From contig JBBCGG010000001.1 of NCBI GenBank assembly GCA_037200525.1, positions 2,770,501-2,834,500 of the forward strand: a stretch of 64,000 nt of DNA, written 5' to 3'. The notes below the pieces were generated by a model that did not search any database, was not told the DNA's origin, and saw only the letters and a list, made by a program, of their open reading frames with translations. This stretch comes from Methylocella sp. Its GTDB lineage: Bacteria; Pseudomonadota; Alphaproteobacteria; Rhizobiales; Beijerinckiaceae. Numbering within the stretch: the first letter of the stretch is position 1; every line of letters starts with the position of its first letter. This document shows positions 1-64,000 of the stretch, in pieces. Position numbers and translations under genes: made by a program.

Positions 1-590
1 GACAGCTCCTTGGCTTCCGATTCGACCATCAGTACGGCGTCGCCCGTGCCGGCGACGACGAGATCGAGCGCTGAATCCTTCAGCTCCTCAATCGTCGGAT
101 TGAGCTTGACCGCGCCATTGATGAAGCCCACGCGCGCCGCTCCGACCGGACCCATGAAAGGCACGCCCGACAAAGTCAGCGCCGCCGAAGCCGCGACCAT
201 CGCCAGAATGTCGGGGTCATTTTCGAGGTCGTGGGAGAGCACGGTCACGACGACCTGCGTCTCATTGCGATAGCCTTCTGGAAACAACGGCCGAATCGGG
301 CGATCGATCAGACGCGAGACAAGGGTCTCTTTTTCCGAGGGGCGCCCTTCGCGCTTGAAATAGCCGCCAGGAATCCGGCCGGCCGCGAAGGCTTTTTCCT
401 GATAATTGACGGTAAGGGGAAAGAAATCGACGCCGGGCTTTGCGGATTTGGCGGAGACGATGGTGGCGAGGACGGTGGTTTCGCCATAGGTGGCGAGAAC
501 GGCGCCGTCGGCCTGGCGGGCGATCTTGCCTGTCTCAAGCACAAGCTTCCGGCCGCCCCAATCGAGTTCTTCACGATGGATTTCAAACAT
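1..590 (-). CDS. pnp: Polyribonucleotide nucleotidyltransferase (PNPase), N-terminal part
   Basis: The reverse strand from the ATG at 590 encodes about 196 residues beginning [16 protein letters not shown], the typical PNPase start, and runs off the left edge of the window. PNPase degrades RNA 3' to 5' by phosphorolysis and works with RNase E in the degradosome. The visible part is the first RNase PH-like core domain, including [14 protein letters not shown] and [16 protein letters not shown]. The KH and S1 domains lie outside the window. It follows rpsO on the same strand after about 300 bases, the conserved rpsO-pnp order. RNase E itself is encoded at 40.5-43.7 kb. Confidence 0.97.
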
Positions 591-792
591 TTATTCGTCT
601 TTCTTATAATGAAAGGCGAAGACTGGTGCCAGAGCAAGACGGCAAGAAGCTGTCGCGGGGAGAGCTCTTTGATGCGCCGCATGATAGAGGATCATGCCAA
701 GAGCCGCCGCGTACAGCGCCTGGCGATCCTGCCATGGCGCATTTGTCTTCACCAGGTGTCGGGACGACGGCCCCATGCCGTCGCTTCCCGCA

Positions 793-817
793 AAGGCGAG
801 GCCTACGGCTCCGCCTT
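793..817 (-). other. Hairpin in the rpsO-pnp intergenic region
   Basis: AAGGCG-type arms with one small internal mismatch flank a 3-base loop between rpsO and pnp. In enterobacteria this intergenic region carries a terminator and an RNase III-cleaved stem that autoregulates pnp. Here there is no clear U-run after the stem, so a processing or attenuation stem is a guess. Nothing else recognisable is seen in 591-886. Confidence 0.3.
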
Positions 818-886
818 CGATAGTTTAATGCAAATCAGGCCTAGTCCGGCAGCGCTTACGCCAAGCGGAAGAGGCTCGGGAAAGAT

Positions 887-1156
887 CTAGCGCCGGATGC
901 CCAGACGTTCAATCAAGGATTTGTACCGCGGCTCGTCTCTGGTCTTGACGTAATCAAGCAGCTGACGGCGCTGCGAGACCAGCTTCAGAAGGCCCCGGCG
1001 CGAATGGTTGTCTTTGACGTGGGTCTTGAAATGCTCGGTCAAATTGGTGATCCGCTCTGTCAGGATCGCAACCTGCACCTCGGGCGAACCAGTATCGCCG
1101 GCCTTCAAAGCGTAATCTTTAACGAGCGCCTGTTTGCGCTCCGCTGTAATCGACAT
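887..1156 (-). CDS. rpsO: 30S ribosomal protein S15
   Basis: Eighty-nine residues, the normal length for S15, starting [16 protein letters not shown] and ending [10 protein letters not shown]15 is a primary 16S rRNA binding protein in the platform of the 30S subunit. The central [20 protein letters not shown] block is the conserved RNA-binding helix-turn region. The ATG at 1156 is preceded by AAAGG. It sits upstream of pnp on the same strand. The usual truB/rbfA neighbours are absent upstream; queC lies there instead after a 420-base gap. Confidence 0.98.
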
Positions 1157-1576
1157 CGTGTGGACCTTTCACAAATAATAACCAGAGGCGTTGCTAACCC
1201 ACATGCATGGGGCGCAGGGCCGGACTGGAAGGGGATAACCAAAGCCGCAGCCCTGCCGGGATGTCGTCCAGCAGGGTAGGCGCCGATGGGTTGCGCGACG
1301 ATCGCGTAAGCCACTTATACAGAAAAGAAACGGCGGCGAAAGGGGCGCTCTGGCAAAATATGGCTGTGCGAGCGAAGGATTTCGGTCGCCCCAGAGTTCT
1401 GCAAATTATCCGCAAATAGAGCCGCACTCAGGAAGAAGTCATTCGCCGTCTTTTTTTACACGTTGCTTGGTCTGCTCCCGCGCTGCATAGGATTGCGGTA
1501 GGCGATTTGCGGGCGAGCCAAACGCGAGCTTAGGTATAATCAACGCAATATCTCAACAGCGCGCAATTTCGGAAAC
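1157..1576. other. Intergenic region upstream of rpsO
   Basis: About 420 bases between the queC stop and the rpsO start, both on the reverse strand. It must carry the rpsO promoter and leader. No open frame with a plausible start and codon usage, and no obvious structured RNA, was recognised. Confidence 0.4.
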
Positions 1577-2272
1577 TCACGCGGCGCTAAATTCGCGCCA
1601 GCCTTTGGCGCGCAGAACGCAGGCCGGGCAGGCGCCGCAGCCGTAGCCCCACTCATGTTTGACGCCGCGCTCGCCGAGGTAGCAGGTGTGCGTCTCTTCA
1701 TTGATGATGTCGATCAGCGCTTTGCCGCCAAGGCGCGCCGCAAGGCGCCAGGTGTCGGCCTTGTCCAACCACATCAGAGGCGTCTCGACGTTGAACCTCG
1801 AGTCCATGCCAAGGTTCAAGGCGAGCTGCATAGCTTTGACGCTATCGTCTCGGCAATCGGGGTAGCCCGAAAAATCTGTCTCGCACATGCCGGCGACGAT
1901 ATGGGCGAGGCCGCGCCGATAGGCGAGCGCCCCCGCCAGAGTGAGGAACATCAGGTTACGGCCGGGGACGAATGTGTTCGGCAGGCCTCGCTCATCCATT
2001 TCGATGGCGATGTCATGCGTCATCGCCGTGGCCGAGATCTCGGCCAAAGCCTCGATGCGAATCAGATGATCCTCGCCGAGCCTCTCGCGCCAAGCGGGAA
2101 ACTCGCGGCAGATCGCGTCGCGAATCGCGGCCCGCTGGTCGAGTTCGATCCGATGCCTCTGGTTGTAATCGAAGCCGATCGTTTCGACATGGGTCCAGCG
2201 TTCAAGCGCATAGGCGAGACACGTGGTTGAATCTTGCCCGCCAGAAAACAGCACCAGCGCCTTTCCGATCAC
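1577..2272 (-). CDS. queC: 7-cyano-7-deazaguanine (preQ0) synthase QueC
   Basis: A 231-residue ATP-dependent PP-loop enzyme that converts 7-carboxy-7-deazaguanine and ammonia to preQ0 in queuosine synthesis. The PP-loop SGGQDSTT lies near residue 10. The C-terminal zinc site is visible as a Cys in ETHTCYLG followed by CGACPAC. The start is a GTG at 2272, chosen because GGAGG lies 7 bases upstream. No other queuosine genes are adjacent. The nudC stop is only 28 bases upstream, so the two may be cotranscribed. Confidence 0.96.
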
Positions 2273-2300
2273 GGCGCGCCCTCCGCTTTCCGCCGCCTAT

Positions 2301-3257
2301 TCACGAGACCTCGCCAGCCGCCCAGGCCGTCATAAGCAGATTGGCCACGGCGATCCTCGGCGGGGAGAGCAGCCCCGCCGGATGGGCGTTCTGAAGCATC
2401 AGGCGAATCTCCGCACGGCTAAACCAGCGCGCGTCCTCGAGTTCGGCGTCGATCGTCAGATCGCGGCTCAGCGCGTCCGCGATGCAGCCAATCATCAGCG
2501 AACTGGGGAATGGCCAGGGCTGCGAGGCCAGATAATCGACTCGGCCGATGACGATTCCCGCCTCCTCCAACACTTCGCGGCGGACTGCATTCTCAAAGGT
2601 TTCGCCCGCTTCGATAAATCCGGCGAGGCAGGAATACATCCCGGTTGGAAAGCTGCTCTGGCGTCCAAGCAGGCAGTCCTCGCCGGAGATCACCAGCATG
2701 ATGACGACCGGATCGGTGCGGGGAAAATGGTGGGTCCCGCAGACATCGCAGCTGCGCCGCCAGCCGGCGGCGGAAACCCGGCTCGGCGCGCCGCAATTCG
2801 AGCAAAATCGATGCCGCGCATGCCAGGACATTAGGCTTTTGGTCTGGCCGAACACGCCGAGCATCTCTGCCGGGACGAGCTCTTGCGCCGCGACGGCGCG
2901 CAGATCAAGCAAAGCGACGTCCTCGCGGGCAGGGGCTTTTTCGGGCGCCTCGATCTCGATCAACATCGCGAAAAGCGCCGTTTCGCCGTCGCAGCCAAGA
3001 AACGCGGTCTCCCGGACGGCGCCCAGCCTCTCTGCTTCGCTGAAGGTGAAAAGAGCGTCAAAACCGTCTCCGACGCGTTTCAGGACCGGCGTGTCGCCGG
3101 ACAAAACGAGGCTGCGCGTCGTCGGCAATTGCTTCAAGCGATCGATAAATTCGACGTCGTCGCGCTTTTCGGACATGCGATTGAGCCGATTGCCGGCAAA
3201 ACCCGCGCGCGCCGAGCGTTCTTTGAGGTCGTTTGGGTGAAGCGTGCGGCCGTGCAT
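2301..3257 (-). CDS. nudC: NAD(+)/NADH diphosphatase, Nudix family
   Basis: About 318 residues. The enzyme hydrolyses NAD(H) to NMN(H) and AMP and is also known for removing NAD caps from RNA. A zinc ribbon (FCSNCGAP then SCDVCGTHHFPR) precedes the Nudix domain. The Nudix box reads GFIEAGETFENAVRREV followed by LEEAGI, and the NudC-specific SQPWPFPSSLM motif follows. I place the start at the ATG at 3257, with GAGGAAAA just upstream, rather than at the adjacent TTG at 3260. It lies upstream of queC on the same strand. Confidence 0.95.
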   Translation of the reverse strand: MHGRTLHPNDLKERSARAGFAGNRLNRMSEKRDDVEFIDRLKQLPTTRSLVLSGDTPVLKRVGDGFDALFTFSEAERLGAVRETAFLGCDGETALFAMLIEIEAPEKAPAREDVALLDLRAVAAQELVPAEMLGVFGQTKSLMSWHARHRFCSNCGAPSRVSAAGWRRSCDVCGTHHFPRTDPVVIMLVISGEDCLLGRQSSFPTGMYSCLAGFIEAGETFENAVRREVLEEAGIVIGRVDYLASQPWPFPSSLMIGCIADALSRDLTIDAELEDARWFSRAEIRLMLQNAHPAGLLSPPRIAVANLLMTAWAAGEVS

Positions 3258-3411
3258 CAATTTTCCTCAGTCGCGGTCAGTCTGGAGCCAGACCGCGGCG
3301 AACTTATGCCCTTCGGTCATTCTCAACAAATCATGTCTCGATTTGAGCCAATTCTCTATCCCACCCGATTGGGAGGTTGCGAAATTTCCGCCGGCAGTCC
3401 AAATAGAGTTC

Positions 3412-3505
3412 GGGAGGTTGGCGGTGGACGCACCACTCGCCAACCGGGTCAGGTCCGGAAGGAAGCAGCCCTAACGAGACCGGGCGGGTCTCTGTCCAGC
3501 CTCCC
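3412..3505 (+). ncRNA. ffs: Signal recognition particle RNA, small bacterial type
   Basis: The diagnostic apical sequence GGTCAGGTCCGGAAGGAAGC is present at about 3448-3467, followed by AGCCCTAA. The outer ends GGGAGG (3412) and CCTCCC (3500-3505) pair to close the hairpin, giving a roughly 95-base 4.5S-type RNA. It forms the SRP with Ffh for cotranslational membrane targeting. Its position just upstream of dnaX is common in alphaproteobacteria. Exact ends are estimated from the closing helix. Confidence 0.95.
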
Positions 3506-3596
3506 ACTTGACGCATTTATGCGGTCGGCCAGCGCGCGACGCGGGTGCGACCACATCAGTTCAAAGCCGTCTTCTCCTTTCGAACGGGCTATCGCG

Positions 3597-5501
3597 ATGC
3601 AAGACGATCGCATCGAAAATGCGAGCGCCTACGGCGGCGAGACATTGCCGCTCGGTTTTGACGGCGCAGCCAGCGCCGCCAACGCGATTCCCGCGCCATA
3701 TCGCGTTCTCGCAAGAAAATATCGCCCGGCTGGTTTTGAGGACCTGATCGGGCAGGAGGCTATGGTCAGAACGCTGTCCAACGCCTTCGATCTCGATCGC
3801 ATTCACCAAGCCTATATTTTAACCGGCGTTCGTGGCGTCGGTAAGACGACGACGGCTCGGATCCTGGCGCGCGCCTTCAATTATGAGTTGCCGGGCCGCG
3901 GCGCCGAGGCGGCGGTGACGCGCCCAACGATTCATATGTCCGAGCTTGGCGTTCATTGCCAGGCGATCATCGATTCGCGCCATGTCGACGTCATCGAAAT
4001 GGACGCCGCCTCGCACACCGGCATTGACGACGTGCGCGAAATCATCGAAGGGGCGCGCTACCGGCCGGTCATGGCGCGCACCAAAGTCTATATCATCGAC
4101 GAAGTGCATATGCTGTCGAAACAGGCCTTCAATGGCCTTTTGAAAACTTTGGAAGAACCGCCGGACCACGTCAAATTTCTGTTTGCGACGACGGAAATTG
4201 ACAAAGTGCCGATTACGGTCCGCTCGCGCTGCCAGAGATTTGACCTGCGCCGCATCGATTCGGCGGTTTTGATCAAATATCTCGCGTCGATATGCGCCAA
4301 GGAGGGGGTCGCGATCGAGGATGAGGCGCTCGCTTTGATAGCTCGCGCCGCCGAAGGCTCCGCGCGCGACGCGCTTTCGCTGTTGGATCAGGCTATCGCT
4401 CATGGCCCCGCGTCAGGACAGCGGGAAATCTCCGCCGAAAATCTGCGCGCTATGTTGGGACTCGCCGATCGCGGCCGCATCATCGATCTGTTCGAAGCGG
4501 TGATGCAGGGCCAAATGGCGCAAGCGCTTGGCGGCCTCAAAGATCTCTACGACGGCGGGGCCGATCCGGCGGCGGTTCTCGTCGAACTTGCTGAATTCGT
4601 GCATCTCATTACGCGGCTGAAGCTTTCCCCGGAAGCCGGCGATGACGCCGCGATCACGCCGGATGAGCGCAGCCGGGGCTCGCGTTTCGCGCAGATGCTG
4701 TCAATGCCGGTTTTGACCAGAGCTTGGCAATTGCTGACCAAAGGTTTGCAAGAGGTCAAGGATTCGCCGCGCCCCTTGGCCGCCGCCGACATGGTTCTTG
4801 TGCGCCTTGCTTATGCCGCCGATCTGCCAACGCCCGACGAGGCGTTGCGCAAATTGGCGGCGACGGCGGGCGCCTCTCCGGCTGATGCGCCGAAAACTGC
4901 TCCGGCGGCAATTACGCCGGCAGGGCGAGATTTAAACGCGCGCAATCAAAATGGGCGCGATTATCCGGCGCGCGATGCGAGCTCCGGGCCAACGAGATCA
5001 AGCGCGGCGGCGGCGTTTGCGCCGCTCCCGGTCGCGCAGGAGCCCTCGGCCCGGCTGGCCCGCTTCGAGGATGTCGTTGCGCTTGCTGCGCAACATCGCG
5101 ACATACAACTGAAACTCGCCCTCGAACGCGATGTTCGGCTGGTGCGGTTCGAGGATGGCGCGATCGAGTTTTCGGCGACGCCCGACGCCTCGCCGCAACT
5201 CGCACAGACCGTGACGCGCAGGTTGCAGGAATGGACCGGACGGCGCTGGATGGTCGCGATCTCGCGCGAACCCGGCGCGCCCAGCCTGAAAGAGGTTGAA
5301 GACGCCAAGGCGCAGCAGTCGATCATGGGAGTGCGGGCCGATCCCCTGGTGAAGCGCGTCCTCGAACTTTTTCCCGGCGCCGAGATTGTCGCTGTCCGCT
5401 CGAGCGAAGAGGCGGCGACGCCGGAGCAGTCAGGCGCCGCGACAAAACCTGGGGATGATGACATCGGTTTTATCGACGATTACGGCGAGGGCGACCTTTG
5501 A
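3597..5501 (+). CDS. dnaX: DNA polymerase III subunit gamma/tau
   Basis: Clamp-loader ATPase of 634 residues from the ATG at 3597. A longer open frame upstream runs through the SRP RNA and is not coding. The Walker A motif GVRGVGKTTT has its Lys near residue 83. The Walker B-like IDEVHML and the sensor region FLFATTEIDKVP follow, then the AAA+ lid, a low-complexity Ala/Pro linker (about 430-480) and a C-terminal tau domain. The four-Cys zinc module of E. coli DnaX is not evident: only one Cys (ELGVHCQAI) remains in that segment, which I recall as usual in alphaproteobacteria. ybaB and recR follow, the classic replication/recombination trio. Confidence 0.96.
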   Translation: MQDDRIENASAYGGETLPLGFDGAASAANAIPAPYRVLARKYRPAGFEDLIGQEAMVRTLSNAFDLDRIHQAYILTGVRGVGKTTTARILARAFNYELPGRGAEAAVTRPTIHMSELGVHCQAIIDSRHVDVIEMDAASHTGIDDVREIIEGARYRPVMARTKVYIIDEVHMLSKQAFNGLLKTLEEPPDHVKFLFATTEIDKVPITVRSRCQRFDLRRIDSAVLIKYLASICAKEGVAIEDEALALIARAAEGSARDALSLLDQAIAHGPASGQREISAENLRAMLGLADRGRIIDLFEAVMQGQMAQALGGLKDLYDGGADPAAVLVELAEFVHLITRLKLSPEAGDDAAITPDERSRGSRFAQMLSMPVLTRAWQLLTKGLQEVKDSPRPLAAADMVLVRLAYAADLPTPDEALRKLAATAGASPADAPKTAPAAITPAGRDLNARNQNGRDYPARDASSGPTRSSAAAAFAPLPVAQEPSARLARFEDVVALAAQHRDIQLKLALERDVRLVRFEDGAIEFSATPDASPQLAQTVTRRLQEWTGRRWMVAISREPGAPSLKEVEDAKAQQSIMGVRADPLVKRVLELFPGAEIVAVRSSEEAATPEQSGAATKPGDDDIGFIDDYGEGDL

Positions 5502-5554
5502 GCGAAGATTTCCAAGATAGTCTTTGGCCCTCCCGCCAAGAAAGAGGATCAGTG

Positions 5555-5878
5555 ATGCGCGACATGTTGGGGTTGATGAAACAGGCGCAGGCCATGCAGG
5601 AGAAGATCCAGGAGATGCAAGCCGAGATGGAGCGCCTTGAAGTCGAAGGCCAGTCGGGCGGCGGCATGGTGCGGGTCACCCTGAGCGCGAAAGGCAGCCT
5701 GAAAAACATCGTCATCGATGATCAGCTCCTTAAGGCCGAGGAGAAGCAGATTCTTGAGGATCTCATCGTCACCGCGCATGAGGATGCGCGGAAGAAATCA
5801 GAACGCCTGATGGAAGAAAAAATGCAAGGCATGACCGCCGGCCTTGCTTTGCCGCCCGGCATGAAACTGCCGTTTTGA
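5555..5878 (+). CDS. YbaB/EbfC family nucleoid-associated protein
   Basis: A 107-residue DNA-binding protein starting [20 protein letters not shown], an amphipathic helix, then the conserved [13 protein letters not shown] strand region and [13 protein letters not shown] helix. The family forms dimers that bind DNA and compact the nucleoid. I chose the ATG at 5555 with AAGAGGA upstream, the family-typical start, over an upstream in-frame start at 5498 that overlaps dnaX. It sits between dnaX and recR in the same operon. Confidence 0.93.
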
Positions 5879-5891
5879 TGGATTTAAACTG

Positions 5892-6497
5892 ATGGGAGAG
5901 CGCGTCTCGGGTCCCGAGATCGAGCGCCTCATCCAATTGCTGGCGCGTTTGCCTGGGCTTGGACCGCGATCGGCGCGCCGCGCCGCGCTGCACTTGATTC
6001 GGAAACGGGAAGAGCTGTTTGGACCTCTGGCCGAAGCCATGCGGGTCGCGCGCGAGAAAATCGTCACATGCTCGGTCTGCGGCAATGTCGATACATGCGA
6101 TCCATGCACCATATGCAGTGACGAGCGGCGAGATGGCGCGACCCTCGTCGTCGTTGAGACGGTCGCCGATTTATGGGCGCTTGAACGCGCCGCCGCTTTG
6201 CGCGCGCGTTATCATGTCCTTGGCGGAACCTTGTCGCCGCTCGATGGCGTCGGCCCCAAGGATTTGAATCTCGACAGTCTCGTTTCGCGCGTGACGGAAA
6301 ATGAGATCAAGGAAGTGATTCTCGCCGTCAACGCCACGGTCGATGGGCAGACGACGGCGCATTACATCACCGATATTCTGGCGCATTTGAAGGTCAAGAT
6401 TACCCGTCTCGCACATGGCGTTCCCGTCGGCGGCGAACTCGACTATCTCGATGAAGGCACGCTCGCCGCAGCGATGCGCGCCCGCACCGATTTTTAG
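5892..6497 (+). CDS. recR: Recombination mediator RecR
   Basis: A 201-residue protein, the normal length. It acts with RecF/RecO to load RecA at gaps. An N-terminal helix-hairpin-helix ([15 protein letters not shown]) precedes a zinc finger ([17 protein letters not shown], about residues 57-73). The Toprim domain follows, with [13 protein letters not shown] and later [11 protein letters not shown]. It starts 13 bases after the ybaB stop, and the order dnaX-ybaB-recR indicates one operon. Confidence 0.97.
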
Positions 6498-6622
6498 GCG
6501 GCCATATCTTTGGACGCTTTGGCGTATTTTCCGGCCAGGTTGCGCGCGGGCTTATTGACCAGCCAAAGGCTGGGCTAACCAATGCTCCACCCCGCGCGAT
6601 GGCCGACCCAGATCAGCAGAAA

Positions 6623-6642
6623 GCAAAAAGAGCCCTTTTTGC
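6623..6642 (+). terminator. Possible terminator after dnaX-ybaB-recR
   Basis: GCAAAAAG and CTTTTTGC form a perfect 8-bp stem with a 4-base loop about 125 bases after recR. The stem is AT-rich and is not followed by a separate U-run, so terminator function is uncertain. Confidence 0.35.
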
Positions 6643-6747
6643 CTTTGGCGTTCCTTCGCGATCTTTGAGGTTTACGCGGCGCGTCACAGCCCTATCATCT
6701 AACCGGCGAATTCGTTCGCCGAGATCGCGCAACGCAAAGGAGCAGTC

Positions 6748-7113
6748 ATGGCCAATCCTTTTGTTCACGTTGAGCTCACCACTACTGATCTAGCCAAGGC
6801 GAAGGCATTCTATCAGGGTATGTTCGACTGGAAGCTGGACGATCAAGAAATCGGTCCGGGGATGAACTACACGATGATCAGCGTCGGCGAAGGCACGGGT
6901 GGCGGCATGATGCAAACGCCTGGGCCCGGCATGAAGTCCGCCTGGATGCCTTATGTTCTCGTGGATGACATTGCGGCGGCGACGGCGAAAGCCGAGGCGC
7001 TTGGCGCGACGATCTGCCGTGACGTTACCGAAGTGATGGACGCGGGCTGGCTGTCAATCGTTACGGATCCCACAGGCGCGACGATCGGGTTCTGGCAATC
7101 AAAGACGAAGTGA
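6748..7113 (+). CDS. VOC (glyoxalase/bleomycin-resistance) family protein
   Basis: A 121-residue single vicinal-oxygen-chelate unit. It opens with NPFVHVELTTTDLAKAKAFY and ends with SIVTDPTGATIGFWQ, both typical of the CFP-30-like VOC subgroup. The ATG is preceded by AAAGGAG. Members of this subgroup are often annotated as putative glyoxalases. The substrate cannot be deduced here. It stands alone, convergent with rmuC. Confidence 0.85.
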   Translation: MANPFVHVELTTTDLAKAKAFYQGMFDWKLDDQEIGPGMNYTMISVGEGTGGGMMQTPGPGMKSAWMPYVLVDDIAAATAKAEALGATICRDVTEVMDAGWLSIVTDPTGATIGFWQSKTK

Positions 7114-7138
7114 CGCCGGCCCTTTGCGGGAGAGGCTG

Positions 7139-8306
7139 CTATTCGGCGGCCTTCATTTTTTCGACGACGGCGATATTACCGTCGTCGGTGAAGTCCATCT
7201 GGTCGATCCGCTCGCCGCATTTGGCGATTTTGTCGGCTGAAGCGATGAGCTGAACGACATCTTCCTGCGCGTTCTGGAAGTGGGCGTCGAGCTTTGCTGC
7301 GCGCGCGCGGAGCCGCATGACGTCATCAACGAGCCGGCGCACTTCGGCCTGGATCATATGCGTCTGTTCGCGCACCTTGGCGTCACGCACGATTGCCTGC
7401 ATGACCTGCACGGCCATCACCAGCAGCGACGGCGAAACAATGATGATGCGCATGCGGTGAGCTTTTTGAACGACATCATCGAAATGTTCGTTAATGTCGG
7501 CGTAAAGCGATTCCGACGGGACGAACAGCATGGCGATATCCTGAGTTTCCTCGGGAAGAAAATAACGCTCGGCGATATCGCGGATGTGTTTGCCCATATC
7601 GACGCGGGCGCGGGCGGCGGCATATTTCCGGGCCTCTTCGCTGTCGGCCGATTTCAGCGCGGCGAAAGCTTCAAGCGGAAATTTGGCGTCCACCACCATG
7701 AGGCGCGGATCGCCGGGCAGGCGGATGACGCAATCGGGCCGCGTTCTGTTCGAGAGCGTATGCTGAAACGCATAGGCCGAGTCGGGCAGGGCGTCGCGGA
7801 TGATGGCTTCGAGCCTGCCCTGGCCAAAAGCGCCGCGCGCCTGTTTGTTGGCGAAAATATCCTTGAGGCTGACGACCTCCTCGGTCAGGCTGGTCAGTCT
7901 CGCCTGCGCCGCGTCGATCACGGCCAGCCGTTCGTTCAATTTGGCGAGCTGCTCGCCGGCGCTCTTGCCGGAGGATTCAAGGCCGACGCCGACGCGCACG
8001 CCGACGGCGTCGAGCCGTTCGGCCACAAGCCGCGCGAGATCGGTCTGGCGCGACCCCCAAAACCTCAGCCACGCTGCGGACGCGGCCGGTGAGCTCCGCA
8101 TTCTGCCGCGCGATGACGGCCATCGCTTGCTCCATCTCGCGCTGGCGCTCCGCTGCGCTGAGGGCGTCGACGCTCCTCGCGCGCGCGGACCGCGCAATGC
8201 TGATCGCCATATAGGCCAGCAGCGCAAGGGCGATCGCCAATGCTCCGACAAGCAGCCGCCAGACCTCTACCGGCGCGCCATTGAGGAAGAAAACCACGCG
8301 CTCCAT
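7139..8306 (-). pseudogene. rmuC: RmuC-family protein, frameshifted in the 5' third
   Basis: Read from the ATG at 8306, the first frame encodes a membrane anchor (LLVGALAIALALLAYMAI), a coiled-coil segment and GRVRSVAEVLG. The family sequence then continues in another frame from SRQTDLARLVAERLDAVGV to the stop at 7139, with the conserved RmuC nuclease-like core (RPDCVIRLPG, VVDAKFPLEAF). The switch falls in a run of five C on the + strand (8054-8058). Removing one base restores a single frame of about 388 residues. RmuC proteins are linked to limiting DNA inversions and rearrangements. A homopolymer sequencing error is as likely as a true mutation. Confidence 0.85.
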
Positions 8307-8477
8307 AGGGCGTCTTTACATGATTCGGGGCGATGCTGGAACGAATCTGGAACATTTGACATAAGGAGTTCAAGTTGCAAGAGCATTTTTGCGCTCGCGA
8401 GCGGCGAGAGCGAGGAACGACGCCAGTTGATCTTTCGTGCTATCTCTTAAGCTCCGGCCGCATGAGGCGTCTTGGCG

Positions 8478-9335
8478 ATGCGCTTTGTTTTTCGGGTTAT
8501 ATATGAAAGTTGCATGCGCTTTGTTGAGGACGACGGCTGGGCGATCTCGAGCCATATCGCTCTGTCGATCCTGACATCGATGTTTCCTTTCTTGATCTTT
8601 GTGACGGCGCTCGGCGGCTTTCTGGGTTCGCAGGGCCTCGCTGACGAAGCGGTGAAGATTTTGTTCCAGACTTGGCCGGATCAAGTCGCAGCGCCGCTGG
8701 CGAAAGAGATTCATAGCGTCTTGACGCAGCCGCGCGGCGGTCTCCTCACCATCGGCGTCGTGTTGGCGATTTATTTCTCCTCCAGCGGCGTAGAGGCGCT
8801 GCGCGTTGGCCTCAACCGCGCTTACGACGTCAAGGAAATGCGGCCTTGGTGGAAACTGCGCCTCGAATCGATCGCCTACGTTTTCATCGGCGCTTTCGCG
8901 CTGCTGACTTTGGCTCTTTTCGTTGTCTTCGCGCCGTTGATCTGGTCGGTAGTATTGCGCTTTGCGCCGGGTCTCGAGCCGCTTGACAGGCTGGTTACTT
9001 TTAGTCGATTCAGCATCGCCACTTTGGTGCTTTTGGTGGCGCTCGTCATTGTGCACAAATTGTTGCCCGCCAAGCGACAGTCACTGCGCGACATCGCCCC
9101 CGGAATTGCGTTCACCTTTGCTTTCTGGGTCGCGGCTGGCATCCTGTTCGGCTCCTATCTGGCCGAGTTCGCCCGCAATTACGTCACTACTTATGCGGGC
9201 CTTGCTTCCGTGATGATCGCTCTGGTGTTTCTTTACATGATCGCCTCCATTTTCATCTTCGGCGGCGAACTGAACGCCGCGATTTCGCGTGCAAGACGAA
9301 AGCCGGATGAGGCGGCTAACGGGCTTTTGGAATAG
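8478..9335 (+). CDS. YihY/virulence factor BrkB family membrane protein
   Basis: About 285 residues with six predicted hydrophobic segments. The family hallmarks are an N-terminal DDGWAISSHIALSILTSMFP stretch, SSSGVEALRVGLNRAYD and, near the end, YAGLASVMIALVFLYMIA. The inner-membrane family (formerly labelled RNase BN in error) has no settled function. I prefer the ATG at 8478; a TTG at 8472 in the same frame is an alternative. It is divergent from rmuC. Confidence 0.88.
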   Translation: MRFVFRVIYESCMRFVEDDGWAISSHIALSILTSMFPFLIFVTALGGFLGSQGLADEAVKILFQTWPDQVAAPLAKEIHSVLTQPRGGLLTIGVVLAIYFSSSGVEALRVGLNRAYDVKEMRPWWKLRLESIAYVFIGAFALLTLALFVVFAPLIWSVVLRFAPGLEPLDRLVTFSRFSIATLVLLVALVIVHKLLPAKRQSLRDIAPGIAFTFAFWVAAGILFGSYLAEFARNYVTTYAGLASVMIALVFLYMIASIFIFGGELNAAISRARRKPDEAANGLLE

Positions 9336-9689
9336 TTCTGTCAGGAGAGCTCGGAGAGACGATGGCCCTGCGCGCCGACCTCGGCGAAAAAAAACCTGCT
9401 GAAAGCCGCACAGCAGCAATCCGACTCGCAATCGTTATGCGTCGCTGTCCAGCTCGGGATGTCGGGGCGATGAATCGCTTCGTCATGTGTAATTATGATG
9501 TGTAATTATGCCGCAAACTATCTGCATGAGCCGCCGCGTGAAGCTCTGCGGTGAAGCGCCGCGGCATCTTTACCATCAGCTTCTAGCTAGAGCTTGGTTT
9601 TGCGTTGATCTTCTGCCCGGACTCTGGAAAAACAAGATTGAACGCAAGCCGCGTTTCGTCGCGGCGTGCAAACTCGAGGAAGATTAACG
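9336..9689. other. Intergenic region upstream of uppP
   Basis: About 350 bases without a convincing gene. It contains the tandem 13-mer listed separately, and the uppP leader with GAGGAAG before the ATG. No structured RNA was recognised. Confidence 0.4.
9485..9510 (+). repeat. Perfect tandem repeat of a 13-mer
   Basis: ATGTGTAATTATG occurs twice head to tail with no spacer. It is AT-rich in a GC-rich background. It could be part of the uppP promoter region or a simple slippage duplication. Confidence 0.7.
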
Positions 9690-10565
9690 ATGGCTTCTGC
9701 CTGCACTGAAGGGATCGATACTGGCTTCGTCGCGCTTGGCTACGCCAAAGTTGGCTTTCTTGGCGTCATACAAGGCATTACCGAGCTTCTGCCGATCTCC
9801 TCGACGGCTCATATGCGAATCGTCCCTGCTGTGCTCGGCTGGCAGGATCCAGGATCGGCCTTTTCAGCGGCGATGCAGGTTGCAGCGCTCGCAGCGGTCG
9901 TCAGCTATTTCTGGAGCGATGTGCGCGGCCTCGTCTTCGGTTCGATTGGCGCGGCGCGGCGGCGCGATTTCAAGGACTGGAACTTTCGCTTCGCGGTCTG
10001 GATCATTCTGGCGACGCTCCCGATCATCATTGCGGGCATCCTGCTCGCGCCCATTCTCAACACCTGCAACTCGCCGTTGCGCAGCCTCAACGTCATCGGC
10101 GTCGCCTGCATCGTGATGGCGGCTTTGCTCGCGCTCGCCGAGATCTATTCGCGGCCGAGGCGCACGCTCGACCACGCGACGTTGAAAGACTCTTTGGTGA
10201 TTGGAATTGCGCAAATCGGCGCGCTTATCCCCGGCGTCTCGCGGTCGGGCTCGACTTTGACCGCCGCCCTTTTTCGGGACTTCAAGCGGGAAGAGGCGGC
10301 CCGCTTTTCGTTTCTGCTTGGGCTTCCAGCAATAGCCGCCGCCGGTCTGAAAGAATTATGGGAATTGCATAAGGCCCATCTCGACGCGCAAGGCTGGTCG
10401 ATTCTGGCGTTTGGCCTCGTCATCGCCTCGATTTCGGCCTTCGCCGCCATCTGGGGCCTCTTGCGCATCTTGGAGCGCTTCTCAGCGTGGCCGTTCGTTA
10501 TCTATCGGGCGCTGATGGGCGTATTGCTTCTCGCTGGCGTTTGGGTCGGCTGGCTGCAGAATTGA
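9690..10565 (+). CDS. uppP: Undecaprenyl-diphosphate phosphatase UppP (BacA)
   Basis: A 291-residue polytopic inner-membrane enzyme that recycles the lipid carrier for peptidoglycan and other envelope polymers. The two catalytic motifs are visible: QGITELLPISSTAH near the N-terminus and PGVSRSGST in the second half. Eight or so hydrophobic segments match the family. The ATG at 9690 is chosen because GAGGAAG lies 7 bases upstream; a GTG at 9666 is in frame but lacks this. A strong terminator follows. Confidence 0.95.
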   Translation: MASACTEGIDTGFVALGYAKVGFLGVIQGITELLPISSTAHMRIVPAVLGWQDPGSAFSAAMQVAALAAVVSYFWSDVRGLVFGSIGAARRRDFKDWNFRFAVWIILATLPIIIAGILLAPILNTCNSPLRSLNVIGVACIVMAALLALAEIYSRPRRTLDHATLKDSLVIGIAQIGALIPGVSRSGSTLTAALFRDFKREEAARFSFLLGLPAIAAAGLKELWELHKAHLDAQGWSILAFGLVIASISAFAAIWGLLRILERFSAWPFVIYRALMGVLLLAGVWVGWLQN

Positions 10566-10570
10566 ATTCT

Positions 10571-10602
10571 AACCCCGAAAAGGCTTCTGACTTTTCGGGG
10601 TT
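10571..10602 (+). terminator. Intrinsic terminator between uppP and ecfG
   Basis: AACCCCGAAAAG and CTTTTCGGGGTT form a perfect 12-bp stem with an 8-base loop, 5 bases after the uppP stop and followed by TATT. The A/T tails inside the stem suit both directions, so it probably serves the convergent uppP and nepR-ecfG units. Confidence 0.85.
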
Positions 10603-10627
10603 TATTCATTACTCCTACAGAGCGCAA

Positions 10628-11263
10628 TCAATCGCCTGTGCCGCGCAAATAACGCTGGCCGACCAGGACAGGATCCGCTGCCTGCCAGTCGCTAATGTCG
10701 CCAAACTCGCTACTCGAACTGATCGACAAAAGCTCGGCGAGACGGCCACGCGCGCGGTTGACGCGACTTTTCATCGTGCCGACTGCGCAGCAACAGACTC
10801 CCGCCGCTTCCTCGTAGGACAAGCCGGAGCCGCCAATCAGAATCAGCGCCTCGCGCTGATCGGTCGGCAATTGCTGAAGCGCCTCGCGAAAATCGAGCAT
10901 GTCCATGTGGCTGTTCTGCGCCGGGGCGGTCGCCAGCTTGGCGGCGATGGTCCCATCCGAGTCCGCGACCTCGCGCCTTCGCTTGCGATATTCGGAATAA
11001 TAGATATTGCGCAGAATTGTAAAAAGCCATGCTCTGAGGTTCGTCCCCTCGACAAACGAGCCGAGCTTGCTCCAGGCCTTCACTAAGGTCTCTTGTACCA
11101 GATCGTCGGCGCGATCGAGATTGCCGCATAGCGAGACCGCAAAGGCGCGCAAATTGGGGATAACCGCGAGAATGTCCGCCGTGATTTGAGCGCTCGCCGC
11201 CCGGTCAACCGGCGCGTCCACTTCCGTTTCGTCGTCGAGAAATTCCTTCTGTTCCGCTGTCAC
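10628..11263 (-). CDS. ecfG: General stress sigma factor EcfG (ECF family)
   Basis: A 211-residue ECF sigma factor. Region 2 is visible as ADDLVQETLVKAWSKLGSF and NLRAWLFTILRNIYYSEYR. Region 4 is visible as LQQLPTDQREALILIGGSGL followed by SYEEAAGVCCCAVGTMKSRV. In alphaproteobacteria EcfG directs the general stress regulon and is held by NepR. The start is a GTG at 11263 overlapping the nepR stop by 4 bases, with AAGGA upstream, so translation is coupled. phyR is divergent next door, the diagnostic arrangement. Confidence 0.96.
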   Translation of the reverse strand: MTAEQKEFLDDETEVDAPVDRAASAQITADILAVIPNLRAFAVSLCGNLDRADDLVQETLVKAWSKLGSFVEGTNLRAWLFTILRNIYYSEYRKRRREVADSDGTIAAKLATAPAQNSHMDMLDFREALQQLPTDQREALILIGGSGLSYEEAAGVCCCAVGTMKSRVNRARGRLAELLSISSSSEFGDISDWQAADPVLVGQRYLRGTGD

Positions 11264-11532
11264 GAAGCATCCTTCTTGAACTGAGCGCCCGAGGCGGTTT
11301 CAAGCTGCCGCAGAAGATCAAAAAACCGGTCGGGGACCGGTTGTGACAAAACGTCATTGTATACGCTGCGTAGACCGAGGCCAATTTGATCCCCCATTTC
11401 GGGCTTGGCCGATGTCTTCCTTATACGCGATACGGCGACTATTTTGCCGTCCACATATTCATCGAGATCTATCGAGTCATACTCCCTGTCGGTTGTTACT
11501 ACGTTCGAACGTAAGTCCGGTCCCTTCGACAT
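11260..11532 (-). CDS. nepR: Anti-sigma factor NepR
   Basis: NepR binds EcfG and is titrated by phosphorylated PhyR. The conserved two-helix core is IGLGLRSVYNDVLSQPVPDR followed by FFDLLRQLE, at the C-terminal end. The start is uncertain. I take the ATG at 11532 (90 residues); the frame stays open to a TTG at 11691 just inside the promoter. The N-terminal part is acidic and poorly conserved, as usual for the family. It overlaps ecfG by 4 bases. Confidence 0.88.
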   Translation of the reverse strand: MSKGPDLRSNVVTTDREYDSIDLDEYVDGKIVAVSRIRKTSAKPEMGDQIGLGLRSVYNDVLSQPVPDRFFDLLRQLETASGAQFKKDAS

Positions 11533-11726
11533 TCCACTGTCCGACTTCGTTGTCTTCACCACAGGATCACCTTTGTTTCGGTTCCCACCATCTTCGTTAC
11601 CCTCCTCAGTGGCGGTTACGCCATGGCCGCCATCCCGAGATGGCCGGTTGGCATTTCCAAACGCCTTGATAAACCCGTGTTCGACGTGCAAACTTCACAA
11701 ATAGTTTGCTGCACTCAGCGCCTTCT

Positions 11727-11751
11727 AACGCATCACATGGGGTAAAGTTCC
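11727..11751 (-). promoter_or_regulatory. EcfG-type promoter of nepR-ecfG
   Basis: On the reverse strand GGAAC (11751-11747) is followed after 16 bases by CGTT (11730-11727). This matches the known EcfG consensus GGAAC-N16/17-CGTT and points into nepR-ecfG, so the module is autoregulated. Confidence 0.85.
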
Positions 11752-11759
11752 GCAAGCCT

Positions 11760-11784
11760 GGAACCTTTCTTAACAATTTGCATT
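11760..11784 (+). promoter_or_regulatory. Near-consensus EcfG promoter facing phyR
   Basis: GGAAC at 11760-11764, a 16-base spacer, then CATT at 11781-11784, one mismatch from CGTT. It lies 50 bases upstream of the phyR start and mirrors the nepR promoter. One mismatch in a short motif makes this tentative. Confidence 0.5.
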
Positions 11785-11835
11785 CTCAGACCGAGCTGCT
11801 TGACGCGGCGCTAATGGTCAAAGGGGCGTTTATCG

Positions 11836-12660
11836 ATGTCGATTTCTCAAGCTATCTCTTCGCATATCCCCTATCTGCGCCGATTTTCTCGGGCTCTGAC
11901 AGGGTCGCAAGCGGGAGGAGATGCTTATGTGCTCGCCACCCTTGAGGCGATCGTTGCGGACCCCGGCAATTTCGACTCTGACGCCGATGTGCGCACAACG
12001 CTTTACCGTCTGTTCCTTGAGGTCTGGGGCTCCGTCTCAGTTAATGATCACGTCGATGAGCTCGGGTTTTCTGGCGATGAAGCCGGCGCTCATCGCAATC
12101 TTGAAGCCATCACATTGCGGCCTCGAATCGCTTTTCTCCTAAGCTCGCTCGAAGGATTCAATACCGCAGAAGTCGCCGCCGCGCTCGATTGCCCCCTTGC
12201 GGAGGCTGCAAGTCTGATTGACGCAGCTGGTAAGGAAATCGCCAATCAGATCCGCACCGATGTCGTAATCATCGAGGACGAGCCTTTCATAGCGCTCGAT
12301 TTGCAGACATTGGTCGAGGAGCAGGGCCACAGAGTCATCGCTGTGGCGCGGACGCACCGCGAGGCGGTGGAAGCCATCGCCAAAGAACGCCCAGGTCTGA
12401 TTCTCGCCGATATTCAACTCGCGGACGGCAGTTCGGGCCTTGAAGCGGTGAATGAAATTTTGGGCAACTTCTCCGTGCCGGTGATTTTCATTACCGCCTA
12501 TCCGGAAAGGTTCCTGACCGGCGCGCCGCCGGAGCCCGCATTCCTGATCACCAAGCCTTTCGGAGTCGACAGTCTGAAAGCAGTCATCAGCCAGGCGCTG
12601 TTTTTCGATCGTAAATCGCATCGCAAAGACGAAACAAAATCGAGAAACGTTCTCGCCTGA
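11836..12660 (+). CDS. phyR: Response regulator PhyR (anti-anti-sigma factor)
   Basis: A 274-residue protein with an N-terminal sigma-like domain (about 1-125, SGDEAGAHRNLEAITLRPR, LSSLEGFNTAEVAAAL) and a C-terminal receiver domain. The receiver shows VVIIEDEPFIALDLQ, the phospho-acceptor Asp192 in LILADIQLADG, IFITAYPER and the conserved Lys in FLITKPFG. After phosphorylation the sigma-like domain sequesters NepR and frees EcfG. AAGGGG precedes the ATG. No cognate HWE/HisKA2 kinase gene is visible in the window. Confidence 0.96.
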   Translation: MSISQAISSHIPYLRRFSRALTGSQAGGDAYVLATLEAIVADPGNFDSDADVRTTLYRLFLEVWGSVSVNDHVDELGFSGDEAGAHRNLEAITLRPRIAFLLSSLEGFNTAEVAAALDCPLAEAASLIDAAGKEIANQIRTDVVIIEDEPFIALDLQTLVEEQGHRVIAVARTHREAVEAIAKERPGLILADIQLADGSSGLEAVNEILGNFSVPVIFITAYPERFLTGAPPEPAFLITKPFGVDSLKAVISQALFFDRKSHRKDETKSRNVLA

Positions 12661-12707
12661 GAAGGGGCGGCGTGAGCATTCGGCGGCAGCGGCGCACTCC
12701 TGCCGCC

Positions 12708-13241
12708 TTACAAAAGCGCTCGCTTGCTCCGCAAAATTCGGCCAATGACGACGCCCGCGACAATCGCAAAGCCGACAAGTGAAAAAGCGTTGAGCTGTTT
12801 GGCGATCTCAGCTCCGGCCTCGACCGCCAATGCTTCCTTCTCCAGGCCAGCCTGACGTAAAATCTCCAGAATGGGAGCCACTATCGCGTCGATCTTGGCC
12901 ACGAATTCGGGATTGGGCTTCGGCAGATTGTCTTGGGCCTCCTTGGACGCAACGGCTGCAAGCGGCTGGGCCGCGGCCGTCGCCGCTCTCTCGGGACGAC
13001 TTGCTAACCAGAGGCAGACAATCGCGGCGATCAGAAAGAGTGCGGCGACGCTCAGCGCCGCCACCAATGTCCCCGCCAAAGTTTGGATAAAAGCGAAAAG
13101 ATCGATCGTGAGAAAGACCGAAGCGGCGATTACGCAGCCCATGCCGAGGGCGACCAACGCGACTTTTTTCAGCAGCCGCGCAATCATCGCCTCCAGCGGG
13201 GCGGCTGCATCGTGAGCGACCCGCGCGATCAGCGGATTCAT
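12708..13241 (-). CDS. Putative holin-X/DUF1469-like membrane protein
   Basis: A 177-residue protein with two adjacent hydrophobic helices (VALVALGMGCVIAASVFL and LVAALSVAALFLIAAIVCLW), a soluble acidic/Ala-rich stretch and a third helix near the C-terminus (VGFAIVAGVVIGRIL). The topology resembles the phage-holin-3/DUF1469 group often found beside DUF883 genes. Its ATG overlaps the stop of the upstream DUF883-like gene by 4 bases, so they form an operon. The function is unknown; the stress locus next door suggests an envelope-stress role, which is inference. Confidence 0.7.
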   Translation of the reverse strand: MNPLIARVAHDAAAPLEAMIARLLKKVALVALGMGCVIAASVFLTIDLFAFIQTLAGTLVAALSVAALFLIAAIVCLWLASRPERAATAAAQPLAAVASKEAQDNLPKPNPEFVAKIDAIVAPILEILRQAGLEKEALAVEAGAEIAKQLNAFSLVGFAIVAGVVIGRILRSKRALL

Positions 13242-13558
13242 TTACGAGCGCGGCTCATCAATCCGATCAACAGTCCCGCCGCCATCGCGATGAGGACTGC
13301 AATGAGTGGATTGCGCTCGATCGTGGCTTCAAGATCTGAACTGGCCCCCGCCAGCCGGTCTTTGGCGTCCGAGGCTCCATCGGACAGCTTTTGGCGCGCG
13401 GCGTCGACGGCGCCGAAAACCGACTCCGTCGTCACAGACGCTTGCCCGCGCACCAGCTCTGTGACCGAGGCGCTTAATCTCGTGATATCCTCGCGCAACG
13501 CCGTCAAGTCAGCAGCGAAATTGTGCGAAGCTTCTTCAAAAGGCTTATCGTTGGTCAT
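13238..13558 (-). CDS. DUF883/ElaB-YqjD-like C-tail anchored membrane protein
   Basis: A 106-residue protein with a long helical N-terminal part (LTALREDITRLSASVTELV and later SDAKDRLAGASSDLEATIER). It ends in a C-terminal glycine-rich membrane helix (NPLIAVLIAMAAGLLIGLM) with a basic RARK end, the hallmark of the ElaB/YqjD family. Members of that family in E. coli bind ribosomes at the membrane in stationary phase. The ATG at 13558 is supported by GGAG 5 bases upstream. It heads a two-gene operon with the holin-like gene. Confidence 0.82.
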   Translation of the reverse strand: MTNDKPFEEASHNFAADLTALREDITRLSASVTELVRGQASVTTESVFGAVDAARQKLSDGASDAKDRLAGASSDLEATIERNPLIAVLIAMAAGLLIGLMSRARK

Positions 13559-13729
13559 GTTGACTCCATCAATTCGAGGAACGTCACTGATTTTTATGAC
13601 TGGCGCAACTGCCTGAAGCGCCACGCTGCCTAACAAAAACCCGCGACGCAGCTAACCGGGACGCAGCTCCAGGCCGCATCAGTTGCGGCTTTGAGCTGTG
13701 CTCACAATTCAAAACCCAACCACAGGGCG

Positions 13730-13891
13730 TCAGACGCCGCCGCGCGTGAGTAGGATGATAACGACGACGACGAGAAGCACGCCGACGATGCCGGAGGGGC
13801 CATAACCCCACGACCGGTTGTACGGCCAAGATGGGATAGCGCCTACCAGCATTAGGATAAGCACGATCAGGAGGATTGTCGTGAGAGACAT
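13730..13891 (-). CDS. DUF3309 family small hydrophobic protein
   Basis: A 53-residue protein reading MSLTTILLIVLILMLVGAIP, then WPYNRSWGYGPSGIVG and a second hydrophobic segment ending LLTRGGV. The WGYGPSG signature between two helices is typical of DUF3309. GAGG lies 6 bases before the ATG. Such genes are common in stress-related clusters of Rhizobiales and have no assigned function. Confidence 0.85.
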   Translation of the reverse strand: MSLTTILLIVLILMLVGAIPSWPYNRSWGYGPSGIVGVLLVVVVIILLTRGGV

Positions 13892-13996
13892 CGCAAACCT
13901 CACTATTAAAACACCGATATTCTAAAGCCGTATGTAACGCCAACTCTCTCGCTGTTGAAATAGTTCCTGTCTACTGTTTACTCGTAATTCCGTCGT

Positions 13997-14271
13997 TTAG
14001 AATCTCTGATTTCCAGGTTTCTCGCCAGTCAATCGCATCGGAGGATTGGCGGGCGTTGGGCCGCCGGGATCAGGAACGTCAGGGTCGCCGAGGGGAAGCG
14101 GTGGAATGTCTCCCGGATTGTCGACCGGCGGCGGGGCGGGGTCTGGCGAGGGGATTTCCGGCTGCCGCGGCGGCGCTGGAATATTGCCGGGGGGGGGGGC
14201 GGCCCAGGCTCCGGGGCTGGAGGCTTCGGCGGCTGCTGGGTTTTGACGTAGCGAACGGCGCTCAAGATCAA
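13997..14271 (-). pseudogene. Proline-rich small protein with a frameshift at a poly-C tract
   Basis: Starting at a TTG at 14271 (AAAGG upstream), the first frame gives MILSAVRYVKTQQPPKPPAP and reaches a run of eleven C on the coding strand (14199-14189). After the run a different frame continues coherently as GNIPAPPRQPEIPSPDPAPP, PVDNPGDIPPLPLGDPDV and PDPGGPTPANPPMRLTG, with a stop at 13997-13999. Adding one C joins both parts into about 91 residues. The repeated PxxP/IP spacing across the break supports one original gene. The tract could be a phase-variable switch or a sequencing error. Confidence 0.5.
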
Positions 14272-14342
14272 GATCCTTTAGAAGATTTGAAGAACGGCCA
14301 GCAACGCGGCATTGATCTCGAGGTTCCAGAGTGAATCCTTAA

Positions 14343-14368
14343 GGAACCGGAAAAGCAGAGGCCGCGTT
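14343..14368 (+). promoter_or_regulatory. EcfG-type promoter upstream of ku-ligD
   Basis: GGAAC (14343-14347), a 17-base spacer, then CGTT (14365-14368): an exact match to the EcfG consensus. It is 40 bases before the ku ATG, leaving a leader of about 34 bases with GGGGAG as ribosome site. The general stress response of this organism probably controls end joining. Confidence 0.75.
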
Positions 14369-14408
14369 CTTGTAGGCTATTCCTCGCGTTGCGTATCAGG
14401 GGAGCGTC

Positions 14409-15317
14409 ATGCCGCCACGGGCCAATTGGAAGGGCTATCTCAAGTTATCGCTGGTTTCCTGTCCGGTGGCGCTTTTTCCCGCCGTTAGCGCCAGCGAAAA
14501 AGTCTCGTTTCATATGCTGAATGGCGAGACTGGAAACCGTCTCAAACAGCAATATGTCGATGCCGAAACTGGCGACATCGTCGATCGGGACGAGCGGGTG
14601 AAGGGTTATGAAATCGCCAAGGGCGATTATGTCGTTGTGACCGATGACGAGCTCAGTCAAATCGAAATCGAGAGCAGCCATACGATCGATATCGAGAGCT
14701 TCGCACCGAGATCTGAGGTCGATCCGGTGTATTACGACAGCCGCTATTACATCGCTCCTGATGACAAGGTCGGCGAAGAGGCCTTCGCCGTCATTCGCGA
14801 GGCAATGCGGGTCCGGGATATGGTCGGCGTCGCCCGCGTCGTGCTTTACGGGCGCGAGCGCATTATCCTGCTTGAGCCGAGGTCAAAGGGCATCATGGGC
14901 ACGACGCTGCGCTATGGCTATGAGGTGCGCGACGATGCCGCTTATTTCGATGAAATTCCCAGGATCGAATTAGACAAAGAGATGCTCGATCTTGCTTTGC
15001 ATATCATCGACACAAAGGCGACGAACTTCGACCCCGCCAAATTCAAGGATCATTATCAGGAAGCGGTGGTCGATCTCATTCGCGCCAAGCGCGCCGGTCG
15101 TCCTGCGCCAGCGCCTCATGAGCCGCAGCCGAGCAATGTCGTCAACCTGATGGACGCTCTCCGGCGCAGCCTCGCGACAGAGAAGGGGGGCGCGGCCAAG
15201 GCTTCTGGCGCGGATAAGGCTAAAGCTGCCTCAAAGCCGAGGCCGCAAGCGCACGCAACGCCGCAGAAACCCAAGGCCGCAACCGTCGTTAAAGCGCGCG
15301 CGAAAAGGGCGAGTTGA
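14409..15317 (+). CDS. ku: Non-homologous end joining protein Ku
   Basis: A 302-residue bacterial Ku starting MPPRANWKGYLKLSLVSCPV, the family-typical opening. Ku binds double-strand DNA ends as a homodimer and recruits LigD. The core beta-barrel (SEKVSFHMLNGETG, VVVTDDELSQIE) is followed by the YYIAPDDKVGEEAF segment. A basic Ala/Lys-rich C-terminal tail (about 250-302) is usual for the extended C-terminus. The stop overlaps the ligD ATG by one base (TGATG), so the two are translationally coupled. Confidence 0.97.
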   Translation: MPPRANWKGYLKLSLVSCPVALFPAVSASEKVSFHMLNGETGNRLKQQYVDAETGDIVDRDERVKGYEIAKGDYVVVTDDELSQIEIESSHTIDIESFAPRSEVDPVYYDSRYYIAPDDKVGEEAFAVIREAMRVRDMVGVARVVLYGRERIILLEPRSKGIMGTTLRYGYEVRDDAAYFDEIPRIELDKEMLDLALHIIDTKATNFDPAKFKDHYQEAVVDLIRAKRAGRPAPAPHEPQPSNVVNLMDALRRSLATEKGGAAKASGADKAKAASKPRPQAHATPQKPKAATVVKARAKRAS

Positions 15318-17977
15318 TGCGCTCTCCGGCCAAAACTCTAGAAGCCTATCGCGCCAAGCGCGATTTCACGGTAACGCGGGAGCCGAGCGGAGAAGAGGCG
15401 TCGCGCCGCGCGGCGAAGCCGGATCTAAGCTTCGTCGTCCAGAAGCATGCGGCGCGACGACTGCACTATGATTTTCGCCTTGAACTTGACGGCGTGTTGA
15501 AGAGTTGGGCGGTCGCCAAAGGCCCAAGCCTCGTCCCCGGCGAAAAGCGGCTTGCCGTCCATGTCGAAGATCATCCGCTCGATTACGGCGGATTCGAAGG
15601 GATGATCCCGCAAGGCCAATATGGCGCGGGTTCGGTGATCCTTTGGGATCGCGGCATATGGCGTCCTGAAGGCGATCCGCACAAGGGCTACGCCAAAGGC
15701 CATCTTAATTTCACCTTGGAAGGCGAGAAGCTGAAAGGCGGCTGGCATCTCGTGCGAATGGCGCAGAGAAAAGGCGAGCGCGGCGACAATTGGCTGCTCA
15801 TCAAAGCCACCGATGATTTCGCGCGCGAGGCCAAGGACCCCGACATCCTTGAAGAGATGCCGCTTTCGGTGCTGAGCGGCAAGCCGGTTGAGGCCATCGC
15901 CAAGGATTCCTTGAGCCGCACATGGACAAGCGGAAAGTCCGCCGCGCCGCCAGCCGCATCGGCCGAGGAGTTGACGCCGCGCCAGCGCGCCCGCGCGCCA
16001 TTGCCGCAAGGCGATGCCGAGCCGGCCCCCAAATCGGCCAAGCGGAACGTCGCCGCGAAGCCTTTCACATTTATCGCGCCAAAAGCCGCGCGGAAGGCCA
16101 AGATGCCGGGCTTTATCGAGCCGTGCCTAGCGACGGCGTCAAGCGCGCCGCCCTCGGGCGCCGGCTGGGCGCATGAGATCAAATTCGATGGCTACCGCCT
16201 CCAGCCTGCGCTCGATGCGGGCGAGACGATCATTCGCACGCGGCGCGGCCTCGATTGGACGCAAAGATTTCCCTCGATCGCAAATGCAATTGCGGCGTTG
16301 CCGGTTGAAAGCGCAATCTTCGATGGCGAGGCTGTCGTCGAAGACAAGGGCGGGATCGCCGATTTCGCAGTGCTACAGGACGCGCTGAAAGAGGGCCGGC
16401 AAGAAGCGATCGTTTTCTACGCATTCGACCTCCTCTATCTCAATGGCTTTGATCTGCGCCCTGCGCCGCTGACTGAGCGCAAAGCCGTGCTCGAACAGGT
16501 GATCGCAACAGCGCCGCAAGCTGGCCCGCTTCGCTATAGCGCGCATTTCGCCGCCAACGGCGAAACGTTGCTGAAGCATGTCTGCGCTCTCAGAGCAGAG
16601 GGCATCGTTTCAAAACAAATCGAGAGGCCCTATCGCTCTGGGCGCGACGGCGATTGGTTGAAGGCCAAATGCGCCAACCGTCAGGAATTCGTGGTCATCG
16701 GCTATACGCTTTCGACGGCGACGCCAAAGGCGATCGGCTCGCTCGTGCTTGGGTATTACGACGAGGGAAAGCTCAATCACGCCGGCCGCGCCGGAACTGG
16801 CTATAACCAGCAGATGGCCAAAGATCTTTTTGGCGAACTTGAAAAGATCAAGCGTGACAAGCCTCCGGTCGATGGGCCGCTTACAGCCGAGGCTCGACGC
16901 GACGTTCGTTGGAGCGAGCCCAAGCTTGTCGCCGAAATCGAGTTTCGCGGCTGGACCACGGCCAACATGCTGCGCCAAGCCTCGTTCAAAGGATTGCGCG
17001 ACGATAAGGCGCCGACCGAGATCGTTCGCGAAGTCGCGGTTTCGCCGCCAGCGGGAGGCTGGCAGATGAGCAGATCCAAAGCAGTGGCCGCGCAGAAAAC
17101 GAGCGTCAAGCTCACTCATCCCGATCGCGTGTTGTGGCCGCAGGCGGGATTCACGAAGCAGTCGCTCGCCGACTATTACGATTTGGCGTGGCCGCTGATC
17201 GGGCCGCAAATTATCGGCCGGCCGCTCGCCCTCGTGCGTTGCCCGACGGGCATCGATCACGATTGTTTCTTCCAGAAACATCAATGGGAGGGAGCGGACG
17301 AGCACATCGTGCTGACGGAAGATCCTCATGACGATAAATCGCTTGTGAGCATCGCCGATTTCGACGGCCTTATGGCGCTGGTGCAGGCGAGCGTTCTCGA
17401 AATTCATCCTTGGGGCGCGAAGATTGATAATCTTGAGGCTCCGGATCGGCTGATTTTCGATCTCGATCCCGGCGATAAAATCACCTGGGGCGACCTTGTC
17501 GCGGCGGCGCTAGAGGTGCGCGAACGACTGCGTGAGGACGGGCTTGAAAGCTTCGTCAAAACGTCAGGCGGCAAAGGCCTGCATGTCGTGGCGCCAATCG
17601 CGCCTGGATCTAATTGGGACGACGCCAAGGCCTATTGCCGCGCGGTCGCCGAGGCTATGGCGGCGGCAAAACCCAGTCAATTGACGGCGACCATGGCGAA
17701 GCGCGAACGCATCGGTCGTATCTTCATTGATTATTTGCGCAATGCTCGCGGCGCAACCGCCATCGCGGCTTATTCCACGCGGGCGCGGCCAGAGGCAGGC
17801 GTTTCAATGCCGCTTGATTGGGACGAATTGAACTCGATCACGCGGGCTGATTATTTCACCCTCGCTAACGTCGACCGGCGCTTGCAGACGCTGCACGCTG
17901 AACCTTGGCAAGGAATCAACAAGATCAAGCAGGTTCTGCCCGCAAAAAAATCGGCCGCAATACGCGCGACGCGGTGA
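15317..17977 (+). CDS. ligD: Multifunctional ATP-dependent DNA ligase LigD
   Basis: An 886-residue enzyme with the Pseudomonas-like order phosphoesterase, ligase, polymerase. The N-terminal 3'-phosphoesterase shows HAARRLHYDFRLELDG (about residues 45-60). The ligase domain has motif I HEIKFDGYR with the adenylated Lys at about 289, and IVSKQIERPYRSGR. The primase/polymerase domain shows RLIFDLDPGDKITW, VKTSGGKGLHVV and FIDYLRNARGATAIAAYSTR. It processes, fills and seals broken ends with Ku. The ATG at 15317 overlaps the ku stop. Confidence 0.97.
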   Translation: MRSPAKTLEAYRAKRDFTVTREPSGEEASRRAAKPDLSFVVQKHAARRLHYDFRLELDGVLKSWAVAKGPSLVPGEKRLAVHVEDHPLDYGGFEGMIPQGQYGAGSVILWDRGIWRPEGDPHKGYAKGHLNFTLEGEKLKGGWHLVRMAQRKGERGDNWLLIKATDDFAREAKDPDILEEMPLSVLSGKPVEAIAKDSLSRTWTSGKSAAPPAASAEELTPRQRARAPLPQGDAEPAPKSAKRNVAAKPFTFIAPKAARKAKMPGFIEPCLATASSAPPSGAGWAHEIKFDGYRLQPALDAGETIIRTRRGLDWTQRFPSIANAIAALPVESAIFDGEAVVEDKGGIADFAVLQDALKEGRQEAIVFYAFDLLYLNGFDLRPAPLTERKAVLEQVIATAPQAGPLRYSAHFAANGETLLKHVCALRAEGIVSKQIERPYRSGRDGDWLKAKCANRQEFVVIGYTLSTATPKAIGSLVLGYYDEGKLNHAGRAGTGYNQQMAKDLFGELEKIKRDKPPVDGPLTAEARRDVRWSEPKLVAEIEFRGWTTANMLRQASFKGLRDDKAPTEIVREVAVSPPAGGWQMSRSKAVAAQKTSVKLTHPDRVLWPQAGFTKQSLADYYDLAWPLIGPQIIGRPLALVRCPTGIDHDCFFQKHQWEGADEHIVLTEDPHDDKSLVSIADFDGLMALVQASVLEIHPWGAKIDNLEAPDRLIFDLDPGDKITWGDLVAAALEVRERLREDGLESFVKTSGGKGLHVVAPIAPGSNWDDAKAYCRAVAEAMAAAKPSQLTATMAKRERIGRIFIDYLRNARGATAIAAYSTRARPEAGVSMPLDWDELNSITRADYFTLANVDRRLQTLHAEPWQGINKIKQVLPAKKSAAIRATR

Positions 17978-18049
17978 ACCTTCTGGCGCGTAAATGCTTC
18001 CAATGTCTGGAGCGCGGGCGTTTTGCTCGCAGCGATTGGGAGAAGCACC

Positions 18050-18538
18050 ATGGCCGTTAAGTCTATGAACGATCTCTTTCTGCATACGCTGAAGGACATC
18101 TATTACGCCGAAAAGCAGATCTACAAGAGCCTTCCGAAGATGGAGAAGGGCGCTCATTCGCCTGAGCTTAAGCAGGCTTTTGAAAAGCATCGGCGAGAAA
18201 CAGAACATCAAATCGAAAGATTGGAAAAAATCTTTGATGACTGCGGCGTTGCGGCGCGATCCATCCGTTGCGAAGCTATGGACGGCATATTGGCAGAGGC
18301 CAAGGAGTCCATGGAGGACATCGACGATGCCGAGGTTTGCGACGCGGGCATTGTAGCCGCCGCGCAGACTGTCGAGCATTACGAGATTGCGCGTTATGGC
18401 TCACTGATCGCGTGGGCTGACCAACTCGGCATGGGCGAGGCGAGCAAGCTCTTGCGCGAGACGCTCGATGAGGAAAAGAAAACGGATCAGACTTTGACGC
18501 AGCTAGCGCTGGCGAGCGTCAATCGGACGGCGGCCTGA
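18050..18538 (+). CDS. Ferritin-like DUF892 (YciE/YciF-type) protein
   Basis: A 162-residue four-helix protein. The opening MNDLFLHTLKDIYYAEKQI, EKHRRETEHQIERLEKIF, AAAQTVEHYEIARYGSL and LLRETLDEEKKTDQTL are the signature helices of the DUF892 family. These carry the carboxylate/His residues of a ferritin-like fold. The family is usually stress-induced. Start at 18050, with GGGAGAAG upstream. It lies just downstream of ligD and is followed by a 45-residue membrane protein, so it probably belongs to the same stress region. Confidence 0.9.
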   Translation: MAVKSMNDLFLHTLKDIYYAEKQIYKSLPKMEKGAHSPELKQAFEKHRRETEHQIERLEKIFDDCGVAARSIRCEAMDGILAEAKESMEDIDDAEVCDAGIVAAAQTVEHYEIARYGSLIAWADQLGMGEASKLLRETLDEEKKTDQTLTQLALASVNRTAA

Positions 18539-18552
18539 GCAGGAGCCTAGCG

Positions 18553-18690
18553 ATGGATCAAGAGCCGCAAGTCGTTCTGAACAAGACCGAAGCGCGTCAA
18601 GGAAGCAACAGAGCGCCCTTGCACTATGTGCTCTATGGCGGCTTGGCGCTGGTCATCGTCGCCTTCGCGCTCATATACTTGCTGCATTAG
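18553..18690 (+). CDS. Small single-pass membrane protein (45 residues)
   Basis: The frame from the ATG at 18553, with AGGAG about 8 bases upstream, encodes a polar N-terminus (MDQEPQVVLNKTEARQGSN) and one C-terminal membrane helix (VLYGGLALVIVAFALIYLL) ending in His. It starts 14 bases after the DUF892 gene. No family is recognised. The clean ribosome site and spacing argue it is real. Confidence 0.6.
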   Translation: MDQEPQVVLNKTEARQGSNRAPLHYVLYGGLALVIVAFALIYLLH

Positions 18691-18731
18691 CGCATGACCA
18701 ATTCCCGGTTGAGCTGATCATGCTGCGAATG

Positions 18732-19943
18732 CTACGTCGCGGAAGATGCGCCGGCAAAAGAATGCGGCGCCGGGCTGATCGGCGTCGCGACGCCATTGTT
18801 GATCTCTAGCACTGAGAGGCCGCGATCATTGGCGCCGTCGGGCAGGAAGCGGAACACCCCGTCCGCGCCGTTGAATCCCGAGCGGTTGGTCAGAACATTA
18901 TCCGAGTAACGCTGCGACCCTTGAGTGTGCGCGAGCGCCGCAGCGAGCGACACCGCATCATAACTGAGGGTGGCGATCCGCGTTGGGTCGACGCCATATT
19001 TGGCGTGGTAGCGCGTGGAGAATGCATTAAATCCGCCATTCTCCGGCGCAGAGAACCAGGCCCCTTGCAAAGCGGGAAGGCGCAGGACGCGAGCGTCGTT
19101 CCATAGGCCCGTGCCAAGAATTTGCGTTTTCTTGTTGTTGAAGCCCGCGGCGGCCAGCGTCTGCGAGACGGTCGGCATGGCGTCGGCCTGTTCGGGAATG
19201 AACAGCCCATCGATCTGATCGCCGAGCGCGGCGACTTTTTGCACGGCGGCGGCGAGGGTCTGCGGCTGATAATGTTCGATCGTCATAACGCGGATGTTGT
19301 TGCGCGCCGCCGCTTGTTGAAAGGCGGCCTCCGCGACGCGGCCGTAATCATTTTCCGGGATCAGCGCGGCCAGCGATTTCTTGCCCTTTGAGGCGGCGAA
19401 ATCGATGATGCGGTCGACATAACTCTCGACCAGGAAGGAGAGCAGATAGACGCCGCGACCGGCTGTGGATGTATCCGTGGAGAAGGCTATCACAGGTTTG
19501 CCGGCGGCGCGCGCGACGCTTCCGACCTCGCGGACGTCGGGAGCGAAAAGCGGGCCAATGATGAGATCGGCCCCTTCCGATAGCGCTTCCTGCGCCGCGA
19601 TGCGCGCCCCTTCGGCCGTGGAGTGATCATCCTTGACGATCAAGGTAAGGTCATTGCCGCCCGCTTCCGTCAAAGCGAGTTCGGCGGCGTTGCGCAAAGA
19701 GGCTCCAACGACGCTTGGGCCGGAGGCCTGCGTCAAAGGCAGAACGAGCGCGACGCGCACCGGGCCGGAGCCGATGTGCTCGCTTGCGTTCGGCGCCGGC
19801 GTCGCGAGTTTTTGACCCGTCCCGAACGAGTCGGTCGGCCCTCGTCCAAAGGTTCCATTCGAGGGGCCGCAAGCCGCCAGGGAAAAGGCGAGAGCGAGCG
19901 CCCCAAGCGCTTCCAAGGCGCCGCCGCGCGACAAAATTTTCAT
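18732..19943 (-). CDS. Penicillin-binding protein activator, LppC/LpoA-like lipoprotein
   Basis: A 403-residue lipoprotein with a lipobox LAAC after the hydrophobic LEALGALALAFSLAAC signal. It then has a periplasmic-binding-protein type I fold (VRVALVLPLTQASGPSVVG, DLIIGPLFAPDVREVG, KKSLAALIPENDYGR). This family includes LpoA-like PBP activators and branched amino acid receptor relatives. The ATG at 19943 is chosen for GGAGG upstream. It is divergent from rsmI, the conserved context of this lipoprotein family, which supports the LppC reading over an ABC-transporter receptor. Confidence 0.88.
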   Translation of the reverse strand: MKILSRGGALEALGALALAFSLAACGPSNGTFGRGPTDSFGTGQKLATPAPNASEHIGSGPVRVALVLPLTQASGPSVVGASLRNAAELALTEAGGNDLTLIVKDDHSTAEGARIAAQEALSEGADLIIGPLFAPDVREVGSVARAAGKPVIAFSTDTSTAGRGVYLLSFLVESYVDRIIDFAASKGKKSLAALIPENDYGRVAEAAFQQAAARNNIRVMTIEHYQPQTLAAAVQKVAALGDQIDGLFIPEQADAMPTVSQTLAAAGFNNKKTQILGTGLWNDARVLRLPALQGAWFSAPENGGFNAFSTRYHAKYGVDPTRIATLSYDAVSLAAALAHTQGSQRYSDNVLTNRSGFNGADGVFRFLPDGANDRGLSVLEINNGVATPISPAPHSFAGASSAT

Positions 19944-20346
19944 CCGGGCAACCTCCAAGCGCATGATCTGGCGCAGCAATTCATGATCTTTAAAAGGGCG
20001 CGGACTTCTCGAGGCCCCCGCATTGAAACAAACGGATAGCGTGCACGACCTTTAAGAAATTCAGGCCCTTTGGATAAGGTCATGCGTTCCGGTGACGTAT
20101 CGGGACGCGATCGATTCAACTTGCGGCGATCACGCCCTAGATGGCCGAAAAACTGGCCCTAATCGTGATAGCATAAAAATTAAAATGAGGTTCAGTCACA
20201 AATTTTGGACTTATGCAATCAAAAACGCGCGGCGCATTCTTGCCGATGGGGTCGGTATGTTCTATAATCAGAACGATTGGATGTTTTAACGAACAAGCCG
20301 GCCGGCGAATTTGCACGAGCGCGGGCGGCCAACGGCGGGCGAGACC
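19944..20346. other. Divergent promoter region between the LppC-like gene and rsmI
   Basis: About 400 bases, AT-rich around 20160-20280. It must hold both divergent promoters. No gene with a plausible start was recognised. Confidence 0.4.
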
Positions 20347-21327
20347 ATGACCACAGGCGAACGGAACGGACCTGATCCCGAGTCGGGCGGGAACTTTGGC
20401 GTGACCGAGCTGAGCGAACAAGCCAAAACCCAAAGCGGCGCCTTTACGGCGTTCGGCCTTCGGGCTGAAGCGGAGCCGATCCGCAAAGGTCTGCATGTGG
20501 TCGCGACGCCAATCGGCAATCTCGGCGATATTTCATTTCGCGCGCTGGCGACGCTCGCCGCCGCCGATGCCGTGATCGCTGAGGACACCCGCGTCACCAA
20601 AACGCTGCTCGCCCATTATGGCATTGCGACGCCTCTTGTCGCTTATCACGAGCATAATGCGGCCGTGATGCGTCCGCATCTGCTCGCCCGCCTGGCCGAG
20701 GGGGCCGCGCTGGCTTTGGTGTCGGACGCCGGCACGCCGCTGATTTCGGATCCCGGGTTCAAGCTGGTCTCCGATGCCTTGGCGCAGAACATCGAGGTCA
20801 TTTCGGTTCCGGGCGCGTCCGCCGTCCTCGCGGCTCTCGTGGTGGCGGGCTTGCCGACGGATCGTTTCTTTTTTGAAGGATTTCTGCCCCCGAAGTCGAG
20901 CGCGCGACGCCAGCGCATCGCCGAGCTTGCGCCTATTCCCGGCACATTGGTGTTTTTTGAATCGCCGCGCCGGGTCGCCGAAACCCTGGCGGATCTCTCC
21001 GCCGTGCTCGGCCCGCGCGAGGCGGCGATGGCCCGCGAACTGACGAAATATTACGAAACGGTGCGGCGAGGACAATTACCCGATCTTGCGGCGGCTGTGG
21101 CCGGCGAAGCGCCGCCCAAAGGCGAGATTGTCCTCCTCGTTGGACCGCCGGGATCGGATGCGCCGCACGAGAGCGCGGAAGAACTTGACGCCAAGCTGAA
21201 CAAGGCGCTGGAGACGCTTTCGGTCAAGGACGCCGCGGCAGTGGTGTCGGCGGCGACCGGTCAACCGCGCCGGAAGGTTTACGCGCGGGCTATCGAGCTG
21301 TCCGCAGCCTTCGTCGCGCGCGAGTGA
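20347..21327 (+). CDS. rsmI: 16S rRNA (cytidine-1402 2'-O)-methyltransferase RsmI
   Basis: A 326-residue tetrapyrrole-methylase fold enzyme that methylates C1402 of 16S rRNA. Motifs: GLHVVATPIGNLGDISFRAL, AEDTRVTKTLL, LVSDAGTPLISDPG, SVPGASAVLAALV and FFESPRRVAETL. It has an unusual acidic N-terminal extension of about 45 residues before the family start. I place the start at the ATG at 20347; 20311 is also in frame. yraN begins three bases after the stop. Confidence 0.95.
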   Translation: MTTGERNGPDPESGGNFGVTELSEQAKTQSGAFTAFGLRAEAEPIRKGLHVVATPIGNLGDISFRALATLAAADAVIAEDTRVTKTLLAHYGIATPLVAYHEHNAAVMRPHLLARLAEGAALALVSDAGTPLISDPGFKLVSDALAQNIEVISVPGASAVLAALVVAGLPTDRFFFEGFLPPKSSARRQRIAELAPIPGTLVFFESPRRVAETLADLSAVLGPREAAMARELTKYYETVRRGQLPDLAAAVAGEAPPKGEIVLLVGPPGSDAPHESAEELDAKLNKALETLSVKDAAAVVSAATGQPRRKVYARAIELSAAFVARE

Positions 21328-21330
21328 GCC

Positions 21331-21702
21331 TTGCTGAACTCGGTCGATCGTCGCGAGGCGCATTGGCGCGGCCTTATCGCCGAGCGGCTTGCAGAGGCGG
21401 TTTTGCGGCTCAAATTCTATTCGATTTTGGCCCGCCGCTTCCGGGTCCACGGCGGCGAAATCGATATTATTGCGCGGCGCGGCGACACTATCGCATTCGT
21501 CGAAGTGAAAGTGCGTCCCAGCCTTGATGAAGCCAGCAGCGCGATCACTCTCGCCAAACGTCGTCGCATCTCCCGCGCGGCGCGAGCGTGGATCGCCGCT
21601 CATCCGTCCACGGCAGCTTTGACATGGCGCGGCGACGCGGTCTTCGTCGCGCCGTGGCGATGGCCGCGTCATGACATTGCGGCGTTTGAGCTGAATTTTT
21701 GA
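21331..21702 (+). CDS. UPF0102 (YraN) family protein
   Basis: A 123-residue restriction-endonuclease-like fold protein. The motif [20 protein letters not shown] is the family nuclease-like core (D...E-V-K). The best start is a TTG at 21331, only three bases after rsmI, so it depends on translational coupling. rsmI-yraN pairing is conserved in many proteobacteria. Function is unproven; a DNA repair or processing role is only inferred from the fold. Confidence 0.9.
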
Positions 21703-21712
21703 TAAATCGACC

Positions 21713-21727
21713 GCCCCGCCTCGGGGC
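21713..21727 (+). terminator. Terminator-like hairpin after rsmI-yraN
   Basis: GCCCCG and CGGGGC form a 6-bp stem with a 3-base loop 10 bases after the yraN stop, followed by TTCATT. It is short but GC-only and well placed. Confidence 0.55.
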
Positions 21728-21859
21728 TTCATTGGTTGGCAGCCTTTAAGGCAGCTGACATCTGGCCGTGGAAAGCGAGCGGAAATGGTTGACCCAACAC
21801 GCGGAATCGATCCAAATCGGGTCAGCGATCGAAGGCGTGAGGCGAGGTGACCGCGACCG

Positions 21860-22870
21860 GTGATGGGAACATTTCACAATGCCGACATTGCGAAGCCGAG
21901 CGCGCTCAAAAGCAGTCCCAAAACTTCTGTAGCGGCCGGGCAGGGGATCGCGGCCGATCTGATCGCCGTCCTGACGGCGGTGACCTGCGGCGATCCCCGC
22001 GTGCTGACGATACAGGATCAGGGCGCATTGCCTTCCGGCCCCTTTGAGCTGGCGCACCGGTCGCTGCAATCGGGCCTTCGCGCATGGGTTGAGCGGCAGA
22101 CCCGTCTGCCGCTTGGTTATGTCGAACAGCTCTATACGTTCGCCGATAAGGATCGCGCTGGCGCCGAGCAGCAGGTCATCTCGATCAGCTACCTCGGCCT
22201 TACGCGCGAACAGCCGGCGTCTGGGGAATATGAAGCGAGCTGGCGCAGTTGGTACGTCTATTTCCCGTGGGAGGACCATCGCCTTGGCGTCCCTGCGATG
22301 ATCGAAGAAGTCCTGAAGCCGCAACTGCAGGCGTGGATCGCGGCGACAAAGGATTCCAGTCTTCGCCAGAATCGCGCTCAGCGGGCGACGATCACATTTG
22401 GCTTTGATGGCCGGCCCTGGAATGAGGAGCTTATTCTGCAGCGCTATGAGCTGCTTTATGAGGCTGGGCTTATCGCTGAGGCCGAGCGTAGTTCGGCGGG
22501 GGCCGCGCGCCACGAGGCGCCAGTCAAGGCGTCGAGCGCCGGACGGGCGATGATCCTAGACCATCGCCGCATTCTGGCGACCGGGATCGCGAGGCTGCGT
22601 GCGAAAATCAAATATCATCCCGTGGTCTTCGAACTAATGCCGGAGACATTCACTTTGTTGCAATTACAGCGGTGCGTAGAAGCTTTGGCGGGCCGGCTCG
22701 TGCATAAGCAGAATTTTCGGCGGCTGATAGAACAGCAGGAACTCGTCGAGGAAACCGGGCAAACCAGCCAGGATACAGGCGGCCGGCCGGCCAAGTTGTT
22801 TCGTTTTCGCCGCATCGTTTTCACCGAACGCGCTATCGTCGGAACCAAGCTGCCCATTTCAAAGGCTTGA
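21860..22870 (+). CDS. nadQ: NAD biosynthesis regulator, NadQ-like (COG4111)
   Basis: A 336-residue protein. The N-terminal two thirds are Nudix-like (RLPLGYVEQLYTFADKDR, SISYLGLTREQP) without a complete Nudix catalytic box, so it probably binds rather than hydrolyses a nucleotide. The C-terminal part has a winged-helix pattern (FTLLQLQRCVEALAGRLVHK, FRRLIEQQELV, GGRPAKLFRF). It sits directly upstream of nadABC, where alphaproteobacteria encode the NadQ repressor. GTG at 21860 and ATG at 21863 are both possible starts after GAGGTGA. The ligand is not known from sequence. Confidence 0.82.
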   Translation: MMGTFHNADIAKPSALKSSPKTSVAAGQGIAADLIAVLTAVTCGDPRVLTIQDQGALPSGPFELAHRSLQSGLRAWVERQTRLPLGYVEQLYTFADKDRAGAEQQVISISYLGLTREQPASGEYEASWRSWYVYFPWEDHRLGVPAMIEEVLKPQLQAWIAATKDSSLRQNRAQRATITFGFDGRPWNEELILQRYELLYEAGLIAEAERSSAGAARHEAPVKASSAGRAMILDHRRILATGIARLRAKIKYHPVVFELMPETFTLLQLQRCVEALAGRLVHKQNFRRLIEQQELVEETGQTSQDTGGRPAKLFRFRRIVFTERAIVGTKLPISKA

Positions 22871-22875
22871 CAAAT

Positions 22876-22926
22876 CTTATACTCATCCCCAGCATATGTA
22901 CCAATAATGCTCAATGGGAGTATAAG
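22876..22926 (+). promoter_or_regulatory. Two-part inverted repeat upstream of nadA, likely NadQ operator
   Basis: CTTATACTC (22876-22884) and GAGTATAAG (22918-22926) are perfect 9-base inverted arms separated by 33 bases. The centres are 42 bases apart, about four helical turns. The second arm ends two bases before the nadA ATG and overlaps its ribosome site. The only regulator gene nearby is nadQ. Confidence 0.75.
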
Positions 22927-22928
22927 GG

Positions 22929-23957
22929 ATGGCGATGCCCGCGGAAGTAATGCGTACAAACAATCGCGGCGGCGACCATGCCCTCGCGCCGGGCCTCTAC
23001 GCGCCCGAACTCTACGCCAAAGTGCGCCACGCCATTCCGGCGATCGAATGGCCTATTTATGCGCGAGACATCGACGCCATCCTGGCGCTGAAGCGCAGCC
23101 GCAACGCGGTCATTCTGGCGCATAATTATCAGACGCCTGAGATCTTCCACTGCGTGGCCGATATCGTTGGCGACAGCTTGGCGCTTGCGCGCGAAGCAAT
23201 GAATGTCGACGCCGACGTCATCGTTCTCGCCGGCGTGCACTTCATGGCTGAAACCGCGAAATTGCTTAATCCCGACAAGACAGTTCTCATTCCCGATATG
23301 GGGGCCGGCTGTTCGCTTGCAGACTCGATCACCCCGGAGGATGTGCGGCGGCTGCGGCTCGCTCATCCGGGCGTTCCGATCGTCACCTATGTCAATACCT
23401 CGGCGGCGGTGAAGGCCGAGTCCGATATTTGCTGCACGTCGGGCAACGCCAAAGCCATCATTGAATCCCTCGGCGTCGAGCGAGTGATCATGCTGCCCGA
23501 TGAATATCTCGCCCGCAACATCGCCGCCGAAACAGGCGTCAAGATCCTCACTTGGTCAGGCCATTGTGAGGTGCATGAGCTGTTCACCGCCGCTGAAGTG
23601 CGCGAACTGCGTGAAGATTATCCGGGCGTAGTCGTGTTGGCGCATCCAGAATGTCCGCCGGAAGTTGTGGCGGAGGCGGATTTTTCCGGCTCAACCGCTG
23701 CAATGCAGGCCTATGTTGCGAAAAACCGTCCGGCGCGCGTAGTTCTTCTGACCGAGTGTTCGATGAGCGACAATGTCGCGGTCCAATATCCGGAGCTCGA
23801 ATTCGTGCGTCCGTGCAATCTCTGCCCGCATATGAAGAGGATCTCGCTCGGCAATATCAGGCGTGCGCTTGAGACGATGCAGCATGAGGTGCGCATCGAT
23901 CCCGCCCTTGCGGCCCCGGCTCGCCGCGCCGTCGAGCGCATGCTCGCAGTCAAGTAA
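22929..23957 (+). CDS. nadA: Quinolinate synthase NadA
   Basis: A 342-residue 4Fe-4S enzyme condensing iminoaspartate with dihydroxyacetone phosphate to quinolinate. Motifs: [72 protein letters not shown] and [15 protein letters not shown]. Cluster Cys residues are present in GAGCS, HPECP and RPCNLCP. It opens nadABC, with nadB 15 bases downstream, and the probable NadQ operator overlaps its start region. Confidence 0.97.
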
Positions 23958-23972
23958 AGTCTGGAGATCGAA

Positions 23973-25496
23973 ATGCGCGATGCGCCGGATGCATGCATCA
24001 TCATCGGCGGAGGCCTCGCGGGCCTGACTGCGGCTTTGGCGCTAGCGCCGCGGCCGGTCATCCTGTTGACCAAGGCGCGCCTCGGCTTTGAAGCCTCGAG
24101 CGTGCTGGCGCAGGGCGGCGTCGCCGCAAGTCTGGGGCCGGATGATGACGCCGACTTGCATCTTGCAGATACGCTGAAAGCCGGCGATGGCCTTTGCGAT
24201 GAGGCCGTAGTAAAAACAATTCTGACCGCGGCTCCGGCGGCGATCGAAGATTTGATCCGGCTTGGCGCGCCATTCGATCGCGACGCCAATGGCAATCTGC
24301 TGCTTGGCCTCGAGGCCGCACATTCGCGCCGCCGCATCGTGCATGCCGGCGGCGACAGCAGCGGCCGCGAAATCATGCGCGCCTTGATTCTACGCGCGCG
24401 CCAGACGCCCTCCATAACAGTCATCGAGGGGATTTCCGCGCGGAAACTTATCGTCGATGATAATGCAGTGACCGGCGTCCTCGCCGAGGGCGAGAACGGG
24501 CCGGTTCTCTTCGCCAGCAATCGCGTCGTGATCGCCACCGGCGGCGTCGGCGGCCTCTTCCGCTATGGCACTAATCCGGCGGGTTCCTTCGGCGAGGGGC
24601 TTGCGCTAGCGGCGAAAGCCGGCGCCTTCATGGGCGATCTCGAATTCGTGCAGTTTCATCCGACCGCGCTCGATAGCGACGCTTTTCCGCTAAAGCTCGT
24701 CAGCGAGACCGTGCGTGGCGAAGGCGCGATTCTCGTCGATGAAACCGGCGATCGGTTTATGGCCGATATTCCAGGCGCCGAGCTTGCCCCGCGCGATGTG
24801 GTCGCGCGCGCTGTTTGGCGACGAATGGCGGCGGGACATCAGGTTTTTCTCGATGCCCGCGAGGCGCTGGGGCTTGAGTTTACGCGACGCTTTCCGGCGA
24901 TCACCGGTTTTTGCCATGCGGCCGGAATCGATCCGGCGACGCAGCTGATCCCGATCCGGCCGGCGGCTCACTATCACATGGGCGGCATCGCCGTCGATCT
25001 TGCCGGGCGCACATCCATCGAAGGCCTCTGGGCTTGCGGCGAGGCGGCGTGCACAGGTCTTCATGGAGCCAATCGACTGGCCAGCAACTCGCTGTTGGAG
25101 GCCGTGGTTTGCGGACGCTTTGTCGCTGAAAGCTTCGCTGCAAGCCAGCCGCCGAAGCGGGGCAAGCCGGCTTTCGATGCGACGCCGCTAGTCGCCAGCG
25201 ACCCGGCACCAGTGCGTGAAATCATGTCGCGCGCTGCGGGCGTATTGCGCAATGAAGAAGGCTTGCGCGAGGCGGCCGAAGCGCTGCTTCCGCTTGCGCT
25301 CGGCGGCGCGGGTTCGAGCGATCCGGCGATTGTCGGCTTGATGATCGTGATCGCCGCCTTGCGCCGGCGCGAGAGCCGCGGCGCGCACGCGCGGACTGAC
25401 TTTCCCGATGCAGCGACAAGCGCCCAAAGAAGCGTCTTGCATCTTGATGATGCGCTCCAAAGCGCTCAAGAAATCATGCCTGAAATGGCCGACTGA
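23973..25496 (+). CDS. nadB: L-aspartate oxidase NadB
   Basis: A 507-residue FAD enzyme making iminoaspartate for NadA. The FAD-binding GGGLAGLTAALALA is near residue 13. SSVLAQGGVAASLGPDDD and the active-site region HNMG-like AHYHMGGIAVDLAGRTSIEG follow, then LWACGEAACTGLHGANRLAS. The C-terminal fumarate-reductase-type domain is shorter than in E. coli but present (REIMSRAAGVLRNEEGLREA). It lies between nadA and nadC, 12 bases from the latter. Confidence 0.96.
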   Translation: MRDAPDACIIIGGGLAGLTAALALAPRPVILLTKARLGFEASSVLAQGGVAASLGPDDDADLHLADTLKAGDGLCDEAVVKTILTAAPAAIEDLIRLGAPFDRDANGNLLLGLEAAHSRRRIVHAGGDSSGREIMRALILRARQTPSITVIEGISARKLIVDDNAVTGVLAEGENGPVLFASNRVVIATGGVGGLFRYGTNPAGSFGEGLALAAKAGAFMGDLEFVQFHPTALDSDAFPLKLVSETVRGEGAILVDETGDRFMADIPGAELAPRDVVARAVWRRMAAGHQVFLDAREALGLEFTRRFPAITGFCHAAGIDPATQLIPIRPAAHYHMGGIAVDLAGRTSIEGLWACGEAACTGLHGANRLASNSLLEAVVCGRFVAESFAASQPPKRGKPAFDATPLVASDPAPVREIMSRAAGVLRNEEGLREAAEALLPLALGGAGSSDPAIVGLMIVIAALRRRESRGAHARTDFPDAATSAQRSVLHLDDALQSAQEIMPEMAD

Positions 25497-25508
25497 AGTG
25501 GACCTGCA

Positions 25509-26360
25509 ATGACTCCTGCGCCGCTGCCGCGGATACTGATTGAACCTCTTGTGCGCGCCGCTCTGCTCGAAGATCTCGGCCGCGCCGGCGACCTCACGTC
25601 GAATGCGGTCATTCCCGCCGGCCTCAACGCGCGGACTGTTCTCGCCGCGCGTCAGCCGGGGGTGGTCGCCGGGCTCGATTTGGCGCGTCTCGCCTTCGAG
25701 CTGATCGATCCGCGGATCACTGTGCGGGTTGAGCGCGAAGATGGCGTTGAAATTAGCCCCGGCGATCACATCGCATCGATTGAAGGACCCGCGCGCGGCA
25801 TTTTGACGGCCGAGCGGACGGCGCTGAATTTTCTTGGTCATTTGAGCGGCATCGCCAGCGCGACAGCGTCGATTGTTTCAGCTGTGCGGGACTATAAGGC
25901 GCAGATCGTCTGTACCCGAAAAACCATGCCGGGCCTCCGCGCAATTGAGAAATATGCCGTCCGCGCCGGCGGCGGCGGCAACCATCGGTTTGGCCTCGAC
26001 GACGCTGTGCTGATCAAGGACAATCATGTCGCCATGGCGGGCGGCGTCAGAGAGGCGCTGCGCCGCGCGCGCGGGGGCGTCGGCCATCTCGTCAAAATTG
26101 AATTGGAAGTCGATACGCTGGAGCAACTGGTCGAGGCTTTGGAGGAGGGCGTCGACGCCGTCTTGCTCGATAATATGGACTCGAAGATGCTTGCGCAGGC
26201 AGTCGCTCTTGTCGCCGGCAGAGCCATAACTGAAGCTTCCGGCCGCATCACGCCGGCGACAGCCCCAGCTGTAGCCGCCTCCGGCGTCGATCTGATCTCC
26301 ATCGGCTGGCTAACTCACAGCGCGGCCGTTCTGGATATCGGGCTCGATTTCGAATCGTAG
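25509..26360 (+). CDS. nadC: Nicotinate-nucleotide diphosphorylase (carboxylating) NadC
   Basis: A 283-residue quinolinate phosphoribosyltransferase, the last enzyme of de novo nicotinate mononucleotide synthesis. Motifs: [89 protein letters not shown] and [10 protein letters not shown]. It closes nadABC and is followed by a strong terminator. Confidence 0.97.
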
Positions 26361-26363
26361 TTG

Positions 26364-26387
26364 TTCGGCGAGGCCGCCCTCGCCGAA
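26364..26387 (+). terminator. Intrinsic terminator of nadABC
   Basis: TTCGGCGAGG and CCTCGCCGAA form a perfect 10-bp stem with a 4-base loop, 4 bases after the nadC stop. A short T-run follows 10 bases later. It separates nadABC from the convergent operon. Confidence 0.8.
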
Positions 26388-26399
26388 TCGATTGGCCTT

Positions 26400-26762
26400 T
26401 TACTTGTCTTCGGGCGCTGCGGCTTCGTCGGAAGCAGAGCCGGCTCCATTAAAATCCTGACTGAAGGCGCTGGCTTCAGTGGGTGAAAAGGCGCTGCGCC
26501 CCTCGTAAATTTGATCGGGCTGCACGACGCCTATGCTGGGTTCCGCATAACCTGCGTCAGACGTCATCATGGGCCATTGCCCCTGATCTGCTAACGCAAA
26601 ACCCGCCGTCCCGAGAATGATCGCGCCGCTAAACGCCAATCTCAAAGAAAAATGTGTCAATTTCTTTCCCCGCTTCAACAACCGAGCCCGATCCAAAGAC
26701 CACTTACGATTGCCTAACCAGAAACGGCGAAAAAAGTTCCGCCAGAAGGCGTTCTTTTCCAA
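26400..26762 (-). CDS. Hypothetical exported protein downstream of the bufferin operon
   Basis: The open frame reads 120 residues from a TTG at 26762. A more sensible start may be a TTG at 26659, giving a signal-like LRLAFSGAIILGTAGFALA followed by an acidic, Ser/Ala-rich mature part ending SASDEAAAPEDK. No Cys and no recognised family. It lies 46 bases after bufD on the same strand and may be the last gene of that operon. Confidence in the start is low. Confidence 0.5.
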   Translation of the reverse strand: MEKNAFWRNFFRRFWLGNRKWSLDRARLLKRGKKLTHFSLRLAFSGAIILGTAGFALADQGQWPMMTSDAGYAEPSIGVVQPDQIYEGRSAFSPTEASAFSQDFNGAGSASDEAAAPEDK

Positions 26763-26808
26763 TTAACTGGACCAACAGGCGGCGGCCATTTCAATACTCG
26801 GGCCATCA

Positions 26809-27285
26809 TCAGGCTTTGGGCGAACGACGAAAAAACCGCCCCAGCAAATAATCCAGCGAAATGACGCCCGGACCCCGCGCGATGACGACAAGGAAGCAGG
26901 TCGCCCAGACGCCGTGGGTTGGCCAGGCGTCAGGATAGACGAAAGTCTCGATCACGAGAGTCATGCCGAGCAAGGCCAGCGCGGCGAAACGACTGGCGAG
27001 GCCGAGAACGAGCAGGACCGGGAAGAAATGCTCGGAAAAGGCGGAGATATGGGCCGCTACGGACGGGTCGATCAGGGGCAGGCGATATTCATCGCGAAAG
27101 AGGTCGACAGCGCTATCGCTCAAATGCCAACCCTCGACCTTGGTTTCTCCGGACATCCAAAAAACCGCGGCCGGGAAAATCCTCGCGCATAGCGAGATAA
27201 AGGATTGTGGAATCTTATCCAGAATCGTGATGATGGCGCTTACGGGATGGGTCCGCGCTGAATCCAAATCGCTTCGTACGCTCAT
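26809..27285 (-). CDS. DoxX family membrane protein of the bufferin operon (BufD-like)
   Basis: A 158-residue protein with four hydrophobic segments and the DoxX features FPAAVFWMSGETKVEGW and SEHFFPVLLVLGLASRFAAL. DoxX proteins are the usual fourth component (BufD) of bufferin operons, where a membrane redox or transport partner role has been proposed. It starts 15 bases after bufC. The C-terminus is basic (GRFFRRSPKA). Assignment to the bufferin system rests on gene context. Confidence 0.88.
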   Translation of the reverse strand: MSVRSDLDSARTHPVSAIITILDKIPQSFISLCARIFPAAVFWMSGETKVEGWHLSDSAVDLFRDEYRLPLIDPSVAAHISAFSEHFFPVLLVLGLASRFAALALLGMTLVIETFVYPDAWPTHGVWATCFLVVIARGPGVISLDYLLGRFFRRSPKA

Positions 27286-27300
27286 AATGGAATATCTTTC

Positions 27301-28062
27301 TTAGGTCGGACTTGTAAATGCGATGGCGAGGCCGGCGCTAAACAGAAGGGCGAGATTGATCGCAAGATCGAAATCCGGGCTCGCGCTCTGCGCGCGCTCC
27401 GCAGCCTCGCCGAGCGGCTCGCCGGCTTTGAGGCTTTGCAGAAATGTTCCGGCTCCGGGAGGCAATCGGCGAACTTCGATGTTGCGCCAGGGCCGCACGA
27501 TCAGCGCGTCTTCGCCGCTCCAATCGTCAAGCGGAGCCAGGGCGATTTCATCGACGTTCATCGCCCAAATGGTGACTGCGGGAAATGGCGAGGCAATGAT
27601 TTCAAGCGAGGGGTGTAACGCGAATCGGAGATCGCCCAAGGCTTCGACAGCGACGCTCGCGAGGGCTACTTGAGACAAAGGCTCAGCGTCGGCGGCGTGA
27701 TAGGCGCGCATTCGCGCGGTCTCGATGCGCGCCACATCGGCGAGATAGACAATTTCGGCTGCCGGTTCGAACGCTGCGATGAAATCCGGGAAGTCATCGC
27801 CATAGACCATCATCATCGGAGAGCGGGGCGGATGCGCCGTGGCGAAGGCGCGCGCCATCGCCTTGAAGAAATCTTCGCCGACGATGCGTTTCGTCGCCGG
27901 AAAACGCGCCTCTAGCGCGCCAATGAGACCAACCATCACATTGTTGCGATAGACGCCGAATCTTTTCTGCGGAATCTGCGCGGTGTGCGAGACGAGGCCG
28001 GACGGCAACGCCAAATCGGAGTCGAGCAGGGCGGCGGCGAATGCGCTTTCTGATGTTTGCAC
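27301..28062 (-). CDS. DUF2063 protein, MNIO partner (BufC/HvfC-like)
   Basis: A 253-residue protein. The N-terminal DUF2063 domain is recognisable by RFGVYRNNVMVGLIGALEAR, FPATKRIVGEDFFKAMARAF and the following AHPPRSP. In characterised MNIO systems such partners bind the precursor leader and present it to the DUF692 enzyme; the older 'DNA-binding' label is not supported. The C-terminal domain is more variable. It begins 24 bases after bufB, in the conserved order A-B-C-D. Confidence 0.9.
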   Translation of the reverse strand: MQTSESAFAAALLDSDLALPSGLVSHTAQIPQKRFGVYRNNVMVGLIGALEARFPATKRIVGEDFFKAMARAFATAHPPRSPMMMVYGDDFPDFIAAFEPAAEIVYLADVARIETARMRAYHAADAEPLSQVALASVAVEALGDLRFALHPSLEIIASPFPAVTIWAMNVDEIALAPLDDWSGEDALIVRPWRNIEVRRLPPGAGTFLQSLKAGEPLGEAAERAQSASPDFDLAINLALLFSAGLAIAFTSPT

Positions 28063-28086
28063 GACGGCTGGATCTCCCTGTGTCGC

Positions 28087-28953
28087 TCACGCGGTCGATT
28101 GCGTCCCGGAGGCGGCTGCGCGATCAAGATGCATTTGCGCCGCCAGGGCTTCATCGCGCAGGGTTGGCCAATCCGGCACGTCATTGTCCCATTCGATCAA
28201 TGTCGGGAGCGGTCCGGCGCGGCGGATAACGCTATCGAAAAGCGCAAAAACATCCTCGATGACCGGCGATCCATGCGCGTCAATGCAGAGAGGCGCGCCC
28301 GCGTCGTCCACCGTCTCGAAGTGACCGGCGAGATGGATTTCGCCAACGCGATCCAGCGGAAATTCGGCAAGATAAGCGCGCGCGTGGGCGCCATGATTGC
28401 GCGTTGAAACGAATACGTTGTTGATGTCGAGCAGCAAGCCGCAGCCGGTTGCGCGCGCGATCTCATTTAAAAAGGCGGTCTCTGGAATGGAGCTCTCGGC
28501 AAAGCGCACGTAAGTCGCGGGATTTTCGAGCAGCATGCGGCGCCCGAGCGCGGTCTGCACCTCGTCGACGTGGGCGATGACGTTCGCCAAGGTCGTCTCC
28601 GTGTAAGGAAGCGGCAAAAGATCGTTGAAAAAAACGCCGTCGTGCGTGGACCAGGCGAGATGTTCCGAAAAGCTCTGCGGCTGATAGCGATCGCAAAGCT
28701 GCTTTAAGCGCGAGAGGTGCGCGCGATCGAGGGGCGCGATAGAGCCAATCGATAGGCCAACGCCATGTACGGACAATGCGTAATCCGCGCGGAGAGCCCG
28801 AAGCTGTGCGTGCGGCAGTCCCCCCGCGCCCATATAATTTTCGGCATGGACCTCGAAAAAGCCGAGCGGCTGATGCGCGGCCGCGATGGCCTCGAAGTGC
28901 TCCGGCTTAATGCCGACGCCGACGCTGGCTGGAAGCTTTGACGGATATGGCAT
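28087..28953 (-). CDS. DUF692 multinuclear non-heme iron oxygenase (BufB-like MNIO)
   Basis: A 288-residue TIM-barrel enzyme of the DUF692/MNIO family, which modifies Cys in peptide precursors. Metal-ligand regions are visible: [68 protein letters not shown] and IEWDNDVPD. The ATG at 28953 gives the family-typical start ([18 protein letters not shown]). It lies downstream of two DUF2282 precursors and upstream of the DUF2063 partner. By analogy to bufferins it should convert core Cys residues to thiooxazole-type heterocycles; that chemistry is inference here. Confidence 0.93.
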
Positions 28954-28997
28954 AGACTTTGGCCCTCTGCCGCTTTCTTTTGAAACAGGCTTATGAG

Positions 28998-29026
28998 GCG
29001 GGCGCGCGAAATTTCCGCGCGCCCGC
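28998..29026 (-). terminator. GC-rich hairpin between the second precursor and bufB
   Basis: GCGGGCGCGCG and CGCGCGCCCGC form a perfect 11-bp stem with a 7-base loop, 10 bases after the precursor stop. There is no U-run, so it is more likely an attenuator or a 3'-end stabilising stem than a full terminator. Confidence 0.65.
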
Positions 29027-29035
29027 TGAGGCTGA

Positions 29036-29326
29036 TTACATCTTGATGGGGGTCGAGGAGCCCATGCCGTTCGGCGTTTTAATCGTCGTGCATGTTCCCT
29101 TGGGGACCAAGCTCCAGTGCGCGCCGTCATAGTCGATCTTCGACGTGCCGGCGCAGGTAGTCCCAGCGCCGGCGGCGCAATCATTGTGACCCTTTAGCGC
29201 GACGCCAAAGCACTTTTCCTTAGCCGAGCCCGCGTCATCGGCGGAGGCCGGCGCAGCGATAAGCGTGAGCGCCGTGGCGAAAGCGCCCGCAAGCATCGCG
29301 GCCGAGATGTCAGTCTTGGTGACCAT
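29036..29326 (-). CDS. Bufferin-type RiPP precursor, DUF2282 (BufA1-like), proximal to bufB
   Basis: A 96-residue precursor. A signal peptide ([20 protein letters not shown] then TLIAAPASA) precedes a core with four Cys: [31 protein letters not shown] and LVPKGTC. The KCxG...GHNDC...TCAG spacing is the DUF2282 signature. In bufferins the exported modified peptide binds copper in the periplasm. GAGGA precedes the ATG. A strong hairpin separates it from bufB. It is 222 bases from a paralogous precursor of identical length. Confidence 0.92.
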
Positions 29327-29503
29327 GATTATGTCCTCTATCCAAACAAGACCCGCAGCATAGAAGGAACAATTTCTCTTGGCATCAGGCGTTCGCATAA
29401 GTCAGCGGCACTCGCGGCTCCATACGAGCTTCCCGCAAAAGCCTCGGCACGCGATCGTAAATCGCCCCCCGTCAAAGATCAGATCAAACGGCTGACATCA
29501 TAA

Positions 29504-29531
29504 GAGGCGCGCGGAAAACGCCACGCGCCTC
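29504..29531 (-). terminator. Hairpin between the two bufferin precursors
   Basis: GAGGCGCG and CGCGCCTC form a perfect 8-bp stem around a 12-base loop, 16 bases after the stop of the first precursor gene. It parallels the hairpin after the second precursor and probably limits readthrough or protects the upstream mRNA. Confidence 0.5.
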
Positions 29532-29547
29532 GAGACCGGTTTGGCGA

Positions 29548-29838
29548 TTAGGTCGGCGACAGCGAGCCGGCGCCCTTCGGGGTTTTGATCGTGTCGCAAG
29601 TGCCCTTGGCGACGTATTTCCAAGCATTGCCCTGATAGTCAGCCTTTGCGGTGCCGGCGCAAGAGGTGCCAGCGCCAGCCTTGCAATCATTGTGGCCCGC
29701 GAGTGAAATGCCGTAGCACTTATCTTTATCGGGCTGCGGCGCGACCGGGCCGGCGGAAGCCGGGGCTGCGAGAAGCGTGAGCGCTGTGGCGAAAGCGCCG
29801 GCAAGCGTGGCTGCGGATATCTGGGTCTTGGTGATCAT
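29548..29838 (-). CDS. Bufferin-type RiPP precursor, DUF2282 (BufA1-like), promoter-proximal copy
   Basis: A 96-residue paralogue of the precursor at 29036-29326. The signal part ([20 protein letters not shown]) is nearly the same. The linker differs ([11 protein letters not shown]), and the four core Cys are conserved in [30 protein letters not shown] and VAKGTC. The ribosome-site region GGATAGAGGA before the ATG is shared with the other copy. It is the first gene after the divergent sigma-type promoter, so it should be the most highly transcribed member. Confidence 0.92.
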
Positions 29839-29939
29839 GGCTATTTCCTCTATCCAAACGATATTCGCGGTGCAGCGGAGCGATCCTGTTTGGTCTCGCC
29901 CTGCGGTAGGCTTGGACGCATCCGTCCTACGCCCATTTC

Positions 29940-29965
29940 TTCGCGGCATTGAGGGCTGGCGTTAC
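29940..29965 (-). promoter_or_regulatory. ECF-sigma promoter of the bufferin operon
   Basis: On the reverse strand GTAACG (29965-29960) is followed after 16 bases by CGAA (29943-29940). The same motif with the same spacing stands in front of the divergent sigma gene. As I recall, Caulobacter SigF promoters carry GTAACC and CGAA, so the match is meaningful. The leader to the first precursor would be about 95 bases. Confidence 0.78.
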
Positions 29966-30022
29966 GCATCTTGAGTTTTTTCTTCCATAACGAAAAAGTG
30001 ATGCGCCAACGCCTTTTGAGAT

Positions 30023-30048
30023 GTAACGCCGCTGCTGCGGCTGCCGAA
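30023..30048 (+). promoter_or_regulatory. ECF-sigma autoregulated promoter of the sigma/anti-sigma pair
   Basis: GTAACG (30023-30028), 16 bases, CGAA (30045-30048), identical in sequence and spacing to the reverse-strand promoter of the bufferin operon. It implies the sigma factor transcribes its own gene. It also places the transcript start near 30055, which argues against the TTG at 30053 as start codon. Confidence 0.78.
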
Positions 30049-30067
30049 ACGATTGAGTGGGACGCGC

Positions 30068-30625
30068 GTGCGCGACGGTAATCCAGAAAAGGAATGGGCT
30101 GTGCTGATGCGCGCCGGCAATGCGGGCGATGCAGATTGTTATCAGCGATTGCTGCGCGAGCTGACGCCGCCGCTTCGGTCATTTGCGGCCAGGGGGCTTG
30201 CTCGCGCCGGAATGGCGACGACCGATGCGGAGGACATCGTCCAGGAGACCCTGCTTGCGGTTCATCTCAAGCGTCAAACCTGGGATGAGAATGCTCCGCT
30301 TGCGCCTTGGCTTTTCGCGATAGCGCGCCACAAAGTCATTGATGCGCTGCGTCGCCGCGGCCGCCGGGTGGAGGTTTCGATCGATGATTTCGTGGAGGTG
30401 CTGGGCGTTGCCGATGATCAACTGACTTCAATCGTCGCCGATGTCGATCGTCACCTCGAGTGCCTGCCGAGCGGACAGCGCAATGTCGTTAGATTCATTG
30501 CAGTCGAAGGCGCTTCGATTGATCAAGCCGCCGCCCTTCTTTCGATGAGCAACGGGGCAGTCCGCGTGGCTCTGCATCGTGGGCTTGCGACGCTCGCCGC
30601 CAAATTCCGGAGCACCGACTCGTGA
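30068..30625 (+). CDS. ECF sigma factor, SigF-like, controlling the bufferin locus
   Basis: About 185 residues. Region 2 reads YQRLLRELTPPLRSFAARGL, TDAEDIVQETLLAVHLKRQ and APWLFAIARHKVIDALRRRG. Region 4 reads ECLPSGQRNVVRFIAVEGAS and AAALLSMSNGAVRVALHRGL. The start is uncertain: GTG at 30068 is my choice because the mapped promoter excludes the TTG at 30053; a GTG at 30101 with AAGGA upstream is another option. The anti-sigma gene overlaps its stop. The pairing with a DUF1109 anti-sigma is that of Caulobacter SigF-NrsF. Confidence 0.9.
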   Translation: MRDGNPEKEWAVLMRAGNAGDADCYQRLLRELTPPLRSFAARGLARAGMATTDAEDIVQETLLAVHLKRQTWDENAPLAPWLFAIARHKVIDALRRRGRRVEVSIDDFVEVLGVADDQLTSIVADVDRHLECLPSGQRNVVRFIAVEGASIDQAAALLSMSNGAVRVALHRGLATLAAKFRSTDS

Positions 30626-31257
30626 AGACCGCTGACCTCATTCGCGCCCTTTCCGCCGACAAGGTTGTTTCGCCTTCGCCCCGGCGCGCCCTGGCGCTCG
30701 CTTTGACGCCGGGCGTTGCAATCGCGCTTTGCTTTTATTTTGGGATTGTGGGCCTCAGGCCGCATTTCCTGACGCTGCTCGGCGAGCCGAGGTTGCTTTT
30801 CAAGGTTTGCCTGACGGCGTTGTTCGTCGCGCTCTCCGCAATGCTCGTCTTGCGCGTCGCGCGCCCTGGGGCCGACGCGCAAAGCCCCGCTCGTCTTATG
30901 GCGATCGCACCCGCTTTGCTGGCGATTGCCGTCGTGGCCGAACTTTTTGCCGTTCCCGCTGCGCACTGGAGCCATCAGATGATCGGAAGTAATTCGATGT
31001 TCTGCATGAAGACCATACCTTTCCTGGCCTTGGCTCCGCTTGTCGGCATTCTGATCGCCTTGCGCAATGGCGCTCCAGAACGTCCCGCGCTGGCTGGCGC
31101 GGTCGCTGGACTTTTCGCCGGCGCGATCGGCGCGCTGCTTTATGCGACGCATTGCCCTGATGATTCGCCGCTGTTCGTCGCGGTGTGGTATTCCTTGGCC
31201 ATCGCCATCGTCACTGCGATTGGCGCAGCAGTAGGGTCGCGGCTGTTGCGGTGGTGA
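30622..31257 (+). CDS. NrsF-like anti-sigma factor, DUF1109
   Basis: A 211-residue inner-membrane protein with about six hydrophobic helices after a short cytoplasmic start (MKTADLIRALSADKVV). Two Cys sit at conserved-looking places, SMFCMKTIPFLALAP and ATHCPDDSPLF. In Caulobacter NrsF, two Cys are needed to sense metals and release SigF. The GTG start overlaps the sigma stop by 4 bases (GTGA). It divides the sigma operon from an Ada-like fragment on the other strand. Confidence 0.9.
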   Translation: MKTADLIRALSADKVVSPSPRRALALALTPGVAIALCFYFGIVGLRPHFLTLLGEPRLLFKVCLTALFVALSAMLVLRVARPGADAQSPARLMAIAPALLAIAVVAELFAVPAAHWSHQMIGSNSMFCMKTIPFLALAPLVGILIALRNGAPERPALAGAVAGLFAGAIGALLYATHCPDDSPLFVAVWYSLAIAIVTAIGAAVGSRLLRW

Positions 31258-31276
31258 TGGCCTCAAAGCTCATGCT

Positions 31277-31822
31277 TTATTGACGTGTTCGCGCCTTGCT
31301 TTCTATTTCAAGCAAGGCGCGTTTGCGATGGACGCCTCCGCCGTAGCCGGAGAGAGCGCCGTTATGCCCAATCACGCGATGGCACGGTATCGCAATCGCT
31401 ATCGGGTTGGCGGCGCATGCGTTAGCGACGGCGCGGACAGATTTTGGCGATCCGATCCGCTTGGCGATTTCGGTATAGCTCGCCGTTTTGCCCGCCGGGA
31501 TCGCTCGCACCGCCTCCCAAACGCGCTGCTGGAACGCCGTGCCGCGCACATCAAGCGGAAGATCGACACCAACTGCAGGCGTCTCCGCAAGGCCGACTAC
31601 CTTCGCGAACAAATCCTCGAAATCCCCATCAGCGGCGGCCAGTTTGGCTCGCGGAAAATAGTCGCCAAGTTCGCGAATAAGCTCCTCCTTGGCGTCGCCG
31701 ACAAGAATTGCGCAGACGCCGCGCTCGCTGCGCGCGACCAGGATTGAACCGAGGGAGCATTCGCCGACGGCAAAGCGGATGTCCTCATTGGCGCCGCCGG
31801 CGCGACAGGAGGTGGGTTTCAT
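31277..31822 (-). CDS. Methylated-DNA--cysteine methyltransferase, C-terminal remnant of Ada
   Basis: A 181-residue protein containing a complete MGMT module: FQQRVWEAVRAIPAGKTASY, RAVANACAANPIAIAIPCHR and the active-site PCHRVIG. The start MKPTSCRAGGANEDIRFAVG is not an Ogt start; it matches the hinge between the AraC-type and MGMT domains of Ada. Upstream in the same frame the bases still read KFYATPNAVLG, a typical Ada AraC-domain end, and then hit a TGA. The zinc and HTH domains are therefore missing. The repair domain may still work; regulation of an Ada type is lost. Confidence 0.85.
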   Translation of the reverse strand: MKPTSCRAGGANEDIRFAVGECSLGSILVARSERGVCAILVGDAKEELIRELGDYFPRAKLAAADGDFEDLFAKVVGLAETPAVGVDLPLDVRGTAFQQRVWEAVRAIPAGKTASYTEIAKRIGSPKSVRAVANACAANPIAIAIPCHRVIGHNGALSGYGGGVHRKRALLEIESKARTRQ

Positions 31823-32052
31823 GCCAAGAACCGCGTTGGGGGTCGCGTAAAATTTTCGGTCGAGCGCTGCGCACTGAGCATGGCGTTGACCTTCGTTAGC
31901 TCATGTCCAATTTACATCCCGCCAATGCGACGGAGCCCAAGGCGTCCCGCACTCCGGCTCTCGCGCTTTCAAATCAAGAATATTGGCGGCTGCAGAGATC
32001 GAATATATCATATGGCCCGGCGAGACCCCGAATGCGGGAGGTTCGAAGCGCC

Positions 32053-32466
32053 ATGCCCCATCTGGACCGGGTCCTCGAAACGGCGCTTTATGTCGACGAT
32101 CTTGATCGTGCGGCCGAATTTTACGCCAATGTTCTTGAACTTCGGCAGCTATATCGGGACGATCGGCTGCAGGCTTTCTCGGTCGGCGGCCAGAGCGTGC
32201 TGCTCCTGTTTCGGCGCGGCGCGTCGCTTGAAACGACCCGCCTGCCGGGCGGGACGATTCCACCTCATGATGGCTGCGGTCCGTTGCACATCGCCTTCGC
32301 TATGGCGGCCAAGGATCTGCCAGCCTGGGAGGCAAAACTGCGTCAGCGCGAAATCGCGATTGAAGGCTGCACTGAATGGCCGCGCGGCGGCCACAGCATC
32401 TATTTTCGCGATCCGGATGGGCACCTCGTGGAGCTCGCCACGCCCGGTTTGTGGGAGATTTATTGA
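32053..32466 (+). CDS. VOC family protein
   Basis: A 137-residue vicinal-oxygen-chelate protein. It has HLDRVLETALYVDDLDRAAE, FYANVLELRQLYRDDRLQAF, GPLHIAFAMAAKDLPAWEAK and ends HSIYFRDPDGHLVELATPGL. The His and Glu metal positions are retained. GGGAGG lies 11 bases upstream of the ATG at 32053; a longer frame from 31903 lacks VOC-like sequence at its start. Its specific substrate is unknown. Confidence 0.83.
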   Translation: MPHLDRVLETALYVDDLDRAAEFYANVLELRQLYRDDRLQAFSVGGQSVLLLFRRGASLETTRLPGGTIPPHDGCGPLHIAFAMAAKDLPAWEAKLRQREIAIEGCTEWPRGGHSIYFRDPDGHLVELATPGLWEIY

Positions 32467-32551
32467 TCTGCGACGCGCCGCAAGCCGGGCGCCCGAACAA
32501 GCGCCTCCGCGCACCCCGGCGACGCCAAGCGCTGAGGTCACGCTCTGCTGT

Positions 32552-33160
32552 TTAGCGCATGACGATCAAATATTTTACGACGTCTTCGAGGTCGCGGATG
32601 TCTTCCTCGATCCGATGATCGCCGCGGCTTTCTGATCCGTGGAAGATGCCGTCGAGATGCAAGCCGATCAGCCGCGCCATTTTCGGTGCGTCGACAGGGC
32701 GAAACGCCCCCATTCGGATGCCGCGCCGCAGCGCGTCCTCGAGCAGCTCTCTTTCACGGCGATAGAAACCCGACACCAATTCATCCACCTCCGGCTTCCG
32801 CATGCCGAAGGCCGCGTAATCGGCCATCACCTTCACCATGCGGGCGATTACGGGCGTCAGCGTCGTGTGCGCATCGAGCCAAGCCATGATGACGGAGAGA
32901 GGATCTTCGAGTTCGCGTTGGCGCTCCTCGAAGGCCGCGACCAACTGATCGATCGCATATTCGAGCGCGCACCTGAAGAGATGATCTTTCGAATCGAAGT
33001 AGTGATAGATCAAGCCGACGTTTATTCCACACTGGACCGCGATCTCGCGAACGGTGACGATGCTATAGTGGCGCTTCGTGAACAATTGAAGCGCCTCGTC
33101 CAGGATCAGTTCGCGCCGCTTGGCGGGATTGAGGCGTTGTCGCAGCGCCTTCGCAATCAT
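32552..33160 (-). CDS. TetR/AcrR family transcriptional regulator
   Basis: A 202-residue regulator. The N-terminal HTH is RELILDEALQLFTKRHYSIV followed by TVREIAVQCGINVGLIYHYF and DSKDHLF. The C-terminal ligand domain is unassigned. It is divergent, across 425 bases, from an FMN monooxygenase/flavin reductase pair, and the gap holds a TetR-style palindrome. I infer it controls that pair. Confidence 0.9.
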   Translation of the reverse strand: MIAKALRQRLNPAKRRELILDEALQLFTKRHYSIVTVREIAVQCGINVGLIYHYFDSKDHLFRCALEYAIDQLVAAFEERQRELEDPLSVIMAWLDAHTTLTPVIARMVKVMADYAAFGMRKPEVDELVSGFYRRERELLEDALRRGIRMGAFRPVDAPKMARLIGLHLDGIFHGSESRGDHRIEEDIRDLEDVVKYLIVMR

Positions 33161-33586
33161 GCCTTGACCTTTCCGCTATTCGCGCCGGGACCGCGTTCGT
33201 GTCCGCCGCATATAATCGAGATGCCTTTCCGCGCGCGAGGCTCATGATATTCTGCGCAAAAACCGGGCATCATCTCTCATTATCCAAGTAGTTTTGGCTC
33301 CAGGCCTGCATTGTCCGAATGCTTTTGCGCATATTTTGGATTTCCCTGGAAAACCGATTGCGAAGCTTATTAAGCTAGCGTTTAATAAGGGCGTCGTCTG
33401 GAGAAATTTTTAACCAATCGTGTTTCGAACGCTCTCTCTCACGCAGTTCCCGGCGTCTCCGCGATTTCGCGACGAACGCCAGATGACGCGCCGCTTCCCT
33501 CTTTCGAGGCCGCCCGCCAAAGCTGCCTGCGCCGATGATTGCGCAGGGCCGGGCGGAATGCTGACTAAGCACCAAAGGATAGATCG
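33161..33586. other. Divergent regulatory region between tetR and the monooxygenase gene
   Basis: About 425 bases. The only pattern I can support is the palindrome at 33366-33389, listed separately. No small gene was recognised. Confidence 0.4.
33366..33389 (+). promoter_or_regulatory. Candidate TetR operator palindrome
   Basis: CTTATTAA (33366-33373) and TTAATAAG (33382-33389) are perfect 8-base inverted arms around 8 bases. The AT-rich dyad stands out in GC-rich DNA and lies between the tetR gene and the monooxygenase it probably regulates. Confidence 0.6.
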
Positions 33587-34900
33587 ATGACCGCCAAACG
33601 CTTCCACCTTGCGTGGTTTATGAACTTCACGCCGGACGAATGGCGCGAGCCATTCGGCAATGGCGGGCTGCCGTGGGATGGGCAGTTTTATATAGAAATG
33701 GCGCGCACCCTCGAACGCGCCTGCTTCGATTACATCATGATCGAGGACAAACTGATGGTTCCCGAAACTTTTGGCGGATCTTCGGAAGCCGCGTTGAAGA
33801 ACGCGATGATGGCGCCAAAACACGATCCGGCGCCGCTCGCCACGGCGATGGGCATGGCGACGTCCCGCCTCGGCGTGGTGGCGACGATGTCGACGCTCGC
33901 CTATCCGCCGTTTCTTCTCGCGCGTTTATCTTCGACCATCGACAGCCTGACGCGCGGACGCTTCGGCTGGAATATCGTCACCAGCGCCGAGGATCTTTCG
34001 GCGCAGAATTTTGGTCTCGATAAGTTGCCCGCAAGGGAATTACGCTATGAAATGGCCGACGAATATATGGAGGTCGTCAAAAAACTTTTCGACTCATGGG
34101 ACTCTGACGCCGTAGTTTTCGACCGCGAACGCGGCGTCTACGCCGACCATACCAAGGTCCGCACCATCAATCACAACGGCAAGTTCTTCAAATGCCGCGG
34201 CCCGCTTAACACAGTCCCATCGCCGCAGGGACGCCCCGTCTTTGTGCAGGCCGGCGCATCTCCAAGAGGGCGAGACTTCGCCGCGCGCAACGCCGATTCG
34301 ATCATCTCCGTCGCCAACGGCGTCGCAAGCATGAAGGCGTTTCGCGAGGACATCCGGGCTCGCGCCATAGCGGCGGGCCGCGATCCCGACGACATCAAGA
34401 TTTTGTTCTGCATTACGCCGACGCTTGGCGAGACCGAGCAGGACGCATATGACAAACATCAGCGCATGCTGACGTCTACCCATTTCATCAACGATGTTCT
34501 GGCCTCGATCTCAGCCATCACCGAAATCGACTTCGCGCAGTTCGATCTCGACGCTCCGCTGCCGAAAAAACTGGTCACCAATGGCGAGCAGGGCACGCTC
34601 GACAAGTTTCAGGAATGGGGCAGCGGCAAGACTTTGCGCGAACTGGTCGTGGGAGGCGCGGGCGGCCTCGTCTCGTCGGTGGAGCTGATAGGCACGCCAG
34701 ATCAGGTCGCCGATCGCATGGGGGAGATAATGGAGGAGGTCGGCGGCGATGGTTTCCTGATCACCACCCCAGTCCTGCGCGTCAGCCGCCGCTACATCGT
34801 CGAGATTGCGGACGGTCTGGTTCCCGCCCTTCAGCGCCGGGGGCTCGCTCGTACCGCTTACGCTCACGAAACATTGCGGGACAATCTCCGGGATTTCTGA
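33587..34900 (+). CDS. NtaA/SnaA/DmoA-type FMN-dependent monooxygenase
   Basis: A 437-residue luciferase-like monooxygenase of the nitrilotriacetate monooxygenase component A group. Family features include FHLAWFMNFTPDEWREPFGN, FYIEMARTLERACFDYIMIE, TMSTLAYPPFLLARLSSTID, RGRFGWNIVTSAEDLSAQNF and VQAGASPRGRDFAARNAD. These enzymes use FMNH2 from a separate reductase to attack sulfur- or nitrogen-containing organics. A reductase gene follows 96 bases downstream. The natural substrate cannot be read from the sequence. Confidence 0.93.
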   Translation: MTAKRFHLAWFMNFTPDEWREPFGNGGLPWDGQFYIEMARTLERACFDYIMIEDKLMVPETFGGSSEAALKNAMMAPKHDPAPLATAMGMATSRLGVVATMSTLAYPPFLLARLSSTIDSLTRGRFGWNIVTSAEDLSAQNFGLDKLPARELRYEMADEYMEVVKKLFDSWDSDAVVFDRERGVYADHTKVRTINHNGKFFKCRGPLNTVPSPQGRPVFVQAGASPRGRDFAARNADSIISVANGVASMKAFREDIRARAIAAGRDPDDIKILFCITPTLGETEQDAYDKHQRMLTSTHFINDVLASISAITEIDFAQFDLDAPLPKKLVTNGEQGTLDKFQEWGSGKTLRELVVGGAGGLVSSVELIGTPDQVADRMGEIMEEVGGDGFLITTPVLRVSRRYIVEIADGLVPALQRRGLARTAYAHETLRDNLRDF

Positions 34901-34996
34901 TCTCGATAATCGCACGCGCCCGCGCCGCGAGTCCGTTCGCGGCAGGGCAGGTTCGCAATTCGGCAAGCCCGACTCCACATTGAAATGGAGGAGACC

Positions 34997-35545
34997 ATGG
35001 ACAAGGACGCAACCATGCGCGTTCACCCTGTCGGGGAAGTAGAGGCTCCGGCCGCCGCATCGCCAGTGACGCAGCAGCGTTATCGGAATGCAATGGCGCT
35101 TGTCGGGGCGGCCGTCCATCTGGTCACGACCGATGGTCCCGGCGGGCTTGCGGGCTTCACCGCCTCGGCGGTCTGTAGCGTTACCGATGCGCCGCCGACG
35201 CTCCTTGTTTGCGTCAATCGCAATAGTTCGGTCAGCGAGGCCTTTGGGCGGAATGGAGTATTATGCGTTAATACGCTGACCTCCGCCCACGAAGAGCTTT
35301 CGACCCTATTTGGCGGCAAGACTCCGGTCGAGGAACGCTTTGCCGCGAGCGATTGGACCAGAGCGGCGACGGGCGCTCCCATCCTTATCGGCGCGGTCGC
35401 ATCTTTCGATTGCCGGATCGAATCCAAGGTCGATGTCGGAACTCACACCGTACTATTTTGTCGCGTCATTGGGATCGAAGAGGGCTCCACACGCGACGGC
35501 CTGATCTATTTTGGCCGGCGCTATCATGCAATCGCGCACGGATAG
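34997..35545 (+). CDS. Flavin reductase family protein (partner of the FMN monooxygenase)
   Basis: A 182-residue flavin reductase with RYRNAMALVGAAVHLVTTDG, GFTASAVCSVTDAPPTLLVC, NRNSSVSEAFGRNGVLCVN and the conserved IGIEEGSTRDGLIYFGRRYH end. It reduces free FMN with NAD(P)H and supplies the upstream monooxygenase. The ATG at 34997 follows GGAGGAG. A TetR regulator is divergent upstream. The sequence also resembles RutF, but no other rut gene is present. Confidence 0.92.
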   Translation: MDKDATMRVHPVGEVEAPAAASPVTQQRYRNAMALVGAAVHLVTTDGPGGLAGFTASAVCSVTDAPPTLLVCVNRNSSVSEAFGRNGVLCVNTLTSAHEELSTLFGGKTPVEERFAASDWTRAATGAPILIGAVASFDCRIESKVDVGTHTVLFCRVIGIEEGSTRDGLIYFGRRYHAIAHG

Positions 35546-35567
35546 CGCCGCGATTAAATCCAGCAAC

Positions 35568-35590
35568 GCCCGCGCCGATAGGGCGCGGGC
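35568..35590 (+). terminator. Terminator-like hairpin after the flavin reductase
   Basis: GCCCGCGCC and GGCGCGGGC form a perfect 9-bp stem with a 5-base loop, 22 bases after the stop, between convergent genes. There is no strong U-run. Confidence 0.55.
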
Positions 35591-35647
35591 CGCATTATGG
35601 GCCGTTCTCGCGACCCGCCGGATTCGCGTGGCTGCAAGATCGAAGTT

Positions 35648-36436
35648 TTATGAGCAAACCACCTTGCCGCATTTGCGGACGTTGACGACTTTGGCCTGCA
35701 AATCGGCATAGCCGACCGCTCCGACTACGACGTCATCGCCGATCACATAGCTCGGCGTGCCGTTAATCAGCAGATCTTTGGCCAGTTCCGTGGATTGCGC
35801 GACGGCGGCGGTAACCGGCGGCTGTGCGGCGTCCTTCGCCAATTTGTCCATATCCGCGCCGAGATCTTTCGCGACGGCGAGCGCTTCGGCCTTCCCTACG
35901 GCCCCGCGGGAGCCGCCAAGAAGCCTTTGGTGAAACTCCCAGAATTTTGCGCCTTTGAACTGATTGCTCGCCGCATTGGCGATTTTTGCAGCGTCGACGG
36001 AGCCTGGAGCCAGAATCGGAAGGTCGCGCAGAACCACCCGCAGATCGGGGTTATCCTTCATCAATCGCGCAAGATCGCCCAAGGCGCGTTTGCAATAGCC
36101 GCAATTATAATCAAAGAACTCGATCAAGGTGATCGCGCCGTTTGGATTGCCGATGACGGCTTGGTTGCTGGTGTCAAACAGCGGGCTCGACGGATCGCTG
36201 ACGATCTCCTGACGAGCTTTGGTTTCAGCCAGTTTCTCGCGCGCATCGAGCGCAGTCGCGACGTCGCGTAAAATCTCCGGATTTTCCACCAGATAGTTCT
36301 TGATGATCGTCTCAATTTCGGTCTTCTGCGTCGCGGAAAATTCATCCGCGCGGAGGGGCGAGAAGGCGAAAATGGCGGACGCGGCCAGCACGAGACTGGC
36401 GTGACGTGCGAAAAGCGCTAGGCTTCGCTTAAACAT
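35648..36436 (-). CDS. DsbA family (thioredoxin-fold) periplasmic protein
   Basis: A 262-residue exported protein. A signal peptide (MFKRSLALFARHASLVLAAS) and a helical N-terminal region (about 30-80, TQKTEIETIIKNYLVENPEI) resemble Com1/ScsC-type DsbA proteins. The thioredoxin fold has the active site FDYNCGYCKRA and cis-Pro NGTPSYVIG. Two more Cys close the chain (KCGKVVC). It probably oxidises or isomerises disulfides in the periplasm. The ATG at 36436 is chosen for GAGGAG 9 bases upstream. Confidence 0.9.
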   Translation of the reverse strand: MFKRSLALFARHASLVLAASAIFAFSPLRADEFSATQKTEIETIIKNYLVENPEILRDVATALDAREKLAETKARQEIVSDPSSPLFDTSNQAVIGNPNGAITLIEFFDYNCGYCKRALGDLARLMKDNPDLRVVLRDLPILAPGSVDAAKIANAASNQFKGAKFWEFHQRLLGGSRGAVGKAEALAVAKDLGADMDKLAKDAAQPPVTAAVAQSTELAKDLLINGTPSYVIGDDVVVGAVGYADLQAKVVNVRKCGKVVCS

Positions 36437-36669
36437 AGATCTGAACTCCTCGATCGTGGCCCGCATCATAAAATATTGCCGCTCTTTTAGAAACTTGAGG
36501 GAGTTTGCCGCATGATTGACAAAGGCGAAAGCGCAGATGGCATTGATATGGCCGCCAAGCAAGCCCCCAGCTTACGGCACCGCGGCTAATGACGGAAGCC
36601 GCGCCGCGTGCATCGAATTCATCATTATCTCGTGTTCCGATCTCTCGGAGATCGAATATCGCCCCTTTC

Positions 36670-37780
36670 ATGGCTATGGACGTTCTGTCGCGGGCGCGCC
36701 AGCTTGAGCTCGAGGGGCGGCATATTATCCATCTGGAGCTGGGCGAACCTGGATCGCCGCCGCCGCCCGCCGTACGCAAGGCGGCGATCGCCGCGCTGGA
36801 CGGAGGCAGGATCGGCTATACTGAAGCTCTGGGCCGGCCAAGCCTTCGCGCCCGAATTGCGCGGTTATCGCGATGCTTATGGCGTAGACGTCGCGCCCGA
36901 ACGAATAGCGGTGACGACGGGATCGTCCGGCGGCTTCATGCTCGCTTTCCTCGCCTTGTTCGATGTCGGCGCGCGGGTCGCGATCGCTGCGCCGGGCTTT
37001 CCGGCCTACCGCAACAGCCTCGAGGCGCTTGGCGTCGAGACGGTCACGATCGAGACCAACGAAGACAGCCGCTTCGTCGTCACGGCGGCGATGATCGAAG
37101 CCGTCCACGCCAGGGCGAAACTCGACGGCGTTTTACTGATGAGCCCGGCCAATCCAACCGGAACCATGTATGGGGCGGCAGCTCTTCGCGACGTCTGCAC
37201 TACATGCGACCGGCTTGGGATTACTTTCATTTCGGATGAGGTCTATCACGGCCTGACTTACGCCGAACCGGCGCGAACCGCGCTGCAGTTTTCTCCCAAC
37301 GTCATCGTCGCCAGCTCCTTTTCAAAATATTTTTGCATGACGGGCTGGCGGGTCGGCTGGCTTGTGCTGCCGAACCATCTGATTCGCCCAGTCGAACGCT
37401 TGCAGCAAAGTTTGGCGATTTCCGTACCGCTGCTGAGCCAACTCGGGGCCGAGGCTGTTTTTGACGAGGAAGAAGAACTGCAAGTCGTGCTTGCAGGCTA
37501 CGCGCGCAACCGGGCCATTCTTCTCGAGGAATTGCCGGGCATGGGGCTTGGCCGTTTCCCTCCGGTGGACGGCGCCTTTTACGTCTATCTCGATGTGTCT
37601 CGATTGACCGATAGCGCATCGGCCTTTTGCGCAAAAATGCTCGATGAAATCGGCGTCGCGGCGACGCCGGGTCTCGACTTTGATCGAATAAGGGGCGACT
37701 GCGCCGTACGGCTCTCGTTTGCCGGGGCAGAGCGCGACATCGTCGAGGCTATGCGGCGGATGAAATCTTGGTTGCGGTAA
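36670..37780 (+). pseudogene. Class I/II (PLP-dependent) aminotransferase, frameshifted
   Basis: From the ATG at 36670 the first frame gives MAMDVLSRARQLELEGRHII, HLELGEPGSPPPP and GYTEALGRPSLRARIAR. The family sequence then continues in another frame as YRDAYGVDVAPERIAVTTGS to the stop at 37780. That second part has MSPANPTGTMYG, FISDEVYHGLTYA and the PLP Lys in SSFSKYFCMTGWRVGW. The break is at about 36865 (CGG-T-TAT), where two bases appear missing. Corrected length is about 370 residues. The substrate is unknown. A sequencing error is possible because the flanks are intact. Confidence 0.88.
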
Positions 37781-37928
37781 AACCGCAGGGTCCATGGGCA
37801 TCGATACGGCCTGATCCCAAATGACATGCCGCAGCCTTTACATATACCGTGAATCCACACCATCCTTTATCCGTGCGAAAGCCGATAACCACCCGTCATT
37901 GCTGAACGCCAAAAGGAAAGGTAGCAAA

Positions 37929-38240
37929 ATGAGACAGTATGCTGCGCTTCTTCTGTGCTCACAGCTGGCGGCGGCGCCTGCATTCGCGCAGGCCCTTCCG
38001 CATTATAATATTAAGGAGATCTGCGATGCGGCCAAAGCCAATCCAATTGGTCCTGCGCAAAAAGCCTATGAAGAGTGCATGTTAGACGAGACAAATTCTC
38101 AGAAAGTGCTCGAGCAACAATGGAATGGCTATTCCGCCAGCTCGCGGGCAATTTGCGTGCCCATCGAATCCTCGCCATCGATAACTAGCTTTACCTCCAT
38201 CTTGACCTGCCTGCAGGAAGAGAATTCGAAGGTCAATTAG
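37929..38240 (+). CDS. Hypothetical small exported protein
   Basis: A 103-residue protein with a clear signal peptide (MRQYAALLLCSQLAAAPAFA, cut near AQA). The mature part has three or more Cys (EICDAAKAN, YEECMLDETN, RAICVPIESS, LTCLQEE) spaced like disulfide pairs. AAAGGAAAGG lies upstream of the ATG. No family is recognised. It lies alone between the aminotransferase and a second small exported protein. Confidence 0.7.
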   Translation: MRQYAALLLCSQLAAAPAFAQALPHYNIKEICDAAKANPIGPAQKAYEECMLDETNSQKVLEQQWNGYSASSRAICVPIESSPSITSFTSILTCLQEENSKVN

Positions 38241-38612
38241 CCTTATTCGTCGTTCTCGTCACTTTCTTGACCAGCGGAAGCATAGCCGCGCGGTTGCCGT
38301 TCCGTCTCACGCGCATCAAGCTCCCGTTCCTCGACTTGGTCTGAACTTGGCTCTGCAACTGCCGCTGATAGCGCGCTCGACCTTCTTGCGCGACCCTCTC
38401 CAATTTTTCTCCGTTGAATTATTTCAGGGACTACCCACATGGACCTTCACAGCGATTGCCCGACCGACATTTCGACAGCTGCGATGCAGCGGCATCGTAG
38501 TTTGTTGAACCCCCTCCGGGCCTGAATTCTCTTCAGCATCAGACAAAGGCTAACTGCGGCTTCAAAACCGCGGAGGGCGACGGTCGCGCAAACTCAACTC
38601 GGAGTTATAGCC
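38241..38612. other. Intergenic region
   Basis: About 370 bases between two small exported-protein genes. No convincing gene, repeat or RNA was recognised. Confidence 0.4.
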
Positions 38613-38852
38613 ATGAGAATCAGCACATTGTCATTCGCGGCGGCAATCATCATCGGCGCGTCCTTTGGAATTGCCGAAGCAGGACAGACTCAATCTGAGC
38701 ACTCAGTTTTAAGCGGCTGGGCGCAGAATAATGTCAGGGAGGGCCGTTCAGTCGGCGTGATAGGGCAGGGCAGTCTGTACGAAATGGATAGGCCCCAGTC
38801 TTATGTCGCCGGAACGCACTCGTCGGCGCGTGGGCCTTTCGAGATTTATTGA
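38613..38852 (+). CDS. Hypothetical small exported protein
   Basis: A 79-residue protein with signal peptide MRISTLSFAAAIIIGASFGI-AEA and a short mature part without Cys (SVLSGWAQNNVREGRSVGVI, MDRPQSYVAGTH). GGAG lies 8 bases before the ATG. No family is recognised. An IS element begins 97 bases downstream. Confidence 0.6.
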   Translation: MRISTLSFAAAIIIGASFGIAEAGQTQSEHSVLSGWAQNNVREGRSVGVIGQGSLYEMDRPQSYVAGTHSSARGPFEIY

Positions 38853-38949
38853 TCTAAAAGCGACGCCGACTGCGCTGCGCAAGTTTGAAAAGGGGCGGGA
38901 GCAATTCCGCCCTTTCGTATACGACGGGCGCAAGGAGGCCGTCGCGAGG

Positions 38950-39820
38950 CTAGGCAGTAGTGACGAATTACCTGAGCATGATAGCAATAGCGGCGAGCAA
39001 TACGAAGCCTCGGTAGTTTGCGAGGAGCTTGTCGTATCGGGTTGCGACGCGCCGGAACTGCTTCATTTATTGAAGAAACGCTCGACGAGATTGCGCTCCT
39101 TGTAGAGCGCCTTGTCGTAGGGGAGCGGCGCGCGGCGATTGGATTTTGATGGGATCACCGGCTCAGCCTCACGCATAAGAACAGCCTTGCGCAAGTGATT
39201 GGCGTCATAACCTTTATCGGCGATGATCGCATCGGCCGCAAAGCCTTCGATCAGGGCGTGCGCTTTTGTGATGTCGTTGCGCTGCCCAGGTCCGAGAAGG
39301 AGCCGAACGGGGTTGCCGAGTGCGTCTGTCGCGGCGTGGATTTTGGTGCTCAAACCACCGCGAGAGCGGCCCAGGCCTTGGGCATCCGCCCCCCTTTGGC
39401 GATCCTTGCGCCGGCCGCGTGCTGATGGGCGCGCACGATTGTTGAGTCGATCATCAGCCATTCGAGATCGGCCTCGGCGGTGAATGCCTCAAGAAATCCG
39501 TCCAAGGCGCCGCGCTCGATCCAGCGATAGTAGCGGCGTTTCACCGCCTGATGGTCGCCGAAGCGTTCGGGCAGATCGCGCCAGCGGCCGCCCGAGCGGG
39601 CCATCCATAACAGCGCGTCGACGAAGCGTCGATTGTCGCAGCGCGGCCCGCGCTGGCCGGCTCTTCCGCCTGGCACAAGATCACAAAGCCGCTCCCATTG
39701 ATCGTCTCGCAGCGCATCGACATCCCGAATCATCAAGGCTGATCTCCAAAAATCAGCCTTGAATCATGGAAAGATCCTCGCGAGAATCCCCCAAACGCCG
39801 AATTCGTCACCACGGCCTAG
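38950..39820 (-). mobile_element. IS5-family (IS427-like) insertion sequence, copy 1, 1-nt defective
   Basis: An 871-base element. The ends are imperfect inverted repeats: CTAGGCAGTAGTGACGAATT on the left and, reversed, CTAGGCCGTGGTGACGAATT on the right. CTAG stands at both boundaries, consistent with insertion into CTAG with TA duplication. It is collinear with the 872-base copy at 59671-60542 but lacks one G after position 39065, which truncates the second reading frame. Confidence 0.93.
38968..39733 (-). pseudogene. IS5-family transposase, copy 1 (frameshifted near the C-terminus)
   Basis: The first frame (from the ATG at 39733) encodes the HTH-containing part IRDVDALRDDQWERLCDLVP and the first catalytic Asp region LEWLMIDSTIVRAHQHAAG. 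The second frame, entered by -1 slippage at AAAGGGGGG (39397-39389), encodes GLGRSRGGLSTKIHAATDAL, IIADKGYDANHLRKAV and KERNLVERFFNK. It then stops at 39063 because one base is missing. The C-terminal KLKQFRRVATRYDKLLANYR of copy 2 is lost from the frame. Confidence 0.92.
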
Positions 39821-39841
39821 TATCGACGATGGGAACGGGCG

Positions 39842-40135
39842 TTATTTTTCTCCGTCTTCGAGCGCAGCCTTCATCATTTGGACAAATACCGCCTCAGCGA
39901 TCTGACATCTCGATACGGCGTCGAATTCCAAAGGGTTTTTGAGGACCCAACGCCCGGCGGCTTGCATCTCGAGCGTGGACGGGACCATAGCCGCGATCGC
40001 GGCGGCGCTGATTGCGTCTTTGATTTCCTGCATTATTTCGTCGTCAAGGTCGTCGAAAGCGTCCCCAATTCCGTCCCGCCTAAGCAAGTCGTCCAAGATC
40101 GCCGCCGCAATCCGGTTGCGATATGCCGAACTCAT
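39842..40135 (-). CDS. Hypothetical protein (97 residues)
   Basis: An acidic, helical protein without signal or membrane segments: MSSAYRNRIAAAILDDLLRR, then GIGDAFDDLDDEIMQEIKDA, an Ala-rich hinge and QIAEAVFVQMMKAALEDGEK. No family is recognised and the ribosome site is weak. Codon use resembles neighbouring genes. It lies just beside the IS copy. Confidence 0.5.
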   Translation of the reverse strand: MSSAYRNRIAAAILDDLLRRDGIGDAFDDLDDEIMQEIKDAISAAAIAAMVPSTLEMQAAGRWVLKNPLEFDAVSRCQIAEAVFVQMMKAALEDGEK

Positions 40136-40552
40136 TATTGGGGTCCTGGCTGCGGCCGCGAATTTCGATTGCGATATTCGCTAATCAAGGCGGCGGTTTC
40201 GAACCATTTCACGATCCGCTCCCTTGCTGCGATCCCCGAAATTGCGACCGCCAAGATGATTCTGTCTCCCGCAAGCATGGATGGCGAGCCGGCTCAAATC
40301 AATCATTTTAGCCGCACGTCAATCCGACCACGCCGCTGAGGCCCCGGCCTTGCCGGGCCGCTTCGCCGCCTTCCAATAGCGCCGACGTAGCTCGCGCGGC
40401 CTGCTCACGCGCGATTGTGGTCGATGCATCAATCAGCGACAAAAGACTAAATAAAACAGACTGTTAACGTAATTATGGCCGGATGCGAGATCCGGCCACA
40501 GTTGCGAGATAGCAGATCACTTCGATGCGAGACGAAATGATCTGGCTTATCT
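40136..40552. other. Intergenic region downstream of rne
   Basis: About 417 bases. It contains the rne terminator hairpin at 40476-40498. Nothing else was recognised. Confidence 0.4.
40476..40498 (-). terminator. Terminator-like hairpin after rne
   Basis: TGGCCGGAT and ATCCGGCCA form a perfect 9-bp stem around GCGAG, 54 bases after the rne stop, followed on the rne strand by TAATTACG. Confidence 0.65.
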
Positions 40553-43500
40553 TTATCCGCGCAGAGTCGCTTTAGCGCGCTGCCACCAGCCAGACCGTTT
40601 CGGGCGCGCCGGATCCTGTTCCTCCGGCTTCGCGGCGCTCGGTTCTGGCGCTCTTTGAGCCTCGGCGACGCTCGCATCTGAAGCGCCCGCGGCATCGGAG
40701 GCCATTTCGGCCTGGCCGCTGCTTGACCTCTGCGCGCCTTCGTCCGCATTGGCCGCCTGTTGAATAGGAGCGGCCGTTGCGACATCGGCGGTGACTGTCG
40801 GCGCAGCCTCACTTGTCTGCGGCGCCGCAGCTGGCGGTTCTGCCGCGGCCGCCTCGATTTGCGGGGCAGCGGCCTCGGCCTCCCCAACTGTAGCAGTGCG
40901 GCGACGCGCACGCGGCGCTCGGCGAGCGCGTGGAGCAGCGGCTGGCGGAGACGCACTTTCAGCGCCGGCTTCCGCATCCGCCGAGACCTTCGTCGCCTCG
41001 GTTTCAAGCGCCAATTCCAGCGCGGATTCGCTGCCGGGCTCGGCTGCGGCGACCTGCGGGGCCTCGCGAACGCGGCGGCTTCGGCGCGGACGACGGGGTT
41101 CGACGGGTTCTGCGGCCGGAATCTCAACCGGAACTTCAGCAACCACCGGAGCAGCAGCCGAAACTACCGGAGCAGGCGCTGGGGCGACTTCAGCCTCAGC
41201 TTCGACTTCGATTGCGCTTGCATCCGCATCGACTACGAAGACTTCGGCTTCGGGATTTGCCGGCGGCTGCAATTCGCCGATTCTCGCGACCGCTTCCAAT
41301 GCGTCATCAGGCGGCTGCGGCGCATTCGCCGCAATTCCCGAACCCTCGCGATCGCCGCCACGGCCGCGCCTACGTCTGCGTCTGCGCTTGCGGCGGTTTT
41401 CGGCGTCGCTTTCGCTCTCGCCCTCTCGGCGCTCAGCGCCTTCCTCCCGCGTTAGCTCATCCGACCCGGCATCGAACGAGCTTGTCTTGACCGGCGCATC
41501 GGTTTCGGCCTCGTCTTCGACATCGGTGGGAATGTCATCGAAATCAGCCTCGGGGGCGAAGCGCAAAGGCTCGCCGGAAGCATGGGCAAGCGGCTCGTGG
41601 CCGCCGGTGGCAAGCTCTCCGCGCTCCAATACGTAATAGGTGGCGCCAATCAAGCTATCATCGGCGGCGATCGTCACCGAAACGCCGAAACGCCGCTCCA
41701 GCTCGCGCAAATGCGCGCGCTTTTCGTTGAGGATGTAGAGCGCGACGACGGTTCTCGTTTTGACGACAAGATCGTAGCTCGCATTCTTGATCAAAGCGTC
41801 CTCAAGAACGCGCAACACATGCAGCGCGACCGAAGCGGTGGAGCGCAGCATCCCCGAGCCGCAGCAATGGGGGCAAATTTCCGTCGAGCCCTCGAGAACG
41901 CCGGTGCGGATGCGCTGACGCGACATTTCCAGCAGACCGAAATGCGAGATGCGGCCGACCTGAATGCGCGCGCGATCGTTCTTCAGCGCGTCCTTGAGAC
42001 GCCGCTCGACAGCGCGATTATTGCGGCCTTCCTCCATATCGATGAAATCGATGACGATGAGGCCGGCAAGATCGCGCAGACGCAATTGCCGGGTGATCTC
42101 ATCGGCCGCCTCGAGATTGGTCCGGAGCGCGGTATCTTCGATATTATGTTCGCGCGTCGAGCGTCCCGAGTTGACGTCGATCGCAACCAGAGCCTCGGTC
42201 TGATTGATGACGATATAGCCCCCTGATTTCAGGGTGACCTGATTGAGGAACATAGCGTCGAGTTGCGCTTCAGCGCCCGATTTTGCGAAAATTGGCTGCG
42301 GATCGCGATAGGCCTGCACATTCTTGATATGGCTTGGCATCAGCAAGCGCATGAAGTCCTTGGCCTCGCGGTAGCCGCTGTCGCCCGCGACCACGATCTC
42401 GTCGATTTCCTTGTTGTAGAGATCGCGAATGGCGCGCTTGATCAGCGAGCCTTCCTCGTAGACAAGCGTCGGAGCCGTCGATTTCAAGGTCGTTTCGCGC
42501 ACGGTTTCCCACATGCGCAGCAGATACTCGAAATCGCGGTTGACTTCGCCTTTGGTGCGCGCCGCGCCGGCGGTGCGCAGGATGACGCCCATGCCTTCTG
42601 GAACCTCGAGCTCCTGAGCGATGGATTTCAGCCTTTGCCGATCCGTCGAATCGGTGATCTTGCGCGATATGCCGCCACCGCGCGCGGTGTTTGGCATCAG
42701 CACCGAATAACGACCGGCGAGCGACAAATAAGTCGTCAGCGCTGCGCCCTTATTGCCGCGCTCTTCCTTGACGACCTGAACCAGCAGCACTTGGCGGCGC
42801 TTGATGACCTCTTGAATCTTATATTGCTTGCGGTAGCGGTGGGGACGGGTCGGGACCTCCTCCATGGCGTCGCCGCCGAGCTGCTCGACGTGCTCTTCCT
42901 CGTCCTCGCCATCCTCATCGGCTTCATCGCGGCGATCCGGCGACCGCTGCTCGCTGGCGTCACTGGGGGCCGCGCCCTCAAGAACCTCGACCTCTTCGGC
43001 CCGTTCCTCAGTTGAGGCCTCTTGGCCGTTTTGTTGGCCTTCACGATCTGCGGAAGAGCGATGCTCCTGCTCGCGCTCGAAATCCTGTTCGCGCTGAACA
43101 TCCGCATCAAATGCAAAGCTTGCCGAATCCGCCGCACCCGCATTCACGGCATCGACGAATTCGACCGTCTCGAGCGGCGCGGCGCGATCGACCTCTGCGG
43201 CATTCTCGCCAACAGCATAGTCACTCGAGCCAGCGCTCTCGCGCTCGGAAAATTCGTGAGCCGCCGACGGTTCCTGCGAGCCGGGCGCCGTCTCTGCGCC
43301 GGAGCCAGCCTCGGCGGCATCGTAAGGCTCGGAGATGGTTTCGCCGTCGCCGATGCGCTTCTCGGCTCGTCGGCCGTTGCGGTCGCCTCGCCGGAACCGG
43401 CGGCTGCGTCGCTGCGCCCGCGCGTCTTCGTCTTCTTCGTCGCGCTGCGCGTTCGCCTCGTCCTCGATCAGCGCCTGTCGATCGACCACGGGGATTTGGT

Positions 43501-43735
43501 AATAGTCGGGGTGAATTTCCGAGAAAGCCAGAAATCCGTGCCGGTTGCCGCCGTAATCGACGAACGCCGCCTGTAAAGAAGGTTCGACGCGCGTGACTTT
43601 AGCAAGATAAATATTGCCGCGAAGCTGTTTCTTGCTAGCGGATTCGAAATCGAATTCTTCGACGCGATTACCGCGAAGGACGACTACCCGCGTTTCTTCC
43701 GGGTGAGACGCGTCGATCAGCATTTTGTTGGGCAT
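40553..43735 (-). CDS. rne: Ribonuclease E
   Basis: A 1060-residue endoribonuclease, the core of the RNA degradosome. The N-terminal catalytic half shows MLIDASHPEETRVVVLRGNR, the S1 domain (RGNIYLAKVTRVEPSLQAAF), a long acidic insert in the S1 region (about 90-280) typical of alphaproteobacteria, IVINQTEALVAIDVNSGRST and the zinc-link STEICPHCCGSGM. The C-terminal third is disordered, Ala/Pro/Glu-rich with Arg-rich patches (RRKRRRRRRRGRGG) for RNA and partner binding. The ATG at 43735 is chosen because MPNKMLIDASHPEETR is the family start. amiC is divergent across 825 bases. Confidence 0.96.
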   Translation of the reverse strand: MPNKMLIDASHPEETRVVVLRGNRVEEFDFESASKKQLRGNIYLAKVTRVEPSLQAAFVDYGGNRHGFLAFSEIHPDYYQIPVVDRQALIEDEANAQRDEEDEDARAQRRSRRFRRGDRNGRRAEKRIGDGETISEPYDAAEAGSGAETAPGSQEPSAAHEFSERESAGSSDYAVGENAAEVDRAAPLETVEFVDAVNAGAADSASFAFDADVQREQDFEREQEHRSSADREGQQNGQEASTEERAEEVEVLEGAAPSDASEQRSPDRRDEADEDGEDEEEHVEQLGGDAMEEVPTRPHRYRKQYKIQEVIKRRQVLLVQVVKEERGNKGAALTTYLSLAGRYSVLMPNTARGGGISRKITDSTDRQRLKSIAQELEVPEGMGVILRTAGAARTKGEVNRDFEYLLRMWETVRETTLKSTAPTLVYEEGSLIKRAIRDLYNKEIDEIVVAGDSGYREAKDFMRLLMPSHIKNVQAYRDPQPIFAKSGAEAQLDAMFLNQVTLKSGGYIVINQTEALVAIDVNSGRSTREHNIEDTALRTNLEAADEITRQLRLRDLAGLIVIDFIDMEEGRNNRAVERRLKDALKNDRARIQVGRISHFGLLEMSRQRIRTGVLEGSTEICPHCCGSGMLRSTASVALHVLRVLEDALIKNASYDLVVKTRTVVALYILNEKRAHLRELERRFGVSVTIAADDSLIGATYYVLERGELATGGHEPLAHASGEPLRFAPEADFDDIPTDVEDEAETDAPVKTSSFDAGSDELTREEGAERREGESESDAENRRKRRRRRRRGRGGDREGSGIAANAPQPPDDALEAVARIGELQPPANPEAEVFVVDADASAIEVEAEAEVAPAPAPVVSAAAPVVAEVPVEIPAAEPVEPRRPRRSRRVREAPQVAAAEPGSESALELALETEATKVSADAEAGAESASPPAAAPRARRAPRARRRTATVGEAEAAAPQIEAAAAEPPAAAPQTSEAAPTVTADVATAAPIQQAANADEGAQRSSSGQAEMASDAAGASDASVAEAQRAPEPSAAKPEEQDPARPKRSGWWQRAKATLRG

Positions 43736-44560
43736 GGGAAACTCGTTCAGGCAGGACGCGCGCGGGGCCGCCGCCGCCGACAAAAGTCTGCAAACGAGAC
43801 TTTGAGGCGTGGCGCAGCCGACACGAAAGCGCATCAGGCGTTGGATGGAAGGGTGAGGCGGAAGTAGAGGACGACGGGTTGCTAGTCGCGTCGGGGAAAG
43901 AATGGCGAAACCGCAGACTGCTCAGCAAGTCTGTAGCTGACTTGTCGTGTCGGCGACGCACGGAATTAGATCTTATACAGACGAGGATGCTGGCGCGTGC
44001 GGATGAGTCAACTGCCTCAGCACATTGTTTGACGGTCGCTGAATGACGCGTCGCCGCGAATGCCATATCCTACTTACCTACCAAAACGGCTTGTTCGGAA
44101 CAAACCGTCGAAAACCAAACTCTAGATTGGTGAGGCCCGCGCCGATCATGAAGCCGGTGGCCTCTCTGCGCCTAAACGCCGACAACCAAACGACAAAAAC
44201 CAAACCGGCCAAACCTGCGCCGCCAACGAACAACGCTTAAGGTTGTGCCGAACGCGAAGGCCAAGATCCGCAAGAACCTCGAATTTTCTGAGGGCCCCGA
44301 TTATCGCGAATCTCTAAACCAGAGAAACAATATATGTTCATATCGGGTTCGGTAGCGGTTTGGCAAGTTTTTACTCACCTGTGTCTCCGCCGCTACGGAC
44401 TCTCCGGGCATTTCTGCGATGGTTATCTCACGTTAACCTCGTTCGTTCTAGAAAGGCAGGATCAAGGGCGCGCATTCAGCCGACAATTGTCCGGCTGCAG
44501 CTTCGCGCGAGGCTTGAGGCGCATTGAATGCGTAAAGAATCGAATGCGTAAGGAAACGTA
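43736..44560. other. Long divergent leader region between rne and the amidase gene
   Basis: About 825 bases without a convincing gene. In other bacteria rne has a long 5' leader that its own product cleaves; the first part here may serve that role. CCAAAC occurs four times between 44115 and 44214. No EcfG motif was found. Confidence 0.45.
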
Positions 44561-46024
44561 ATGGTTTGCAAGACCGCCGCTTCGACGCTGATTGCCCTGG
44601 CGACTGGAATCGCGGCGCTGGCTCTTGCCGCATCGATATCGCTTGGGGAACTGAAAGCTGAAGAACGCGCCGTCCCCGCCGATCAGGCTCCAGCTCAGCC
44701 CGCGGCTGTCGACCAGACTCTTGCCGAGGCGGCGACCCTTGAAGACAGCGGCGACCAAGCCAGTCTTGTTTTCGAACTGTCGGCCTCGGTCGACGCCAGC
44801 GCCTTTGTAATGGCTAGTCCGGATCGCGTCATTGTCGATGCGCCGCAACTCCAGTTCTTGATCGATCCGGAAATCGGCAAGGCTTCGACGCCTCGGCGCC
44901 GCGCCGCCAACCCCGTCAAGTCGATCATTAAATCTGCGGGGCTCATCGCCTCGTTTCGCTTCGGCCAACTTGGGCCGGGACGCTCGCGCATCGTTATCGA
45001 CCTTGGCGCGCCGGCGCGGATTGTTCGCGCGAGTTGCGAAAAAGGCGATGCGACGCGGAAGCCGCGTCTTGTTATCGAGCTCGCCAAGACGAATTCGGCA
45101 CATTTCGCCGCCGACGCGCAGAACGCGCGCGCCGCCTTGGCCCCGCCGGCGCAAACGCGGATCGCGGATAAAATTCAGACGGCGGCCGGTAAGCCGATCG
45201 TCATGATCGACCCGGGTCATGGCGGAATCGACCGTGGCGCCGCCGTCAACGGGTTGATCGAGAAAGATTTGGTGCTCGATTTCGCCAAAGCTCTGGCTGC
45301 GAAACTAGAGACGGATGGGCGTTACCAGCCCGTCATGACGCGCGAGGACGACAGTTTTATTCCCCTTGGCGAACGAGTGAGGATGGCGCGCGATCGGAAA
45401 GTAGCGCTGTTCGTCTCGATTCATGCCGACACGCTGGCCGATGCGACGGATGTCTCCGGCGCGACGGTCTATACCGCTTCGGATCGCGCTTCAGACGCCG
45501 AAGCCGCGCGCGTCGCCGAGAAGGAAAACCAATCGGACGCCGCGGCGGGTCTTGATGGAACTGATGACGCCGGCAACGTCTCCGACATTCTGTATGATTT
45601 GACGAGACGCGAAACCCGCGCCTACAGCCACGTCTTCGCTCATACTTTGCTGAATTATTGGAAGGTGGCGGCGCGACTTAATAAGAATCCGCAGCGGTCG
45701 GCGGGTTTCCGGGTTCTGAAGGCGCCTGATGTGCCTTCAGTTCTGGTGGAGCTCGGCTATCTTTCCAACGAAAAAGACGATATCGCGCTGACTTCGCCAG
45801 ATTGGCGCGACAAGGCGTCCAGCCGCATGGCCGAGGCCATCGAAGCATTTTTCGCCGCGCGAGGCGAGACGGCAATCTTTGCCCCCGAGGATAAGGATCA
45901 GGCGCCGGTTGGGACGATTCCAGACGCGCCTGCCGGCTCAGGATCTGCGCCGGATGACAATTTTTCGGCTGAAAAAGCAGCGTCGCCCGAGGCGTCCGCA
46001 GATTTGGCGACAAAAGCGAATTGA
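44561..46024 (+). CDS. N-acetylmuramoyl-L-alanine amidase (AmiC-like)
   Basis: A 487-residue periplasmic zinc amidase that cleaves septal peptidoglycan. A signal region (ALATGIAALALAASISLGE) is followed by an AMIN domain (SLVFELSASVDASAFVMASP, IASFRFGQLGPGRSRIVIDL). The Amidase_3 domain shows IVMIDPGHGGIDRGAAVNGL, FVSIHADTLADATDVSGATV and VPSVLVELGYLSNEKDD. The Zn ligands are the His of PGHGG, a Glu and the His of SIHAD. It sits between rne and PBP1a, the usual Rhizobiales order. The C-terminal 50 residues are acidic and low complexity. Confidence 0.94.
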   Translation: MVCKTAASTLIALATGIAALALAASISLGELKAEERAVPADQAPAQPAAVDQTLAEAATLEDSGDQASLVFELSASVDASAFVMASPDRVIVDAPQLQFLIDPEIGKASTPRRRAANPVKSIIKSAGLIASFRFGQLGPGRSRIVIDLGAPARIVRASCEKGDATRKPRLVIELAKTNSAHFAADAQNARAALAPPAQTRIADKIQTAAGKPIVMIDPGHGGIDRGAAVNGLIEKDLVLDFAKALAAKLETDGRYQPVMTREDDSFIPLGERVRMARDRKVALFVSIHADTLADATDVSGATVYTASDRASDAEAARVAEKENQSDAAAGLDGTDDAGNVSDILYDLTRRETRAYSHVFAHTLLNYWKVAARLNKNPQRSAGFRVLKAPDVPSVLVELGYLSNEKDDIALTSPDWRDKASSRMAEAIEAFFAARGETAIFAPEDKDQAPVGTIPDAPAGSGSAPDDNFSAEKAASPEASADLATKAN

Positions 46025-46204
46025 AGTGTGGGGCGATCGGATCTAACCGAGGCGGCGTCAATCGAAATAGCGAATTCGGTCTGGCGTCCGGCAGCTTGAC
46101 AAACTATTAACACAAAAGCGCCGCAGGGATGAGCGATCAGCTTTGTCGTCGGCTTTGGGCGCCGAGCGCATTTGTTAATTTGGTTGCTGAAAAGGCCCGT
46201 TCGC

Positions 46205-48616
46205 ATGCAGCTTATTGCCCGGTTACTCGGTTTTATTTTCGCCACTGGCGCGATTGTTTTTGTTGTCGCAGCTTGTGCGGCCGGACTGCTGGTCTGGAAA
46301 TTCGAACAAGACCTCCCCGATTATACACAGCTCAAGAACTATGAGCCGAAAGTGATGACGCGCGTTCACGCCGGCGACGGCTCTCTCGTCGCCGAATATG
46401 CGCATGAACGGCGCCTCTATCTGCCCAGCGCCGCCATTCCAGCTCTCGTCAAAGACGCCTTCCTATCGGCTGAGGACAAGAATTTTTACTCCCATGCGGG
46501 CGTCGATCCAGAAGGCATCGTTCGCGCCTTCGTCGTGCTGGTCCAGGGCGGCAAAAGAGTTCAAGGCGCCTCGACCATTACACAGCAGGTCGCCAAGAAT
46601 TTTCTGTTGACGAATGAGCGCTCCTTTGAACGCAAAATCAGAGAGGCTTTGCTGGCGTTTCGCATCGAGGGCGCCTATTCAAAGGATAAGATCCTCGAAC
46701 TCTATCTGAACGAAATCTATCTCGGTCTTGGCAATTATGGCGTCGCTGCAGCGGCCCTGAATTACTTCGACAAGTCGGTGCACGAACTCACCATTGCGCA
46801 AGCAGCTTATCTCGCGGCTTTGCCGAAGGCACCTAATAATTATCATCCCTTCCTGAAACGGGAACGGGCGATCGAGCGGCGCAATTGGGTGATCGACCGT
46901 ATGGTCGAGAACGGCTACGTCTCACGTGCGGATGGCGAGAAGGCCAAGGCCGAACCGCTTGGCGTCAACCCGCGCGTTCTCTCGCCGAATTCGATCGCCG
47001 CCGGATATTTCGCGGAAGAGGTCCGCCGCGAACTCGGCGAGCGCTATGGCGAAAAGAAGCTTTACGAGGGCGGCCTATCAGTCCGCACGACGCTCGATCC
47101 GAAAATGCAGCTTATGGCGCGCCGCGCTTTGGTTGACGGTCTCGTGCGCTACGATGAAGCGCATGGCTTTCGCGGACCGATGCGTCATATTGATATTAGC
47201 CAAGATTGGGGAGTTTCACTCGCCGACATTCCGATTCTCGGCGATGTCTCGCCTTGGCGTTTAGCTGTGATTATTGATGCGAATGAGACCGGCGCGCGAA
47301 TAGGCCTGCAACCAAAACGAGAAAAATCCGGCGAAGTTGAGCGCGAGCGTGAATCAGGAACGCTCACCAATGTCGGCATGCATTGGACGCGAGGCGCTGG
47401 CGCGCGATCATCGCTTGGGCCCGGCGACGTCGTCTATGTTGAGCCGATCGACGGCAAGCCCGGCCAGTATAGGCTGCGCCAGATCCCCGAAGTCAGCGGC
47501 GCCATCATCGCGATGGATCCCTATACCGGCCGCGTCTTTGCGATGGTCGGCGGGTTCTCCTTCGATCAATCCGAGTTCAACCGCGCGACGCAGGCTCTGC
47601 GTCAGCCGGGCTCCTCCTTCAAGCCTTTCGTCTACGCAACAGCGCTCGATAATGGCTATACGCCATCCTCGATCGTGCTTGATGCGCCAATCGAAATCGA
47701 TCAGGGCGCCGGCCTTGGCGTTTGGCGGCCGGAGAATTTCGAAGGCAAGTCGAGCGGTCCGCATACTTTGCGCTATGGCGTCGAGCATTCGATCAACCAG
47801 ATGACCGTCCGGCTCGCCCGCGATGTCGGAATGCCGCTGATTGTGGAATACGCCAAGCGTTTTGGCATTTATGACGATCTGCCGCCATTTCTGTCCATGT
47901 CGCTCGGCTCAGGCGAGACGACCTTGCTCCGCATGACGACCGCCTATTCGATGCTGGCCAATGGCGGCAAGAGGATCAAGGCGACCCTCATCGACCGCAT
48001 CCAGGATCGCTGGGGCCATACGCTCTACCGCCATGACGAGCGCACATGCGAAGGTTGCGACGCCGCGAAGTGGGAGAACCAGCCGGAGCCGAAACTGATC
48101 GACAATCGCGAGCAGGTGCTGGATCCGCTTACCGCCTATCAGATCACCTCGATCATGGAAGGCGTGATCCAGCGCGGAACCGGGCAGGCGATCAGGGAGG
48201 TCGGCAAACATTTGGCGGGCAAAACCGGCACGACCAACGAGGCCAAGGATCTGTGGTTCGTCGGCTATTCGCCCGACCTCGCCGTCGGCGTTTTCATGGG
48301 TTACGACCAGCCGCGGTCGCTGGGCGATTCAGCGCAAGCCGCGCAATACACAGCGCCGATTTTCCGCGATTTCATGAAGATGGCGCTGAAAGACAAGCCC
48401 GACGTGCCGTTTCGCGTACCGCCGGGGATCAAGCTGATCTCGGTCGACGCAAAGTCCGGCATGCGCTCGAGCGGCTCCGGCACCATACTCGAGGCGTTCA
48501 AGCCCGGCACGGCGCCGCCCGATTCTTACGCCGCAAGCGAGTCAAGCCCGCGCGCGCAAGCCGTCAATCCTGACGCGGACCGGCTTGTGGGAACTGGGAC
48601 GGGAGGCTTGTATTAA
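46205..48616 (+). CDS. mrcA: Penicillin-binding protein 1A (bifunctional)
   Basis: An 803-residue class A PBP with an N-terminal membrane anchor (FIFATGAIVFVVAACAAGLL). The glycosyltransferase 51 domain has FLSAEDKNFYSHAGVDPEGI, GASTITQQVAKNFLL and ELYLNEIYLG. The transpeptidase domain has SxxK in QPGSSFKPFVYATALD, SxN in VEHSINQMTVRLA and KTG in LAGKTGTTNEAKDLWFVGYS. An OB-type insert lies in between. The ATG at 46205 has AAAGG upstream; a TTG at 46172 is in frame. It is downstream of the amidase and upstream of prfB. Confidence 0.96.
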   Translation: MQLIARLLGFIFATGAIVFVVAACAAGLLVWKFEQDLPDYTQLKNYEPKVMTRVHAGDGSLVAEYAHERRLYLPSAAIPALVKDAFLSAEDKNFYSHAGVDPEGIVRAFVVLVQGGKRVQGASTITQQVAKNFLLTNERSFERKIREALLAFRIEGAYSKDKILELYLNEIYLGLGNYGVAAAALNYFDKSVHELTIAQAAYLAALPKAPNNYHPFLKRERAIERRNWVIDRMVENGYVSRADGEKAKAEPLGVNPRVLSPNSIAAGYFAEEVRRELGERYGEKKLYEGGLSVRTTLDPKMQLMARRALVDGLVRYDEAHGFRGPMRHIDISQDWGVSLADIPILGDVSPWRLAVIIDANETGARIGLQPKREKSGEVERERESGTLTNVGMHWTRGAGARSSLGPGDVVYVEPIDGKPGQYRLRQIPEVSGAIIAMDPYTGRVFAMVGGFSFDQSEFNRATQALRQPGSSFKPFVYATALDNGYTPSSIVLDAPIEIDQGAGLGVWRPENFEGKSSGPHTLRYGVEHSINQMTVRLARDVGMPLIVEYAKRFGIYDDLPPFLSMSLGSGETTLLRMTTAYSMLANGGKRIKATLIDRIQDRWGHTLYRHDERTCEGCDAAKWENQPEPKLIDNREQVLDPLTAYQITSIMEGVIQRGTGQAIREVGKHLAGKTGTTNEAKDLWFVGYSPDLAVGVFMGYDQPRSLGDSAQAAQYTAPIFRDFMKMALKDKPDVPFRVPPGIKLISVDAKSGMRSSGSGTILEAFKPGTAPPDSYAASESSPRAQAVNPDADRLVGTGTGGLY

Positions 48617-48637
48617 GCTCCCCTCCGCCAGCGTCTC

Positions 48638-48979
48638 TCATGGCTGACTTGAGGGCTTGGACGAATAACGGCCCTTAACGTCTTCTATGTCCTCAAGCAT
48701 CCGCTTCATATCCCGAATGGCCTTTTCTTCCTTATGGGTCAACGGGCGATCGGGGTGAAAATGGTCGAGCAATACGGCGAGCGCGTCCTCGATCCGGCCA
48801 ATCTGCTTGCCGTAGCTCGCGACCTCGGAGATGACTTTTTCCTCAACCTTCGGGTCTGAGGATTTTCCCATATTGACGCTGATGAGGCTGAACTGGTCGC
48901 CGATTGAACTGAGAAATCCGGTGAGCCAGCTAAAAGATTGGGTGACGTCGCCCGAGAGTGGCAGCTTGAAGTCCGGCAT
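48638..48979 (-). CDS. Hypothetical cytosolic protein (113 residues)
   Basis: A helical protein, MPDFKLPLSGDVTQSFSWLT then FLSSIGDQFSLISVNMGKSS. Its charged C-terminal half (VISEVASYGKQIGRIEDALA, HKEEKAIRDMKRMLEDIED) could form a coiled coil. GGAG lies 6 bases before the ATG at 48979. No signal peptide and no recognised family. It lies between the convergent PBP1a gene and the divergent prfB. Confidence 0.65.
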   Translation of the reverse strand: MPDFKLPLSGDVTQSFSWLTGFLSSIGDQFSLISVNMGKSSDPKVEEKVISEVASYGKQIGRIEDALAVLLDHFHPDRPLTHKEEKAIRDMKRMLEDIEDVKGRYSSKPSSQP

Positions 48980-49165
48980 GGCGTTCTCCATGAAGCAGAC
49001 GAACATTGTAGAATGGCCAGCGGGGACGGCAAAATCTTCGTCCACCTCGACGCGAGGGCGCGCGGTGTCCCGACCGCCCATTTACACGGAAAGCCAGCGT
49101 CTCTATCTATAGTATAACCTGTTGCGGCGCTTCCGTCGCCTTCCCCCATTCAGAGAGCTTTAAAA

Positions 49166-50297
49166 ATGCGCGCCGAAGCCGAAGCGTTGGTTCTAGCCAT
49201 CAAGCAATCCATGGGATTGCTGAGGAGGCATCTTTGACGTCGATACTGCTGGCCGGCGGCTCGCCGAACTGAACGCCAAAGTCGAAGATCCGAATCTTTG
49301 GGACGATACGGAGGCCGCGCAGAAAATCATGCGCGAGCGCACCGAAATCGAAGACAGACTTGGCTCGATCCATCGCTTTCAAAGCGAGCTTGAGGACGCT
49401 GTCACCCTGGTCGAATTGGCCGAGGCGGAGGAGGATGCGGCGACCGAAAGGGAAGCGATAGATCAGCTGAAAGCGCTGAAGATCGAGGCGGAGCGGCGGC
49501 AAATCGAGGCGCTGCTCTCCGGCGAGGTTGATGGCAATGATACATATATCGAGGTTCATTCCGGCGCTGGCGGCACGGAGAGTTGTGATTGGGCGCGCAT
49601 GCTATTTCGCATGTATGCCCGCTGGGGCGAGCGGCATAAGTTCAAGGTCGAGATCATCGAGGAGACCGCTGGCGACGAGGCTGGCCTGAAGTCGGGCACC
49701 CTGGTCGTCAAGGGCCATAACGCCCATGGCTGGGCGAAGACCGAATCCGGAGTGCACCGCCTGGTGCGGATTTCGCCGTTCGATTCCAATGCTCGCCGCC
49801 ATACGAGCTTCGCTTCTGTCTGGGTTTACCCGGTGATCGACGACAAGATCGATATCGACGTCAAGGAAAGCGATTGCCGGATCGACACCTATCGTTCATC
49901 GGGTGCGGGCGGTCAGCACGTCAACACCACTGATTCCGCAGTGCGCATTACGCATATTCCGTCGGGCATCGTCGTCGCCTGCCAGGGTGAGCGTTCGCAG
50001 CATAAGAACCGGGCGACCGCCTGGAACATGCTGCGCGCACGCCTATACGAGCAGGAGATCGAGCGCCGCGAGGCGGAGTCGAACGCCACCGAAGCGACGA
50101 AAACCGAAATCGGCTGGGGCCATCAAATCCGCTCCTACGTGCTGCAACCCTATCAATTGGTCAAAGATCTGCGCACCGGCGCGACATCGGCGACGCCCGA
50201 CGACGTTCTCGATGGCGACCTCGATAATTTTATGGAAGCCGCGCTGGCGCAAAGAGTCTCGGGCGGCGCTGCGCTCGTCGTCGAGGACGTCGACTAG
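49166..50297 (+). CDS. prfB: Peptide chain release factor 2, with programmed +1 frameshift
   Basis: RF2 recognises UGA and UAA. Twenty-three codons (MRAEAEALVLAIKQSMGLLR...) precede an in-frame TGA at 49235-49237. The remaining frame continues from GAC-GTC after a +1 shift to the stop at 50297, giving about 376 residues. The stop-codon anticodon tripeptide SPF (RLVRISPFDSNA) and the catalytic GGQ (SSGAGGQHVNTTDSAVRITH) are present. The shift site is canonical, see its own entry. rhomboid follows. Confidence 0.96.
49223..49238 (+). promoter_or_regulatory. Programmed +1 frameshift site of prfB
   Basis: AGGAGG (49223-49228) lies three bases before CTTTGAC, with CTT in the P site and TGA at 49235. 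This is the classical RF2 autoregulation signal: low RF2 lets the ribosome slip from CTT to TTT, skip one base and resume at GAC. Confidence 0.93.
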
Positions 50298-50421
50298 AGC
50301 AGACGGGAGCGATTGTGCAGCTTGCGTGCGGCGATCCCAATTAGGTCGAATAGCCCGCAAGCCCCAAACTCGCGTCGCATTTTAATGTTCTTTCAGAAGT
50401 CTCACCACCGAGGCCTTGCAT

Positions 50422-51258
50422 ATGCCGCGCGCAAACGAAAAAATCTTCAATGTGCCAAAGGTGGTGATGGGGCTCGTCGGCGTTCTCGTCCTCATCCAGG
50501 CGGTATGCGATCTCGTCTCGCCGGAAAGCCAACTCAATATCATCCGACGCTTTGCTTTCGTGCCCGGGCGTTTCACCTTCGCCTTCGATCCGGATCGGGT
50601 CTCCGCGGCCTATAACGCGATTGCCCAAACCGATGAGACGAGCGCCCAGATCGGCCGCTTTTTCCTCGGCGATGGCGAGCCGCAATGGTGGACGCCGCTT
50701 ACCTATGCGTTTTTGCATGGCGGCTGGGCGCATGTCGGATTGAACTGCCTTTGGCTTGTCGCTTTCGGCTCAGCCGTGGCGCGCCGGTTCGGAACCGCGC
50801 GCTTTCTGGTTTTTTGCGCAATCTCCGCCGTTGCCGGCGCCTTCATGCATTTTCTGACTCATATGAGCGATTTGCAGCCGGTCATCGGCGCATCGGCGGT
50901 GGTCTCCGCCGCCATGGCCGCAGTGGTGCGGTTCGCCTTTCAACCCGGCGCGCCGCTTGGCGCCGCGCTGGGATTTGGGGATCGATCGGGCGGCGATCAT
51001 GTCTATCGCCAACCGGCGTTGCCTCTGCGGGAAGTTTTCTCCAATCGCTCTGCGATAGGTTTCCTCGGTTTCTGGTTTCTCGCCAATTTCTTGTTTGGCG
51101 TGTTCCCGAGCGCGGCGGGAATTGCCGGTGCGAGCATCGCCTGGGAGGCTCACATCGGGGGCTTTCTGCTTGGTTTTCTGGCGTTTCGATGGTTCGATCC
51201 GCCGTCTCATTTCGTCGAGCGCGACCAAAAGCCCGGCTCGCCGATCACTCGAATCTAA
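50422..51258 (+). CDS. Rhomboid family intramembrane serine protease
   Basis: A 278-residue membrane protease with about six hydrophobic segments. The loop/first-helix signature WWTPLTYAFLHGGWAHVGLN, the catalytic serine in PVIGASAVVSAAMAA and the catalytic histidine in SIAWEAHIGGFLLGF are all present. GAGG lies 9 bases before the ATG at 50422. The substrate is unknown. It follows prfB and precedes a DUF2721 gene on the same strand. Confidence 0.93.
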   Translation: MPRANEKIFNVPKVVMGLVGVLVLIQAVCDLVSPESQLNIIRRFAFVPGRFTFAFDPDRVSAAYNAIAQTDETSAQIGRFFLGDGEPQWWTPLTYAFLHGGWAHVGLNCLWLVAFGSAVARRFGTARFLVFCAISAVAGAFMHFLTHMSDLQPVIGASAVVSAAMAAVVRFAFQPGAPLGAALGFGDRSGGDHVYRQPALPLREVFSNRSAIGFLGFWFLANFLFGVFPSAAGIAGASIAWEAHIGGFLLGFLAFRWFDPPSHFVERDQKPGSPITRI

Positions 51259-51274
51259 AGCGGCTTCGGACGCC

Positions 51275-51775
51275 ATGTTCGAACTCAGTAATACGGTCGT
51301 ATCGCTAGATACGGTAGCCCACGTCATTCAGGTGGCTTTGACGCCGGTCTTTCTGTTAAGCGGCGTGGCGACGCTGCTCGGCGTTTTCTCAACCCGCCTT
51401 GGCCGCGTGTCCGATCGGGTCGATCGTTTATCCGAAGCCGCTGAGACCGCGGCGCCCGAGGAAGCGGCGCGTTTATCTGTTCAGCTTGAATATCTGCGCC
51501 GCCGATCTCTGGATTTAGACGTTGCGGTCTTGCTTGGCGCAGTGGGCGGCGGCGCAACCTGCGCCGCGACGCTAACGCTATTCGTTGGAGCCTTGCGCAA
51601 TGCGGCCGCCGCATCGATCTTATTTACGCTTTTTGGGGTCGCCGTTCTGTGCACGCTTGGCGCGCTGACCGCATTTGTGACCGAGATGTTGATGGCGGGT
51701 AAGGGCTTGCGCATCCGAGCCGCCCACTGCGAGGAATCGTTCGCGCGCAGTCAACGCGGCGGCGCCAACCCCTGA
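51275..51775 (+). CDS. DUF2721 family membrane protein
   Basis: A 166-residue protein with three hydrophobic segments (VIQVALTPVFLLSGVATLLG, AVLLGAVGGGATCAATLTLF, ILFTLFGVAVLCTLGALTAF). The conserved loop RLGRVSDRVDRLSEAAE between the first two is the DUF2721 hallmark. Start at the ATG at 51275, 17 bases after the rhomboid stop. Function unknown. Confidence 0.85.
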   Translation: MFELSNTVVSLDTVAHVIQVALTPVFLLSGVATLLGVFSTRLGRVSDRVDRLSEAAETAAPEEAARLSVQLEYLRRRSLDLDVAVLLGAVGGGATCAATLTLFVGALRNAAAASILFTLFGVAVLCTLGALTAFVTEMLMAGKGLRIRAAHCEESFARSQRGGANP

Positions 51776-51815
51776 GTCGATCGTGGTTGCACGCGCTCGC
51801 CAGCGCTTGGCGCCA

Positions 51816-53089
51816 TCAGCTAAGGATGCGTCGGCGCCGCTGCGGCTTCATCAATGGACGTTTGAAGATTGCAATGATTTCAACATGGGGCGAATGGCGA
51901 AACTGGTCGATCGGCTCGACCTGCGCCAGCTCATAGCCCCCCGCGCAAAGGATTGCCGCATCGCGCGCGAAAGTCTGCACGTTGCAGGATACTGCGACGA
52001 CAAGCGGGACCACTGAGCCCGCAAGAGCGCGCGCCTGCTGCTCGGCGCCCGCGCGCGGCGGATCGAAGACTACCGCGTCGAAAACGGCCAGTTCCGCCGG
52101 TCCAAGCGGACGGCGGAAAAGATCGCGCGTCTCGACGCTTACTGGGCGCAACCCTTCAACATGCGACGCTTTGGCGAGAGCCTCAAGGGCCGGCTCCTCG
52201 AAATCAAAGGCCTGAACCCGCGCGAATTCCGCTAAACGCAAGGAGAGCGTGCCAACTCCGGCAAAGAGATCGGCGATCCGGTGGGCGCCGGCGAGCGCAT
52301 TGCGAACTCTCGCCGCGAGCGCCGCCTCGCCGGCCTCCGTCGCCTGTAGAAAAGCGCCCGGCGGCAGGGCGACCATCGCCCGGCCCATCGCGACGAAAGT
52401 AGGTCGCTGGAGAGTCACGATCGCGCCGTGGTTTGAAAGGCGCGCGAGATTTTGCCTCAGCGCAAGCCTTACCAGCCTTTTTGTCTCGTCTTCGTTCAGC
52501 GCCCCATGACCTTTGAGATCGACGTCGAGACCTGACGTTGTTGCGGTGACAAGAATGTCTAGCGGCTTCCGGAACTCGCCAGAACCTGCGCCAAAGCTCC
52601 AGCGATCGCCGGAGCCTCGCGCATCGAGGGGGCCAGCAGCGGACAATCTTCAATCTCGATGATTTTGTGCGAGCGGGCTTCCATGAATCCGGTGACTGCA
52701 TTCCCCGTCTCATCAGTTCGCGCGTGGAAAGTTGCGCGGCGGCGCCCCTCGCCATGCGCGTCGATGAGAGGCGCAATCTTGGCGGCGAGGCCTGCATGCT
52801 GCAACGCCTCTGCGAGAAGGCTCTCCTTCCAATGTGCGTAAGGCGCTTGCGCCAGGGTTTGAACCGCGCAGCCGCCGCAGATTGAAAAATAACGGCAAAA
52901 AGGCGCGATGCGATCCGGGCTCGCGACGGCGATCTCGACCAATTTTCCGCGAGAGCCGTCGACTTCGGCGATAATCGTTTCGCCCGCCAAGGCGTAGGGT
53001 ACGAAAATCCCGCCGTCCGGTCCTCGCACGACGCCTTCGCCGCGCTGTCCGAGCCGCTCGATTTGAAGCCGGGCGTTGAGGCTGATCAT
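51816..53089 (-). pseudogene. TrmA/RlmD-family RNA (uracil-5-)-methyltransferase, frameshifted
   Basis: From the ATG at 53089 one frame encodes a TRAM-like start (RLQIERLGQRGEGVVRGPDG) and the 4Fe-4S Cys cluster in CRYFSICGGCAVQ, with the C of IEIEDCPLL. It breaks at about 52570. A second frame continues KPLDILVTATTSGLDVDLKG with HRIADLFAGVGTLSLRLAEF, VFDAVVFDPPRAGAEQQARA and the catalytic loop VVAVSCNVQTFARD to 51816. One missing base accounts for the break. It overlaps tlyA by 4 bases, as in many Rhizobiales. Which RNA it methylates is not evident. Confidence 0.88.
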
Positions 53090-53860
53090 AACTTTGTAGC
53101 GCCGATGAGAAATTCGCGATTGCCGTCGCCGCCTTCAATTGGGGAGGCGATGAGGCCGTCGATCCCCCAACCGAGCGATTGGATCAGATCCCTGATTTTG
53201 GCGCAGACTTTGTCGTGAACGGCCGGGTCCTTGACGATGCCTTTGACAACATGGCTAGGGCCCGCTTCGAACTGAGGCTTGATCAAAGCGACAAGTTTTG
53301 CGTCTGACGCGGCAAGCAAAAGCACCGGCGGAAGAACCAAGGTCAGCGAAATAAAGCTCACATCGAAGGTTATGAACTTCGGCGGCTCCGGCAGAGAGTC
53401 AGGCGCAAAACTTCGTGCGTCGGTCGCCTTCATATGATGTCACGCGCGGGTCGCGGGCGAGATCAGGATGCAATTGGCCACGCCCGACATCGATTGCGAC
53501 GATTTGGCGAGCGCCTCGGCTCAAAAGCACATGGGTGAAGCCTCCCGTTGAGGCGCCGACATCGAGACAGGCGAGCCCCATCGGATTGAAACCGAACGCA
53601 TCCAGCGCCGCCGCGAGCTTTACGCCGCCGCGCGAGACCCAAGGGTAGGGCGCCGCGGCCTCAATCTGCGTCGAGGGACTGATTGCCTCGGAGGCTCTGC
53701 GCAAAACTTTGCCGTCGGCGCGCACAAGGCCAGCCGCGATCGCTTCTTGCGCCTTGGCGCGGCTCGCGAAGAATTTTCTGTCGACAAGCGCGAGGTCGGC
53801 GCGTTGGCGCGAACCGATGCCTGTTTCGGACATATCGGAAGGCTTTGGCGTTGGACGCAT
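53086..53860 (-). pseudogene. tlyA: TlyA family rRNA (cytidine-2'-O)-methyltransferase, frameshifted
   Basis: One frame carries the S4-like domain (RADLALVDRKFFASRAKAQE, LVRADGKVLRR) and the SAM motif ACLDVGASTGGFTHVLL up to DPRVTSYEG. After one extra base at about 53425 the second frame continues TDARSFAPDSLPEPPKFITF, IKPQFEAGPSHVVKGIV and GDGNREFLIGATKL. ATG at 53860 or 53833 may start it. The dxs-tlyA-TrmA order is conserved in the order. Both this gene and the next one are broken within 860 bases. Confidence 0.9.
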
Positions 53861-54019
53861 GAGGCGGTCTCGCAACCTCGTCGGAGAGACGGATGTTTGG
53901 TAGGTCAGCGGCGGATTTCTATCGCCATCGCGCCAGGCGGTCTTGTTCGCGCCGCGGGCCGGCCCAGCCGTCGAGTCTGCGGCCACCAATTCGGATCAGC
54001 CTACCAGATCCGCTCCGCC

Positions 54020-55957
54020 TTACGCGATCCGGCTGTTCAATGCATCACTATCGCGGCCAAGGGTGGCTAGAACCTTGGCGACGATGCCTTTGGCGTCAAG
54101 ACCCGCCTGCGCATAGAGCTTTTCCGGCTTGTCATGGTCAAGGAAAAGATCCGGCATGACCATGGACCTGAATTTCAGCGCACGCGCGCCGCAACCGTCG
54201 AACACGCCTTCCTCGGAAAGCTTTTGCATCACAAAAGAGCCAAATCCGCCAACCGAGCCTTCCTCGATGGTGATCAGCACTTCATGATTGGCGGCGAGAC
54301 GCATCAGCAAATCGACATCGAGCGGCTTAGCGAAACGCGCATCGGCGACCGTTGTCGAAACCCCATAGGCGGCGAGATCTTCCGCCGCCTTCAGCACCTC
54401 CGCGAGACGGGCGCCGAACGAGAGAATGGCGACCTTATTGCCTTCTCGCAGGATGCGGCCGCGGCCGATTTCCAGCGGCTTTCCTTCAAGCGGCATGTCG
54501 ACGCCGACGCCTTCGCCGCGGGGATAGCGCAGGGCGATTGGACCGGCGTCATAGGCCGCAGCGGTCGCGACCATATGCACGAGTTCAGCCTCGTCGGCCG
54601 CCGCCATTAGAACCATGTTCGGCAAAACGCCGAGGAACGCGATATCGAAAGAGCCGGCATGGGTCGCGCCATCCGCTCCGACAAGGCCGGCTCGGTCGAT
54701 CGCAAAGCGCACCGGTAAATTCTGGATTGCCACGTCGTGGACGACCTGATCATAGCCGCGCTGAAGGAATGTCGAATAAATGGCGCAGAACGGCTTATAG
54801 CCTTCGGTCGCAAGGCCGGCCGCGAAAGTGACTGCGTGCTGTTCGGCGATGCCGACGTCGAAGGTGCGCTCCGGGAAGGATTTCTGGAAGATATCGAGCC
54901 CGGTGCCCCCCGGCATGGCGGCGGTGATCGCGACGATCTTGTCGTCCCGTGTCGCTTCTTTGACCAAAGCTTCAGCGAAAACAGTCGTGTAGACCGGCGC
55001 GTTCGGCTTCGGCTTTACTTGCTTGCCGGTGACTACGTCAAATGTATTGACGGCATGATATTTGTCGCTGGTGGCTTCGGCCGGGCCGTAACCCTTGCCT
55101 TTCTGCGTCACGACATGGACGAGAATCGGCCCGGTAGCCTTGAAATCGCGAACGTTTTTCAAGACGGGCAGAAGATGGTCGAGATTATGGCCATCGATAG
55201 GACCGACATAATAGAAGCCGAGTTCTTCGAACATCGTGCCGCCGGCCCAGAAGTTGCGGGCGAATTCCTCCGTTTTGCGCGCCCTGTCATAGACGAAGCG
55301 CGGCAATAGACGGCCAAGTTGTTTCGCCGCCTCGCGGACGGAGCGATAGGCGCCGCCGGACACGAGCCGGGCGAGATAGGAGGAAAGCGCGCCAGCGGGC
55401 GGCGCGATCGACATTTCATTGTCATTCAGGATGACGATGAGGCGGGAATGCATCGCGCCGGCGTTGTTCATCGCCTCATAGGCCATGCCTGCCGACATCG
55501 CGCCATCGCCGATCACGGCAACGACATTGCCTTGCTGGCCAGATAGCGTATTCGCGACCGCCATGCCGAGTCCGGCCGAGATTGAGGTCGAGGAATGCGC
55601 CGCGCCAAATGGATCAAATTCGCTTTCGGACCGCTTGGTGAAGCCTGACAGACCGCCGCCGCGGCGCAAGGTCCGGATCCGGTCGCGCCGCCCCGTCAGT
55701 ATTTTGTGCGGGTAGGCCTGATGCCCGACGTCCCAGATGATCCGGTCCCGGGGCGTATCAAAGACGTAATGCAGAGCGACCGTGAGCTCTACGACGCCGA
55801 GGCCCGCGCCAAGATGGCCTCCCGTAACCGACACGGCGTCGATCGTCTCAGTGCGCAGTTCGTTGGCGACCTGGGTGAGGTCCGCCTCCGTCAGCCGACG
55901 CAAATCGGCGGGGGAGCCGATCGCGTCGAGCAGGGGGGTCTTCGAAGAAGTAGTCAC
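54020..55957 (-). CDS. dxs: 1-deoxy-D-xylulose-5-phosphate synthase
   Basis: A 645-residue thiamine-diphosphate enzyme, the first and usually rate-limiting step of the MEP isoprenoid pathway. Features: [20 protein letters not shown], the TPP motif [54 protein letters not shown] and [20 protein letters not shown]. Length is normal. tlyA follows after 159 bases. xseB, often just upstream, is absent. Confidence 0.97.
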
Positions 55958-56313
55958 GGGCGCCTCATCTCATGTCGGTCCGGAAGCTCGGGGTACGCGC
56001 TAAATGCCAATTTGCTTCAAGATGGGAAAACCCAGTCTATTTTCGCCTTGCCATCCTCTCCCAAAGGTGAATAACGGACAATTTTCGGCGCGGCAACGCA
56101 GACTGCCCTCAAATCAGCCATTTACCGGTCAGGCGCGACCTTTGGGTCACAGATGCGACAAAAAGGAAGCCTGGCGATCCAGGGCCGAGCGGGAGCGAAG
56201 CAAAGGCGCAAAACGGCATCAAAAATCTCAATAAGTCATGGCAACTTATTGTTATAATGTTATTATTCGTTAACATGGTCGGATCCCACTCGCGCTGACA
56301 GGACTATTTGCTC
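55958..56313. other. Divergent promoter region between dxs and the HdeD-like gene
   Basis: About 355 bases. An AT-rich stretch at 56246-56272 includes TATAAT at 56253-56258, a possible -10 for the HdeD-like gene. No convincing -35 element, gene or EcfG motif was seen. Confidence 0.4.
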
Positions 56314-56895
56314 ATGTCGATCAACAATGCGGGGCCGCCGGCCGAGGCTTCGAACCGCACCCGAGCCGAGACGGGGCGCCTGCGGCATCGCTGGGGCTGG
56401 ATCATGGCTTTTGGCGGTCTCAGCGCCGCCCTTGGCGTCATCGCGCTCCTTCTTGTCATTTCCGCGACGATCGCCTCCGTCTACGCCATTGCGATTTTCA
56501 TGATCATTGTGGGCGCTGCGGAAATCGCGATAGGTTTGAGCGCGCAAACTTGGGTCCGCTTCTTTCTGTGGATAATCGGAGGCGCGCTCTACATGGTCGT
56601 CGCGTCTTTGGCTCTTGCCCAGCCTTTGCTCGCGGCGGCGATTTTCACCTTGGCGCTGGGCGTGGGGATGCTGGCGGTCGGCGCGATGAGGATTTATTTC
56701 GCGACGCGGCTCAATTCCGCCGAGCGAAGCCCCGTTCTTTTCGCGGCCGTGGTCACCGCGCTTGTCGGCCTTGTCATTGTTCTCGGCTGGCCCGCCAACA
56801 GCGTCGTCATTCTCGGAATTCTTCTCGCCCTCGACCTCCTGTTTTGGGGCGTCGGCTGGATCAGTTTCGGCTGGAGACTACGCCGCCTCGCATAA
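56314..56895 (+). CDS. HdeD/DUF308 family membrane protein
   Basis: A 193-residue protein with six hydrophobic helices in three hairpins. Features are RWGWIMAFGGLSAALGVIAL, IFMIIVGAAEIAIGLSAQTW and LGILLALDLLFWGVGWISFG. This is the DUF308 repeat layout of HdeD acid-resistance proteins. A TTG at 56308 is in frame, but the ATG at 56314 is preferred. In E. coli HdeD is stress induced. Here the role is inferred only from family. Confidence 0.88.
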   Translation: MSINNAGPPAEASNRTRAETGRLRHRWGWIMAFGGLSAALGVIALLLVISATIASVYAIAIFMIIVGAAEIAIGLSAQTWVRFFLWIIGGALYMVVASLALAQPLLAAAIFTLALGVGMLAVGAMRIYFATRLNSAERSPVLFAAVVTALVGLVIVLGWPANSVVILGILLALDLLFWGVGWISFGWRLRRLA

Positions 56896-56988
56896 CGCAG
56901 TTTTTCTGAACTCGACCGCCTTTCATTGGTTCATAGCCTGGAACATCGCCGGACGTTCGCGTCGCGCAGCACTCGCAGAGGACCAAAA

Positions 56989-59664
56989 ATGGTCAAATGG
57001 GTTTATACTTTCGGCGATGGTCGGGCCGAGGGGTCGAGCAAATTGAGCGCTCTGCTCGGCGGTAAAGGCGCAAATCTGGCCGAAATGGCGAGTCTTGGTC
57101 TGCCGGTTCCGCCCGGATTCACGATCACAACCGAGGCCTGCACTTATTTTTATGAGAATCAAAAGCGCTTTCCGCCTCAACTCGTCGCCGATGTGGAGAA
57201 CTCGCTGACTCACATTGGCCGCTTGACTGGCGAGGCCTTCGGCGACGACAGCAACCCGCTGCTCGTGTCGGTGAGATCCGGCGCGCGGGCCTCGATGCCC
57301 GGCATGATGGATACAGTCCTCAATCTCGGTCTCAACGACGTCACCGTCAAAGCCTTGGCCAATAACTCCGGCGATGAGCGTTTCGCCTATGATTCTTATC
57401 GGCGCTTCATCCAGATGTATTCGAACGTCGTGCTTGGCATCTCTCATCATCATTTTGAGGATGCTCTGGAATATTACAAGGAAAGCAAACGCCTAGAGCT
57501 TGATACGGATCTTGACGCTCAAGATTGGCGGACGTTGATCATCGCCTTCAAAGCCAAGGTCGCGGAGGCGACGGGAAAGCCTTTTCCGCAATCTCCGCAG
57601 GAGCAATTATGGGGGGCTATCGGAGCCGTTTTCGGCTCCTGGCTCAATCCTCGCGCGATTACCTATCGGCGCATTCACGCCATCCCCGAAAGCTGGGGCA
57701 CAGCCGTCACTGTCCAGGCGATGGTTTTCGGCAATATGGGCGCGACTTCGGCGACAGGGGTCGCCTTCACCCGCAATCCGTCGACCGGCGCGAAGGAGCT
57801 TTACGGCGAATTCTTGCTCAATGCGCAAGGCGAAGACGTAGTCGCCGGGATCAGAACGCCGCAAAATATCACCGAAGCGGCGCGCTTGGCGGCGGGGTCG
57901 CGCATGCCCTCGATGGAGACCGCGCTTCCGGGAGTCTTCGCCGAGTTCACGCGGACGAAGGATCTGCTCGAAAAGCATTATCGCGACATGCAGGACATGG
58001 AGTTCACAGTCGAAAATGGCAAATTATGGATGCTGCAGACTCGCACCGGCAAACGCACAAGTCTTGCGGCGATCCGCATCGCCGTTGACATGATGCATGA
58101 GGGTTTGATCAGCAAGGAAGAAGCTATTGGGCGCATTGATCCAGCCTCGCTCGAGCAGCTCCTGCATCCAGCGCTCGATCCCGACGCGCCGCGACGCGTG
58201 GTGGCGACCGGTCTGCCGGCCTCTCCTGGCGCTGCGAGCGGCGAGATCGCGTTCACGGCGAATGAGGCGGAGCAACTCAAAAATATGGGACGCAAGGTCA
58301 TCCTCGTGCGCATCGAGACCAGCCCCGAAGACATCCACGGCATGCATGCTGCGGAAGGCATACTGACGACGCGGGGCGGCATGACTTCACATGCGGCGGT
58401 GGTTGCGCGCGGCATGGGCAAGCCATGCGTATCGGGCGCTGGGGCTATCCGGATCGACTACGCCAATGCGACGATGACGACGAACGGCTTCACTTTCCAT
58501 AAGGGTGACATGCTGACCATCGACGGGGCGACCGGGCAAGTTATTCAGGGAATGGTTGAAATGCGCCAGCCCGAGCTCTCGGGCGAATTCGCCATCCTCA
58601 TGCAATGGGCCGATGATGCCCGCCGTATGGAAGTGCGCGCCAACGCCGAGACGCTGCAGGACGCTCGCGCCGCGCGCAAGTTCGGCGCTGAAGGCATCGG
58701 CCTTTGCCGCACCGAGCATATGTTTTTTGAGGGCGACCGCGTGACGGCCGTGCGCGAAATGATTCTCGCCGACGACGAAGCGGGCAGGCGCGCCGCATTG
58801 GCGAAACTGCTGCCGATGCAGCGCGGCGATTTCGTTGAGCTGTTCGAGATCATGGCCGGCCTGCCGGTGACAATCCGGCTGCTTGATCCTCCGCTACATG
58901 AATTTTTGCCGCAAACCGAGGCGGAAATCGCCGAGGTGGCGGAGGCGATGGGCGTTTCGACGGATAGGATTTTGCGCCGCGCGAATGAATTGCGTGAAGT
59001 CAATCCGATGCTGGGCTTTCGCGGTTGCAGATTGGCGATCGCCTATCCTGAGATCGCCGAGATGCAGGCCCGCGCCATTTTTGAGGCGGCCGTCGCCATC
59101 AAACGCAATACAGGCGCTCTGGTGCAGCCGGAAATCATGGCGCCTCTGATTATCTGCAAGGCGGAGTTCGATTTGATCAAGGCGCGCGTCGACGCGATGG
59201 CGATCGCTGTTGCCGGGGAAACCGGCGAGACGATTCCCTATACGGTCGGCGCTATGATCGAAACGCCGCGCGCCAGCCTGCGCGCGGGCGAAATTGCAAG
59301 AAGCGCCGAGTTCTTCTCATTTGGAACGAACGACCTGACGCAAACCTGCATGGCGTTGTCGCGCGACGATGCGGGGTCGTTTCTTGGCCGCTATGTCGCC
59401 CAGGGCATCCTGCCCGCCGATCCTTTTGTCACGATCGATCAGGACGGCGTTGGCGAACTCGTCGAGATTGGCGCCGAACGCAGTCGCAAGACGCGGCCGA
59501 ACATCAAGTTGGGGATCTGCGGCGAACATGGCGGCGACCCGGCTTCGATCGCGTTCTGCGACAAATTCGGTCTCGATTACGTTTCCTGCTCGCCCTTCCG
59601 AGTCCCGATCGCAAGGCTTGCCGCGGCGCAGGCGGCATTGGCGCGGAGAGCTGCGAGTAAATAG
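56989..59664 (+). CDS. ppdK: Pyruvate, phosphate dikinase
   Basis: An 891-residue enzyme interconverting pyruvate, ATP and Pi with PEP, AMP and PPi. The N-terminal ATP-grasp domain starts KWVYTFGDGRAEGSS and has LGGKGANLAEMASLGLPVPP and VSVRSGARASMPGMMDTVLN. The swivelling phosphohistidine domain has GGMTSHAAVVARGMGKPCVS with His near 468. The PEP-binding TIM barrel has FGAEGIGLCRTEHMFFE, FGTNDLTQTCMALSRDD and the catalytic Cys in LGICGEHGGDP. AGAGGA precedes the ATG at 56989. An IS lies 6 bases after its stop. Confidence 0.97.
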   Translation: MVKWVYTFGDGRAEGSSKLSALLGGKGANLAEMASLGLPVPPGFTITTEACTYFYENQKRFPPQLVADVENSLTHIGRLTGEAFGDDSNPLLVSVRSGARASMPGMMDTVLNLGLNDVTVKALANNSGDERFAYDSYRRFIQMYSNVVLGISHHHFEDALEYYKESKRLELDTDLDAQDWRTLIIAFKAKVAEATGKPFPQSPQEQLWGAIGAVFGSWLNPRAITYRRIHAIPESWGTAVTVQAMVFGNMGATSATGVAFTRNPSTGAKELYGEFLLNAQGEDVVAGIRTPQNITEAARLAAGSRMPSMETALPGVFAEFTRTKDLLEKHYRDMQDMEFTVENGKLWMLQTRTGKRTSLAAIRIAVDMMHEGLISKEEAIGRIDPASLEQLLHPALDPDAPRRVVATGLPASPGAASGEIAFTANEAEQLKNMGRKVILVRIETSPEDIHGMHAAEGILTTRGGMTSHAAVVARGMGKPCVSGAGAIRIDYANATMTTNGFTFHKGDMLTIDGATGQVIQGMVEMRQPELSGEFAILMQWADDARRMEVRANAETLQDARAARKFGAEGIGLCRTEHMFFEGDRVTAVREMILADDEAGRRAALAKLLPMQRGDFVELFEIMAGLPVTIRLLDPPLHEFLPQTEAEIAEVAEAMGVSTDRILRRANELREVNPMLGFRGCRLAIAYPEIAEMQARAIFEAAVAIKRNTGALVQPEIMAPLIICKAEFDLIKARVDAMAIAVAGETGETIPYTVGAMIETPRASLRAGEIARSAEFFSFGTNDLTQTCMALSRDDAGSFLGRYVAQGILPADPFVTIDQDGVGELVEIGAERSRKTRPNIKLGICGEHGGDPASIAFCDKFGLDYVSCSPFRVPIARLAAAQAALARRAASK

Positions 59665-59670
59665 CAGAGG

Positions 59671-60542
59671 CTAGGCAGTAGTGACGAATTACCTGAGCAT
59701 GATAGCAATAGCGGCGAGCAATACGAAGCCTCGGTAGTTTGCGAGGAGCTTGTCGTATCGGGTTGCGACGCGCCGGAACTGCTTCAGTTTATTGAAGAAA
59801 CGCTCGACGAGATTGCGCTCCTTGTAGAGCGCCTTGTCGTAGGGGAGCGGCGCGCGGCGATTGGATTTTGATGGGATCACCGGCTCAGCCTCACGCATAA
59901 GAACAGCCTTGCGCAAGTGATTGGCGTCATAACCTTTATCGGCGATGATCGCATCGGCCGCAAAGCCTTCGATCAGGGCGTGCGCTTTTGTGATGTCGTT
60001 GCGCTGCCCAGGTCCGAGAAGGAGCCGAACGGGGTTGCCGAGTGCGTCTGTCGCGGCGTGGATTTTGGTGCTCAAACCACCGCGAGAGCGGCCCAGGCCT
60101 TGGGCATCCGCCCCCCTTTGGCGATCCTTGCGCCGGCCGCGTGCTGATGGGCGCGCACGATTGTTGAGTCGATCATCAGCCATTCGAGATCGGCCTCGGC
60201 GGTGAATGCCTCAAGAAATCCGTCCAAGGCGCCGCGCTCGATCCAGCGATAGTAGCGGCGTTTCACCGCCTGATGGTCGCCGAAGCGTTCGGGCAGATCG
60301 CGCCAGCGGCCGCCCGAGCGGGCCATCCATAACAGCGCGTCGACGAAGCGTCGATTGTCGCAGCGCGGCCCGCGCTGGCCGGCTCTTCCGCCTGGCACAA
60401 GATCACAAAGCCGCTCCCATTGATCGTCTCGCAGCGCATCGACATCCCGAATCATCAAGGCTGATCTCCAAAAATCAGCCTTGAATCATGGAAAGATCCT
60501 CGCGAGAATCCCCCAAACGCCGAATTCGTCACCACGGCCTAG
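59671..60542 (-). mobile_element. IS5-family (IS427-like) insertion sequence, copy 2, intact
   Basis: An 872-base copy of the element at 38950-39820 with the same ends (CTAGGCAGTAGTGACGAATT and, reversed, CTAGGCCGTGGTGACGAATT). It is inserted 6 bases after the ppdK stop. Its right-hand CTAG is shared with the left boundary of a second, different IS, so the two elements touch. The single G missing in copy 1 is present here. Confidence 0.94.
59689..60455 (-). CDS. IS5-family transposase, made by -1 frameshift (copy 2)
   Basis: Two overlapping frames joined at AAAGGGGGG (60119-60111 on the coding strand). The first encodes IRDVDALRDDQWERLCDLVP through IDSTIVRAHQHAAGARIAKG. The second encodes DAQGLGRSRGGLSTKIHAAT, ADKGYDANHLRKAV and KLKQFRRVATRYDKLLANYR. 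DDE residues are spread over both frames (MIDST; ADKGYD; KERNLVERFF). The ATG at 60455 is chosen over an adjacent TTG. It is intact and may be active. Confidence 0.93.
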
Positions 60543-61379
60543 GGCCCAGACCCATAAAATGGTTGGCGTGACAGGCGGATTGTGATTCACAGCTTCCGAA
60601 AGGAAGCGACTATGAATCGGGATCAATTCTGGCTGACGGACGCGCAGTTCGCGAAGATCGCGCCGCATCTTCCCACGGACACGCGCGGCAAGGCGCGCGT
60701 CGATGATCGCCGGGTGATCAGCGGGATCATTCATGTGCTGAAATCTGGCGGACGCTGGATTGACGCGCCGCTGGAGTACGGGCCAAAGAAGACTCTCTAC
60801 AATCGCTACGTTCGCTGGGCTGCTAAGGGCGTTTGGATCGATCTGTTCCACGCGCTTGCGCAAGCAGGCGGGCCGCCGGCGCAGGTCCTCATCGACTCCT
60901 CGGCGGTCAAGGCGCATCGCTCGGCCAGTGGCGGCAAAGGGGGGAGAAGAATCAGGCCATCGGCCGTTCGCGCGGCGGGCGCACAACCAAAATCCACGCA
61001 TTGACCGATGCGGACTGCCGCCCGCTGTCTTTCATGCTCACCGGCGGCCAAATCGCCGATTGCTCGGCGGGCGCGGAGCTTATCGCGCGACTTCCTCCTT
61101 GCGAAATCCTCCATGGCGACAAGGGCTACGACGCAAATGCGATCCGTCGGCAGGTCGAGGAGCGCGGAGCTATGCCGAATATCCCGCCCAAGGCCAATCG
61201 CAGGTGGAAGAACTGCTTCTCGCCCTTCCTCTATCGAAACCGCAACGCCATCGAACGCATGTTCTGCCGCCTGAAAGACTTCAGGCGCGTGGCTACCCGC
61301 TACGACCGAAACGCCATAAACTTCCTCGCGACAGTCTGCATCGCCGCTACCGTTTGCTACTGGTTGTGAGTCTGGACCC
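60543..61379 (+). mobile_element. Second IS5-family insertion sequence (different from copies 1/2)
   Basis: About 837 bases bounded by imperfect inverted repeats GGGCCCAGACCCATAA and, reversed from the right end, GGGTCCAGACTCACAA. CTAG occurs at both edges, so it uses the same kind of target as the neighbouring IS. Sequence identity to copies 1 and 2 is low, but organisation is alike. Its 3' part is tandemly duplicated with flanking DNA. Confidence 0.88.
60612..61369 (+). CDS. IS5-family transposase, made by -1 frameshift (second IS type)
   Basis: The first frame (MNRDQFWLTDAQFAKIAPHL ... VLIDSSAVKAHRSASGGKGG) joins a second one at AAAGGGGGG (60936-60944). The second continues NQAIGRSRGGRTTKIHALTD, ILHGDKGYDANAIRRQVEER and RNRNAIERMFCRLKDFRRVA. 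DDE regions are LIDSS, GDKGYD and ERMF. AAAGGAAG precedes the ATG. A partial extra copy of the last 270 bases follows in the tandem duplication. Confidence 0.92.
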
Positions 61380-61841
61380 TAGAGGAGGGCGGGTCTTTAG
61401 GACGAAGGTCCGCTATTCTCACGTCAATTCAGTTTGTCGAACCATTCGTCAAGAAAATCACGGTGCAAACTTGCGAAATCCTCCATGGCGACAAGGGCTA
61501 CGACGCAAATGCGATCCGTCGGCAGGTCGAGGAGCGCGGAGCTATGCCGAATATCCCGCCCAAGGCCAATCGCAGGTGGAAGAACTGCTTCTCGCCCTTC
61601 CTCTATCGAAACCGCAACGCCATCGAACGCATGTTCTGCCGCCTGAAAGACTTCAGGCGCGTGGCTACCCGCTACGACCGAAACGCCATAAACTTCCTCG
61701 CGACAGTCTGCATCGCCGCTACCGTTTGCTACTGGTTGTGAGTCTGGACCCTAGAGGAGGGCGGGTCTTTAGGACGAAGGTCCGCTATTCTCACGTCAAT
61801 TCAGTTTGTCGAACCATTCGTCAAGAAAATCACGGTGCAAA
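61098..61841 (+). repeat. Tandem duplication, two perfect 372-bp units
   Basis: Units 61098-61469 and 61470-61841 are identical. Each contains the last 272 bases of the second IS transposase gene, the IS right end, the downstream CTAG and about 90 bases of chromosomal DNA, including the last 15 codons of the FkbM gene. The duplication therefore arose after the IS insertion. A merged frame of 394 residues across the repeat is an artefact of the 372 = 3 x 124 period. Confidence 0.95.
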
Positions 61842-62554
61842 TAGAACCAGTCGAGAGGGGCGCCCTCTCGGATCAGGAAATATTTGTTGGCGACAAGAAG
61901 CTGATCGAGCTCCGCAGAAGGAGTTTCTACCCCGATGCAGTTGAATTTCCATTTGTCGAAGGGAAACTCTTTCAGGATTTCATATTCAGCTCCCTCAACA
62001 TCGAAGCTGAAATAGTCGATCGTTTGGGGAGCATTCCATTTCGTCAAAACATCGTCGAGCGTAATCGTTTCGACGAGATAGCTTTTCTGGACAGCTGCGA
62101 AATCGGGAGCCTTGAACTGCGATTCCGCGCCATCAACATCTTCTATGATAGATAGAAGCGTATTGCCGTCGGCAGCTTCCGGGTTGATGGCGACCTGGCC
62201 CTTATCGAGAATTTCGAGCAGCCGCACCGTTTTGCGGCAGCCTGCGACAGCGGCCTGTTCGCATTTGGCGTTAGGGCGATTCTTTACCATTGAGTGAAAC
62301 GCGGCGGTCGGCTCAACGAGAATGCCGGACCAGTCGAAATAGGTCTCCAAAATCAACGTGTTGGACAGATACCGACCGTCGCCGCCGCCGATTTCGAGGA
62401 AGAATCCCTCTCTTTTCCGGCGGAAGATTTTCTCAACTACAAACTCGTCCTGGCCACATTGACTGACCCAATGAATTTGGGAACGGTGGCGTTTGAGAAA
62501 GTCGACAATGGAGCGCGTCGCGATGTCCACGAATTTTCTATATTTAAGCGACAT
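61796..62554 (-). CDS. FkbM family SAM-dependent methyltransferase
   Basis: A 252-residue methyltransferase from the ATG at 62554 (SLKYRKFVDIATRSIVDFLK). The SAM-binding motif is GFFLEIGGGDGRYLSNTLIL. FkbM features are ILVEPTAAFHSMVKNRPNAK, LDDVLTKWNAPQTIDYFSFD and VEGAEYEILKEFPFDKWKF. It likely O-methylates a sugar or lipid-linked glycan. The frame extends upstream to 62737 without better sequence, and the ribosome site is weak. Its 3' end lies in the tandem duplication. A glycosyltransferase is divergent. Confidence 0.9.
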   Translation of the reverse strand: MSLKYRKFVDIATRSIVDFLKRHRSQIHWVSQCGQDEFVVEKIFRRKREGFFLEIGGGDGRYLSNTLILETYFDWSGILVEPTAAFHSMVKNRPNAKCEQAAVAGCRKTVRLLEILDKGQVAINPEAADGNTLLSIIEDVDGAESQFKAPDFAAVQKSYLVETITLDDVLTKWNAPQTIDYFSFDVEGAEYEILKEFPFDKWKFNCIGVETPSAELDQLLVANKYFLIREGAPLDWFYLHRDFLDEWFDKLN

Positions 62555-62764
62555 CGCACTAACGCCGACATTAGTGGGCGTCGGCGGCGTCGGCAGCGCT
62601 TTTGCCGTCAATTGCGCGCGCAGGTCCGAGCTCGGTCGACTCGATGTTATTTCAGGACTCGGACGCGGTTTCATGCAGTAAACCAAGCTTGTGTAGAGAC
62701 GCACATCGTGACAATGTTGAGACAAGGCGTAAATCAAGAATTATTGATCAAACCGGATAAATGA

Positions 62765-63691
62765 ATGCGATTCAATATCGTAACGCCCATCCTCAATGGC
62801 GAGAAATTCATTAACGAGACTATTTTGAGCGTAGTGACCCAATCGGGTCCATTTTCGATCCGGTACCATGTTCAAGATGGCGGATCAACGGATTCAACAA
62901 TCAATTTATTGAAAGCGTGGCAGGCCCGTCTTGCGAACGACTTTCCAATTAGTTGCAAGGGGATTGAGTTTTCTTTTGCTAGCGAACCCGATCATGGGCT
63001 CTACGATGCCGTCAATCGCGGCGTTTCCTATTGCGGCGACGCGGATGCGATGACCTGGATCAACGCCGATGATCGTTTCGAACCCGGAGCTTTCGCGACA
63101 GTAGACGCGATTCTAAAAAATAATCCGAATATTGATTGGTTGACTGGACGCCCTACGGTCATCACTGAAAAAGGTGAATCTCTGTGGATTTCGCCTGTCG
63201 TTGCTTTTCCGCGGAAGGCCATAGCGGCTGGAATTTTTGACGGTCGATTCGCTCGGCCATATATCCAGCAAGAGGGCACGTTTTGGCGTCCGAAATTATG
63301 GAAGCAGGCCGGAGGTCTTGACACCGCTTTCCGCCTTGCGGGCGATTTCGACCTTTGGAGACGCTTTGCAAAGCAGACCGACCTTGTGATGGTCGATTCC
63401 ATTCTCGGATGTTTTCGGATGCGCTGCGGCCAGCTTTCCGAGGACAGATCCTCCTATCATGCCGAAATCGACGGTTCGATGGATGATGGAGCAAAAAAAA
63501 TCCGCAGCAGAGCATCCCGCATGTATCGAAGGTCGCAATTTTGCTATCCGGTCATGTTCCGTCACTACGGCAGCGATTGGGCTCATGAAAACTGGCCGAT
63601 GAGCGTCGCCCCTTGGTTCGGAGGCGCCGGTTTCAAAATGGAGCATATGCGACTGCGGGTCTTGAATTGTCTCAGCGGATTACCCGACTGA
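62765..63691 (+). CDS. Glycosyltransferase family 2 protein
   Basis: A 308-residue GT-A fold enzyme. It starts RFNIVTPILNGEKFINETIL and has SVVTQSGPFSIRYHVQDGGS and the DXD-type AMTWINADDRFEPGAF. The acceptor region is PYIQQEGTFWRPKLWKQAGG and LAGDFDLWRRFAKQTDL. It transfers a sugar from a nucleotide donor, probably in exopolysaccharide or LPS synthesis, alongside the divergent FkbM methyltransferase. No ribosome site stands out, but the start matches the family. Confidence 0.92.
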   Translation: MRFNIVTPILNGEKFINETILSVVTQSGPFSIRYHVQDGGSTDSTINLLKAWQARLANDFPISCKGIEFSFASEPDHGLYDAVNRGVSYCGDADAMTWINADDRFEPGAFATVDAILKNNPNIDWLTGRPTVITEKGESLWISPVVAFPRKAIAAGIFDGRFARPYIQQEGTFWRPKLWKQAGGLDTAFRLAGDFDLWRRFAKQTDLVMVDSILGCFRMRCGQLSEDRSSYHAEIDGSMDDGAKKIRSRASRMYRRSQFCYPVMFRHYGSDWAHENWPMSVAPWFGGAGFKMEHMRLRVLNCLSGLPD

Positions 63692-64000
63692 AGACAGCGG
63701 CTCCGCCGGCTTGCGTTTCTGCGGGAGCAGCAAAAGGCGATCGATCAGGTTGCGATCTTGAAGCAGCGCCATGCGCTCTTTGGGGTGCAGCCACGATAGC
63801 GCCTCATCGATCGTTTCAGCTTCGTTGAGCTTGGCTTCGGCAAGCGCCCATTCTGGCGAAATGTCGCCATTTCTGAGGCGTTGCCCGCGCGGCAGCCAAG
63901 CAAGGTGCAAAGCCGAAAATTTAGGATCGCCATAAAGAGCGGCGAGTCCGCTCTGCTCTTGCGCAGCTTCGCTCCCGATCATTTGCGCCAGATCATTCGC
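63680..64000 (-). CDS. Hypothetical protein, C-terminal part, cut by the window edge
   Basis: The reverse-strand frame ends at 63680 and stays open to position 64000. Visible text includes SALHLAWLPRGQRLRNGDIS, EWALAEAKLNEAETIDEALS and LHPKERMALLQDRNLIDRLL. An ATG at 63982 is possible, but ANDLAQ reads through upstream, so the start may lie outside. It overlaps the end of the glycosyltransferase gene by 12 bases. No family recognised. Confidence 0.6.
   Translation of the reverse strand, partial: ANDLAQMIGSEAAQEQSGLAALYGDPKFSALHLAWLPRGQRLRNGDISPEWALAEAKLNEAETIDEALSWLHPKERMALLQDRNLIDRLLLLPQKRKPAEPLSSVG

Follow-up and report, generated by a model that had tools for sequence, protein, structure and literature searches.

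Does the group of seven genes at positions 26809-31257 of the window (the whole 64,000-nucleotide stretch of Methylocella sp. DNA that was analysed) encode a complete bufferin system governed by its own sigma factor? The first-pass annotation had proposed that two precursor genes, an oxidative enzyme gene, a partner gene and a DoxX gene lie on the minus strand in the order A-A-B-C-D, divergent from genes for an ECF sigma factor and a DUF1109 anti-sigma factor, and we confirmed these coordinates and this order. All seven gene products match their own Pfam models, and the profile search with DUF2282, DUF692, DUF2063, DoxX and DUF1109 gave a match above the cut-off for every model. The locus thus looks like a Buf1 bufferin (captophorin) cluster of known type, apparently complete. 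The arrangement is already described in print and is therefore not new as a layout, since published bufferin clusters include some with sigma/NrsF genes and some with tandem precursors. Its uncommon trait is the presence of two different precursors for a single modifying enzyme.

Both precursors, BufA-1 (29548..29838, minus strand) and BufA-2 (29036..29326, minus strand), are 96 residues long, have open reading frames without stops and score well above the PF10048 (DUF2282) cut-off of 22.4 bits (84.6 and 83.7 bits, respectively), so that neither falls outside the family to which the first-pass annotation had assigned it. Each shows an apparent signal peptide, judged by eye, followed by four Cys with the same 10-7-20 spacing. 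They were assigned to Buf1 and not to the 6/12-Cys type Buf2 because the BufA2 model matches them weakly (23.4 and 21.8 bits against a cut-off of 60); they also have only four Cys. The MNIO (multinuclear non-haem iron oxidative enzyme, DUF692), BufB (28087..28953, minus strand), matches PF05114 MbnB_TglH_ChrH with 344 bits (cut-off 25), passes the NCBIfam model NF050167 MNIO_BufB (376 bits, cut-off 310) and aligns to 3bww and MbnB chains. A methanobactin cluster was considered and rejected, the MbnB model giving 56.5 bits against a cut-off of 325 and BufB being the sole PF05114 match in the genome. Adjoining BufB is its DUF2063 partner protein of PME type 1, BufC (27301..28062, minus strand; PF09836, 96 bits, cut-off 27.2), which stays below the NCBIfam HvfC cut-off (38.9 vs 142) and has no PDB sequence match at E <= 0.1. 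The last gene encodes the DoxX-family membrane protein BufD (26809..27285, minus strand; PF07681, 59 bits, cut-off 23.6), also below its NCBIfam cut-off (HvfX, 43.1 vs 80); a DoxX gene is frequent but not universal in Buf1 operons.

On the plus strand, the sigma factor is of the SigF/ECF16 kind (NF009165, 266 bits, cut-off 198), with sigma-70 regions 2 and 4 above the Pfam cut-off and divergent relatives beside bufferin genes. It spans about 30068..30625, its start codon being uncertain: TTG 30053 sits at about the expected transcription start, which makes a start near GTG 30068 likelier. Its gene overlaps that of the NrsF (DUF1109) anti-sigma factor (30622..31257, plus strand) by 4 bases (GTGA). 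The NrsF protein scores 188.5 bits with PF06532 (cut-off 26.8) and stays below the NCBIfam AntiSigF_NrsF cut-off (107.3 vs 300). It had been described as having two Cys; the actual number is four (positions 37, 63, 128 and 178), of which one pair, C128 and C178, is invariant in an alignment of eight sequences, the window's included, with the same 50-residue spacing as C131/C181 of Caulobacter. Among 109 related loci with a BufB match, a set with two repeats (L104 of L006, L107 of L005) and with many loci truncated by their flanks, a divergent sigma gene precedes the precursor in 61.

Control by this sigma factor is suggested by two exact copies of the ECF16-type promoter signature GTAAC-N17-CGAA, assigned as promoters from their sequence. 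One faces the precursor operon (29940..29965, minus strand) and ends 101 nt before the BufA-1 ATG, and the other faces the sigma-nrsF operon (30023..30048, plus strand). The published consensus of ECF16 is (T/C)GTAAC-N17-CGAA and that of the Caulobacter SigF promoter GTAACC-N16-CGAA. Both sites are conserved: of 60 related divergent loci, 59 carry the signature in one or both directions, 49 toward the precursors, 56 toward the sigma gene and 46 both ways, the shuffle expectation being 0.25 and 0.27 loci. Across the whole window, 7 one-mismatch matches were found where 9.66 were expected; at that tolerance the signature is uninformative by itself, and the information lies in the two exact copies and in their conservation. 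The gap between the precursors holds no signature within one mismatch, arguing against a separate BufA-2 promoter. The claim that this is a bufferin-type locus with a dedicated ECF16 sigma/anti-sigma pair is thus borne out by the gene families, the gene order, the two-sided promoter signature and the counterparts in Caulobacter and Sinorhizobium, and we consider this very probably the best explanation of the locus.

By analogy with published relatives, we infer how such a system would work here, that is, the modification, the thiooxazoles, the disulphide, copper binding, the inducing signal and the NrsF mechanism. In unstressed cells, the sigma factor would be held by the membrane protein NrsF, which carries the two conserved Cys. 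Envelope stress, most likely excess copper and possibly other thiol-reactive metals or oxidants, would release it, and the freed sigma factor would read both divergent promoters, raising sigma-nrsF and bufA-bufA-bufB-bufC-doxX together. In each precursor, BufB and BufC would then convert the central pair of Cys into thiooxazoles before Sec export, and the outer two would form a disulphide, as in published Buf1, in which the central Cys are modified and the outer ones are in a disulphide. The mature peptides would bind copper in the periplasm. The Methylocella sp. host would accordingly possess a metal-induced copper buffering system. Some published results count against this scheme: in C. metallidurans the gig cluster has no effect on Cu resistance, Caulobacter sigF is dispensable for Cr or Cd resistance, and in Sinorhizobium neither rpoE7 nor its target promoters responded to Cd, chromate or H2O2.

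The signal could be of another nature. It is rather doubtful that the main trigger of the sigma factor is reactive oxygen or chlorine species, with the bufferins acting alongside a methionine sulfoxide reductase in the envelope's response to oxidative stress. In other bacteria, ECF16 systems that control Msr genes do respond to oxidants: to HOCl in Brucella, to chlorine species in Azospira and to oxygen species in Bradyrhizobium. Stationary-phase Caulobacter cells with a sigF mutation likewise cope poorly with oxidative stress. In the 5.24-Mb genome itself, the exact signature occurs 14 times (47 for the reversed pattern); among the 12 sites beyond the locus, 7 are inside other mechanical ORFs of at least 80 aa, 3 are outside such ORFs and 2 precede the genes of a secreted MsrA and of an RclC-like DUF417 protein. 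One of the 3 sites outside ORFs lies 131 nt ahead of a permease-like frame. The exact signature (CGAA or CGTA) was found at 4 of 12 secreted MsrA orthologues, or 3 of 11 when counted independently of the own-genome site that had prompted the test, and at 0 of 16 other MsrA genes; with one mismatch allowed, the figures are 5 of 12 (about 0.9 expected) and 0 of 16 (1.4 expected). Within the main, copper-based reading as well, the secreted MsrA is a possible further sigma target and would repair oxidised envelope methionines. The DUF417 signature, however, was absent at the 4 homologous loci checked, two of them overlapping. Moreover, two genes of the Caulobacter SigF regulon rise no more than twofold with H2O2, t-butyl hydroperoxide, paraquat or diamide but exceed that with Cr or Cd, the regulon is induced by Cu, and the Brucella operon adjoining the ECF16 sigma gene encodes a Met-rich peptide and MsrQP with no bufferin genes. 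That the main metal of the cluster is not copper, but for instance gold, silver, cadmium or chromate, seems unlikelier still. Responses to Au, Ag and Cu are described for gig/dax homologues, and Cr and Cd act on the SigF targets of Caulobacter, but the growth defect of the sigF mutant was shown for copper, and Caulobacter Buf1 is reported to chelate copper. The double promoter may help to locate further regulon members, the signature alone being too short to be reliable.

Since the complete genome contains two DUF2282 genes, one MNIO gene and one NrsF gene, one enzyme must serve both precursors if both are modified. Only one of them might be the true BufB substrate, the other decaying or staying unmodified and binding copper, if at all, by plain Cys; a single precursor in 9 of the 12 genus members read indicates that one can suffice, and unmodified precursors are thought possible in print. 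We regard this as improbable, given that both precursors retain the apparent signal peptide, four Cys, scores near 84 bits and stop-free frames and that the pair occurs in three species of the genus. We favour modification of both precursors by one BufB, and the locus lends itself to testing the specificity of an MNIO on two natural, divergent substrates.

The two precursors are of different types, named after inspection of the sequences: by eye and in the protein tree, BufA-1 is of the GP type, and BufA-2 is of the E type (KEKCFG). Recent duplication was disfavoured, as the two do not group in the protein tree and forcing them together gives p-AU 0.033; a branch supported at 88/90 separates the GP from the E rows. 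The deeper history of the types is unsettled because constraining the seven GP rows alone gives p-AU 0.077, the Ancylobacter rows falling inside. The Cys-bearing part of BufA-1 DNA is no closer to its counterpart in Methylocapsa acidiphila (118/174) than to the other precursor of that species (123/174), and the types thus rest on the protein and the N-terminal stretch. The 25-nt leaders of BufA-1 and BufA-2 are alike (20/25; 32-65% in other pairs), which may reflect conversion, while the first 84 coding bases agree at 69/84, barely above BufA-1 and the second M. acidiphila precursor (61/75). The window's precursors are thus probably an old pair, partly lost within the genus, and not a recent copy. 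In most other tandem pairs the modified-Cys spacing differs between the two precursors; in the window it is equal. A broader and tentative idea is that tandem bufferin genes are standing pairs of two different bufferins from one MNIO and not dosage copies, retained only where the cluster's own sigma gene adjoins it, and that either member of a pair has a copper site or partner metal to itself. The Rhizobium type would differ in the modified-Cys distance (6 vs 7 residues) and the Methylocapsa type, including the window, in the N-terminal stretch and loops within the same Cys frame, with reciprocal loss among species.

A strong hairpin follows each precursor gene on the minus strand, neither with a T run after it. 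The first lies just 3' of BufA-1 (29504..29531; -21.7 kcal/mol, 11 bp; fold z -1.96 over the gap's first 120 nt) and the second between BufA-2 and bufB (28998..29026; -26.7 kcal/mol, 13 bp; fold z of the gap -4.33). These hairpins would probably stabilise or trim the message, yielding more precursor than enzyme. Several close relatives (L004, L005, L006 and L102), however, fold only weakly after the precursor (z between -0.9 and -1.5).

Within the genus of M. acidiphila, DUF2282 and NrsF are present in all 15 genomes, which places bufferins and ECF16 control throughout the genus examined. The AMO/PmoA family, the copper enzyme of methane oxidation, is found in 10 of the 15, and the family search did not find it in the window's own genome. 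The Phenol_Hydrox family search gave no match in any control.

Among known systems, the sigF-nrsF/CC3254-CC3257 locus of Caulobacter vibrioides (Buf1) resembles the window in its DUF2282-DUF692-DUF2063-DoxX operon, gene families, promoter signature and NrsF Cys pair, but has one precursor gene where the window has two. Its regulon also covers MsrPQ and a further DUF2282/DUF692/DUF2063 operon; the window's genome has a single such operon and possibly the secreted MsrA. In Sinorhizobium meliloti, the four-gene operon SMb20530-SMb20527 is likewise divergent from an ECF16 sigma/anti-sigma pair (rpoE7-ecfR7) with promoter motifs on both sides, but apparently with one precursor gene and, as noted above, with negative results for the three inducers tried. 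Rhizobium-type tandem loci (e.g., L012, L016 and L020) share the NS<AABCD order, with two precursors before one MNIO. Their central Cys spacing is 6 in the first precursor and 7 in the second, against 7 in both for the window, and their inter-precursor gap is short and mostly hairpin-free (L014 has one), unlike the window with a hairpin after each precursor. The M. acidiphila B2 locus (L005), whose precursors are identical to those of genome G172, is a complete NS<AABCD cluster with the same two precursor types in the same order as in the window, and in both loci genes read as nadC and nadB follow. Protein by protein, the two loci share 63-77% identity. Unlike the window, L005 has no simple hairpin in its two precursor gaps, although the first of them shows good folding as a whole (z -3.95).

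The first-pass annotation had recognised a bufferin-type locus with its own sigma and anti-sigma factors, and this recognition was correct: the coordinates of its seven genes hold, and each of the seven proteins matched the expected Pfam family above the cut-off. On the minus strand, two DUF2282 (Buf1) precursor genes, BufA-1 (29838-29548) and BufA-2 (29326-29036), are followed by the MNIO enzyme BufB (28953-28087), BufC (28062-27301) and DoxX (27285-26809); divergent from this operon are the ECF sigma factor (about 30068-30625) and the DUF1109 anti-sigma factor NrsF (30622-31257). In the profile search, two window proteins passed NCBIfam cut-offs, BufB (MNIO_BufB) and the sigma factor (NF009165), while BufC, DoxX and NrsF scored below those of their nearest models. 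Sequence alignment placed BufB with the solved MNIO 3bww (E 2.4e-35), the match to MbnB being weaker, and stretches such as EN, DxNN, HxAGH and DxHG, which presumably hold iron-binding residues, are in register with 3bww. Directly downstream of doxX lies a small minus-strand ORF (26400-26762), 120 aa long and opening with TTG, which appears to encode a signal sequence and had no Pfam or NCBIfam match in the profile search; a stretch 33% identical to it was observed at the same position in genome G126 (L165:5340-5615).

The complete 5.24-Mb genome containing the window encodes two DUF2282 proteins, one MNIO and one NrsF. DUF2282 and NrsF were present in all 15 genus genomes searched; the AMO/PmoA family was matched in 10 of the 15 and gave no match in the complete genome. 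The 80 named loci kept for comparison are the best 80 of 584, that is, picked for likeness to the window BufB, and two Methylocapsa loci and one from a USC-alpha Beijerinckiaceae MAG rank highest among them, at 75-77% identity. The precursors of G172, a genome of the same genus, are identical to those of Methylocapsa acidiphila B2. In M. acidiphila, converging nadC and nadB-like genes stand after the operon as they do in the window, both named from our reading of the frames; nadC also follows the operon in two further genus members (L165 and L167), and none was seen within 1.2 kb after it in L166 (G185). Because these neighbours recur, at least part of the genus has the locus in this genomic place.

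Among 109 loci that hold a BufB match, a divergent sigma gene preceded a precursor pair at 25 and a single precursor at 36, 61 in all, a count that includes two loci repeating others (L104 and L107) and in which missing genes were not scored as absent because many loci are short. At least 2.5 kb before BufB was available for 78 of the best 80 of 584 loci, L004 and L006 being dropped. Divergent sigma genes were found at 44 of these, 20 of them with tandem precursors, versus 0 of the other 34 (Fisher p 9e-7, which overstates the association since the rows are related and many are Rhizobium). At six loci, mostly from Rhodobacterales (L036, L045, L055, L060, L064 and L069), the sigma gene is instead co-oriented with doxX and lies downstream of it, and at four of these loci so does the anti-sigma gene. 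When the family was sampled evenly, DUF2282 was present in 70/199 genomes, with two side-by-side copies in 7 of these 70, our own genome counted.

The gap between the divergent genes (29839-30067) contains an exact GTAAC-N17-CGAA in each direction, which is the ECF16 consensus printed in PMC8315932 and is close to the Caulobacter GTAACC-N16-CGAA. With a spacer of 16-18 and a -10 of CGAA or CGTA, 60 related divergent loci (the window, the duplicates L104/L107 and L094 excluded) carried the signature toward the precursor at 49, toward the sigma gene at 56, in both directions at 46 and in at least one at 59, versus about 0.25 loci in the shuffled control. The -10 was broadened from CGAA to CGWA only after the Rhizobium gaps had been seen, and the strict CGAA count is 28/62 and 32/62 loci with the window and L094 included. 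The signature also stood before the precursor at 23 of 47 loci with no divergent sigma in view, as if a sigma factor located elsewhere served them.

Outside the window, the signature was found 124 nt upstream of a secreted MsrA gene (G000:C1:903810-904544) and 40 nt upstream of a gene for a DUF417/RclC-like membrane protein (G000:C1:4604678-4605157). For orthologues of this MsrA elsewhere in the genus, the signature was found again in 3 of 11 cases, and it stood before 0 of 16 other MsrA genes; since 8 of the 11 lack it, this control is not universal. Other ECF16 regulons include Msr genes, according to PMC8224329 and PMC8315932. The DUF417 signature was absent at four homologous loci, so that relatives give it no support. 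Copper is our best guess for the inducing signal: in Caulobacter, the SigF regulon rises with Cu in either medium used, and sigF mutant cells are sensitive to the metal (PMC8224329). However, the Sinorhizobium promoters did not respond to Cd, chromate or H2O2 (PMC6180224), and it is HOCl that the Brucella system answers to (PMC8315932). In NrsF, C128 and C178 are invariant across an 8-sequence alignment and share the spacing of Caulobacter C131/C181; exchanging the latter two derepresses the regulon (PMC3511200).

Downstream of each window precursor gene lies a strong hairpin that lacks a T run. We folded the first 120 nt of 106 precursor-to-BufB gaps of 40-260 nt, the window included, the gap ends being match-derived and approximate: 54 folded at z < -2 versus dinucleotide shuffles, compared with 6/106 for equal-length stretches within bufB. 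None of 21 short gaps between Rhizobium-type precursor pairs passed this threshold (two shorter gaps were dropped), and the short gap of L014 does contain a hairpin. The nearest relatives are mixed, L091, L098, L113 and L011 passing and L004, L005, L006 and L102 missing it. These results fit a processing or stabilising element that would set precursor above enzyme.

In Buf1 precursors, the two central cysteines are modified and the outer two disulphide-bonded (PMC12452194, figure legend). The central spacing is 6 in the first precursor and 7 in the second at 23 of 24 tandem loci besides the window. In Rhizobium-type tandem loci (such as L012, L016, L020 and L034), the central cysteines are one residue closer in the first precursor. 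The tandem loci of G199 and G058 show 7/7, as do M. acidiphila and the window, which thus belongs to a minority type, just 3 of 26 other tandem loci read being 7/7. Two DUF2282 genes occur in 3 of 15 genus genomes. Typed by eye in 12 of them (G076, G200 and G203 not included), precursors of the BufA-1 (GP) and BufA-2 (E) kinds occur together in three, GP alone in three and E alone in six; in G159, one of these six, the precursor is near a contig edge, and a second one could be absent from that draft. One branch separates GP from E rows in the precursor tree (support 88/90), and forcing the window pair together is disfavoured (p-AU 0.033). The simplest reading of these sequences would be an old precursor pair with reciprocal loss in the genus, although DNA identities do not clearly separate the two types. 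Neither the spacing rule nor reciprocal loss was found in the available portions of PMC12452194, PMC3511200 and PMC13097082, and no paper among the matches listed mentions Methylocapsa together with bufferin terms. Bufferin clusters with precursor genes in tandem have been published before, and the window locus is an ordinary, complete bufferin locus of known kind, its chief interest being its two-substrate pair.
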